This document shows, in pieces, positions 1 through 64,000 of a DNA stretch of 64,000 nt (the stretch's first letter is position 1; each line of letters opens with the position of its first letter). The notes beneath the pieces are model-generated. The model worked only from the letters and a program-made list of their open reading frames with translations. It did not search any database and was not told the DNA's origin. The position numbers and the translations under genes are program-made. The stretch lies in assembly GCA_022702545.1 (NCBI GenBank), contig JAHRBC010000001.1:2232001-2296000 (forward strand), in the 5' to 3' direction. The DNA is from Phycomyces nitens. Lineage: Eukaryota; Mucoromycota; Mucoromycetes; Mucorales; Phycomycetaceae.

Positions 1-3000
1 ATTGCCACCAAGTTGATTGTAGATGAGGCAATTAAAGATAATCTTGCCGTCCAACATGTCCTGGTATTTCGCAGAACTGGATCAAATGTACCCTGGACAG
101 AGGATAGAGATGTATGGTGGCATGATGAGATGGCCAAGGCACGCCCCTACTGCCCATTCACGAACATGAGTTCCGAGGACCCCTTGTTTCTGCTGTATAC
201 ATCTGGATCGACTGGCACTCCAAAGGGAATTGTGCATACTACTGCAGGCTACCTTGTTGGAGCAGGTTCTACGGTAAAATATGTGTTTGATTACCAGCCT
301 GGAGACATTCATGCCTGTACAGCCGATATTGGATGGATTACTGGCCATACTTACATTGTATATGGCCCTCTTGTTCTTGGTGGCACCACTGTTCTGTTTG
401 AATCTACTCCTACTTATCCTGATCCTTCCCGTTTCTGGAAGATGGCCGAGAAGCACAAGGTTACCCAGTTCTACACCGCTCCAACTGCCATTCGTGCTCT
501 CCGTCGCTTGGGAGATGAGTGGTTGGAAGGAATTGACCTCTCTAGCCTAAGAGTAATTGGGTCTGTTGGTGAGCCGATTAACCCTGAGGCCTGGGAATGG
601 TACAATACACAGGTTGGAAAAGGAGAATGTGCTGTGGTTGACACCTACTGGCAAACCGAGACAGGCTCTATTATTATCAGTCCACTACCAGGTGTTACAC
701 CCACCAAACCTGGATCAGCCACACTTCCTTTCTTTGGAATCAAGCCTGTCATCCTAGATCCTCAGACTGGTGTTGAGCTAGAGGGTAACGATGTAACGGG
801 TGTGCTGGCCATCTCCCAGCCTTGGCCTTCCATGGCACGCACTATCCACAATAACCACCACCGCTACCTTGACACCTATTTCAACCCCTACAAGGGCTTT
901 TACTTTACAGGTGATGGAGCTAGCCGTGATAAGGATGGCTATATCTGGATCCGTGGCCGTGTCGATGGTAATAAAATGTTATTATGAGAGTTGAGTGTTG
1001 AGTGTTGACTGACCAGATCCTTAATATATATATAAAACTTTAGATGTCATCAATGTGTCTGGTCACCGTCTGTCTACTGCTGAAATCGAGTCTGCACTTA
1101 TTCACCACGAGTCTGTAGCCGAGGCTGCTGTTGTTGGTGGCCATGACGAGCTCACTGGCCAATGCATTCACGCATTTGCCACCTTGAAGCCCAATGTCGA
1201 TGTATCGGATGGTCTTGAAAAAGAGCTCTCTCTCCAGGTTCGCAAAGTGATCGGGGTAAGTTAAAATTCAAGGTTAAGTTGGGTGTACCGTTCCAACAGA
1301 AGCTATTCTTGGTTCGCTCACAACACTTTTGTTTAGCCATTTGCAACCCCCAAATGCATTTATGTTGTTTCCGACCTCCCCAAGACTCGTTCCGGAAAGA
1401 TTATGCGCCGGATTCTGCGCAAGATTGTCAACGGAGAACATGATGACCTTGGAGACATTTCTACCCTGGCAGATCCTCTGTAAGATTCCCCCCCAAAAAA
1501 CAACAACCTCATATTGAAAAAAAAGTCAATTAAACAAAGTGGGATATTCTAGTGTCGTTGATAGTCTGATTGCCAAGGTCCACCCGGAAGCCTTGGTCAA
1601 CAAAAGTAATTATATATTCTCTTACACTCTAGGGTCAATCAAAGGATTACTCATTTAGAGATAAAACGGAAGATCTAACGTATATGCTGTTCTGTAGCAC
1701 ATCAAGACGAAACCCCAAAAGAGTCTGGTACGACTGCTGAGCCCGATGCACCCGGATCCTCCAGCGATAATGACCCTGAAAGAAAGCCTGTTGAATTGAA
1801 AACAGAAGGAGAAGACTGGTTTGCACTGCAAGTACTCAAGCACTCTTAAAGACTTTGTGTGTCTAACATTGTGCTCTAGATTCAATCCAGATGCCAAAAA
1901 ACGCCTTGATGTTGATCTGGTCCATTCATTTGACCATGATGGAGTCGTATGCAGTGTCAAGTTTAGCCCGGATGGCTACTTTTTGGCCACTGGTGGAAAT
2001 AGACTGACCAAGATCTACGACACTACCTATGGCGCACTAATAGCGTAAATTAACCTTTAGCCGCCTGGCAACAGTTGATCTAATTTATAACATTTAGGGT
2101 TCTTGAGGACGAAAACTCTGATGAGGCAGAGTCGTACATTCGGGCCCTTAGTTTCAGCCCAGATGGAAGATATATTGCAACTGGCTCTGAAGATCAAAAG
2201 ATTCGTGTATGTGGCTCACTTTTGGGATATAGAGATTCTAACTTGTGCTCTAGATCTGGGATATCGCAAAAAAGTGTATTACAAGAGAGCTTGTTGGACA
2301 TGAGCAGGATATATATTCGCTTGACTTTAGTGGAGATGGCCGTGTGTTGGTATCTGGCTCTGGAGACAAGACTGCTCGTGTGTGGGATTGGGTCAAGGGA
2401 GAATGTGTCTGGAAACTCAAAGTAGACTCGGAAGATGTGTTGAATACCAATGTAACGAGTGTCTCGATTTCCCCAGATGGACGCCTGGTTGCTACCGGAA
2501 GTCTTGACGGCATGGTCAGAATCTGGGACATTGAAAAAGGAGAATTGATTGAGGAACTTTTGGGCCATGAAAATAGTGTCTATTCAGTTAGTTTTATGCC
2601 AGACAACGGTAGTTTGGTGAGTGGCAGCATTGACAAGACAGGATGCCTATGGAGAATAGGAGCAAGCCGGCCACCTGGAGATATGCAGGCCTGCAAGCAA
2701 AGGTTTGTAGGTCACAAGGTAAATATATTCTTTCTCTTTATTTTTTTGAAATGGAGTTTTGTTTAGGGAGCAAAAATAGACTTCCTTTAACTCTTGTCCG
2801 ACTCTGTAGGACTCTATATTGTCGGTGGCCACAACGCCCTGTGGAGAGTGGGTCGTGTCAGGCTCAAAGGACAGAAATGTCCAGTTCTGGGATCCCCACA
2901 CCGGAGAAAACCAATTCTTGCTCCAAGGACACACTCAATCAGGTAAGTGCAATAAATGGCTGACCATTGATTCACCCTCTTTCTAGTCATTTCGGTTGCA

Positions 3001-3078
3001 GTCAGTCAAGGCAAAAGAAGCCTGTTTGCTACGGCGTCTATTGATAACAGGGCTCGGGTGTGGAGCTATGTAAAATAA
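1..3078 (+). CDS. Acetyl-CoA synthetase fused to a Tup1-type WD40 propeller (5' end outside window)
   Basis: Partial at the left edge, open from base 1. Exons read: 1-967, 1044-1255, 1337-1479, 1553-1605, 1698-1827, 1880-2044, 2098-2206, 2254-2718, 2810-2942, 2987-3078. The first four exons encode the C-terminal two-thirds of AMP-forming acetyl-CoA synthetase (acetate + ATP + CoA to acetyl-CoA). The adenylation motif [11 protein letters not shown] and the acetyl-regulated lysine motif TRSGKIMRR are both present, so this half looks catalytically sound. The frame continues after [21 protein letters not shown] through an intron (1606-1697, CTAAC branch site) into an acidic/Ser-rich linker and then seven WD40 blades typical of the Tup1 corepressor. 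The Tup1 part has no in-frame ATG before blade 4, and only about 40 nt separate it from the alternative ACS stop at 1656-1658. I therefore model one gene. The alternative is intron retention giving ACS alone, with the WD40 part a silent fragment. Both domain calls are firm; the fusion is an inference. Confidence 0.72.
1606..1697 (+). other. Intron joining the ACS and Tup1 halves (fusion or isoform switch)
   Basis: The donor GTAATT at 1606 and the acceptor ending TGTAG at 1697 enclose 92 nt, with CTAAC at 1675-1679 about 19 nt before the acceptor. Removal joins phase 1 (A) to CA and gives NKTHQDETPK, in frame with the WD40 exons. Retention runs to TAG at 1656-1658 and ends ACS with an 18-residue tail. 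Another AG at 1631-1632 would also end at that stop. The splice choice therefore decides between plain ACS and ACS-Tup1. Confidence 0.65.
1698..3078 (+). other. Tup1-like linker and seven-blade WD40 domain
   Basis: This is the C-terminal half of the fusion model. The stretch [19 protein letters not shown] matches the conserved segment before the Tup1 propeller, and [17 protein letters not shown] is the characteristic first blade. Blades 2-7 follow, with [63 protein letters not shown] and [12 protein letters not shown]. In Tup1/Groucho corepressors this propeller docks DNA-bound repressors. The N-terminal Cyc8-binding coiled coil of ordinary Tup1 is absent; ACS takes its place. Exons run to a TAA at 3076-3078. 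Confidence 0.85.
1828..1879 (+). other. GC-AG intron
   Basis: The donor is GCAAGT at 1828 and the acceptor CTCTAG ends at 1879; a CTAAC branch site lies at 1863-1867. Splicing CT to A gives DWFALFNP, the expected Tup1 sequence. The nearby GT at 1831 would break the frame. This is one of two GC-AG introns in the window, both with GCAAGT. Confidence 0.8.
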
Positions 3079-3724
3079 AGATCACAAGTTGTATTAATCC
3101 ATATATTCATCTGTGGGGATATCATGCAAATGTGGGAAATTGTCCCACATATTATATATATATTTATATATACATATATTGATTGTATTGGGCAAGCAGT
3201 CTCCAGCTGACAAGAAGAATAGAAAACGAGGAAGTAATGAGACGATTGGCTTCTGATCTCTCTGCCCCACCTTTTGTCAAAGCGTCTGTTTGAGACTCAT
3301 TTGGCTGAAGGGATCACAAAAAATAAGAATAAGAATAAAAATAAAATAAATAAGCATCCCAAGCGTGGGAGGTCTTGTTGAACTGCAAATGGCCTGGTTT
3401 AGCCATTATCATTCACCTGTGGCTTACATCAGCTCACTGTGTCTGTGTATTTTAGATCTTGGTGATATCGGCCAATTGCAAAATAATTTATATATGTGTA
3501 TATTTTTTGTTCTTATTATATACATCTGGCTTACGTGAGCCAAAAAAAAGAAAAAGAAAAAAGAAAAAAGCAACATATCTTTACACCAATTTCTCCACAA
3601 CTTTAGGGTCGCACCAAAAAGAAATTCGTGTGAATCAGAGCTATCCGTAATTGGCTTGCAGAGCACACATATAAATATCTCTTTTGCCTATCCCCCTTTT
3701 CCCTTTCACTTATCTCATACTCCA
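3079..3724 (+). promoter_or_regulatory. Intergenic region and promoter of the second ACS gene
   Basis: This 646-base gap lies between tandem ACS genes. It contains AT-rich 3' sequence with a TA-rich run near 3152-3180, an A/AAG-rich tract at 3542-3570, and a TATA-like TATAAATA at 3670-3677, 48 nt before the ATG. No gene is visible. The TATA assignment rests only on motif and distance. Confidence 0.45.
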
Positions 3725-6700
3725 ATGACCATCTCAGAATCCGTTCAAGATCCAATCTACCCTGTCCCCGAGCGCCTCACTGGAAAGCACAAGGCTAATG
3801 TCCAGACAATGGCCGAGTACAAGGCTATGTGGGAGTCTAGTGTGAACAACCGAGACGAGTTCTTTGGAAAGGTATGTAGATAGAGCCAAGAAACAGTTAC
3901 TCATGCCCTTTGCAGCTGGGTCGCGACCTCTTGAGCTGGTCCAAGCCTTTCGAGACCGTACAGCACGGAAGTTTCTACGAAGGAGATGTTGCCTGGTTCC
4001 TCGAGGGTGAATTGAACGCATGCTACAACTGTGTTGACAGACATGCTCTTGCCACCCCAAACAACGTAAGAAAGCAAAAAATGAATTCACAGCTTTAGGC
4101 TGACCTTGTCCTGTAGATTGCCATTATCCACGAAGGTGATGAGCCCGAGAATGTGCGCAGAATCACCTACAGAGAGCTTCTCCAGGATGTCTGCAGATTG
4201 GCAAATGTACTAAAGTCAATGGATGTTCGCAAGGGTGACAATATTGCCATTTACATGCCCATGGTTCCTGAGGCTGTTGTGGCTATGCTGGCATGTGCCC
4301 GTGTTGGTGCCGTTCACTCTGTTGTGTTTGCCGGTTTCTCTTCAGACTCTTTGCGCGACCGTATCATTGATTGTGGTGCCCGTGTTGTCTTGACTGCTGA
4401 CGAAGGTCGTCGTGGAGGAAAGAATATTGCCACCAAGCGTATCGTAGATGAGGCCATCAAGGGTACCACTACAGTTGAACACGTCTTGGTCTATCGCAGA
4501 ACTGGATCAGAAGTGCCCTGGACCAAGAACAGAGATCTTTGGTGGCATGATGAGATGGAAAAGGCACGCCCTTATTGTCCTGTTACGAGCATGAGCTCCG
4601 AAGACCCCCTCTTCTTGTTGTACACTTCTGGCTCTACCGGTACACCAAAGGGTGTCGTCCACACCACCGCTGGCTACCTTCTCGGTGCTGCCTCTACTGT
4701 CAAGTATATCTTTGATTACCAGCCTGGAGATATCCATGCCTGCATGGCCGATATTGGATGGATTACTGGCCATACTTACATTGTATATGGTCCCCTTGCT
4801 CTTGGTGCCACAACTGTCTTGTTTGAATCTACTCCTACTTATCCTGATCCTTCCCGTTTCTGGAAAATGGTTCAGAAGCACAAGGTTACCCAGTTCTATA
4901 CCGCCCCAACTGCCATTCGTGCCCTCCGTCGTTTGGGTGATAAGTGGCTGGCCGATAGCGATCTCTCCAGTCTACGAGTAATTGGCTCTGTTGGTGAGCC
5001 CATCAATCCTGAGGCCTGGGACTGGTACAACACCCAGGTTGGCAAGGGCAAGTGTGCTGTCGTGGATACTTACTGGCAAACCGAGACTGGATCTATCATC
5101 ATCAGTCCATTGCCAGGCGTCACCAAGACAAAGCCTGGATCTGCCACATTCCCCTTCTTTGGTATCAACGCCGTCATCCTGGACCCTCAGACTGGTGCTG
5201 AGCTCAAGGGTAACGATGTAACGGGTGTGCTGGCCATTTCCCAACCCTGGCCTTCTATGGCTCGCACTGTCTACAACAACCACCACCGCTACCTTGACAC
5301 CTATCTTAACCCCTACAAGGGCTTCTACTTCACAGGCGACGGTGCCAGCCGTGATAAGGATGGCTATATCTGGATCCGTGGCCGTGTCGATGGTAATAAT
5401 ATTATTGGATTTATCGGGATTTAATGTTGGAAAACGGGAAAATACAGTGAAGAATTCTCTCAATTTTCCATATGTGAGAAGCGCAAGTTTACTGATTGTG
5501 TGGCAAATTGTCTTTAGATGTCATCAATGTGTCTGGTCACCGTCTGTCTACTGCTGAAATCGAGTCTGCACTTATTCACCACGAGTCTGTAGCCGAGGCT
5601 GCTGTTGTTGGTGGCCAAGATGACCTCACTGGCCAGTGCATTCACGCATTTGCCACCCTGAAGCCCAATGTCGATGTATCGGATGGTCTTGAGAGAGAAC
5701 TTTCTCTCCAGGTTCGCAAAGTGATCGGGGTAAGTTAAAATTTAAGGTCAAGTTTGTTGTTGTAACTCGAGTCTAATCAACCTATTGGATGGGCGTCTGT
5801 CTTTTGCAGCCATTTGCTACTCCTAAGCGCATTTATGTCGTCTCAGACCTCCCCAAGACTCGCTCCGGCAAGATTATGCGTCGTATCCTGCGCAAGATTG
5901 TCAACGGAGAGCACGATCAGCTTGGCGATATTTCCACTTTGGCTGATCCTTCGTAAGTTTATTCGCATTAAAGTTTTATTTTATTTTATTTTATTTTCGG
6001 ATCTTTATTTATCTGGGGCTGATCGTTTATCTTACATTGTGTGAATATTAGAATCGTCGAAGGTTTGATCGTAAAAGCACACGGTCCCAAGGCCGTATCC
6101 AATTCAACAAAGACAGTTACCAAGGAGATCACCAAGGAGATCACCAAGCCCTCGTCTACATCCACCTCTGTTAACAAGACTTCCTCTGTTGATGCCAATG
6201 GTGCCACCCAGAGTGTTGTTGTGAGCAAGGAGACCAAGACTGATGCCAATGGCGCAACCACCGTCACCACCACAACCACCACCACTACCACCAAGCCCGG
6301 CTGCCCCCCTGTAGTCTCCACAACCATCTCCAAAGAAACCACTGGTCCAGTTGTAAGCACCATCACCAAGACTGCCTCCCAGCCCGTTGTGACCACCACA
6401 ACCACCAAGGAAACCTCTTCCAAGCCCGTTGTAACCACCACAACCACCAAGGAAACCTCTTCCCAGCCCGTTGTGGTCACTACCGTCAAGGAGTCCGGCA
6501 AGCCTGCTGTGACCACCACAACCACTACCACCACAAGCAAGGATGTTTCCAAGCCTGCAGTAGTCACTACCACCATCAAGGAGGGATCCAAGCCCGGCGT
6601 CACTACCACCACAACTACAACCACTTACAAGGAGTCTTCCAAGCCAGAAGTAACCTCTACCACTACTGTCAAGCAGTCTTCTTCATCCTCTGGTCCAATC

Positions 6701-6820
6701 ATCACAGAGGTAAAGACCGACAGCAAGCCTGCAGTTGTCACCTCCAAGCCAGTCCAGGTTGAGGCCAAGGTAACTTGCCAAGAGACCAAAACATCTCCCA
6801 AGGTTCAGGCCAAGAAATAA
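3725..6820 (+). CDS. facA: Acetyl-CoA synthetase with Thr-rich C-terminal extension
   Basis: Six exons: 3725-3871, 3916-4065, 4117-5392, 5518-5729, 5810-5952, 6052-6820, giving 898 residues. AMP-forming acetyl-CoA synthetase makes acetyl-CoA from acetate for the glyoxylate cycle, lipids and protein acetylation. The N-terminal ACS domain starts at [29 protein letters not shown] (A3 core), [25 protein letters not shown] and TRSGKIMRR (catalytic lysine) are all present. Ordinary ACS proteins of about 650-680 residues end just after the ADPSVVE-like motif. Here the final exon continues [14 protein letters not shown] for about 250 more residues of Thr/Lys/Ser/Pro-rich sequence. It follows the ACS-Tup1 gene in tandem and shares intron positions with it, so the pair arose by duplication. 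The enzyme call is certain. The function of the tail is unknown; it could be a disordered or modified segment. The symbol follows fungal facA usage. Confidence 0.95.
6383..6466 (+). repeat. 42-nt tandem repeat in the Thr-rich ACS tail
   Basis: Two near-identical 42-base units (6383-6424 and 6425-6466) encode [14 protein letters not shown] and [14 protein letters not shown]. Looser copies flank them on both sides. The whole segment 6270-6660 is built from ACC/ACA threonine runs separated by KETSSKP-like spacers, which suggests growth by unequal exchange or slippage. Confidence 0.8.
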
Positions 6821-7026
6821 TCCCTTCATCTATCATTTTGTGAAAATATCGTTCAATAAAAAAAAATTAAATTGCGTCCTTTACATATGTTTGTCCTCCT
6901 TACATAATACAAAAGAAATACTGGCGTAGGTTGAATAAAGAACAAGTTCTCTCAAGATCAGAATCCAATGATCTTTCTACTGTACCTGTATCCATGTGAA
7001 AATGAGCAAGGCTTTACCCTTGGATG

Positions 7027-7047
7027 TGATGTCACCTTTCCACCAAT
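7027..7047 (+). promoter_or_regulatory. CRE-like and CCAAT motifs upstream of ETF beta
   Basis: TGATGTCA (7027-7034) and CCAAT within ACCAATCGG (7043-7047) lie about 95-110 nt before the ETF beta ATG. CCAAT boxes bind the HAP complex, which commonly controls fungal respiratory genes. That would suit a mitochondrial electron-transfer protein, but it is inferred from motifs only. Confidence 0.4.
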
Positions 7048-7138
7048 CGGCCTCCGGGATGGCAGTCCAAGGAACCCCGCCCATCTTTAAGCAGCCCCTT
7101 TCTTGACTCCAACAGCTCGTTCTTCTCTCTTCTTCACA

Positions 7139-8259
7139 ATGTCCAACCCCCTCCGTATCTACGTTCCCGTCAAGCGTGTCATTGACTATGGTAGGATGCC
7201 CTGCCTTGAAATATCCTCAAACACCATCCAACTGCTATGAAAAAAAATTGAGAAATAATACTATATTTCTTTTTTAGCTGTCAAGGTCCGCGTCAATCCC
7301 GCCAAGACCGATGTCGACCGTAGCGTAAAGCACAGCATGAACCCATTCGACGAAATTGCCATTGAGGAGGCTGTCCGCATGAAGGAGAAGAACACCAAGA
7401 TCGAGGTTGTCGCAATCTCATGCGGTACTGCCAAGAGCCAGGAGACTCTTCGCACTGCTCTTGCTATGGGTGCTGACCGCGCTGTTCACGTCGAGGTCAA
7501 GGACGACAGCACTCTCCAGCCTTTGGCCGTCGCCAAGCTTCTCCAGGCCTACACTGCCACCCAGGAGAGCAAGCCTGACCTCTTTATCCTTGGCAAGCAG
7601 GCCATTGATGACGATGCAAGCCAGACTGGTCAGATGTTGGCCGGCCTCTTGAACTGGCCCCAGGTAAAGACAATTGTGGATAGAGAATAACGCAATCAAT
7701 TTACCCTTTGCATGGGGGGGTTGTTGTTTTGTTGTTATTTTTTTGTGGGGAAGAGTACAGAGTTTAACAAGAGATTGGATTTCCTTTTTCCCACGCTCAT
7801 GGCAAAACACGGCCTAACTTTCTTGCTCCATTCTCTGTTGTGTTTATAGACCACCTTTGCTTCCAAGGTTGAGTTGGAAGGCCAGTCCCTCAAGGTCACT
7901 CGTGAAATTGATGGTGGTTTGGAGACCGTTCAGACCAAGTTGCCTGCCGTGATCACCACCGACTTGCGGTAAGATATCAACATTACATTAATATCGCCAA
8001 GGATCAAGACGTGTAAGATGTATGGGTATTTATGGTTACTATTAGTCTCAATGAGCCCCGTTATGCTTCTTTGCCCAACATCATGAAGGCCAAGAAGAAG
8101 CCCTTGGTCAAGTTGACCCCTGAGGATCTCGGTATTGACATTTCTCCCCGCATCTTGACTCTCAAGGTTGAGGAGCCTGCCAAGCGTGTTGGTGGTCGCA
8201 AGGTTGATAGTGTCGATGACTTGATTGACAAGCTCAAGAACGAAGCCAAGGTCCTTTAA
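7139..8259 (+). CDS. etfB: Electron transfer flavoprotein beta subunit
   Basis: Four exons (7139-7190, 7278-7663, 7850-7968, 8046-8259) give 256 residues, the normal family length. ETF beta pairs with ETF alpha in the mitochondrial matrix. It carries electrons from acyl-CoA and other flavin dehydrogenases to ETF-ubiquinone oxidoreductase, and binds AMP. Family signatures are the N-terminal [38 protein letters not shown], and the nucleotide-contact region [19 protein letters not shown]. The C-terminus ends with the usual Lys-rich segment and [15 protein letters not shown]. The ATG at 7139 starts directly with the conserved N-terminus. As in the family, no classical cleaved presequence is evident. 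It ends 236 bases before DPH7 on the same strand. Confidence is high. Confidence 0.97.
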
Positions 8260-8441
8260 AAAAAAAGACGAACCAAAAAGATATATATCAATATACAATG
8301 CTGTTTTGTAAACAAGCAATAGGATCATTATTAACGTGTGGAATGGCAGAACTATTCCTACGTAAAAACCAACGTTTTGTTAAAGGTTAAAGCTAGATGT
8401 CTTTTACTTGAATGAAAATGAATATATAATAAAAAAAGCCA

Positions 8442-8480
8442 CTCCTCTCTCTCTCTTTTTCTCTCTCTCTTTTTTTTTTA
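8442..8480 (+). repeat. Pyrimidine (CT/T) tract before DPH7
   Basis: A continuous CT then T run lies 16-54 nt before the DPH7 ATG. Such tracts are common as core-promoter or 5'UTR elements in fungi. There is no other gene in the 236-base gap. Confidence 0.5.
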
Positions 8481-8495
8481 TTTGTTTATTTTTTA

Positions 8496-9515
8496 ATGAC
8501 TAGTCTTCAGGCGCAATCGCACACTTCTTTTGATACTGGTTACAGTGCAGATTGCACCGAATTTTGTCCTCTTGTAGACTCGACAGATTATTTGGCGTGT
8601 GGAACTTATCAGCTTACAGACGAAACAAAAAACGACTCGCAGATTCGCAAAGGAAAACTCTATTTGTTTACAGTCGATCCCAAGAATAAGAATGGATTGC
8701 AACAACAACAGGTCATTGAAGGCCCAGCTATCCTTGACATGAAATGGAGCCATTCGCTTGTCGATAATCGCAAGGTGCTTGGTGTAGTGGACTCAATTGG
8801 TGGACTTGCACTGCATCACTTGACAGATCAGGGCAGATTGGAATCTCTTGGTCATTGTCAAGTGAGTGAGCCGGATGTTCTTTGTCTTTCGCTTGACTGG
8901 GCTAGTCGATTGAATGGGGATGATCATCGGATTGCGATATCTCATTCAAATGGAGACCTGTCAATAGTCTCGCCTTGTGAATCAGAGTGGAAAGTGGCAG
9001 ACCAATGGCATGCTCATGACCTTGAGGCCTGGATTACAGCCTTTAATTATTGGGATACTCGTACACTCTACTCAGGCGCAGACGATGGCCTGTTTAAAGG
9101 TTGGGATAGTCGGTCCCAGACAGCCCAGTTTACCAACAAGAGACACACCATGGGAGTCACTACCATGCAGTCTTCTCCATTCCAAGAGCATACTTTGGTA
9201 ACTGGTAGTTATGATGAAAACATCTACTTTTGGGACACAAGATCCATGCGAATGCCGCTCAACACTGTCCAAACACCCGGTGGAGGTATCTGGCGTCTAA
9301 AATGGCACCCAACCAAGGCCAATATCTTATTGTCTGCTTCTATGCATGCTGGTGCCTTTGTCATTGACACCAATACCCAAGAAATTGTCCATTCTTTCCT
9401 TGATCACACTTCAATGGTATATGGCGCAGACTGGTCGTATGTTCATAATGACTGGGTAGCGTCGTGTTCGTTTTACGATCATACAATGCATCTTTGGGAT
9501 GCCTCAACTGCCTAG
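8496..9515 (+). CDS. dph7: Diphthine methylesterase, WD40 protein
   Basis: Single exon, 339 residues. DPH7 (yeast Rrt2, human WDR85) removes the methyl ester from methylated diphthine on elongation factor 2, preparing it for the final amidation to diphthamide; it acts in the cytosol. The family N-terminus is visible: SADCTEFCPL followed by YLACGTYQL. A series of WD-type blades follows, including SGADDGLFKGWDSR, TGSYDENIYFWDTR, a histidine-rich IWRLKWHP segment, and a final SCSFYDHTMHLWDAS. The length matches the family (about 340-390). The ATG at 8496 follows the pyrimidine tract, and no intron is needed. It converges with ATP18; the stop codons are 108 bases apart. Confidence 0.92.
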   Translation: MTSLQAQSHTSFDTGYSADCTEFCPLVDSTDYLACGTYQLTDETKNDSQIRKGKLYLFTVDPKNKNGLQQQQVIEGPAILDMKWSHSLVDNRKVLGVVDSIGGLALHHLTDQGRLESLGHCQVSEPDVLCLSLDWASRLNGDDHRIAISHSNGDLSIVSPCESEWKVADQWHAHDLEAWITAFNYWDTRTLYSGADDGLFKGWDSRSQTAQFTNKRHTMGVTTMQSSPFQEHTLVTGSYDENIYFWDTRSMRMPLNTVQTPGGGIWRLKWHPTKANILLSASMHAGAFVIDTNTQEIVHSFLDHTSMVYGADWSYVHNDWVASCSFYDHTMHLWDASTA

Positions 9516-9530
9516 AATATTCACTTTATA

Positions 9531-9555
9531 TACACACACACACATACACACACAT
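9531..9555 (+). repeat. CA microsatellite in the DPH7 3' region
   Basis: A short (CA)n run, interrupted once by TA, lies between the convergent DPH7 and ATP18 genes. It probably falls in the 3'UTR of DPH7. Confidence 0.7.
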
Positions 9556-9622
9556 AATTATAGCCATCATACTATGTTTTTTTATATTAAAAAAAACATA
9601 AAATGTCTGCTTTCTTTTTTTT

Positions 9623-9915
9623 TTAATGATCCTTCTTGCCAGCAGCGACTGGAATAATAATTAAAGAATTGGTAAGTTGTTTAACAATTAGAAGTGCAAA
9701 ATATCTATTTTACCTGCAGGGTTTCTGGGGTCGTTCTTATACTCGTCAACTACAAGAGCAACGTTAAATACAGGAACGCGTTGGAATGCTGTCTACTTAC
9801 GGTTGACCATGGCGTCTTGCATCTTGGCGACAAGGTAGAAAACGGCAGCACCACCGATAATGAAAGGTCCAGCGGGACGAAGGACAGGAGTAGACCACTT
9901 GCGCAAACCAAACAT
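9623..9915 (-). CDS. atp18: F1Fo ATP synthase subunit J (ATP18)
   Basis: Three small exons on the minus strand (9801-9915, 9714-9749, 9623-9648) give a 58-residue protein, matching yeast Atp18 (59 residues). The N-terminal MFGLRKWSTPVLRPAGPF leads into one transmembrane helix (FIIGGAAVFYLVAKMQDAM). The family signature DEYKNDPRNP follows, then the C-terminal VAAGKKDH. Subunit J sits in the inner-membrane Fo sector and supports dimer stability. Both introns have GT-AG ends, and the second and third exons are only 36 and 26 nt. The frame stays open upstream to an ATG at 9999, but the family begins at MFGLR, so I start at 9915. Confidence 0.88.
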
Positions 9916-10528
9916 AGCAAAAAAGTTAAAGAGCAAGGAGACGGGGGCAGAATAGATAAACAATAAAGTTTTTGGGTCCTCTTGTCCCGCATGGTCCATT
10001 GACTTTCCGCTGGAAATGTGGCGTCATGAGCAAGACGTGACGTTTTTACTTTATGAATCATTAACTATACTTTGGCAATATACGTTCGTAACTGTAGTGT
10101 GAATGTAATTGGGCATGATTCAAAACATAAAACTAATAAAAAAAATAACGGCAATTATGTGCCCTGATAAATAAAAGAAAGAAAGAACAATCGACAAACC
10201 TTGAGCATAAATATATTATGTATATCTGTAGCTTGTACCTCTGAGCAATTTAGCCTACAAGGCACCTGTTATCGGGTTTGAAGGCTGCATAATTACAAAG
10301 CGTATGCCCTAAAAGTGACGATTTATACAATAATTGGTATCAGGGATGTCCTGAATACCAGTCTATCCAACCTTGCAAGTATTATCAGTAACAAGCCCTC
10401 TAGTCAAACTGGTTAGAAACCATGACTTGAATATTATTTTTTCCCAGATCGCCATCGTTCTATTGAATGAACAATTAATGTGCATAAATACGAAGACAGG
10501 CTTTATTTTCCAATATATGTATAAATAA

Positions 10529-10569
<41 letters not shown>

Positions 10570-11060
10570 TAGAATCAATGTATTGGTCTACTTTGTTGAC
10601 AATATCTTTTGTATTCTAGACATCATTTCTTAACAAGAGATTGTTCATTATTATCGGCATCTCTGTTGTCTAAACCTTGCACTATTTCCATGGCTTTATC
10701 TATTTAAATTAACCCATGATTAACGTCTGTTGCTGCAATCACTAGAGACAAATAACAGAAGAAGCACTTTTATATATACATGTATAAATAATGTGTTTCA
10801 AGTTTATAGTTGTACGTTTATATGTATAATATTGTCTTTGATTTAGGATATTGTTCTTTTTGGTAAATACAAATGTCGTCTTAAAATAATATAATATTCT
10901 CAAGAGCACTGTTTATTTGGGCTTGGCGCCTTTTATGAATGCGTCTCATGGCTATAAATTTATTTTCTATAATCTCATCTCTTCATACAATGACCTGTCC
11001 TTAATAAAAAGGAAGAAAGGCATTCCTTATTGAAAACACCCATATCTTTTCCTTTTTACA
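9916..11060. other. Intergenic region with AT microsatellite
   Basis: This is the divergent gap between ATP18 (minus) and the F-box gene (plus). It is strongly AT-rich, with a pure (AT)n run at 10532-10565. TATAAA at 10953-10958 lies about 100 nt before the F-box ATG and is a possible TATA box. The longest open frames are short and low in complexity; no gene is supported. Confidence 0.6.
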
Positions 11061-12890
11061 ATGTCAATATTACGGCTTCCTCATGATGTCCTAGTTAACA
11101 TTGCGTTTTACTTGCCAGTAACGCAATGTAGAGAGCTCTCCATGGTTTGCAAAGCGTGGAATGATCCTTTCTTGGAACGAGTATGGAGCTCTATCAAAAT
11201 AACCACAGAAGAAGAAGCAAAAGCCGTCTATAGTTTTCTTTTGGATACCAGTTCACCTATTCAGCCTCATCTAAACCATGTCTATAATCTTCTCATCAAT
11301 GGAGATGTCATATTATCCGAGCAAATGTTTACTTCTCTTCAAGACAGTTTCCGGGCAATAAATTACCTCGAGATCAAATCGAACACGTTTCACCGATACA
11401 GCCAATTTCCGTATATAAAGTGGAAGAATTGGGATTCTCTGGGAATCCTTTACTTTCATGTCTTGAGTAAAGATTTTGGGATAGATGATGCCCTATGTAC
11501 CCTATACTACCTGAAAAACCTCCATGAGCTCAACATAGGAAGCAAAGACAATATCTGCAAACACAGTATAACTTGGATACAGTTGGACGACTTGCACCAA
11601 AGTCTACCCAAGCTCAAAACACTCCTTCTGAACCTAGACATCGAGCCAATATGTATAAAAGACTTTGAGGCAATCTCTAAAAGCGACGTATATAATGACA
11701 TGACATCTTTTTCATACTATGGAAAACCCTTCACTGTATCATGGCTCTATTTTTGGGCCAAAAAATACCCAAATCTACACGAATTCTTTAACATTTGTCG
11801 TCCGGTCGAAACAGCGAGATGTGAAAACACAATGACCGTCCTGGATGAAGTACTGAAATTGAAAAATCCCCTAAAGTACCTGAGAACCGCTTCCTTCAGA
11901 TGCCGTCCGCGCGGTGGGATTATAGACTCCTCGTTTTTACAGATACTCTTTTTAACCTCAAAGCGTTTGACAAGAGTCAATACCATTATTTCTACTAGAG
12001 AGGGCGATATATCAGACACCAAAAGTGTAATTAAAGCCTTGATGCAATCACATAAAACTCTTTCAAAGCTTACCCTGGAAATCAAGGAATACAGCCTACA
12101 TCCAACATTCTTCACCAAGTCATTCAGGGCCTGCCCTTTACTGGTTGACGTAGAAATCAAGTCCAATGGAGCCACATTCAAGATCGACAAACTCTTGGAC
12201 TATTTCCCGGCCTTAATAGAACTAAGACTCGAAATTAGGAAGCTATGTATCAGTAAGAACGCCCATAGACTTCCATCAAACCATCCCTTGCGATATATTC
12301 AAGTCAAGAACTGCGAGTTCGAAGCAGCCCTGTTCAGCTATCTCTCCAGACGCTGCTACTATATGGATGTACTCAGCATGTCTCGAATATTGATAACTAA
12401 CTTGCCTCCAACGTGTCCCGGGTACATATATATTGACATGCCATTCAATTCCTTTAAATTGGTAGAATTCAATCACGTATATCTTTGTGGAGTCAAAGAT
12501 AATACTGATTACACCAATAGAGATGTGCTATTGAATATCACTCAGCTTTATGACCAGCGTCATCGAATAGATACTCTGACAGACCGCACAGTCAAGATCA
12601 AGGGCACAGAGATTTATAAAGGCCAAGTGGTTGCTACCAACAAAGCCAGAATTTACTGGGAAAAAGTTGAGGCCAGAGATATAAACAGGTGTACTGGTAT
12701 TTTCAAAAGTCTCGAGGCTGGACTCAGGGCCCCTACCTACCGCCAGAGGTCGAGAAGATGGCTAAATATACTTACTTGCTCATTAGGCTGTGGCGGCAGC
12801 TTGGAAATAGAATCCATTCCAATGAACTACATAAAGCTTCGATGTGAAACAATCAAAAATTTCGAAATTACTTATAAAACCTTGGTATAA
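11061..12890 (+). CDS. F-box protein, LRR-like
   Basis: Single exon of 609 residues. The N-terminus MSILRLPHDVLVNIAFYLP...CRELSMVCKAWND is a clear F-box, which binds Skp1 so that the protein acts as the substrate receptor of an SCF ubiquitin ligase. The rest (about residues 60-560) is irregular leucine-rich sequence with recurring LxxLxLxI segments (for example LHELNIGS, LPKLKTLLLNLDIEP, LSKLTLEIKEYSL, LIELRLEIRKLCIS). This fits a degenerate LRR solenoid, the usual layout of the large F-box families of Mucoromycota. The substrate cannot be predicted. It stands alone between AT-rich gaps, lacks introns unlike most neighbours, and may belong to a lineage-expanded family. Confidence 0.85.
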   Translation: MSILRLPHDVLVNIAFYLPVTQCRELSMVCKAWNDPFLERVWSSIKITTEEEAKAVYSFLLDTSSPIQPHLNHVYNLLINGDVILSEQMFTSLQDSFRAINYLEIKSNTFHRYSQFPYIKWKNWDSLGILYFHVLSKDFGIDDALCTLYYLKNLHELNIGSKDNICKHSITWIQLDDLHQSLPKLKTLLLNLDIEPICIKDFEAISKSDVYNDMTSFSYYGKPFTVSWLYFWAKKYPNLHEFFNICRPVETARCENTMTVLDEVLKLKNPLKYLRTASFRCRPRGGIIDSSFLQILFLTSKRLTRVNTIISTREGDISDTKSVIKALMQSHKTLSKLTLEIKEYSLHPTFFTKSFRACPLLVDVEIKSNGATFKIDKLLDYFPALIELRLEIRKLCISKNAHRLPSNHPLRYIQVKNCEFEAALFSYLSRRCYYMDVLSMSRILITNLPPTCPGYIYIDMPFNSFKLVEFNHVYLCGVKDNTDYTNRDVLLNITQLYDQRHRIDTLTDRTVKIKGTEIYKGQVVATNKARIYWEKVEARDINRCTGIFKSLEAGLRAPTYRQRSRRWLNILTCSLGCGGSLEIESIPMNYIKLRCETIKNFEITYKTLV

Positions 12891-13763
12891 ACCCCAAGTT
12901 GTATTTTTTTATATTATAACAGTCAGACAATAAAGAAAATTATATATTACACATTAAGATGCCTTTTTACGAGATTGTCTCGATAGTGTATGAGAATAAT
13001 GCAAGTATGTCTTTAGATATAGTACGGCCAAGCAACTTGGGGTCTATAAACGTATCTATGTAAAAATCACTAGACAAAATGTGAATTGAATAAATAGCAT
13101 CATTTTCAAGACCCTCTGTGGGATTGAATGGCACATTTCATAGTCTTTTGACAGATCTTGGTGCTCATTATTTATAAACTCCAAGTTATCTTTTCATTCA
13201 TCTCGATATTTTGACCAAAAAGTGTTATCATTACCCAATTTCAAGAGCTCCTTTGGCAAGAGGATTGTACCTATAATATTTTTGTTTCAAATATTACGGG
13301 CTGTACTTTAGTCTTGAGCGTATTTTAAAAGATCATTAAAAAGTAAATAGATAAAAGATATAATTTATAAAGATAAGAAATATACTACTAGGCTTTATTT
13401 TCAAATGTTGCTTGATTATACCACTTGTGGTCAAACGAGCGTCTTTCAAGTCACTTGGAAACGTAAATCGTGTTAAACAATGATCAGGTTCTAGTCATTC
13501 TAATATAAATATAATCGTATTTGTTGTCAGGAATATCTGGTGTATCAAAAGTTATAAAATATAGCTTGGCATATATGTTCAGAATAAGTTGTCCTGTTCA
13601 ATGTTTTCAAAAAAAAATAGATATTAAAAATGATTTAATCATAATCCAAAAGACGTGCACTTGGTACATGACGGATAAAAGATATATTTTAAGATTGATA
13701 AATGTTGTACATATGGCTTTTCAGAAATAAAAGCCCTGTAAGCCCTTGATATCAAGTTTTTAT
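12891..13763. other. AT-rich intergenic stretch, no gene seen
   Basis: This is low-GC sequence between the F-box gene and the gag-like remnant, with only short spurious open frames (for example 13521-13730). No RNA gene or repeat structure was recognised. Confidence 0.6.
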
Positions 13764-14225
13764 TCATGTTTTTTCTTTTGCTAAATTTTGGTGCAATGGG
13801 CTAAAGTTTTTCAAGATGGCTGTATACATTTCTTCAGAGGTATCAAAAGGCTTTTCTAAAATGTACTTGTCATACCAGACTCTAGCTACTCCAACGAGGT
13901 GCACAGGTATAATCAGCATAGCATCCTTTTCATCGAAATCATGGAAATGAATATATGTCTTCATTTCACCAACCCATCCGTCAGCCAAGTTTGTGCGCCC
14001 AGAAAAGACTTGAGGTGGCTTGAATAAGAGTGGGTTGTTCCTTATAGCTTCTTCTCGGACCGTGTAGTGAGGATTTTTGGCAACGTTATTTGGATCATCG
14101 GTCAAGTCTGAACTGTCTTTTTTGCCAGTAAAATGTTCGGACAGCTGGTAAAGGGATTTTTCGATTGATATTAGAGACTCTGACAAAGACTCAAGGGACA
14201 ATGCAACCACTTTATCTAAAGTCAT
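13764..14225 (-). pseudogene. Retrotransposon gag-like remnant
   Basis: An open frame of 153 residues resembles the N-terminal part of the Gag protein of Ty3/Gypsy-type LTR retrotransposons. After a short helical N-terminus come KPPQVFSGRTNLADGW, LIIPVHLVGVARVWYDKYI and a terminal ...ILKNFSPL. This is the F-G...W...GxAxxWY pattern of the retrotransposon gag domain. It stops soon after that domain. No zinc knuckle, protease, reverse transcriptase or integrase frame is visible on either side, and no flanking LTR pair was recognised. It is either a decayed insertion or a gag-only gene. The intact 153-codon frame leaves open that it is expressed. Confidence 0.6.
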
Positions 14226-15317
14226 GATTTATGATTGGGTAGAGTAAAGAAGTTTGTAAAAAAAAAGTATCCAAAAATATTTAAATATAATGAATTAAAG
14301 CTTGTTTGTTGTACACATTACTTCCATTTTATCATTATTTTTATAATTATCTTGAATAAGAATCATGCTGACCACTGATATGGGCGTTTTATGGTTCACT
14401 CTCTTTATTATATAGATATTTTACTGATAGGACACGCAATTGGTTCCAGACTTTCTAGTTTAAAAGGTAGTGACAACACAAGAATTAAAGATAGGATTAG
14501 AGCCTTTTATTATAAACTACAAAGATTCCATTTTATTTCTTTTATACAATTTCCAAGAGACAGTTTATCAAAAGAAGAATCTGGTATTGATACCATAAAG
14601 CAAAAATATACGATATAAATAGCCACATGAAAAATATTAAAGGTATGGTATCTAGATGAATCTTATGTGCAAAGCCTTCTAAACCTTACTCTAAAATAAT
14701 CCCATTGAAAAAAAAACAATGCGATTTCAATTTGGGATATATCGATTGTGTAAAGGGGAATGTACGTCTCAAACTCGATCCTGTTTGATTGATTACTCTA
14801 GATGGTTTTAATAGCACTGGGTGATTTCATCGGATAGCCATTGTAATATATCCTTTTTTTTTTCCATTGACAGGTAAGCTGCGGTTCATTCTCTGGTTTT
14901 TGGTAGTCGCTATAAGATCCAAGTCAAGATAAAGCAGAAATATTGGCAAGAGTACCGAGTATTTCAAAAAATACAAGGACAGAGATTTAGATTGTTTGGA
15001 GGTGGCTATACAAAAAAGGGATGGATGAGGACGAGCATCGAGTATGCAAAGATGTCTAGAGATGATTAATACGCTTAATACTACAACAAAGTATTAGAAA
15101 CTATCAAGATTTACAAGGCACATATAAATAATCTTTGTTTCTATAAAATATAAAACTTTTAGTTATTTTTATTCATAAATACTTCTTGAAGAAAGCTTTT
15201 GGATATTTCTGAAATTGATTTCAATATATTTTTATTTAACAATAATTGGGATAATTTCACTACTGATATTTCTACTTGGCGAAATCAGGTAATTTATGTA
15301 GTGTCCAATGGCATTCT
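14226..15317. other. AT-rich intergenic stretch, no gene seen
   Basis: This 1.1 kb gap separates the gag-like frame from the 3' end of RPB1. It probably includes the RPB1 3'UTR near 15250-15317. A 75-codon frame at 14391-14618 has no recognisable features. Nothing else is supported. Confidence 0.55.
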
Positions 15318-21144
<5,827 letters not shown>

Positions 21145-22322
21145 TCTGTATATTTATGAAGGTTTGATCAGGAAAGATTGGTGAAGAAACACAAAGTATA
21201 ATGCAGAGCAATTGATATTTGTGTATTAAAAAGAAAAGTTATTTTTTTTTGTTTTTTTTTTCTCTTTTTTTTCTGATGGTCAAATGCCGTATGTGTGTTT
21301 GTATATATTTGTTGTTAACAGATGTTAGACGGTGACGGCCAGAACAATCAGGTAAGCGTTCTAGAATCACAGGAGATACTTGTTGTTCGAACGGATGAAA
21401 TGGTTCGAACAAAAGAGCTAAAGGGCGCGCAGCAGCGAACGTCAGCGTATAAAAAGGAGACGATTTGCTATGTGCACCCTATTTGGCAGTGAAAACAACA
21501 CATATTGTGACGTAAAATCTTTAAATAAACCTCCGACTCACCAATAGGAGCCATCTCTGAATTTCCTAACCCGTGCTTCTACCATTTGTTTGGCTTAGTT
21601 TTGAACTCACATTAGAGAATCATTATGAAGTCTGATGGATGAGTGTATAGATGATTAGCTAATTACATTAAAGAGCAATTGCAGTTGTTGAGTATAATTA
21701 TAGACTACAATGTCCAAGAGATTTCTATTTGATGTTAGCTTTTGAATCAACTATAGCTAATGAATTTAACCTTGACATTCCCGAGTGTCTTGACTTCCAA
21801 TATTAATGATTTATTAATTTTGCAGTTTGATGATACATGTATGACACTATATCTTTCTTTTTTGTTATGTTCAGTACAAGAAATAAATGCAAGATTAATA
21901 GAAAAATCAATTGATTTGAAATAAGTTGACCTGTAAAACAAAAACAAGGTTCTGAATACTTTGACAATTCAATTACAAAAACTGCAGCAAAGCATCGAAT
22001 CTTTCAAGGATTCCTTTGGTAATAATACTAGTCATCTGAATGCACAATAAACTAGTAAAATGGCTCTTTAGGAACACACAGTTGACCCAAACAGACCACT
22101 GCAGAACCAAATTACACGACTAAATTCATTAACCAAAGTGCCTAGATATATGTATCTATTTCATCTATTTTAATCTCCTGAGCCATCTCTTGCTGTTTTC
22201 ATACTTCTTTTAATGCAATATTTAAAGCCTTTGGATCATATTTGTGACTGTTCATCGACGTTTGATCGTCCAAAATATTTTCGTTACAAGATACCGAACA
22301 AGCACGCTTTGTAACAGTAACA
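21145..22322. promoter_or_regulatory. RPB1-ELP1 divergent intergenic region
   Basis: This region serves two divergent housekeeping genes. It contains a perfect 10-bp inverted repeat TTGTTCGAAC/GTTCGAACAA (21383-21392 and 21403-21412, 10-nt spacer), TATAAAAAG at 21448-21456 reading rightwards, a CRE-like TGACGTAA at 21508-21515, and ACCAATAGG near 21540. The last 600 bases towards ELP1 are AT-rich. A 66-codon minus frame at 21747-21947 looks spurious. The TATA-like element is 870 nt from ELP1, so it may serve an unannotated transcript or be coincidental. Confidence 0.45.
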
Positions 22323-25300
22323 ATGCGCAGTCTTCCTCTTCTTAATCATAGCTGTGTCTCGTTAGAGCACAAGCCCTCGTCGACTGCACGCTCGTTTATC
22401 GCGAATGATCCCGAATCCCAGACTATTTATGTCGCTTTTGAAGACAATGAATCGTACATTGAGATCATGGCCACTGGCCTCTCGCCTGTCGATCCCTTAG
22501 AATTTGTTCTTCTTGCTCGAATTCCCATGGCATTCCAGGAATGCTCGTCTGGATCTATTGTTGACTTTACTTTCTTGTCTGATCTCCAAGTTGCTTGTTT
22601 AAGTACTCGCCAGGGCGATATTATGTTGATTAGCAAAGAGCGATTCGAAAAGGGTGAAGAAGTGGTAATGCATTCTTTCACTTTGAAAGAAACGCAATAC
22701 TCATGAGATATAATTATAGATTGAAAATGTCGGAACTGTCGATGCGGGTATCAAAGCAATGACATGGAGTCCTGATCAAGATCTAGTAGTATTGGTGACA
22801 GGTAGGATCGATATCCAAAATATGGATTGTACTTGTCAGACAGAGACATTGATTATATTGATACGATTTCTTTTGAAAATTCCAGGCGAAAAAAATGTAC
22901 TTGAAATGACCCAAGATTTTGATACAATCACAGAGTACCCCCTTCATGTGGAGGAAGAGGGTGAAGGTAATTGGATTCTAGATAATATTGTTCAAGGCTT
23001 GGATTGGATATTTAAAAATATATATATGCAAAAGGTGTACAGCAAAGTGTTGGTTGGGGTAAGAAGGAGACCCAGTTCCACGGCTCTGCTGGAAAAGAGG
23101 CTGCCCAACAAAAGGTGGACACCAGCAAATTCACAGTTTCAGAGGATGATGATTGCAGACCTCGTATTGCATGGAGAGGTGATGGTAGTCTATTCACAAT
23201 TTCTGACATGGATCCTCTAAAGGGTAAGATTCTGCTGTGCTATAAACCCATAGAAAAGAGTACTGACTATATCAGCAAAACAGATGCTCGTGTTATTCGC
23301 ATCTACAACCGTGAAGGTGTATTGCAAAATACAAGTGAGCCAGTTGATCGTCTAGAGCATGTCTTGGACTGGAGGTAGATTTTATACCATCAACTTCAAA
23401 AAACGCCTATATTTAACAACTAAATATTCCTTGATTTGAATTTGTGACATAGGCCATCTGGAAACCTAATCGTTTCCAGTCAGAGACTTCCTCATCGCCA
23501 TGACATTGTCTTTTTGGAAAAGAATGGCTTGCGTCACGGTGAATTTTCATTGAGAGAGACGACCAAGCACAGAGTCTTGGAGGTTTCCTGGAATGCTGAC
23601 TCGACTGTTTTGGCTGTATGGATCGAAGCCGAAGTTCCATCTACTGGAAAGATGCAAAAGACTGGTAATTTCTGCTTTTAGTGCAAGTATCAATAGAATT
23701 ACTTGCTCACTATTCTGCAAAGTTCAATTCTGGACATCAAGCAATTACTACTGGTATATGAAGCAACACATTGTCCTTTCTGAAGGAGCTGATATCGTTG
23801 GCTTCAAGTGGGATGTCGAGTCTCCTTTGAAGGCCTATGTCCTGAGCACAAGTAAGAAATCTTTATTTTTGATAGAAAATATTGATAATTGGATACTAAC
23901 TTTTATAACTATCATCAAGCTGGTCATTACCACAGCTTCAACTATACATGGGATATACTCTGTAGCACATCAGTTTCTGAAGAAAACTCTAGCTATGTTG
24001 CTATTGTTGACGGAGGTATATATGTGACCTAAATAAGAGTCTATGCAAATATTAACCTATTTTGTTTTTTTTAGCAACCGTTCTCTTGACCCCATTTGCT
24101 TATCAGAATGTACCTCCACCAATGTCTGCACTCAAAGTATCTACAAAAGGAAACGTTCTGGGTGTATCGTTTGGGCCAGAGCCTACAGGAACCCAGATGG
24201 CCGTACTTACAACAGAAAGAATCCAACTCTTCAGCCTTCCTGCTAATGCTCGTGGTAATGTCACTACTATTGGATCTCTACTACTCCCGTAAGTTTACAA
24301 ATTATTGCCTTTAACCTCGTACTAAGATGATAAAATGATTATATAAATAGAAAAATCGATTCAAAGAGTCCATCCTATCTTCACAATCCCATTCGACAGT
24401 TACAATGGGTTAGACAGACACAATTTGTCTATGTACAATACGATGACGAGCTTTCCACAGATATGCTGTGTATTGCTACATTTTCTCCCGATAAAGAAGA
24501 CAGCTTGATTGTAAAGGCCACTCCAATGACTGCAAACATTGGACGTGTTTACTTTAATGCCACAACCAATGATTTGATTGCAGAGGGTACAAATGGAGCT
24601 GTATATGAAGGTAATTATTGTAGCAGAGACATCATTCTTCATTTAAAATATGTATATTAACTTTTCGACTTAACAGTTGATATCACTACTGTTGATGATC
24701 CCTCAATTAATGAAGCCATCAAGTTTCCCGATTTCTGTCCTTGGATTGCCACAGCTCGTCTTGGTACTCAGGAGAATGACCTTGAAGTATGTATAAAATT
24801 ATTCGGTTTAACACGTCAAGTAAAAATATACTTACTATACAATAATTTATAGAAAATATTTGTTGGTTTAACTGACCGTAGCAAACTTTACGTTAACGAC
24901 CGTTTGATCTCTTCCGAATGTACTTCATTCTTCCTGCGCAATGACTGGATTGTTTTTACTACAACAAGTCATACTGCCCGTTTCTTGTCTTTAAGCACAA
25001 GCCTTGATGGTAATTGTCTATTTTATTCTGTTAAAAAGTTAAATACAAAATATGTTCTTATGAATATCATTTTAGATTTCAAGCTTTCTGATAACGTCCC
25101 TGATGCAAACGACGAATCTTCACGTCGTCTTGAACGTGGTGCAAAGATTGTTATTGCCACACAATTAAAGCCTAATCTTGTTCTTCAGGTATCCAAAAGC
25201 AATACATCTAAACTTGAATATTACCTACCAATTTACTAAACAAAATGGATATTACATAGATGCCTCGTGGCAATTTGGAGACTATTAGTCCCAGAGCCTT

Positions 25301-28010
25301 TGTCTTGGCTTCAATCTGTGAAGATATCAAAAAGTATGGCAATTATACTTGAACCGCGTGTTCAATATTAACCAATGATGACTTTCTATACACCTCTTTA
25401 GCCTTAACTATCGTTCTGCTTTCATTGCCTGTCGCCGCAACCGTATCGACCTTAATATCTTATATGATGAAAACCCTCAGCAATTCTTTGAGAATATTGA
25501 ACGTTTCGTTGAACAAATCTCAGAAGTTGACTATCTTAACTTGTTCCTCTCAAACCTTAGGTAATTACTAACAGGTATATTATACAAATAACATTCAACT
25601 AATTTCTCTATAGAAATGAAGATACAACAACAACTATGTACCGCAGACGTGGCCGCGTCGATACATCAAAGACTGATCCAAAGTAAGATAATTTATTGAC
25701 TTGGAAAATTACAAAAACTCATCTAGTTCTTTGAAATTCTAGGTTGGATATCAAAGTAAACACAATATGCGAAGCCGTCAGAAATGTCTTGATGAAATTG
25801 GGCCGTAAACGTTACATCCAATCTATCTTGTCTACCTATGTCAGAAGCTCGCCACCAGATCTCGAGTCTGCTTTGAATCTCTTGGCAGAAATCAAAGGTA
25901 ATCAGATATCTATCTAACAATAATAATCTACAAATTACTGATATTGGATTATTGACAGAGACGGATATGAGTGAGGCCGAAGATGCACTCAAGTATACCA
26001 TTTTCTTGTGCAATGCCGATAGTTTGTATGATGTCGCATTGGGAATGTATAACTTCTCGCTGGTTCTCATGGTTGCTCAGCAAGCCCAAAAGGTGGAAAA
26101 TATTAAATTGACTACGGCTAGTCTTGATTTCTGACCTTTTTTACCTAATGATTCTAGGATCCCAGAGAATACCTACCTTTCTTGCAGGAGCTTCAGAGTT
26201 TAGAGAAGTATTATCAACGGTTCCGTATTGATGACCATCTGAAGCGTCACGATAAAGCTTTAAGAGACCTCAGTCTTGCTGGTAAAGTATAATAATGAAA
26301 TATATATATATATATATATACTAATAATAAATCTCTTTTTTTAGGTGAAGGACACTTTGATGAGCTTGTTGAATACATGAAGAAGCATTCTCTTTATCTG
26401 ACAGCCCTCAATGTATATGGAAACAAACCCAAGCAAAAACAAGTAAGATTCAGTGATATTGATAATATATGTTTGCTAACATCATTATAGGTTATCTTGG
26501 ACGTTTATGGAGACTATTTGTCCCATAAGAATGCTTATGATGAAGCAGGCATTGGTATGTTTGTATTTAATTAAGAGAATCTTGTCAACATTTTACTTTT
26601 GAAAATCAAGCTAATCAATGTTATAGTATTTACACTGGCAAACAACCTTGAGAAGGCCCTCCAAGCATACCGAATGGCAGGTTCATGGCGAGAGGCATTC
26701 TCGTTGGCAAAGAGAATGAATTACACAGATGAGAATATTCACGCTCTGGCCTATGATCTAATTGGTAAAAAGGACTTTTATAACGAAACTATGGTAGCTA
26801 ATGTATTATTTCCAGAGTATATGAAGGAGAAGCGCCGTTACCAGGAAGCTGCAACCATTGCAAACGATTATGCCAAGGTAATATTATCTAAAAAAAAGTA
26901 ATAGAGTAATAGACTACTCACAGTTTTTATCAAGGATATCGAAGAAGCCGTTGATTGTCTGTTGAAGGGAAGCTTATGGCAAGAAGCCATTCGTATGGTA
27001 ATTTCTATTGCTTGAACAAGGAAACCGCGTTAGTAGCTTATATCTTTTAATTTTCAGTCACATACTCATAACCGATCTGATCTTATCGAGACACACGTAA
27101 AGCCTGGACTTATCGAAGGTATATAATCAAACTAATTCTGCAGAATGTTTCTTAATCAATTGTAATATGTGTATGTAGGATACTCTCAAACTGATGAAGA
27201 GATTGATGATATGACGGCTCAGTTCAATAAACAGAAACTTCGATTGAAAGAACTTCGTGAAATCAAACCTGAGCCCAGTAAGTCTTGAGACATACTCGCT
27301 ATTATTAATTTACTAATAACTGTCATAGCCAATGTTTTGCCCAATGATGACACACTTGACAATATTGATATGTTCTCGGACACAACATCCATGTACAGTC
27401 AGTTTACACGCTACACCCAGGCAACCTCTCGTGTCTCAACCGTATCTTCCAAGGGTAGCACGTAAGAATGAAAATCCCTTATTATAAATAAGGGCAATAC
27501 ATATTTACTATTCTTTTGTTTACAGTAAAAGCAAAAAGACATCGAAGCTCAGAAAGCGAGAAGAACGCAAGAGAGCTCGTGGAAAGAAGGGCACTGTCTT
27601 TGAGGAAGAGTATATTGTAAACTCACTCAAGCGCCTTTGCGAGAAGGCTAGCGCAATGCAAAGTAAGCATTATTTAATTTGTGCGATTATTTTACTTATA
27701 TTGTTATACAGATGACCTTAGCAATCTTTTAAGAGCATTGGCTCCATTTGGCTTTGTTGAAGAAGCCAGAGCTATACAGGACAAATTTGATAAATTCCTC
27801 AAAGAAATTACGAGTGCTATTCCCACAATATTTGTGCCTTTGCATTTAGCCACAAGCCAGGTAATTATACTTGAAATCACAATGTAATCCGAATCTAATT
27901 TTTATGACCCATAGTTTGCCACTCAAGAAGAAGCAAATGAAGCGCCAGTACCAGTACAGGTTGAGAAGCCAACTATGGCCGACATTCAATGGAAGTTACA
28001 GATTCTTTGA
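22323..28010 (+). CDS. elp1: Elongator complex subunit 1 (Elp1/IKI3)
   Basis: I read 29 exons with consistent phases: 22323-22664, 22720-22801, 22886-22966, 23035-23374, 23453-23664, 23723-23851, 23920-24015, 24075-24288, 24351-24610, 24677-24786, 24853-25009, 25076-25188, 25260-25333, 25402-25560, 25614-25682, 25743-25897, 25959-26092, 26158-26281, 26345-26442, 26491-26554, 26627-26764, 26816-26877, 26935-26997, 27058-27118, 27179-27277, 27329-27461, 27526-27662, 27712-27860, 27915-28010. The total is 1316 residues, the usual Elp1 length. Elp1 is the scaffold of Elongator, which modifies wobble uridines of tRNAs. The N-terminal WD40 region includes VGWGKKETQFHG and RPRIAWRGDGSLFTIS. The TPR-like C-terminal half includes AGSWREAFSLAKRMNY and the basic tRNA-binding stretch SKKTSKLRKREERKRARGKK. 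It ends DIQWKLQIL. Domain identity is very strong; a few exon ends could shift slightly. Confidence 0.95.
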
Positions 28011-28765
28011 GAATGGTTGATCACAAGAATGCATGTGGTGTGAAATATTTAAAAATTAATAAAATATTATACTTCTCTCATTTATTATATCAAAGTTTTG
28101 TAAAATGATTTTTCAAGATTCAAGAGGCTTGAATCCTTTTTTGTTATTTCAGCAATTGCGCCATTGTGTGTCGCTGTACCTCATACTTCACATATGAACC
28201 TTATGACTATAATTTAAGCTATCAAGTTGATCATTGACGATTCAAGTTTCTTGAACTATTCATCTTATACTTTGACAGTATCCAAACCCATCTTCTTGTT
28301 TTATTGCTCTTGACACATAACAAAAGACTAGGGATTTTAATATATTTCTTTAAAAAAGAAATCCAAAGACTTGTATATTTAGTCAAGTAGGAAATGTCAT
28401 AATACTCACTTAGATTCCTGGGATCTATAGTGATTATCAAGATCCACTATGGTGAAGAAATCAAGTTTGAGGACTGGTCCGGAGAAAACTCGTCTTTTTT
28501 ATTCACAATTATGAATAATTAAATATCTATAATTCATTAGAAATACACAATGCTTTTTGAATATACCAGTTATTCATATATTTAGCTTGACAATCGTTCT
28601 TATTGAATACTAATAATATACTAACATTGAATTCATAAAGTAATACATTATTGACTCGATATAAAATAGTTTTATTTACTATTTTTATTGGCTATTATAA
28701 TTATAATATGCCACATTTAAATATTTAATAAATTATTTTGTTCTTACCAGTTGACAACTTACTGG
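28011..28765. other. AT-rich intergenic stretch, no gene seen
   Basis: This is the convergent gap between ELP1 and the coiled-coil gene. It is AT-rich, with several CAAGA/CTTGAA-type short inverted words near 28105-28255 but no clear element. No coding frame of note was found. Confidence 0.55.
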
Positions 28766-29403
28766 TTATTGACGTCTTCTATAACGATCTTGCCAAAGGT
28801 GCCCAATTCTTGCAACAGATGCCCAATTTTTTTGACATCTAGTAAAATCAATGCCCTGTTCTTTAAGAAGAACTGCGTGTTTGGTACAAATCATATCCTT
28901 ATCTTCCTTGGATATGGATTTCCAACTAGGTGAAGGTCCTAGAGCCCGTACAGAAGGAAGATCGGCCAGCTGATCACACACTATCTTTGTGCAATTATAA
29001 ACAGTGGACTTGCTTTTATGGTTTACTTCAATGCCAAGGTCATTACTCATCATGTTAAGGATATGGGCCCAGGTAACATGAGTAATGTTGGATACCGGTC
29101 TTGGTATAGGGTCATTAGAAATCTATTATATTCAAAATTAGTTTAAATTGTTTTTTTTTAAAATTGTTGACTTACGCTAGTAGGAATCGCATTGTCTTTC
29201 TTTGGGCTTGTAGTTTTATTCAATTCATTACGAATGCTTGTGATTCCATGTTTTATGACTTGTTGTTCCTTTCGAAGAGCTTCTTGTCCTTTCACGAGTG
29301 CTTCTTGTCCTTTTGCGAGCTCTTCTTGTCCCTTGCGCAATTCATGAAGTGTTTCTTGAATGTCCTGAAATAATTGGATGAATGTGCTGTCTGTATTGTT
29401 CAT
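28766..29403 (-). CDS. Small coiled-coil protein of unknown function
   Basis: Two exons on the minus strand (29176-29403 and 28766-29122) join in phase 0 across a 53-nt GT-AG intron to give 194 residues. I do not recognise the family. Residues 1-60 form a coiled coil with imperfect seven-residue repeats (KGQEELA, KGQEALV, KGQEALR), so it is probably an oligomer. The C-terminal half contains a compact domain with Trp residues (THVTWAHILNMMS, GPSPSWKSISKED, CQKNWASVARIGHLW) and ends with a basic RYRRRQ. Nothing suggests a signal peptide or membrane span. The splice signals and the uninterrupted frame support a real gene. It may be lineage-specific, and an element-derived protein cannot be excluded. 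Confidence 0.6.
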
Positions 29404-30348
29404 GATAAAAAGTGATGTTGTAGAAATTTCGTGACCTCTATATTTGTAAAATATTTAAATGCAATCCCATTTTTAACATTATCAATGTAATTTCGAAAAT
29501 ATCCAATTAAAGATATTTCTACAGAATATTTATTACCGAAACAAAAGTATGATGCGATGTATAGCCATGCTTACTTGCTTTGTTGCATGGTATTAATTAA
29601 AGCATCTCTTTCTACAAGTACCCTACAATCCCAAGCCTAGTCAAATTCTAATCGACCTTGTCACCAAACATTGTTCTCAACAAAGTGGGTCTATCCCTAG
29701 TGGTCTTTTAGATTTTCTTACACTTCAAATCTCCACCGTCCACCGTCAATCAATTCCGCCTACTTCCTCTCAAAGATGCACCTAGCAATAGTTTTTTATG
29801 CTTTCCGATTAGACTTATCGATTTATCATCTATTTCAAAGATAAATTCTTCTTTGGAACTATTCTTGCTGAAACCCATTCTCAATATTGGTACCACCAGA
29901 ACCTCATTTATTCTAGGTTCTTTACGTCTCAATATTTTCTATAGTTATTTTAAGTGTATTCTTACTTGAGAGTCGTTTTATTTTATAGGAATTCTTCTCA
30001 TGCTCTCTTTATACGTTATTTTACTTTTACCTTTTTATTCTCCAGTTCTCATGAGTCTATATCCCAGAGGCACGCCAGGTCTAGACACAGCCACCAATAA
30101 ACAAAATATGAAATATTCTTGGGGTTTAAGATCCAGTTTAAATAAAGGGACATAGAAATCTTCAATCTCTTATACTAGTTGTTATATCTAATATAACAAT
30201 GATTTCAATAGCAATAGTTTTAATGAATCTACAATATAAAGACATGTCTTTAACTTGCATATTATACCGGGCTTACGATCACTTAATATTATTCTAATAA
30301 CCTTATATATTATACTTTATTTAAATTTTACATGAATACTGCTACTAT
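29404..30348. other. Intergenic stretch, no gene seen
   Basis: This region lies between the P4-ATPase 3' end and the coiled-coil gene. A slightly less AT-rich block at 29600-29930 has a 60-codon minus frame but no recognisable product, and could be a decayed coding relic or promoter. The remainder is AT-rich. Confidence 0.5.
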
Positions 30349-33300
30349 TTATGTTAACTTTGTATAACTGGGGGGAGCGTATCTACGTTTGATAAACTTA
30401 ACAATATACAGTGGGAAACTACTAACTGCTGTCATTACAGCGACCTTCCATACAAACCCCCACGTTAAGATGAAGGACATGTCTAAGTTATCCGGTAAAT
30501 ACACGAGCTTTTTTTTTTGTATATCGATCAAAGATATGGTTGAATACTTACCAAAGTATGTAGGCAATAGCCACATTGAACCAATATATATCATAATGGT
30601 TACCAATTCTGATATTACCATAATACGATGCCTAAAAGCATTGTAATTATATTAGTTTGTGATTATCACTAATATATGTTGTATAGTTACCAGGTATTGA
30701 TCTCAAGTGCAACCATTAAAAGCTCATTGAGAATCAATGCAGTAAACGAAATGGAGACAATATGAATGAATTCATCCTCAAATAACAATATGGATAAAAC
30801 CATAATAGACCCCCCTTTGTAAAATTCATAAATTATTAAGCATATTAGTAAAACACACAAGAAACTTAAAGTGGTATTACCTTGGTAAACACTGATAAGC
30901 AGCCAAGTGAAAAAGGTACGATTGGACAGTGAGCGTCCCTTTTTTTTAAAAAAAAAAATCAAGATATTGGTTAATAAAACAAAACATTTACGTTTTGTAA
31001 AGAAACAATCGATTTACCTTTGTCAACTCTTTGTAAAGTTCAGGATACAAAAGAGCAATCTCTTCATTTACATCTTGATCTAAAACAAGCGAGAAAACTG
31101 GTGCCATGGTGTATAATGTAGCATAGCTGAATTTCATACATTTTAGTTATTTTGGTTATGTGTCCAATTTAAGCATATTATTATCAAGTAAAATCTTACC
31201 CAACAATAAGCATGCCTTGATAAAGAGCAATAGGTGCAAAATAAAAAAGAGCCGAGAATACTGCTTGCATGACGGATATGATCAACCCACGGTGAATGAC
31301 AAACTGTGACAATTTTGCAGATCTCTTGTAGCTATTACGACCGTGCCATACTGTACACATTGATATTATATAATAGTGAGTTTCGTATTTTTTCTGATGG
31401 AAGGAGGTTCTTACATAATAATTTTGTTAAATGGCTAAATTGAGTTATCGAAAAGTCTGCGGCGAGGGATGCCTGTTTTCCTTCTTTACCGACAATTCCA
31501 ATACCTACAAGTATACAATAATCTAACATTAGTTGAAATCCAGGCTTGTTTTTTTTTAATAAGAAAAGCTCACCAACATCAGCGGCTTGGATCATGCTCA
31601 CATCGTTGCCACCATCACCGATGCACAAGACGCGCTTGCGAGTATATTTTTTGATTAACCTTGTAATGTCAGCCTAGACATATAGCCAGCATGAGTCTCG
31701 GTAGATATTGATTACTTTCTTGAATTGACTATACCTTTTGGGTTGGGGAGCATCGGCAGCAAACGACTACAGGTAGGTGTGTGGCTACGTCAATGAATTC
31801 ATCTTTATTGCTATCAAGGCAGAGTTGGAGAGACTCGCCATCAATAACGAGACAGCAATCCGTTTGGGTTCTTAGATGATCCAGCTCTTCTAGAACTTCA
31901 ACCGGAGACTTTACTAAAGTATATGTGTTAAACATAATTAAAGCGTTATTTAGTACATACGTTTAGAAATTTGGTAAATTTGCTGGTTTCGGGACACAAG
32001 CTTAGAAGATACAGCAATACATGTGGCAGTTTCGATTTTATCTCCTATTAACATGTGTGAAAGTAAGGGTCAATTGTCTTCATTCTTTAATTTTCACTTC
32101 TTTACCTGTCAACATCCATATCTTTAAATTAGCATTGCGCATTTGCTCAAGTGTGTTCTTGACGCCGTCTTGAAGCTTGTCTTCCACACCGGTCAATCCT
32201 AGGAGCTCCAGATCGGTTTCGAGTAAATTTTCAATAACGGCCTGTTTACGTCCATTGCGATCCAAAAGTGCGACTTCTGCCTCATGATATCTAATATATA
32301 TATAAGTAGCTGAATAGATTTGACATAGATTTTTTTTTTACTTTTTCCTGAATTCTTCATAGGCTTCTTCTGATAGCTTCTTTTTTGCGACCACCAGTGT
32401 TCTCAGACCTTCTCTAGCCATGTTTCCACATTCTTCTTCTAACCTAAAATCATGTGTAGTGAATATAAAAGCAATTGACCTCAGTGAATTTTCCATACCA
32501 ATCATTATATTGAACAATTCCAGTCATTACAGAATCGGCACCCTTTTCGTAAAACGTAATTTCGTGTGTTTGCCTGTCTCGAATGATGATACCCATTCTT
32601 TTTGTCTCACTTGAAAAGGGAAATATATTCAAAATATCAAAATCAAGTAGCATATCGTTTGCACGAACATGTAGCTGCATTTTGTTCACATCACGAGAAA
32701 CGAGTGCAAGACCCATCATTTCTGTCCATTTAACAATGGCTACTTCATCTGGACTGGAAGCTTGATACGCAACCTCGTTGTTTCCTTCAATAACAGGAGT
32801 TACCTATAATATTTGAAAGATATTAAGAATAACGAAGCAAGATAACATATCAGTGATCAGTTCAATGTTTATTACATTGTGGCATAGAGCAAGGGCTTGG
32901 ACAATATCCTTGACACGGTATGAAATATTTCGTCTTCCTTTACCGGACATGCCTATATTTTTAATGAAAATAGAAAAAAACCCAAGTCAGAAGAGTTTTG
33001 GTGGGATCGTTTTTTTTAAAACAAATTATGTTTACCAGCGTCGTGTTTTTCAAAAGCTGCTCCCAAATGCGACACTATATCATCCATTGTGTCCAAAGTG
33101 TAAGACATTGTACCCATATGAAGCTTTTTTAATTCCATGTCTGCAATAAAAGTCAATAAGAAAGTATTATAACCCATGAATGAATAGTTTTTAAAAATAT
33201 TACCATTCTTTGTGAGAGTCCCTGTTTTGTCAGTTAAAAGGTATTCGATACGTCCAAGTTCCTCTGGTAATGTGCTTGTACGGACAATTGTGCCTTCAAT

Positions 33301-35072
33301 TTCTTCATCCCCTTCAATCTGACGTGCATAAACAGTCTTTCCCATGTCTAAATTGACACGTAAACTATAAACAGTACATATCCAAAGATTAGTTTGGTAG
33401 TATATACACTAGATATCTGGCTAAAAGTTAATGGGGATACCTGATTGGAATGATTGAAGAGAACAAGATCAGGAATCGAAAGACATAAATATACCAAAGC
33501 CCATGAAACCCATTGAGTCCCACCATAATAAAAGACATTGCAAGAGTAACAACAAACAGAATCTGTAATATATTGTTATTTAAATATATCAAAAAATCTG
33601 TAGAAGTGAGGTTCTTTAATGTGATATTCAATTACCTTTGCAAGCCTATTGACTTCTTTATCTAATAATCCAACTTTTGTCTTTGGATGACTCGTATTCA
33701 TGACTGCCCGTGTATCTTTTCCAGTATAAACAACAAATCCTACAATAGACCCAGAAGCCAAGACTGTATTGGTCCACAAGGAGTTCTCGACACCTAGAGG
33801 CTCTAGTTGCTCGCTTCCAGTTTCAGGATCCACATGTGAATATGTTCCAACAAAATTATGAATGTCTTTGTGTGGTGAATCGGCTGGTTTAGGAATATAA
33901 AGAATTAAAAAGATGTTTTTGGTTGAATAGAGTCTTACCATAGATCTCGCCTGAGCAGCTCAAGAGTTCTTCATTAGAGGAAAGTCTCTGGAGAGATGGC
34001 ACAGCCAATCTTAGTTTCCAGTCAGTCTCTCCGTCCAATTGGTCTGTTCTGATAAAGCTAGCTCCACTATCTTCAGTTGTTCTTAAAAGAATCATATCAG
34101 CAGGAATCTATTGACTCATACTTAGATATCAACTCCTTCTCTCATCATCAAAACATACACGTTGATCCTTGTGAACGACAATCAGATCTCCAACTCGAAT
34201 CTTTGAACTTGGGATATTTATAAGTCCTGAAGAGGTGAGTGTTTGATATTGCTGTGAATTGGCTTCTTTATCTCGTTTGTGGCGCTGATAATCATCCATG
34301 GCCTCTTTACTGATAGTAACCAGAAGAACAAAGCATAGAGGTCCAAAATAGGTGAGAATGTAACCTAAGCCAAGAACAATCGAAAAAAAATATATAGTTA
34401 GATATAGTCCTAAATACATTTATATATAGTCCTTTTGGCTTTCATTTGCCTTACCAATCTTCAATGCTGGTACGAATTGAGAAAGAGCTACAAGTAAGAA
34501 GTATAGGTTGAAGAATATGACAAACTATCAAATAATAATAATGATAATAATAGTTTACATATATAAATACACTTGTATTGATTTGAAAGAGAGCCATACC
34601 TGCTCATACAATACAATCGGTATAAAAGTGAATATATTGTATTTCTGGTTGACAATGATATTTGGTGTGAACTTCTTCTTTATCTTGTCTGAATTGATAT
34701 GGAGTAAATAAAATGATGTAAAAGGTATAGCCATTGTTTGGTTACCATTGCAATTAAACGGAATTGTTCTCGGCTGTTGATTGTTTCTTGACTTGAGGAA
34801 TGGTAATGGAAGGTCTGGTAGTTTTTTACGTGGTCTTTTTCGTTGTTTGGTTCGAAATGAGGATTCCTTAAAAGGCAATCAATTCAACAATGGCTTTTCA
34901 AACGAAGCATAATCAAAGAAGTAGAGTCATTTACCCCCAATTCTTCATCCATTAGAGGATCTTCATCACTGTGAATTGAATCTGACGTCCGGGACTTCTT
35001 TTTCCCTTTTCTCCCAGAAAAGGGCATTAGTCTTTGGAGTTCAATTGGCCTAGAGTCTCTTCGCATTGCCAT
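30349..35072 (-). CDS. neo1: P4-type phospholipid flippase, Neo1/ATP9 class
   Basis: A minus-strand gene of about 24 short exons. P4-ATPases move phospholipids from the lumenal or outer leaflet to the cytosolic leaflet. The Neo1/ATP9A subclass works in Golgi and endosomes and, unlike other P4-ATPases, needs no Cdc50 subunit. Visible in order are a basic N-terminus; [32 protein letters not shown] (Neo1-class actuator region); the phosphorylation motif [26 protein letters not shown] followed after an intron by DKIETA; and [16 protein letters not shown] (hinge). The C-terminal membrane helices end [23 protein letters not shown]. The exon ending PTYF joins to DMSFILTW by a GT-AG intron, so the longer unspliced reading there is wrong. 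The ATG at 35072 begins [20 protein letters not shown]. No inactivating change was seen. Confidence 0.93.
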
Positions 35073-37173
35073 ATCTCTATGAACAAAGACAAAGTCTCGG
35101 TTTGTCTGACCTTGATCATAAAACGGAATACTGCAGTCTATTTAATTGTCCGAACTATAGTACGACGTCACGTGCTGCTTAGCCATTGTTCTTGGCCAAG
35201 CAATGTCTAACAAGATATTACAAAGCTCCAGGGCAGGGGAGGCTGTGCTGATAGTACAAGGCTGAAAAATTTATTATGAAATTATATGTAATTGTGAGTA
35301 AAGGTATTTTTAAAAAAAGTAGACAAAATTGCCAATGTGAAGGATATCTTGACATAATATCTTGGCAATTACTATAAAGCACAATTACTAGCTTTTCTTA
35401 GCAACTATAAGCTTTGGAAAATGAAATAATTAAAGATAATTTGCTTTTTTGTTTCGTTACTTGTATACGTAAATGTTACTAGAGTATTCTTGATAATATT
35501 TAATGGTGTTGTTGGAAGATAAACCCCTTGGTCTCAAAAATATAGCTTATACTAGACAATAGTACGTATCAATTCTATCAAAGGTCTTGTAAATCTGACT
35601 GAAAACTTGAATATATAATACACTTGTATTGTTGCAAACAAAAGCTGGCTGACTCATATTAATCTCTTGCACAGATTTACTCGAAAGATAAATTTTGGGT
35701 CTTTCCTGCCAATCTCAGAGCCAAACCTTTTAAACATATTGACACACTGCATCTAGTTGTATAAATAAAGGTTTGGGTTTGGTAAAGACATTATACCCGA
35801 GTATTTGTAGTATTGCTCTAGCCAAACTCCATTGAATTCAAACCCGCTTTGTGGATTATGTACCAGTGGTGTTGTGCCTAAAACGAGTAAATCAATCAAG
35901 CTCAAAACACTTTGGGTAAATACTTGGGGTCTTGAGTACAGACTGTAGTATATGGTATGATTAACTAGCTAATATCCTAAAACTAATGAATAATTAATTA
36001 ATAGTTTTTATTTATTAAACGTACCTCGCATTTTTTTTAAAAAAAAAACATAGCTATTAAAGTAATAGAGAAACAAAGAGAAACCCGTTAATTTATCTAT
36101 CAGTACAACTTTTTTTAATGTTCCAGACGTACAAGGTTTATAAGGATATATTCGTGTTTTAAACATCTGGCAAATTTAGGTGCATATTATTATACTTTTA
36201 GCTACATAATAAAAAATATAAATATCATGTTGATTCCTAAAGATCAAAAATACCAAGATATAAAGTTTACAATGATCAGAAAATAAATTATATTTAATAG
36301 TAAACAATCTGCAAGTTTATTTTACTTGAGAGAAACCAACCGAGGTTCCATGTAAAGACGATGATTCTTTTTTTTTACAGATGTATATTGTCACTACATT
36401 CAATTTTCTTCTAGAGCCTTTTTCGACTTTATTATTTGATGGCCACTCCAAAACGTTTAATACAACTTCTTTGCACTTTTATAACATTTCTGCCTTATGA
36501 GAGGCGGTATTTTTTCTTGGTACATGCAACCAGTATTTTCAATATTAGAAAGACTGTTGTAGAATACTAGAAAGAAGGCTTACAAACAGACTGGATAAGG
36601 AGTTTAGACTCTTTAGACTCGATTAGAGTATTAGGTTTCAATAAATTGAATTTGATCTCACAGTGCTTACGGTGTCAAATGATGGTTGCTGTGTATATTT
36701 ATTTTATAAAAACCGTCAATTAGTAAATTAGAGCCATTATTTGACACCATGAGCACTGTAGAATTTGAAGGCTTTTTTTTGTTCCATTCAAAAAGTTAAA
36801 TATGAGATATTCTTTAGAGGACTCTTAACAACCTTGGTTATTTACATGCACTAGTATTTGTATTTTCTTTTCTGCAAGACAGTTGACTTGTATAAGATAT
36901 ACCATGTTTTACTATTAAATATATCAAAGATTATTAAAGGAAAACAAATGGTGGGATGATTTATTCTTGATTGTGTATATATATTTGATGTAAGAATGAA
37001 AATATAAGGCATCTAACTTGAGTTATATATTGTAGTTATGAACAAAAATTGTATCAGCTATATATTGGTTAATATAAAATAATTAACAGTCTGTTTGAGT
37101 TGTGATGTTTTTAACTATCGAAATAAATTATTCAATGTCTGATGAAAGAGGTATTTATATATATATATATTAT
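35073..37173. other. Intergenic region between flippase and MFS genes
   Basis: This is a 2.1 kb AT-rich gap, probably holding the flippase promoter (35073-35260, including an ACGTCACGTG-like CRE/E-box word near 35164-35173) and the MFS 3'UTR. The only clear structure is the imperfect palindrome at 36660-36759. No coding frame is supported. Confidence 0.55.
36660..36759. repeat. Imperfect inverted repeat, MITE-like or hairpin
   Basis: The left arm (36660-36685) and right arm (36734-36759) are 26-nt inverted copies with three mismatches, flanking a 48-nt AT-rich spacer. The arms read ACAGTGC...GGTGTCAAAT and its complement. This could be a short non-autonomous element with terminal inverted repeats or a transcribed hairpin. 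No target-site duplication is obvious. Confidence 0.6.
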
Positions 37174-39522
37174 CTAGGCTTTCTCGGTGGGGTGGCTTTC
37201 TGCAACAGAATCGCGGTTTCTTGTTGAGGCCAGTTCGGTAAAGTTGTCATTGCTTGCTTGGTCTTTTTGTGCACCAAAGCGGTAATTTCTAACCAATAAA
37301 GAGCAGATTAAACCTACGGCTCCAGCTCCCATGGGCAAGATAAAGACTTTGTTCAGGGCAGCCCAGTAAGCGTGAATAATGGGACCTTGTGCCTCAATTG
37401 GCATATCACGGATAAGCAGATAGTTTTTAAGTGCTCCGTATTTAGCGGCAATACCCTATTAAAGACATTTGTTAGTAAAATATACTTTGGAATATTTACA
37501 TTTGATGTTATTTTTTTTAATAAAGAGATCTTACCAAAGCTTCAGGTGTAAGCTTAGCGAACTCGACCACCAGGAATTTACTTAATAGGGTTTGATAAAC
37601 AGCAACGCCCTAGTAATGAAAGTATTTCATGAGATGGTTGTAAAGAATGTTAATTCTATATTTTATGCTTACCACGGAAGATGCCAACATGAGGAAGAAA
37701 TTGTTCTGGTTTGAGAAAAGATAATAAGTATACTTAGTTCTATAGTATAGTATGATCTCTTACCAAACTTGTGGCCACAGCCAAATCTCTTTTTTCGACC
37801 AAAGCCTGAACAGCAATGATAAGGTTCTGCTGTGAAAGACCAAAGGCAAAACCTTTACAAAAACTTTTAGTATTGTGATTTTCAAAAAAGATTATCAATG
37901 CTTTGGAAGAGTATCTTACCACAAAGTGTGAGGTATCCGGCCTGTTTGCCCCATGAGTCATGTTCTTTGACCGTATAAAACAATCCGTAACCGAGAAGAT
38001 TACAGGCAGCTCCCAGGACGATAAAAAGCTTGGGATATGGAACCTTTGCAATGACAATACTACCTCCTACAGAGGCTACAATAAGCAAGGCCATGTATGG
38101 AATCAATCTAATGCCAGAAGCCGTGCTGGTAGCACCAAAGACAGATTGGAAAAGGACTGGGCCAAAGTAAAGAGTTCCAATAAATCCAACACCAAGACAA
38201 GCACCGCATAGATACAATATCGATACTGCAGGTTTAAGTACAACTCTGGCGGGCATGATCTATAGATAATGTTAATATTTTGTTACTAGAACCAATGATG
38301 TACTTACTGGCTCGGCAGCAAAGAAACCTTCAACGACAATAAGGGCTACGAGTGAAACACCTGCACCAACAAATGATCCAATCGAGTGAGCTTGTCCCCA
38401 ACTAATAAGGTGAAATGATGTGTAAGAGAACAGGAATTTCTAAAGACAAACTAGGACTTACCCGTAAACAGGACCCCAGTTCAAGGCCAGCAAAAGACAG
38501 CAGATGAAAGAAGTAGTGAAAAGGGATCCAAGCCAATCAATTCGCTTCATCTTGCTCCTAAATGATGAGCCTTCGACCTTTGTAGGCTCGTTCAGCAAGA
38601 AAAAGAGGATGATTCCAGAGATGGATGACAAGATGACATTCAGCCAGAAGTCCCAATGCCAGTTCAGTTTATCGACAAAGGCACCACCTAAGTAGATGAA
38701 TATATGGTAAGAAGCAGACCAGTTGAAATCCCAAGAATATTATGATTTTATGAAATATTTACCAATCAAAGGACCTACGACACTGGCGAGGCCATAAATT
38801 ACAGCAAGACAGGCCTGTAAACGAGGTCTCATTTCAATAGGGCCCAGATCGGTGACGATAATATAAGCCATGGCCATCACACATCCACCACCAAAGCCTT
38901 GTACAGTGCGTCCGGGAATAAGGGTATTCATGTTTTTTGCGAGGGCATTGACGATGGATCCAATGAAGAACAAAAGACAGCCAAAAAGAATGACAGGTTT
39001 TCTGAATAAGAGTAACAATGGCAATTAATAAAAAAATTAAGAGATTATTATTTGAGACTATAGAAACACTCACCTTCCAAAGATATCAGAAAACTGCAAG
39101 TCAAGAAAGAGTTTAGAAACGGTTTTAGAAAGCGATCATGTTATACTTACTTTTGCAGCAAGAGGTTGCGAGGCGTTGAATGCGACCATATAAGCTGTCG
39201 CAATCCATGTCTGAGAACTAAGACCGTTGAGATCGGCGGCAATGATATTCATGGCAGGCGCCACAATAGTTGAGTTGAGCGACACCATAAACATGCCAAT
39301 GGCCAGACCAGCGAAAAGAACGAGTGTCCAGCCCATACTCAGAGTCTTCTTGGGTTCTTCTTCTTCTAAACCCATGTTTTGCAGAGTAGATCCTGTTTTT
39401 GTTGAAGTGGCGTCTTGTACATCTTTTAAGCTTAAAGTGTCGCCATTTTGAGTCATTTGGACTTCTGAATAAGTTGAATATACTTCTGTTGAAGTATACT
39501 CGGTCTTGTCGCGACTGTCCAT
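37174..39522 (-). CDS. MFS drug/H+ antiporter, DHA2-like
   Basis: A minus-strand multi-exon gene; exon 1 is 39151-39522 and the stop is at 37174. It encodes a roughly 14-TM major facilitator transporter of the plasma membrane or vacuole, of the DHA2 type that exports drugs or takes up small molecules by proton exchange. After a hydrophilic N-terminus of about 70 residues, TM1 carries AIGMFMVSLNSTIVAPAM (DHA2-type motif). FSDIFGRKPVILFG is the MFS loop 2-3 motif and IPGRTVQGFGGGCVMAM follows. LAVIYGLASVVGPLIGGAF matches motif C of antiporters. The last TM segment is LPMGAGAVGLICSLLVRNY, and the tail ends AESHPTEKA. The substrate is unknown. It stands beside a large gene-poor region. Confidence 0.9.
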
Positions 39523-42500
39523 ATATAAAATTTAAAGAAATGAACAAATAGCTTAACGAAAATTCAAGGATCCAGATGTGTATTGATACGCCCACATATA
39601 TATATACATTTGAATAATTTGTGTGGGACCTTATTTACAATCAGTTACACGTGTACAAAGGCTACATTTTTCCGCTGTGAATACTTGAGAGTAATGGAAG
39701 ATTTTGCATTTATGGCTTCATTGTCAGGCGTTTTTATTGGGGGATGATCATTTATGAACCTCTTGAGAGACTCCATTGCCCTTAAAAGGATTTCTTACCC
39801 CATAAAATGCACATTGTTGAAAGACTTGAGGCATATGGTCCGGCTAAAGTACTACAGATTTCTAAAATTCTATGAGAAAATGAAAGACTTCATTTACACG
39901 AAATCCAATATATTTTCCAAAGCATTTATTCTTGTGATTCCAACTCTTTTCTGATAATGAAAAAATATGTATATGTTTTTGCCGTTTAAATCACAGTTTA
40001 TTCTAAGGATCTTTTTCATAAACTTTTCGTGGATAAAAATCCCACCCAAATGACTACATCCGAGCACCTTGGATAGGTTCACAAATCTGATCCGTCCAAA
40101 AAGGCTGAGGCTAAAATATTTGAAAAGTACTTAATATGGCGAATTGTTTGCCATGATTGGCGGGAAAAATTCGGCCAGATCGGCGTAGGGTTTTTACGCT
40201 GAGTTGATCTGTAACCATGACATTTTGAAGAACGCCTTTACAACCACCATGACTCGAGAATACACGACCAAAAGGAATGAGCTTAATCATGTGGTTCTAC
40301 AGAATTCGAGCTTGATTTATGTTATATTTCTGATAATAGCTTCCGGATAGCCGAAAGAGCAACATCCCAGATAAAACGGGTCAATATATTTATCGAGCAA
40401 TGTCCTCATATTCTGCGTGCATTTCAAATGATAACGATGGGCTGGTATATGTATTAATAATTACTGCTTTATTGTAATATATCAGCCACACCTTAAAACC
40501 AAAGTCGCTCATAATCCGGTGAGATTAACAGGTAACCCAGCCATTCTTGATTCTATAGATTGTACTTTTTGGTGTGGCATATATTTATATTTTCAAAAAA
40601 GAAAAAAGTTATGTGAAACTGTGGAATAAATTTTCTAAATCATAATAATAGTAATAAAAGGAAAGCCTGTGAAATAGGTCATCGTTTTGTATAATTGTCA
40701 GACCATTTGGACACGGGCTTAGTTATTTATCCTAATTTACTATTTAAACCCTCTATTTGACCAAAAATGAAACTAAAGGCGGGAAATCTTGGACCATATA
40801 TCTAACCGTTGACCAAAAACAAATATATATATATATATTTTATCAAAAACGGTCCATACTTTGTAGAATAGTATTAAAGTAGAAATATCACATTTTGGCC
40901 AAAACAATATCTTTTATTGTTACTACTCCTTAAATCTTATATTCAAGACAGTACCCACAATACAGACCGATATATTTCAAGTGATCATTGCATATAAATA
41001 ATACCAACTATAGTATTGGATTCGGTCCAAAAGCTTAAAACGAATAAACTCAGTAAAGGCAGACTCTGATCAAAAGCGTATTTGATAACCAAGGTAATTA
41101 ATTTAAAAAGGGTCCATTGACTAGAGTGCTAATGGTTAGACCTATTTTCTACAGGTTTGGTAACGTAGTTGAGTCTGGTTTACCAATGAAAACGAGAATA
41201 CAAAAAGTATAAAATGAATAGGCCTGTTACAAAATAAGTATTTATTTATTTATTTTTGAATTTCCAAGATTTATCAATTGGAAATGCTAGCAGGGTCCTG
41301 GTTATAAAGACAAAAAGGCCCTTTGTGTTTGCCATGGATATACCAGATCTAAAAGACTGTTAGCTGGGGGTATAATGGTGCCAAGATATAAAATGTGGTA
41401 CAGCCATAGATACACCTTGATTTACCCACACTTGAGCATTTTTATTGGAAACCTTTTATTCTTTCAATATCAGATTCTCTAGCAAATGAATATTGGCTTA
41501 ATAGCGTATTGTATGTGGTTATAGTAAAGTTGTCTGCTTGAATTCAACAAAGCTGCCAAGACTGGTTATGGCCATTTTATGTTTTCTGTCTATGTATCAT
41601 CAAAATTGTTCATGTGTCTTGGTCCTCAGAATAACAAGCCCAATCAATTTCCTCGCTTTGAAATCTCAACATCAGAGTAACATTAGTTTAAATCATAAAA
41701 CTGTCTTTAGAACCCTTGATATACCTAGAACACGGATTTTTTTTTGTTAAATTATAGATTCTCATTTTGAACCTAAAAGTCATAAACTGAAATCAAGGTC
41801 TGAAATCCTATCACGAAGAAACAAAAAAAAAACGTTTTATATTGATACTAGCTCAACTCTAGATTACCTTCAAAAGTACCCTTTTACCCACATTTTGAAT
41901 GTAACTCGTGTACACCATGAATAATTGATAATAAGTTGCACTTTATTATTCGTCAACGATAAGCATAATATTAAAATAAAAAATTCTGATTTAAAGTATT
42001 AATTGATCAAGAATGCCTAGTACTTGAAATTAACCAGGCTTTATAGAAATTATCAACCAAAGTGAGAATAACAAATATTTTTAAAAAAGACATGCCAAGG
42101 GACAATTTTTGAGCCGTTTGTCAAATTGTTTGTAGCCTGAAAAGATATATTGCAACAATTACAAAGAGTAACCAGCCGTCTTGTCTGCAAGATAGAGCCT
42201 CTGGACCATAATTAAGACGCTATACATTTTCATTTTACAGAATTGGCTTGTTTTAAATCGTATAATTGACTCTTTGGTGTAGTGTTGTCTATATAGTGTG
42301 AATGTGATATAGTGGGTGTAACATTATTTGGTATTACAGAAAGAATCTCTTGGAGAAGCACATCTTTTTTATCTTTTTTTTTCAATTGAATAAAAAGTCT
42401 TGTAATTCATATGGTCAATTCACGACATTTTGTTGTGTTGGAAAGCTCCAGTCCTTTTAAAATTTCATCTTCACGATAATCTTTTTTGTTAAAAAAAAAG

Positions 42501-43405
42501 TGGTTAGCTTTAATTGTGGCTTTATTTGCCCTTGTCTGCAGGGTCATAGTCCAATGCCTATATGCATTGAGCCTTTTTTTATCTATTTATTTGGCAATTA
42601 TACTGTGAGACCAATATTCAATGCTGCCCATCACTACCGGATTCATTTCGTTGTAAGGATCTCGGGTCCTTTTTCATTGTCTAAATAATTTAAATGGTGT
42701 ATTTTCATTGGCGGAGATAATTCTAGTTTTTTGGAAGCACAAATACGAAATACGGTTGGTTACCCAGATTTAAAGAAAAAGTGCACAAAGAGATACACTT
42801 TGTCATACTCGATCTACTCTGATCTACATTTTCCTATGACGCTTACAAATTTGTTACCAACTGGAATTTGGCGTCCAAGACTATTTATTTATATCTTGCT
42901 TAAATTCAGGTACAACATAAAACCCGTAAACAGGGTCGGTGGGTCGGGAACAAGTATTAAAAAGAAACAACTTCTTTGGCCAAAAATAACTAATCAGCCA
43001 ATTTTTTAACCTGCTTTTCAAATATCTGTATAAAATGCCCAAATTGACACCTCTTGGTATTAAGTGAGCCAATATATTACGCCCAGTTTTATTTATATTT
43101 TTATAGTAAATGCAGCAACTCATGATCATCAATGACTCTATTCAAACAGACTACTGAGGATATTATTAGTTATATTAAAACAAATAACATACTGCTGTAG
43201 AAATGTATTTATAGTTGGTGGCTTTGCCAGTATAGCCATTCTATTTCGAATATCCAAGACTAACGTATCATCGGTCTACTTCTACAACTGTGGCTTTTGC
43301 ATCAATACTATGATTCAATACTATAACTATTCTCATAAGCCCTTGTTTATTTCAGTTTCTGTTACGTTCTTGCCAAGATACTCTACTCTTCTCTCTATCT
43401 TGCTA
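39523..43405. other. Gene-poor AT-rich region of 3.9 kb
   Basis: This is the largest gap in the window, between divergent MFS and 7-TM genes. It has only short frames (39754-39954, 41538-41750, 42731-43009) with no recognisable product. A less AT-rich island at about 40080-40400 holds a GGCGGGAA word and short inverted words (CAGATC...GATCTG around 40175-40213). Recurrent GACCAAAA/GGTCCA words at 40760-41115 hint at a decayed repeat. Nothing is firmly supported. Confidence 0.5.
40157..40169 (+). promoter_or_regulatory. E2F-like motif
   Basis: TTGGCGGGAAAAA matches the E2F/DP core GGCGGGAA. A second copy, AAAGGCGGGAAA, lies at 40775-40786. Both are in the gene-poor gap, 0.6-1.3 kb upstream of the MFS gene. 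A DP partner gene is encoded at 51217-52337. Occurrence by chance is possible. Confidence 0.3.
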
Positions 43406-44455
43406 ATGTTGGACTTACAAGAAAGCTTCTGGGTGTCTTATACCGTCGTCTTCTTTATCCTTGCAGTTATACTCCTAGGACGCATACGCTCCAGCTGGTT
43501 ATTAGTTCCATTTATATTGTTTGCAATTCTTGCAGATACGGACCTTATTCTTAAACTTGTCCAAGCCTATCCACCAGCAAGCGATGCACTCGAAATGGCG
43601 AGAAGAAGTTCAGCAATTCATCGACTATCAATACTGTCAATCTTACTATTTGACGGCATAATCGTATCCCAACTGGTATTCATAAATCACCTCGCAATCG
43701 CCTTTTCTCAACGCACCCGATGGGCCAGTCTTCGATATTTTGAGCCATCCGAAAAATCCTTGATAGAACCTAATATGAGTGTTATAACCAAAGACGATCT
43801 AACCCCATCACCTGTTCGACCCTGGGCCTATTGGCTCAACCTGGTCATCTTGGTTCTATACATCATAATTACCCTCGTATTCATTGGCTTTGAGATCATT
43901 GAGCGTACCAACGACACTTCCTACCCATTGGTAGTCCCGATCTGCACTACAGGCATGGCTGTCTTGGCAGTAATCAATGCTATTGTCGTATGGGGCAGTA
44001 ACCAGTTCAGATCTGCACGTCATATCCGAGTCCTTCGCCAAAACCATCGAAACCTGAGCTATCTCCTTTTGTCTCCAATCCTCTTTTCGCTTGCCATTAC
44101 CACCACGACCACCCTTGCTTGGTTGCTATATTTCGCCACATCCGCACCTGTCACTCCAACCCTTCCAATCACCTCTGTAGTCTGGCTTATACTAGAGTGC
44201 CTATTAATATATCTACCGTTTTTTGGTATTCTGCTAATGTGTTTCTTTGTCCATAAACTGGACCTTCTTTGCATCTACCAGCCAAAACTTTCACCTTCTT
44301 CAAGCCTCACAGCTCGTAAGCCTGTGACAACCGCACGTAAGGATTCAATCCAAAAGGACGGCGAAGATGGCTTTGTTCGTCTCAGCTTAGAAAACACTTT
44401 CCCCTTGTCTGTGCCACCCGCCGCAGCCCCACATCACCATGCAATGCGCACATAA
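43406..44455 (+). CDS. Seven-transmembrane orphan membrane protein
   Basis: Single exon. I choose the ATG at 43406 (MLDLQESFWVSY), giving 349 residues; the frame opens at 43310, but the extra N-terminus looks like leader sequence. Seven hydrophobic helices can be placed at about residues 8-27, 31-54, 73-102, 141-166, 175-200, 216-245 and 254-283, and a Ser/Thr/Lys-rich tail of about 65 residues ends in HHHAMRT. Seven helices with a polar C-terminal tail resemble a GPCR-like layout, but no family motif (DRY, NPxxY, PQ-loop, retinal lysine) was found. Function is unknown. It ends 207 bases before tRNase Z on the same strand. Confidence 0.75.
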   Translation: MLDLQESFWVSYTVVFFILAVILLGRIRSSWLLVPFILFAILADTDLILKLVQAYPPASDALEMARRSSAIHRLSILSILLFDGIIVSQLVFINHLAIAFSQRTRWASLRYFEPSEKSLIEPNMSVITKDDLTPSPVRPWAYWLNLVILVLYIIITLVFIGFEIIERTNDTSYPLVVPICTTGMAVLAVINAIVVWGSNQFRSARHIRVLRQNHRNLSYLLLSPILFSLAITTTTTLAWLLYFATSAPVTPTLPITSVVWLILECLLIYLPFFGILLMCFFVHKLDLLCIYQPKLSPSSSLTARKPVTTARKDSIQKDGEDGFVRLSLENTFPLSVPPAAAPHHHAMRT

Positions 44456-44662
44456 GCACATACCGGTATCCATTCTTCTCATCGGTTATCCTCTTTATAA
44501 TAAACAAACCAAACCATATTCATTTAATAAGTTGAGCCACCGCTGTCATTTCCCTTTTTTTTCTCTTTTCTTCTCTTCTCTCTTTCCCTTTCTAATTTCT
44601 AAACATCGGCAAAGCCTACCAAAGATATAGATATATATATAAATCTATATATAAAGTGCTAC

Positions 44663-45841
44663 ATGGTCAACTATATGGACATCACCTTTCTTGGCACAGG
44701 AAGTGCTCAGCCAAGTGCAACACGAAATCACCAAGCCATGGCTCTCCGCTTGAATGGCGACATTTGGATGTTTGATTGTGGAGAGGCAACTCAGCATCAG
44801 ATGCAGAAGAGTAAACTAAAAATGGGTCGCATTACACGCATATTTATTACACACATGCATGGTGATCATTGTTTTGGTTTGGCACCATTGTTATGTAGTA
44901 TGACCGAGAACCTGAATTCTGGCCTGCCGCGTGCCAATGACCCACCAATTGAGATTTATGGACCTCGTCCATTGCGACATTGGCTGAGAACCAGTCTGAA
45001 ATCCACTTATTCTCATCTCGGACGCCCTTACCGTGTCCATGAACTTTTGTTGGACAGCGACACGGCTGATACGAGCACTGATTATCACGACAGCGAGCTT
45101 CCTGGAGAGAACCTGCGGCTTATCCAGGACACCCAAAATCCAAACAAAGCTCCGCATTATGTGATGAACTGTACAGAAGATAATGTCGCCTATACAGTCT
45201 TGGGTGTCCCAATTAAACACTCTATCCCTTCCCTCGGGTTTCTTGTCCAGGAACCCGAGTTTCCCGGCCAGTTAGACATCAAGACACTCACACCAATCCT
45301 ACAAAGAAATTCTGAAGCACTAAGGGCTCAGGGATACAAGAATCCTCTGGCTATTTTAGGCCAACTCCAGCGAACATTAAAACCAGTGACATTACCCGAT
45401 GGGGCTATTCTTATGCCACCTGTGGCGCGCCCAGGAAGACAGATTGTTATTCTGGGCGACACCTCGGACGCCTCTCCCATAATCACTCTCTGCAGACCCA
45501 ATCCCCATTTGCTAGTCCATGAGGCCACCAATGCTTTGACTAGTCTAGATAGAGTGGGTCTCAAGATAGGCGCCCAACCGCCCACACAACAAGAGGTGGA
45601 GGAAAAGGCATTGTCTCATGGACATTCCACTCCACAGATGGCTGGAAAACTAGCACACCAAATGGGTGTCAAGAAGATGATCTTGACCCATTTTAGTGTG
45701 CGTTACAAGGGAGACGAGAGTCTGGAGAGCTTGGAGATTATGGAGGAAATCCGGTCCTTGGCAGTCAAAGAGTTTGGAGAAAGGAAAAACGATGTTTATT
45801 GTGCTAGAGACCTTTGGTCATTCGAAATAAAGTATGACTGA
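44663..45841 (+). CDS. Ribonuclease Z, short form (ELAC1-like)
   Basis: Single exon of 392 residues. tRNase Z cuts the 3' trailer from precursor tRNAs before CCA addition. The metallo-beta-lactamase signature THMHGDHCFG (Zn-binding HxHxDH), FDCGEATQHQM, LLVHEATNAL (HEAT motif), GHSTPQMAG (HST motif) and LTHFSVRY are all present, so it looks catalytically complete. The short length (about 360-390) and single catalytic domain mark it as tRNase Z-S rather than the ~800-residue long form. The N-terminal loop reads PSATRN, where many tRNase Z enzymes have PxKxRN. The conserved domain begins MDITFLGTGS, so the ATG at 44675 is a possible start. A TATAAAG lies only 8 nt before 44663 and favours the later start. 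Confidence 0.93.
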   Translation: MVNYMDITFLGTGSAQPSATRNHQAMALRLNGDIWMFDCGEATQHQMQKSKLKMGRITRIFITHMHGDHCFGLAPLLCSMTENLNSGLPRANDPPIEIYGPRPLRHWLRTSLKSTYSHLGRPYRVHELLLDSDTADTSTDYHDSELPGENLRLIQDTQNPNKAPHYVMNCTEDNVAYTVLGVPIKHSIPSLGFLVQEPEFPGQLDIKTLTPILQRNSEALRAQGYKNPLAILGQLQRTLKPVTLPDGAILMPPVARPGRQIVILGDTSDASPIITLCRPNPHLLVHEATNALTSLDRVGLKIGAQPPTQQEVEEKALSHGHSTPQMAGKLAHQMGVKKMILTHFSVRYKGDESLESLEIMEEIRSLAVKEFGERKNDVYCARDLWSFEIKYD

Positions 45842-45929
45842 GAGCACGATACTTGGCTTCTATTTAACGGGCAGGATAGAAAGAGGGTCCCCCTTTGCAT
45901 TCTCTTGCCGAATGACCAGGCTAGACAAT

Positions 45930-48430
45930 TTATATGAGTACGAGAGATAATGTATAAGCTATGCTAAGGTGCCCATTGTTTTGACCATGCCTTACCTGGA
46001 AGCAGTTTTGGCAGACAATCGGCTTATGGCGTATGTCCCGATCAAACCCGTGATTTTTCCAAACAGGTTTTTCCTCTGCAGGCTGGAATCGATATGGTCC
46101 CCGTCCCTCGTTTGGCTTCTTTTCCATCGAGCTGTGGAACGGTGGGGGTGAGTTACGGCTGTACCTTTTGGGATCCGAGTGGCCCAGAGGTTTCCTGAAT
46201 CCTACGGGAGACACTGAGCGTCTGTTTGTATAAATTCTGCCTGTCCTGCTACGACTACGACTACGACTGCGACTACGGCTACGGCTACGGCTACGACTAT
46301 GACTACGGCCACGACTACTGCTGCTTCCACTACGACTGCGACTGCGACTGCGACTTTCTCCAGAAGATCTGCTGTGACTACGACTGCGACTGTGGCTGTT
46401 GCTACGGCTACGGCCTCGGCTACGGCTACGGCTTCCGCTGGAAGATCTTCCACGACTATAGCTGTGACTGGATGACCGATATTGGTGTCTTCTATTCAAT
46501 TACACACACACACAATATATATATATATAAGCATATATATATATATTAATCTATTCAATTAAGCTTTCACTATTTTTACTTACCTTCTTTCAGGGCTTCC
46601 CTTGTACCTACTCGGACTTCTTCCTCTACTTGGGCTACGATCATCTGGATATCTTCTCGAACGTCTGTCGTATTTGTCTGAATGCCTCGAGCTGCCCCGT
46701 CTTTTTCGTTTCCCTTCATCTTTCTCCATATCACGCTCATTTCTTAGAGACCATTCTTTAATTCGCTCATAGAATCCATTGAGATAGTCGGGTTCCCACC
46801 CATTACGATCCACTCGACCATCGGTATTTTCTTCAAAGGTATCCGAATGATCGGCCAGATCCAAACCATCATAAAAGTCTTCGAGCGGTTCTTTTAAATC
46901 GTCTGCTGTGGGTACCTTTTGTTGGCTTTGATGGTATTGTTGTATCACGGCAGGGTCGATCGGTGTGTAGGGTTCAGTTCCATTCTGTTCCAAATAATAT
47001 ATTCATACACATGTGTATAATGCTTTGTATATTTACACGCCCGTTCCTTTTTATTTTGCCCATATTTTGGTGCCTAATCCCCTCTTTTTTTTAAAAATCT
47101 TCAATGAAGAATTTTTTGGTTTACCTTGTGGGCGGTCACCATCCAACCGGCCGGGAGTTCGTAGTATCTTTTTGGAGGAGAGGCTGGAAGTGTGGGTGGA
47201 GCTGACGGTTGAGTAGGGTTGGGAAGCTTTCCAGAGGTTGGAATTGCAGATGTGGATGAAAGAGGCGCAGGTGCATTATAGGGACCTCCACCCATTCCTC
47301 TTCCAAGATGGGGTCTGGGAGGCATGCCAAGATGGGCTGGCATTTGTATAGGCATCTTTACAGGATTCGGATTCTCCATCGGGGGCATACTCATAGGACC
47401 CATTGGCCCAGGTGGTACAAATGGAGGTCTGAACCCTGGCATCATGCCTTGCATTCCGGGTGGTCCAAGCACTGGCATGTGAGGAGGAGGAGGTATATAG
47501 ACATTCTCACGAATTGAATGGATTATATTTGGAGCAAAGAAGTTTTTGTCTCCCCAGATCGTCATGACCTGGACCAAAAGATGTAATGCTAAATTCCCAA
47601 AACACCTATGTATATCTAATAAGCCTGTGTATTTATTACCTTGTTCACCTTGGCTTTTGTCATCTCATTTGCACCCGGACAATGGTAGACTGTTCTCAGC
47701 AAAGGCACCAATCGGTGCAAGATCAAGTCCTTCATCCAGCCCAATTGACGACGAATGCTATCAGAAAGTGTCCATTTGCTCACAATAAGACTCTTTTTTT
47801 TATATATATACATATATATACATATATATATATATAATTTGGCTTGCTTGTTAGCCATTCTTACCAGTGAAACAAGACATCATTGATCAGATAGAGCAAG
47901 TGTAGACGTTCTTCAAAGGTTGGTTTTGATAAAGACAGAGCGAGAATGAAATCTATCAAGGCTTCTGCTCTAGCAGGATGGCAGCAATACTCAAATGACC
48001 ATGTTTTTCCTGCCTATTGAAATGACGATCAATGGTCGATTGTATTGTTGTTGGTTTCTTTCTTTTTTTTTTTTTAATAAAAAGAGTAGTTTACTTCAAT
48101 ATTTGCCCTTGAGCAATCTTGCATAATCATCTGGAGAATCATTCTCAGGTCATCTAGTGCTTTTATCATCTTGTCATTGCCTAGATCTGCCAATGTGCTA
48201 CGTAATATATCATGTTTCTCGGCAACCATGACCTGCTCATGAGGCATTGGAGGCATCATTCCAGGCACAAATTGCCTGTGAGGTGGGCGTGGACCCATAA
48301 ACGCTTATTTCATTTTGATATGAATATATTGTTCGACTCAAGAGATTGGCTTTATAAATGTACATGTTGATACACTAAATTTATGTATACAAGTATATTT
48401 TTGTGTGTTTTTACCGTAATAAGGGTCCAT
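45930..48430 (-). CDS. CHERP-like CID and RS-domain splicing protein
   Basis: Multi-exon minus-strand gene. A 16-nt first exon (48415-48430, MDPYY) joins the exon beginning at 48303, giving MDPYYAFMGPRPPHRQFVPGM. The CID-like N-terminal region contains AEKHDILRSTLADLGNDKM, HPARAEALIDFILALSLS and LHLLYLINDVLFHW. A Pro/Met/Gly-rich linker follows, then YYELPAGWMVTAHK and GTEPYTPIDP, which match the human CHERP segment (YYDLPAGLM..., YKPLDP). The C-terminus is a long Arg/Ser domain. CHERP associates with U2 snRNP/SF3b and affects splicing. No N-terminal SURP domain was found here. The final exon may contain one more short intron near 45970-46000, so the C-terminal 20 residues are uncertain. Confidence 0.82.
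46249..46446 (-). repeat. RS-domain hexanucleotide repeats
   Basis: Tandem CGTAGT/CGCAGT-like hexamers on the minus strand encode the SRSRSR tract of the CHERP-like protein. The complementary strand shows long Tyr/Asp/Cys frames that are shadows. Confidence 0.85.
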
Positions 48431-48856
48431 GCTCTTTTGTCAAGAATCGTTTAGGTAACTTATACATTGATTAAACAACTGGTTCCTTTTTGTTATAAGT
48501 ATGTGAAGACATCATCAAAACAGTCACAGGAGCCAAAAAACAATAATTAATCAATTAATCAATTAATTTGTTAATTTTAAAAAAAAAGGTGCACTGAAAA
48601 ATGCAGAAAATATAAAGTGGGCCAGGCTTTGTGTATTCTTGGTGGAGTTTTATATATATATATATCTAGTCCTAAAACCAGCTTAAAATGTGCCGGAGTA
48701 AAACAAGACACTTTTTTTGTGCCCTTTTTGATTGGGTTTGGGTCCAGAGATGATGTGAAGGTGGCGTGAAAAGAAGGACTGGATTTAGACAGCCGCTTGC
48801 TTCCTCTTCTTTCTAGCACTCTTTTTTTTCTTTGCCTAAAACTTCTTTAAACTTCA

Positions 48857-50756
48857 ATGACCACAAGTAAGACATTTCTAAATGAGCTATAGACTAAAAC
48901 TTCCTTGGTAGATCTTCGTATTGCCTGTGTGGTATGAGCAGTAATTAAATAATAAAAACGATTAGAACAAGACTTTTAAGGCTTTTATTCATATTCTGAC
49001 ATGCCAACCCTCCATCTTAGATGGTAGGACTGCCTGCCAGAGGAAAGACCTACATTGCTCAAAAGGGTAAGTGACTGTCACACTAGGACAAATGTCTAAA
49101 ACAGAGCATGGTGTGCACCTCTTTAACATTCAACAATATAGTCTGCCGTTACTTGACATGGCTAGGAATCAACACAAAAGTGTTTAATGTCGGAAACTAT
49201 CGCCGCCAACTCCACGGAGCAAATCTCTGTCATACATTCTTTGACCCTCACAACGAGGTTGGTCAGCAACAACGCAGAGAGGCAGCCGATGCTGCACTGC
49301 ACGACATGATCCGCTGGTTCAATGAAGACCAGGGTATTGTAGCCATTTATGATGCCACAAACAGCACCCACGAACGCCGCCAGTGGATCCATGACAAACT
49401 GGCAAAGGAGGATACACAAGTGTTCTTTATTGAGAGCATCTGTCAGGACGAAGAGCTTATTGTGGCCAATATCAAGGATGTCAAGCTTTCCTCACCAGAT
49501 TATGCCAATGTGGATCCTGCCCTTGCTGCCGATGATTTTAAAGCCCGCATTGACCATTACAAAGAACAATACGAGACGATCACTGAAAAGGACTTTACGT
49601 ACATTAAGCTGATCAACGTCGGCAGCCAGGTCGTAATCAATCTCGTAAAGGGATATCTGGAGTCCCGGATTGTTTACTACCTCATGAACCTCCATATTGT
49701 GCCCCGGAAGATCTATATGAGCCGAGTAAGCCTTGAAGCCTTTGCACGTGTATCGTACTCATGTTTGTTCTTTAGCATGGTGAGTCAGCATACAATCTGA
49801 GCGGAAAGCTTGGAGGCGACTCCTACCTCTCCCCACGAGGTGAGATGTATGCAATTAAACTGCCAGACCTCATCAACGAGCACCTCGGAAATAAGCCCTT
49901 GACAGTCTGGACATCTACCATGAAGCGTACGATTCAGACTGCCGAGGGTCTCATGTACCCTAAGCTCCAGTGGAAGGCTCTGGATGAGCTAGACGCTGGT
50001 GTGTGCGACGGCATGACCTATGAAGAGATTGAGGTAAGCACCATTGTCTTGAAACCCTTGGTCTGACTCCAAGACAGGAAAAATATCCCGAAGACTATGC
50101 CAACCGAGACGAAGACAAATTCAACTACCGCTACAGGGGCGGAGAGGTATGCAAGAAGATTGGGTTGGGTTGGGTTGGGTTAGATAGATTACTAACCCAA
50201 ACACTAGTCCTATCGCGATGTTGTGCTTCGTCTGGAGCCAGTTATCATGGACCTCGAGCGCCAGGAGAACATTTTGATTATTGGCCACCAGGCTATCCTG
50301 AGATGTATTTACGCCTATTTTATGAACCACAGCCACGAAGACCTTCCCTACCTCAAGATTCCTCTCCACACCCTTATCGAACTCACACCAAAGGCATATG
50401 GGTGTGAAGAGAAGCGCTTCAAGGGTAAGTTGAAACAAATGTCAGGAACCAAACTGACAATTTCTCTAGTGGACATTGAGGCCGTAGATACCCATAGAGC
50501 CAAACCTACAGCTCGGGCCAACTCTATCCGTAAAAAGCCTGTGTGTAGCGACACTAGTTCGGGGGACAGGCCAAGTGGAAGCCTTAAACTTAAGCTTCCA
50601 CCTGTGGGCGCCAGTGGTGAGATAATCAAGGAACCCATGAGCCCATTGATTCCCATTAGTCCCAAATTGTTCCCTCAGCCAAAAGGAGCTAAATCGTCTT
50701 TAAACAGCCCAATTGAGCCAGATATGAGCACACTTCATTTGGAGGACAAGGATTAA
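48857..50756 (+). CDS. 6-phosphofructo-2-kinase / fructose-2,6-bisphosphatase
   Basis: Eight exons (48857-48866, 48912-48931, 49021-49066, 49142-49725, 49776-50033, 50078-50146, 50208-50424, 50470-50756) give 496 residues. The enzyme makes and breaks fructose-2,6-bisphosphate, which controls glycolysis against gluconeogenesis. The very short first exons spell [20 protein letters not shown], containing the kinase P-loop GLPARGKT. Kinase motifs VFNVGNYRR and [11 protein letters not shown] follow. The phosphatase half has RHGESAYN (phospho-histidine), [26 protein letters not shown] and GHQAILRC, so both activities look intact. A Ser/Pro-rich tail of about 95 residues could be a phosphoregulatory site. 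It diverges from the CHERP-like gene across 426 bases. Confidence 0.95.
50160..50182 (+). repeat. GGGTT repeats inside a PFK-2 intron
   Basis: Four GGGTT units followed by AG lie within the 61-nt intron 50147-50207. They resemble telomere-type G-rich repeats but are short. CTAACCC downstream (50192-50198) is complementary and also supplies the branch site. Confidence 0.6.
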
Positions 50757-51216
50757 AGAATTCTACATAAATTGTAATTGTAATGTAATATTTTTTGTTT
50801 TTAAAAAAAAGACAAGGCGGTTTGGGAATGGTTCATTTTTGTATGAATTATACGCTTTCGTATCTGTGGTTTGTGATTTATTTAATATATGGTGAATGTG
50901 TATATGTATATATGTATATATATGTGTGTGTATGTGTGTGTGTGTGATTTATAATTGGTACTTGTGCATGCGTGTGAAGTATAGATGTTAAATACAATAT
51001 GAGTGAGTTGAGCATAAATATATAACAAGGTCAAGAAATTACTAGAGTTCGATCAATAAATAAATAAAAAGAATAAGAAAAAGAGTGCTTTTAGAGTGAA
51101 TAGATGACTGTGCATGTGTAAGTGAAAGGTGGGGGACTATATACGAAAAAATAATAAAAAGGAATTGAAAAGAGAGAAATGGGTTAACTTAGGTGGGTTA
51201 TTAGTTGCGGACAGAC
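50757..51216. other. Convergent 3' gap with TA/GT microsatellite
   Basis: This region lies between the PFK-2 and DP stop codons. A TATG/GT repeat spans 50898-50946. No gene was seen. Confidence 0.6.
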
Positions 51217-52337
51217 TTAGGAGACAATGCTGACAGGAGAAAGAACGGAAGGGGTAGATTCGGGCAAATACTTGTGCCAAGACTGGTCAGGCAGCCAGAC
51301 TGCTGGGTGAGACGACAAGGGAAGCTCAAGGCAGTCGAGGATGTCATAGACAGGGTATTTAGACATCTTATCGTCGCAGATAATCTCATTGTTGCGTCCA
51401 GCTGTCAGGCGAATGGGCAATTCAGAAGACTGTGTAGGTGGAGGCGAGTTTTGGTTGCGATAGATGAGCTGTCTGATCTTGACATACTGGCCAACTTTGG
51501 TGCTCAATTGACGAGTTGTCTGCTGTGTACGAGAGATGAGTTCGGCCTGAAGTCTCTCTTCTTGTTCGATTTGTTGTTGAAGCTGCTTTGCGCGGTCTCC
51601 GGTCTCTGAAGAAGGCTTGAGAGTAGATGGAATTCCGAGCCACTTGATTTCTTTCTTGTTTTTGGATATGATGTTCATTGCCATCAACACATTTAGGGCA
51701 TCATAAACCCTGCGACGAATATTCTTTTGGTCATAAACAGGCTGATAAACAATGAGTAAGAAGATCAAGCAAAAAAAAATGAAGGCATTTTGATGATTTA
51801 CCTCGTCTCCGGGATTAAGGGCTTGGATGTCCTGAGCCAATTGATCGGCCACCTAAAAATAACAAAGCAAAAAGGTTAGGATATCAAGAATAGAGTCATA
51901 TGTTTCAATTGACTTGCCTCGTTGTAGGTCGTGACACCTTTGGCTGCAACCTTTTCGCACACCTGTTTACTAAAATGGCGGAGTCCCTTTGTTGCGCGTG
52001 GAAGGTCAAGGGAAGCAGGGAGTGATTTACGCTTCTTGAACGACTGTACCGAATTGCAGGGTCTTCCTCTCTTTACGGACAAGGAAATAGGGTTGCTGAA
52101 ATGAGACTGATAGTTGGACAGGGTCTCTTCTTCATCAAGACGACGTAACTCAGGGTCCGAATTGAGCAGAGAGGCAATGGAGGCCTTGCGATTAGGGGTG
52201 TTCTGAATAAACGGAAAGGTGGCTGGTGGCGACAAGGGGCTGGTGGCGAGGGGACTGGTGGCGAGGGGACTGGTGGCGGGAGTGAGGATGTGGTGAATCG
52301 ACGGAAGGGACTTTTGGTTGTTTCTGGGAGTAAACAT
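51217..52337 (-). CDS. Transcription factor DP (E2F dimerisation partner)
   Basis: Three exons (51918-52337, 51802-51852, 51217-51741) give 331 residues. DP proteins pair with E2F to bind TTTSGCGC-type sites and control G1/S genes. The winged-helix domain is split by introns: GLRHFSKQVCEKVAAKGVTTYNE, VADQLAQDIQALNPGDE, then PVYDQKNIRRRVYDALNVL with the RRRVYDALNVL DNA-contact helix and AMNIISKNKKEIKWLGIP. A coiled-coil dimerisation segment follows (QLQQQIEQEERLQAELISR). The N-terminal 100 residues are Ser/Pro/Thr-rich with three LATSPLSP-like repeats. The first intron (51853-51917) has a GC donor (GCAAGT), required to give NEVADQL as in the family. Confidence 0.92.
51853..51917 (-). other. 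GC-AG intron in the DP gene
   Basis: On the minus strand the donor is GCAAGT after AACGAG, and the acceptor is TTTTTAG before GTGGCC. The join gives NEVADQL, the conserved DP sequence. A GT four bases downstream would change the frame. Confidence 0.8.
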
Positions 52338-53444
52338 TTTTTTTAAATAAAAATTGCTTTGGTGGTTGAAGGAGGGTAAGGAAGGAAGAAGTGATTGAAT
52401 ACAAAAAGGCCAATTTATGCAGAGCGAGGGATTGCTTATATAGATATAAAATTAGCAGAGAATGAAGTTGGCCAATATGATTTCAACTTGTCCAAACATG
52501 GACTCCATTTCATATTTACGAGTATTGACTGTTGCCGTGTCATTAATAACTAGTTAATTATTCAAAGTTTTATTGGGCTCCTCGGAACAGTTTCCGTTGG
52601 TAATGCTGTCAAACATACATCTTGTAGCTTTCAGTGCAATTCATTAGATACCCTTTCTTACATCTCCGATCCAACCATATGGAAGCCTAAATCGAATCCC
52701 TGCTCATTCGACGCGAATTTGGTGTAGAGGTGAATGTACAAAAAGATACCATGCTTGTCCAAGCAAATGAACACAAACCAACAGAAATCCCAAGTACACC
52801 GAGACACAACCGCATTGTCCCTCCGCGTGTATCTCAAGAATATATAAACTAATAAATAGCCTTAATTCTCTATACTCTGGGCCAATTTGACTTTTTTGTT
52901 CTTGATGGTCTAGGTTGACTAGGCACGGCATTAGGCTCTAGTTGGATGAGTTGGCCTTTTTGGTCTGACAACTGTCGGTAGAAAAAAAACTCTATTAAAC
53001 TCAAAAAGAAACACAAGCTAAATAGCTGCAATTTTGTCCTTCCAATTTGTGTGTGTATGTGTGTATGTGTGTGTGTGTTTTTTTAAGACAAGTATTACAA
53101 GTAGCTTTCACATGTATTTTTAATGGACCACCATATATTTTTGTAGAGGTCAGTGCATATTGCCGACAAGAGGTGACCATATGTCTTCCACATGGAAAAC
53201 ATGTCTTATTTTAGCGCACATACTTTATTTTCACCTACTCTTAATACCAATACTAATGCTAATGCTAATAATAAAATGTGTGGGTTGAATGCCTTGATTT
53301 GGTTAATATCGATTTATTAGATTCTTTAATCATTATCTCCACCAAAATCTAATCTACTCTACTCCAAGACTTGGCTGCCATTATCCTCATATATATATAT
53401 ATTTATATATTTATAATATATATCCCTACAGGCACATTTGGCAG
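52338..53444. other. Intergenic region upstream of DP, no gene seen
   Basis: This 1.1 kb gap includes the DP promoter and the 3' end of the CBS/PB1 gene. It has a GT-rich microsatellite near 53049-53080 and a TA run near 53390. The 75-codon minus frame at 52704-52931 has no recognisable features. Confidence 0.55.
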
Positions 53445-55660
53445 CTATCCTAGTCTGCGAATGGCTGAGGTCTTTATGGAAAAGACTCCCAGAATCACAA
53501 ATCCCAGAAAAGTTATAGCGGTTGGTAAAAATATTTCTTGAGTTACATAAGTTGCACGATTCTTGCGGGTTGCATGTTCTTTATCCTGCTGTTGTTGTTG
53601 TTTTTGTTGTTTTTGTTGTTGTTGTTTTTGCTGAAAAAGAACTCTGCTGAGTTTAGCATCGCGCGGTTTGGATTGTCGTCCGTGGGTCAAGGCCTCATCC
53701 GATAAACTATCGCTCTGTTCGTCTGGCAGATTTGGGCAGTTGACAAAGAGACGAATTCGGTCCAAACCCTGTTTGTGGACCTGTGCAATGGCCTCCACAA
53801 GGTCGCTGTCATGAGTCATTATAACCTTGTCGTCTTCATCGTCCAAATAGGCAAGAGTGAGTCCTTTGACAGGAAGTCCACCAGATATCTTGAGGAATAC
53901 ATTGGCATACAGCGCGGATAGGTGTATTCCGTCGGATCGGAACCGGTACACATTGGACTCCCAGTCAAATTTGAAGGTAAAGGTGCCCTGAGAGGATAGT
54001 ATGGTCGAGTGGTCTGAATGGGAGTGGTTGTCATAGTGCAGGTCCGACTGAGACACTGAAGCATAACCAGATTGATACGACCGGCTTTCTAGTGGGACAA
54101 TTGCGGTTGGCATGGGGGTAGGCGGCTGGCCAGATTGTATTCTGTCGGAGCCAGCGGAAGCCTCGGTAGATTCTATTCCTGGGCTTGGTGATGATGGCAC
54201 AGCCATATCTGCCCAGAATTTGGGCCCTTCCAAGTCATCCACGGCTGTGTGGATCTATCCCAAACCAAGCCATAATTAAAACATTATAACTTAAACATTA
54301 AATGATTCACCTGTTCCAAGACAGCCCCCGTCAGACCCAAGACATCTACTAGGCCAACTGGCATGCTCTCTCCGTCAACCACTGGCAGGTGAAGGTAATT
54401 GCCATCTAAAGAGTCAAAAGTGGTCCATTAGGCACCTTCTCCTCCCTCAAAACCTACTTACCTTTCATCTTCCTCAGGCCCTCAACCATTGTCTGGCCCC
54501 CAAGGCAAGTATCCGGACGAGGGGTCATTACTCGCACCACCGAACAGTCGCCTGCAATCAGACCAGATGCAACCACCCTCAGAACAATGTCTTTGGACTA
54601 TTTGCCTAGTTAGCTCCAAAATCATCACCATGGCAATACTTGCTGTAATGATTCCGGCCAGGCCTCGCGAATCAACCACCACGCACGCGGTTGTCTGGTA
54701 CTCCTTCATAAGCTTAGCAACCGCATCCACATGGGTTTTGGCCGAGACTTGGACCGGAGCAGCAGGTGTCATGACACTAGTCAGATCCGAGCAGATTCGC
54801 TTGGGCCTCCCCGACTCGGCCAAAGCGTCTGTTGGCTGGGAAAGCGGACTCGGGGATCCGTCACGATCCGCATTTTGCACCATGGCAACCGACCGCTCCA
54901 TCTTGTCGAGGGCCTCATTAAGGCACTGAGTAATGTCCAGCAGGCCAAACACGTCTCCTTCCTCGTTGCATACCGGCTAACAATGTCTTGTCAGTCACGC
55001 CCAACACACCAAAAATCTAGTCCTACCAAGTGACGAAAGCCTCGAGATACCATTAGTTGCAGTGCGTCCTGTGCAGAGGTATCAGAGGTGACACACATTG
55101 GATTTCTGGTGGTTATCTCTGACACCAGGATGGTCCTAGCGTAATTCGGTCCATTAGTCCTGTATGCTATTCATAGCATTACCAACCTCGGATCCTTGTC
55201 TTCTCCAACCACTCGATATGTGATATCCTTTGCCTTTGATGGTCAGACCTCATTTTATCTTTTATTAGCACTTACCGTAAATAGTCCACACAGTCTCTCT
55301 TCTTCATCGACAACCAGCACACAGTCGCATCTCTTGGCCGCCATCAGTTGGGCAGCATCAATGACCGTCATGGTCTCCTTGACCGTCAGGGCCTGGGATG
55401 GTCTTAGGCAGGACACTGTCCCAGCCACCTTTTTGGTCTGCCGTGCCCTGGGTAACCCAGATTTCTTGCGCGACAGTTCCTGCTCAATTCTCTTTCGAAT
55501 GGCCTGTACACTATTAGACCCTGCGTTGCTACCATGGCTGTCTCACCTCATCTTTCCGTGACTGTCTCTGTCGGCTAGGCACTGCTAGAGTGGATTCGGC
55601 TTCTACGTTTTGGGAGCAACTTGTTCTTATGAACCGTCTTGTTTGGCTAGACACAGACAT
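53445..55660 (-). CDS. CBS-domain and PB1-domain protein (Mug70-like)
   Basis: Multi-exon minus-strand gene beginning MSVSSQTRRFIRTSCSQNVE. It has two pairs of CBS domains: one contains LTVKETMTVIDAAQLMAAKRCDCVLVVDEE, a later one VKLMKEYQTTACVVVDSRG-like and SKDIVLRVVASGL-type segments. A PB1 domain follows (FTFKFDWESNVYRFRSD through LAYLDDEDDKVIMTHDSDL). After that come a Gln/Lys-rich coiled stretch and a C-terminal transmembrane helix (FLPTAITFLGFVILGVFSI). This is the layout of S. pombe Mug70 and plant CBSCBSPB proteins. CBS pairs bind adenine nucleotides and PB1 mediates protein pairing, but the physiological role is unknown. The C-terminal anchor suggests a tail-anchored membrane location. 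Exon borders in the middle are approximate. Confidence 0.85.
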
Positions 55661-56176
55661 CAAGTGCATAAAGAGAAAGAGAAGTGGGCTAAATCCCTAA
55701 TGGTGCCTCCTTGATCTTTTCTTTTTTTTTATATACATAAAAAATATTTATCTTTTGGCACTTGACTGTAAATCAAGGGGGTCTAGGAGTCATCAAGGGG
55801 GGGGGGGGGGGGGTGTTGGCGTTCCTTTTCACTGTTACTAAATTTCCAATGCATTTTGGGCCTGTTTCCCTGACTTTCTGGATTATTCTGTCCTCTATTT
55901 CCATTTTCAATTTTGGAAATCCACAAACGATCTGCTGGCTCTTGACTGGCCAATATTCATTTCCTCTGGCCAATATTCGGATAAACACCAATATCCATCC
56001 ATCCTTTTCCGCGACCTTAGCCAATCAGGCCATCCGGAATTATGGACGTCAGAAGCACTGGATTTTATTTATTTTTTTGACTCAAAATAAAGGGCCGAAA
56101 TGGAACTGAAGGTATACAAACCTGCCAGCAAAAAGCACCCCCCGAAATAGCACTTGTTTGTTATTGTTCTCCAACA
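55661..56176. promoter_or_regulatory. Divergent promoter region with G17 homopolymer
   Basis: This 516-base region is shared by the CBS/PB1 gene (minus) and the PPR gene (plus). A run of 17 G residues spans 55797-55813, and there are CCAAT-type words near 55948-55972 and 56021-56025. No gene was seen. Confidence 0.5.
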
Positions 56177-59100
56177 ATGTACGGAGCCAAAGGAACCTCT
56201 ACCATCTTAAATACGGTCACTCGTCAGGGAGTGATCGCTAAGCAGCTCACAGGCGCCAACGCTGCACCAAAAGCGTCTACCTTTCTATCCTCAATTTCCT
56301 CACGCAATGTCACGGCTGCCAAGCTACCTTACACCACCCGTGCCTCTGCACAGTACAAGCAAACCTCTTCAGACTCTAATGAAAACAATACCAGTACATT
56401 CCAGCCCGCAAAACCCTGGATCACCAAGCGGGCCAAGCCCCAGACCCGCTTCCGACAAAACCTTTCAACAAATGACAAGCACACCTCCCTCGAAACAACC
56501 TTGATCACTCGAGAACAGACCCCCAGAGAGGTGATCGATGCATTTGTTGCCAGCAAGGACACCAAAGCAAAGATCCCCCCACAAACCTATGAAGCCGTCC
56601 TGAATGCCTATAGTCGGATCCAGGCACCAAACTTACCCCTGGTACCAATGATGAATGTCTATTCAGAAATGATCGCAAAGAACATTAAACCCTCATCAAG
56701 ATCCTATACCCTTTTGATCAACTCTCTTTGCATGCGTGATTCCGAAGTCAACAAGCTCCTTGGAATTCTCAATCGCCAGAGTGCTCGCAATGGAGCACCT
56801 GTTGCTGGCATTGAGGAGCTCAAGAGCGAAAAGAATGTCGAACAGGCCTTGGTTCTGTTTGACCGAGCAATTGCTGAAAATGCCACTGGTTCCTTCAAGG
56901 TTGAGACCTATAACCGACTCTTATACACCCTGTCTCTCCACGACAGGACTGCGGACGGCATGTACATTTACGAACAGCTCGAACAGAACCATCGTATTCG
57001 ACCAGACAGCAATACATTTGTAGCCCTGATGCTATTGTTTGGTGGAGCAAAGAAGATGCCAGCTGTCATGGAATGCTTTTCTGAATACAAGCTTGTCAAG
57101 GATCAATTGCCAGAACATGATCCTACCCAGGTCTACAACTCTCTGTGTTACGCCTATGTTCGTGGTGATGACATTCCCATGGCACTCGATGTCTTGGAGA
57201 ATATCATGGTAAATGACGGAATTGGAGCGACCATTACACCCTACAACAAAGTCATCCGTTCAATGTGTCGTCAAGGACAGCTCGAGAGTGCAGTCGATCT
57301 TGTCAAAAAGCTCAGCACTGTTCCCACACTTCCTGATCCAGACACAGACACCTACAGCAATTTGTTATCTGGCTATTGTGAAGTCAATGATATTGAGCAT
57401 GCAGGCGAAATGTACAAAAAGGTCATGGAAACCGATATTTCCCGCCAGTTTGGACATTTGGCCGACTATGTCTATCTGTGTGTCAAGAAGGAGCAACCAG
57501 AACAGGCCTATAATGTTGTCAAGGAGATTTGTGGACGAGGTATTTTATTGGATGCCAACATGACCCGCGTCGTTGTCAATGGATTTATTGCCAAGGGAGA
57601 CCAGACCAGGACCGTGGAAGTGCTCAATGAACTATTTGAAATCTACTCTAATTCTCACTATGTAAAGCCAAACTCGCCATTCTTTGGTATCCTCTGGAAC
57701 ACTTTTCAGGCTTGTCCTGATATCGTCACAGCCAACTCGGTAATGAATATGGCTGAAAAGTTCCATGCCGGCCTGGTGGCCCCCGAAGCCAGACACTATA
57801 TCGCTCTCTATTTAAAGGCAAAGGACAATAACGAGACCTGGGAAGCATTCTCAAAGATTGCAGACTCGACAGTATATTCTCGTTTGTTTAATGCCGCATT
57901 CTCTACCGAGGAAACAATCGATGTGTTTTCCGAGCAGGTCCTGACATTCTTGGAAGACATGAACAAGTTTGGCATCAAGCCTGAAGTGAGTCTCGACCTG
58001 CGTGTGGCCATGCGGTTCAAGAAGAATAATGACAAGGAAAACCTTGCTCGCTGGCAAGAGGCTATGGTGCCTTACAAGGAATCCTTTGAAGAAGAGATCG
58101 CCAGCAAGAGCAAGACTGAAGTAGTCGAGGGTTCTGCTCAGACCCCAGACTCTCGTGTTACTCTCACAGCCGATATTCTGTCCGGAAAGGCACTGGAGGC
58201 TGCGATCGAGAACCGTCCAGCCGAGGCACTGCGGATTCTTGAAGAAGACATTATCAAGACTGGCCAGATCCCAACCCCCGAGGCTGTGCGGGATATGATT
58301 CAGTATGCTACAAAGAAGGACAACATTGAGCTAGCCAAGAAGATTTATGAGATCACCCAGGCTCCTTTCCAGCGCCTCAGCAAGAACAGCTACTTCAGAT
58401 TGACCCAGACTATCAACAATGCCATGATGATCGCCTATGCTCGCTCAAAGAACTTTCCAATGGCCAAGAAGTTTTATAACGATATTCGCATGCACCATGG
58501 ATTCCCTAATGCCGATGCCTACGGTGCCTATCTGGTGTGTATTTGTGAAAATAGCCTGGATGAGTTTGCGGAGGCCATGTCCATTTATGAGGAAGCCAAG
58601 AAAAACGGTGTCCGTCTCACGGTCTTTTTTTACAATGTCATGATCTCCAAGCTGGCCAAGTGCCGCAAGGGAGATGCTGCCCTGGGTCTGTTTGATGAAA
58701 TGAAGTCGTTTGGAATCACTCCCAACTCTATTACCTATGCAAGCATCGTGTCAGCCTGTATTCGATGCAGTTTTGAGGCTAGTGCGGTCAAGTACTTTAA
58801 TGAGATGTTGCGTGCCCCCAGATACCTGCCCCGTATTGGTGTCTTTAACAGCATGATCCAGTTCTATGTCCAGCAGAACCCCAACCGAGAAAAGGCTCTT
58901 GAATACTTCCGTCTCCTCAACCAAAACATGCTCAAACCTACTGCCCACACTTACCGCCTACTGATTGAAGCATATGCAAACATTCCTGCCTATGACATGA
59001 TCACTGCCCATGGTTTTATCGCTGATATGAAGAAGCACGGTATCCAACCCAATGCCAGCCACTATGGTACTCTTATCCAATCCTATGGCTGTCTCCACCG

Positions 59101-59521
59101 GGATGTTCCTTCTGCAATGGCTGTATACAATGAGATGAAGAAGGCCGGTGTACCAACCGATACAACCGTACACCAGGTTCTTTTGAGCACCTTTATTGAA
59201 AACAATGAGCTCACTCGAGCTGAAGAATACTACCAGAACATGTTGGCCAATGGAGAATCCTCATCACCATATATTGAGAACCTATTCATCACATGCTATG
59301 GACAGCAAAATCAGCTTGAAAAGGCAGAGGCCGTATTTAACAAGATGGTGAATGAGTTGGGATCATCTAAAAGCGTGGTTCGTGAACCAAGCACATTCAT
59401 TGCCATGGTGACAGCTTACAAGGAAAACAATAATCGCGACAAGGCACTAGATGTAATTGAGCAGATGCGTGCTCGCCGATTGCCAGCCAAGCTGATAAAA
59501 CGTGTAGAGCAAATGGTATAA
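56177..59521 (+). CDS. Large pentatricopeptide repeat (PPR) protein, mitochondrial
   Basis: Single exon of 1114 residues. The N-terminus (MYGAKGTSTILNTVTRQG..., rich in Ser/Thr/Ala/Arg/Lys, no acidic residues early on) looks like a mitochondrial presequence. From about residue 130 the protein is an array of 35-residue PPR units, for example TYNRLLYTLSLHDRTADGMYI, TYSNLLSGYCEVNDIEHAGEM, FYNVMISKLAKCRKGDAALG and HYGTLIQSYG...AMAVYNEMKKAG, with at least 15 recognisable. Fungal PPR proteins bind mitochondrial transcripts and act in their stability or translation. It resembles the long Cya5/Ppr5-like class, but the target RNA cannot be named. The lack of introns in a 3.3-kb gene contrasts with ELP1 and the flippase. 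Confidence 0.9.
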   Translation: MYGAKGTSTILNTVTRQGVIAKQLTGANAAPKASTFLSSISSRNVTAAKLPYTTRASAQYKQTSSDSNENNTSTFQPAKPWITKRAKPQTRFRQNLSTNDKHTSLETTLITREQTPREVIDAFVASKDTKAKIPPQTYEAVLNAYSRIQAPNLPLVPMMNVYSEMIAKNIKPSSRSYTLLINSLCMRDSEVNKLLGILNRQSARNGAPVAGIEELKSEKNVEQALVLFDRAIAENATGSFKVETYNRLLYTLSLHDRTADGMYIYEQLEQNHRIRPDSNTFVALMLLFGGAKKMPAVMECFSEYKLVKDQLPEHDPTQVYNSLCYAYVRGDDIPMALDVLENIMVNDGIGATITPYNKVIRSMCRQGQLESAVDLVKKLSTVPTLPDPDTDTYSNLLSGYCEVNDIEHAGEMYKKVMETDISRQFGHLADYVYLCVKKEQPEQAYNVVKEICGRGILLDANMTRVVVNGFIAKGDQTRTVEVLNELFEIYSNSHYVKPNSPFFGILWNTFQACPDIVTANSVMNMAEKFHAGLVAPEARHYIALYLKAKDNNETWEAFSKIADSTVYSRLFNAAFSTEETIDVFSEQVLTFLEDMNKFGIKPEVSLDLRVAMRFKKNNDKENLARWQEAMVPYKESFEEEIASKSKTEVVEGSAQTPDSRVTLTADILSGKALEAAIENRPAEALRILEEDIIKTGQIPTPEAVRDMIQYATKKDNIELAKKIYEITQAPFQRLSKNSYFRLTQTINNAMMIAYARSKNFPMAKKFYNDIRMHHGFPNADAYGAYLVCICENSLDEFAEAMSIYEEAKKNGVRLTVFFYNVMISKLAKCRKGDAALGLFDEMKSFGITPNSITYASIVSACIRCSFEASAVKYFNEMLRAPRYLPRIGVFNSMIQFYVQQNPNREKALEYFRLLNQNMLKPTAHTYRLLIEAYANIPAYDMITAHGFIADMKKHGIQPNASHYGTLIQSYGCLHRDVPSAMAVYNEMKKAGVPTDTTVHQVLLSTFIENNELTRAEEYYQNMLANGESSSPYIENLFITCYGQQNQLEKAEAVFNKMVNELGSSKSVVREPSTFIAMVTAYKENNNRDKALDVIEQMRARRLPAKLIKRVEQMV

Positions 59522-60070
59522 GAAGAAGTGACCCAAGGCCCACCTCTTTTTTTTATTATCATTATTTATTTGTTTGTAGTCATCATATATATTATACTTC
59601 TGTTCATAATTTACAACCCAAAAAAAATATTAGCTATTCTTCTTCTTCTTCTTCTTCTTACTTGTATAGCCATTGCTTTCCTAACATTTAAGAGAGTCAA
59701 TTGATAACTGAAACTAGATCCATTTTTTGTAATAATGTATTTACAAATAATATTTCAAATATTTTTCAAATATATATGAATGTATATATATATATATATA
59801 ACCAGTCTTGGACCATTTGGATTAGTTTCCAATATACAAGTGAATGCACCAGATGGTTCAATGCTCATAACATCAAGATAACCATGTCAAGGAAACCTAG
59901 TAGTATAGATATTTATATTTTTTGTAGTTTGTAAAATTCAAGTATTTTCAAAAGTGTACAATAAAACAAGACTTTGTACAAAAATATTAATATTAATATC
60001 AATATGAATATATGAATATATGAATATATATATGAATATGTATAAAGGGCATTTGTCTTGTTCTGCTTTG
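59522..60070. other. Convergent AT-rich gap with microsatellites
   Basis: This holds the 3' regions of PPR (plus) and RhoGAP (minus). It contains a (CTT)n run at about 59637-59659 and TA/GAATAT repeats at 59780-59800 and 59995-60040. No gene was seen. Confidence 0.6.
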
Positions 60071-61581
60071 CTAATGGTGCATCAAGGTCTCGAATTGACG
60101 TCCAATTGCATTTACCTTTGAGCCCGGTGTGCGTTTCCAGACGCGGTCGGGAGGTGAACAGGAAAAGGGGGATTCTTTCTTGGTGTGATGAGGAGAACGG
60201 CTTGGTTTAGGTGGCGGTGTGGTGGAAATTGCCAATGGTTTAGAGTCAGAGTCAGAGCGGTTGAGCTGGATATGGAGAGGCTTCTGAGGAAGTGGAGGAG
60301 GAGTAAGGGCCGGTCCAGCCGGTGGTGATTCTGAACAAGGTGTGTCCCAAAGATCAGGGTTCTCAACCATGCAGTAAAATAAATGACGCCCTATGCCTAG
60401 GGTGGGAATGAAGATGAGTGCCAAATTAGACGTCGTCATCCGGTTTGTGGCTGCCTGCGCCGATATCCGCCTCAAGTGTGCACATAATAGACGCAAGAGG
60501 TGAAAACTGTCCCGGGGAAGTGTGGCCGTCATAGTCTGCATGGTTTTTAAGAGTGCAGGAGTGAGGGACAGTGTGTCTTTTGCAGCATCTTCTTGTGTTC
60601 GAATAGCCTCTGCAATGACCTGACTGTATTCCTGGGCCAATTCTGTTGGCACAATAGGTTCTGGCACTGCAATTGTGGTTAATACGTTTGGAAACTAGAC
60701 TCTATTGTAAACCAGGCCTTTTAACCTACATTCTCGAAGGTACATCTTTAATAATGCTCCCACTGCATGGGGGTCTGGTTGTGTTACTTCCAAATCAACA
60801 TCAGAGCCTGTATTGGAATAAGTGTTTAGAATCCAAAAAACACACACACACAATTAGTTTCAAAAGTGTTTATTACCATCCTCAAACAGAGTTCGCAGCC
60901 CATTGACGGTACTCATACTCCCGGATATTCTATATGAACAAGTTAATACAAGGCTTATCATTTAACTTTTTTTAAAAAAAGGTGTTTTTTACCTATAAAT
61001 CCCGACTTCCATCACACCTTTTGAAATCAAGCGATTAGTCATGTATTCAAAGACACATTATCAAGAAAGACGGCTTACCATGGCTGTCCACATACTCAAC
61101 ACATCGCCGGAACACAGCTGGGACAGGGTCTTTGGGATCCACTCGAGTTCGTAATACTGCCAAAGATAAAGACATCCCAAAGACGGAATGCTCGAGATGA
61201 GATCCAGATGGGGATGCAAGAGCTGGGTAACAAGGTCAGCAAGTCTGCTGGACGTTATCAAAGATCTATCTACTCACGCTCTTTCTTCCATCGCTCTACG
61301 GCCACTTTTCCTCGCCTTCCCCATTCAATGCCGGTTTCTCGTGCAATGTTGCCGTACATGACGCTGCGAGATTTCCACTCGGGCAGCTTTTCTTGCATTG
61401 TTGCATTGAGTTCTGTTTTCTTGGCTTCTACTTTTGATCGGGTGTCTCTGACAGTACTGGTAAGTTTAGAGAAAAATGCTGAACTGCCTGATGGGCTGGT
61501 GATCTTTTCTTCGTTTCCAAATGAGAATCCTGAAGAGGACGACGAAGACGAAGACCGAGAATGAAGTGAGGCTGGGCGCAT
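60071..61581 (-). CDS. RhoGAP-domain protein
   Basis: Multi-exon minus-strand gene; exon 1 is 61278-61581 and the last exon ends with TAG at 60071. RhoGAP domains speed GTP hydrolysis by Rho-family GTPases that control actin and polar growth. After a Ser-rich, helical N-terminus of about 100 residues, the GAP domain begins VFGMSLSLAVLRTR. It has VPAVFRRCVEYVDSHG, the arginine-finger loop VGIYRISGS and GLRTLFEDGSDVDLEVTQPD, then LPRDSFHLLRLLCAHLRRI and TNRMTTSNLALIFIPTL (the conserved Asn/Met region). A Pro-rich tail with SH3-like motifs (PPPLPQKPL, PPPKPSRSP) follows. The N-terminal helical region could bind membrane, but no named domain was recognised there. Middle exon borders are approximate. 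Confidence 0.9.
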
Positions 61582-62293
61582 CAGAATCAGACAAGGAAGA
61601 AAAAGAAAAAGAAAGGATATAATAAAAGGAAGAAGTAGGAAAAGAATGGAAAAATAACTCGGTTTCCACTTATCTTTTTTTTTTCCTCCCTTCCACTTTT
61701 GTGTATGTATAATATATATATATTTATATGTGTCTGTGTGTCTGTGTGTTCTATATTTCAGTCAAATATCTCTCTCTCCCTATTGGCAAATTCATGCCAT
61801 TTATAAAAAAAAAGGCTATCTGTCATGTGACTTGCTTTTTTTGTCTCACTGAGAGATTGGCGATTGCCGTGTGTGTGTGTGTGTATCATGTTTGATAAAG
61901 GTCAATTGATCTTTAATTCAAGCAAGAGATTACAGAGATTAGCAAACACTAGTGTATTGCGGAAAGCTTAAATGCCAACAATTCCAAGCACTGATATTCA
62001 ATTGCCAAATTACATGATTTACAATGAATTACATGAATTTCATGAAATAATATACTTTTATAAATAATTCTGTAAAATCATTGGGCACCAATGGTAACAA
62101 GAAATGGTCATCGCTCAAGCACTCTGAGAAACTGGCAACATAAAGACATTGAATTGACACTTGGGACCCAATGCCTTTACAAAAGAGTGCTTAAAAGATA
62201 CTAATCTTTTATTATTATTTTATAGATTACATTGCGGTGTTTTAAATATTTAAAAAAACCTGATTAACAAAAGATCAATCTTATACACTGGTT
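61582..62293. other. Divergent intergenic region, no gene seen
   Basis: This is the promoter space for RhoGAP (minus) and the Myb gene (plus). It contains short TA and TG repeats (61710-61750, 61870-61884) and ATTACATGA/TCATGAAATT words near 62010-62048. Nothing further is supported. Confidence 0.55.
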
Positions 62294-63572
62294 ATGTACC
62301 TGATAGACATCATGTCCCAACCCTATCAGAATTTAACACTCGATTCATCAGATTCAGATGACGAAAGTCTTTATCTTTCGGCAGTCGAAGATCTTTTGGA
62401 GAATGAGTCTTCAAGGTCATCAAGACGACCAAAGGCAATGAGAGGGCGTCCATTTAGAATTGGAATGTCAAATGGGTAACAATCTCTATTAATTCCTCTA
62501 GAGATTTCTAATATTTACCCATAGTATTAGAAAGACTCCAGACCATGTCGTACCAAACCCTGCTGTTGTAAAAAAGCCTATAATCAGAATCGAAAAGCCA
62601 AACGAACCCAAAAGTCCTGCCATCAAAAATGAGGAGCCAAACGAATCAGAAAAGCCAAAGTTCTCCTTCTTTACTCCACACCAAGAGGGAAAGATTCTCT
62701 CAGCACGCGACGTTGGCTTTTCAGACTCGGAAGATCAGGGCTATGATTCAGAAACCTCAAGGGTACAGCCAAATAGCTGCTCAAGTGGTGTACAAAGCAT
62801 CAAAAAGGAAGAAATAGAGGAATACCAACTAGAAGATAGCGATTACCTTGAAGACACTGAAGATGACCCGCTTGACAATAAAAATCACACATATTCCAAC
62901 CCCAAAAAGCGACGCTCACCTACACCAGTTGGAAAGCTTGGGTATATCGATATACAGAATCCAAAAAAGAGATTTCGAGAACAGGCCAAAACACCACCAC
63001 CACAGAATAGTAGTCATTCCTCAATACAGCCAAACCAAGATAAAGGCAAAGGCAAAGGCAAACAATGCTCGAATACACCCTTATATGACGATCCCACCTC
63101 TTCTAGTTCCAAAGACATTGATAGCCCACCTTTCATCCCAAAGACAACTCGAGGACATTCCAGAACATCCAGTCCAGCAGGCTACCTTCGCTCTCTACCT
63201 ACTTCTATTAAATCCATAATCGGATCAAAAAACGAACGACCGCCAAAATACGCTTCTAGCAGTGATGAAGAAGATGTTGAACCCAAGGAAATAGACCTTT
63301 TCCCAATGAGATCAATACCTCCAATTAAGCCAACTGATCCCTCTAAACCCAAAAGAGTTTGGGTACTTTGGTCTCCTGAAGAGGAGAAGGCACTAGAGGA
63401 GGGTATAGTGGTGCATGGGGAAGGACGCTGGAAAAAGATCAAGGCAATGCATCCAGAGGTCTTGAAAAACCGATCGCCTGACCAAATCAAGGACAAGACC
63501 CGGTGTGAAAGGCGAAGGAGGATTCGCTTGAATATTCCGTTGGGAGTCTATGCAAGTAAATCGAAACACTAA
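62294..63572 (+). CDS. Myb/telobox-like DNA-binding protein
   Basis: Two exons (62294-62475 and 62525-63572) give 409 residues; the second ATG at 62312 (MSQPYQNLTLDSSDSDDE) is the more likely start, giving 403. The first 300 residues are low-complexity and acidic/Ser-rich with Lys-Pro patches, including an early DSSDSDDE cluster. The C-terminal 70 residues form one Myb/SANT repeat with the three spaced tryptophan-type positions (VWVLWSPEEEKALEEGI, GRWKKIKAMHP). The recognition helix RSPDQIKDKTR resembles the VDLKDKWR telobox of TRF/Taz1/Tbf1 telomere-repeat binders. A single C-terminal telobox Myb is the layout of TRF-type proteins, but no TRFH domain was recognised, so a telomeric role is only suggested. 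Confidence 0.78.
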
Positions 63573-63577
63573 GAATC

Positions 63578-63614
<37 letters not shown>

Positions 63615-64000
63615 TAACAATACTTTGCGTACTACTTGTATAAACCCCCTTAATATTATCTCCTATAAACATATATCTTTAATTACTGTGTAATTTCTCG
63701 TGTATAATAATAATAATAATAATAATAAAAACCTAATTTTCTTGTCGTTGGCTGGAATAATGACAGAAACATGTTGCCTAGTTACATGGTATTCAATGGT
63801 CCAATATCCAAGGAGTCCAATAAGGGGTTAGATATATTCTTGTGACTGGCGATTAAACAAAAGTATATAAAGGTAACCAAGATGATGCCGAACAAGACAT
63901 GGGTATTGTTAATTCAAAAGATAGAAACCAACTAGTAGACCATGGCTCACTAGTGTCCCAGAATGCACTTGGGGACACATGGGATTACAAGTCAGTAAAG
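63573..64000. other. Right-edge intergenic with (AAT)n microsatellites
   Basis: (AAT)n/(ATA)n runs lie at 63578-63614 and 63702-63729. The rest is AT-rich with no gene seen before the window ends. Confidence 0.65.

Follow-up and report, generated by a model that had tools for sequence, protein, structure and literature searches.

A predicted fusion of acetyl-CoA synthetase to a Tup1-type propeller in a tandem gene array of Phycomyces nitens

We report the analysis of a 64 kb stretch of the Phycomyces nitens genome (C1:2232001-2296000 of an assembly of 49 Mb in 11 contigs), hereafter the window, to whose numbering all bare positions refer, together with the DNA just upstream of it. Four genes, all on the + strand, follow one another head to tail in the order Tup1a-ACS1-Tup1b-ACS2. 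Tup1a encodes a full-length Tup1 of 547 aa with the Tup_N domain and lies about 5.5 kb upstream of ACS1, an acetyl-CoA synthetase (ACS) gene whose third exon contains the first base of the window; its 5' part, beginning with an ATG at C1:2231163 (locus L006), 838 bases upstream of the window, is found just upstream in the same assembly. ACS2 (3725..6820, + strand) is a tandem ACS paralogue of six exons; it starts at an ATG of its own, and its 898 aa end in a Thr-rich tail. The gap of ~5.5 kb between Tup1a and ACS1 (L006:3188-8662, C1:2225688-2231162) is without an evident gene and might be the former site of another Tup1-ACS unit or hold its remnants; in a self-comparison the neighbouring genes were not repeated within it.

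In the spliced model ACS1 and Tup1b form a single frame of 1,023 codons followed by TAA, with no internal stop, which runs on the + strand through six ACS1 exons, one intron and six Tup1b exons (1698 to 3078). Exons 1 and 2 of ACS1 and the start of exon 3 occupy C1:2231163-2232000, upstream of the window; the in-window part of exon 3 (1..967), supported by the AMP-binding domain, is followed by exon 4 (1044..1255), whose DNA is 94-97% identical to that of ACS2 exon 4, exon 5 (1337..1479) and exon 6 (1553..1605), with which the ACS half ends. The intron that joins the two halves (1606..1697; GTAATT...CTAAC...TGTAG, 92 nt, phase 1), here called the fusion intron, is predicted from site scores and leads into a linker exon (1698..1827), the counterpart of Tup1a exon 6, which has the same acceptor phase and is 21 nt shorter. 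The propeller exons of the spliced model lie at 1880..2044 (the closing strand, E11-18 of the structural model, and blade 1), 2098..2206, 2254..2718 (carrying the first Met of the Tup1b half, in blade 4), 2810..2942 and 2987..3078, the last with the TAA.

The frame comprises 659 ACS residues, a linker of 39 residues and all seven blades of a Tup1-type propeller, and ACAS_N (71.2 bits), AMP-binding (285.5 bits), AMP-binding_C (85.6 bits) and WD40 all exceed their Pfam cut-offs in it. The translation of ACS1 also carries what we take to be the catalytic motifs, including the Lys. By its domains and motifs the ACS1 half is a complete acetyl-CoA synthetase, of predicted activity; residues 21-652 align with the solved enzyme 7kq6, and the whole is alike to the fungal enzymes (7kq6; P. 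blakesleeanus P0047), with ~88% identity to P0047 over the large exon. It differs from them in that its frame continues beyond the usual end into the linker and the propeller: the P0047 model ends at a matching ADPS, the place where ACS1 exon 5 ends, and the Rhizopus ACS P0019, which ends ...VVEQLIKYVHGKK (...KYVHGKK), was compared with the exon 6 tail that runs into the fusion donor. An earlier note, made from the DNA alone, had described the ACS and WD40 domains and their in-frame junction through a GT-AG intron with CTAAC, and on both points our gene model, free of stops and with ordinary splice sites, agrees with it.

The splice sites were scored against 34 other introns of five genes in the same genome, which measure 42-184 nt. 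The fusion donor scores 7.28 (known mean 7.60; 15 of the 34 introns lower) and the acceptor 6.89 (known mean 4.79; 25 of 34 lower), and the intron contains one CTAAC; its sites are ordinary on this scale and its splicing is predicted. Retention of the intron would bring an in-frame TAG at 1656-1658 and reading of exon 5 past its donor the stop TAA at 1481-1483, and an ATTAAA at 1529 could terminate an ACS1-only transcript; an AATAAA stands at the end of Tup1b (3074), with none within 1440-1900. A direct join of exon 5 to 1880, which leaves out ACS1 exon 6 and the linker exon, likewise keeps the frame, so that two splice forms would yield a fusion. The strongest nearby acceptor, at 1633 (11.5), leads from exon 5 to a stop near 1676 when followed by hand; it lies only 27 bases past the fusion donor, too short for an intron given the 42-184 nt seen here, and may be a leftover of earlier splicing. 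GC-AG introns, all with GCAAGT donors, account for 3 of the 34, in the Tup1a/Tup1b set; the Tup1b intron at 1828-1879 is GC-AG.

The Tup1b half has no in-frame ATG ahead of blade 4, and the sole ATG between the end of exon 5 (1479) and 1697, at 1684, is out of frame, in agreement with the earlier note, which saw no in-frame start ahead of the fourth blade. Fifteen ATGs fall in 1041-1880, and the only one in the ACS1 frame, at 1403, would start a product that still includes part of ACS1. A search of start and splice paths (one path per state, not exhaustive, with site thresholds of 2.1 and 0) found that ATG 1684, which alone among the candidate starts lies outside the ACS1 exons, reaches Tup1b in frame through a donor at 1728 and an acceptor at 1841, the latter weak (2.19 against a known mean of 4.79), and that the ATGs at 1354, 1362, 1440 and 1443, which are out of the ACS1 frame, can reach Tup1b by other, unusual splicing.

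The six Tup1b exons correspond to Tup1a exons 6-11 in the same order and phase, and the lengths of four of the six differ, always by multiples of three; the linker exon retains 33% identity to Tup1a exon 6 over 39 codons. Compared with Tup1 itself (Saccharomyces Tup1, 1erj; P. blakesleeanus P0240), Tup1b is without the Tup_N coil, the long middle region and a start of its own, and the ACS occupies the place of the missing N-terminal parts. A search of the genome for the Tup_N coiled coil gave four matches in three other genes and none in ACS1-Tup1b, and 39 linker residues stand in place of the middle repression and histone-binding region. The earlier description of a fused Tup1 corepressor is thus accurate for the seven-blade propeller and fails for the coil and the repression region. 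The separate full-length Tup1 that the note had proposed to look for exists in three copies with Tup_N, namely Tup1a and the genes at C1:8.32 Mb and C6:4.08 Mb, all apart from ACS1-Tup1b. Two more close ACS genes lie at C6:1.19 Mb and C1:2.66 Mb and, judged by their positions, no two of these distant Tup_N and ACS genes are adjacent.

The pairwise dN/dS of Tup1b against Tup1a is 0.094, at a dS of 2.87 that is near saturation. Since Tup1a and P. blakesleeanus P0240 share 98% identity in the propeller, most of the amino-acid change lies on the Tup1b side, and its own dN/dS is likely above the pairwise value, perhaps twice as high. The end branch of Tup1b in the tree is 1.91 (median 0.069) and 15 of 123 otherwise invariant columns are altered, so few being kept in no other row of the alignment; the long branch and the lost columns look as under relaxed selection. 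In neutral simulations the propeller frame stayed free of stops in 1 of 1000 runs at the observed nucleotide divergence from Tup1a, in 0 of 1000 at 20% and in 31 of 1000 at 10%. The open frame of Tup1b is more than chance; the constraint behind it may predate the fusion and belong to the time before Tup1b lost its 5' half.

Public records hold Tup1b as a separate, 'partial' P. nitens protein, P0239, which matches Tup1b at 100% identity over 320 residues and begins without Met at FNPDAKK, from the exon at 1880. Its contig has 1,025,026 bases, not 9.9 Mb, and Tup1b is therefore probably present in a second assembly; another P. nitens protein, P0235, threads exactly onto its exons in the present genome. 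P0006 gave no exact threading onto locus L008, and it is by P0235 and P0239 that the present assembly is assigned to P. nitens, or to this species under a different name. Among the best 120 of 2,251 matches to Tup1b, P0239 stands at 100% and the next at 61%, with no P. blakesleeanus counterpart among these 120, although that genome may still have one. No second ACS-Tup1 propeller fusion appeared among the best 120 of 7,999 scored candidates for residues 575-835, nor among the 120 matches listed for residues 660-1023, where WD40 proteins of other kinds crowd the matches so that a diverged fusion could be missed. Searches of the open-licence literature, judged by titles and abstract openings, brought up no described ACS-Tup1 fusion, and the earlier note knew of none; one match concerned co-expression in Ustilago, and a literature search on facA of Phycomyces found nothing.

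Among the matches listed, 16 other Mucorales have both an ACS and a Tup1a-type Tup1, and in 8 of these 16 the two share a contig, recognised by the same longest-contig size, against 0 of 10 for ACS with other Tup1 types (Fisher p 0.009); the compared contigs range from 105 kb to 9.1 Mb, so that co-occurrence on the large ones says little. Most multi-contig rows were excluded, with two Helicostylum rows and P0240 retained, and the 8 species without a shared contig include P. blakesleeanus and Spinellus. The pair bears consecutive locus tags in Rhizopus microsporus (G6F70_008525/008526) and Mucor saturninus (INT47_012639/012640). Judged by tags and contigs, the Tup1-ACS pair is likely old in the Mucorales, and the contig sharing makes it likely that the fusion arose within this old neighbourhood as a local product of the pair's duplication. 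In this scenario tandem duplication of a neighbouring Tup1-ACS pair would have been followed by loss of the promoter, the start and exons 1-5 from the second Tup1 copy, whose exon 6 acceptor would have become joined to the end of ACS1.

Over 651 codons ACS1 and ACS2 share 86% identity, and their DNA (window -509 to 1479 against 3916-5952) shows patches of 91-97% identity alternating with patches of 73-79%, a patchwork that suggests gene conversion. In the first exon P0047 is nearer to ACS1 (83% identical) than to ACS2 (53%), and the ACS duplication therefore probably predates the split of P. nitens and P. blakesleeanus. The best tree joins Tup1b to the Phycomyces Tup1a with support of 97/100, while tree tests reject neither Tup1a with P0240 to the exclusion of Tup1b (p 0.40) nor Tup1b outside the entire Tup1a-type clade (p 0.33); the case for an origin by local duplication also draws on position and exon structure.

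We read ACS1-Tup1b, tentatively and with confidence a little short of even, as one continuous open frame for a predicted 1,023-residue ACS with a C-terminal Tup1 docking propeller. The gene model is well supported by the sequence; that a fused product is made, and what it would do, is predicted, and for one species. The main doubt is that the fusion is a relic joined by chance: Tup1b would long have been full-length, would recently have lost its 5' half and would now be an unused fragment 3' of ACS1, which would end at 1481-1483 or 1656-1658. This account, less probable than the fusion but a serious competitor, draws on a chance of about one in three that the phases match, on the in-frame stops that stand ready together with ATTAAA at 1529, on the end of P0047 at the matching place, and on Tup1b's long branch, its presence only in P. 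nitens among the best 120 of 2,251 matches and its separate, partial public annotation. It has to contend with the intact frame, every Tup1b splice site and three-fold indels, a dN/dS far under 1, the good fusion donor and acceptor, and an AATAAA placed at the end of Tup1b with none within 1440-1900. A short separate Tup1b made from an internal start or promoter is improbable, more so than any other reading weighed here; the in-frame route from ATG 1684 and the ATGs at 1354, 1362, 1440 and 1443 offer it a path, but the former depends on the weak acceptor at 1841, and ATG 1403 yields ACS1 sequence.

The propeller might alternatively be a general scaffold that holds or regulates the ACS in the cytosol, Tup1's partners being irrelevant now. 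The 15 changed invariant columns would fit such a role, as would a linker in which no obvious nuclear signal is apparent by eye, and changes are enriched in a wider set of top-face loops defined post hoc (13/39 against 18/136 elsewhere, p 0.008). Against this, 16 of 21 top-face hot spots are kept, and that set alone is not enriched in changes (5/21 against 26/154 elsewhere, p 0.54). We regard the scaffold as rather unlikely.

If the fused protein is made, its parts point to a docking function. In yeast the first 72 residues of Tup1 bind Ssn6 and tetramerise, and repression and histone binding belong to residues 73-385 (PMC5679332); alpha2, Yox1, Gal80, Ure2, Cti6 and Dal80 are bound through the WD40 domain and not through the N-terminus, the isolated domain binds repressors, and the N-terminus binds Cyc8, mediator and histones (PMC10163088); and the top loops of the propeller are the site of many mutations that disturb Tup1 regulation (PMC2882346). 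The Tup1b propeller is predicted to bind DNA-bound repressors of the kind by which Tup1 is recruited and, lacking both the coil that binds Cyc8 and the repression region, to dock the ACS and not to repress. In the fused protein the enzyme would carry a docking module, not a recruiter of deacetylases. The fusion would place acetyl-CoA synthesis at the promoters of Tup1-recruiting repressors, where it would also be a competitor of Tup1, and in the presence of acetate it would favour acetylation. A point against this docking is that N673, one of two named functional residues in yeast, is Gln in Tup1b.

The 'metabolic-chromatin switch' of the earlier note was itself offered as an inference. A more definite form, in which the fusion takes the place of Tup1 on its repressor partners and supplies the promoters concerned with acetyl-CoA as a one-polypeptide, acetate-driven derepression switch born inside an old Mucorales Tup1-ACS neighbourhood, is a conjecture that we consider unlikely. 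Mammalian ACSS2 is reported to be nuclear and chromatin-bound (PMC11771284); the fusion would likewise make acetyl-CoA from acetate near chromatin, a likeness that implies no membership, and would differ from ACSS2, a separate protein, in that a module of Tup1 type would tether it covalently. Should the fusion be made and dock on the partners of Tup1, it would covalently link acetate use to the control of repressed genes in a natural protein, and it could be tested whether it matters that acetyl-CoA is made at a promoter and not in the nucleus at large. A second lead to coupling of the two genes comes from the linkage of Tup1 and ACS in other Mucorales.

Both tandem ACS copies, ACS1 and ACS2, carry unusual C-terminal extensions, that of ACS2 being encoded by its last exon (6052-6820), with ~245 additional residues of high Thr, Lys, Val and Ser content. 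Downstream (3') of ACS2, a frame that by eye resembles electron-transfer flavoprotein beta lies at 7140-8258 on the + strand.
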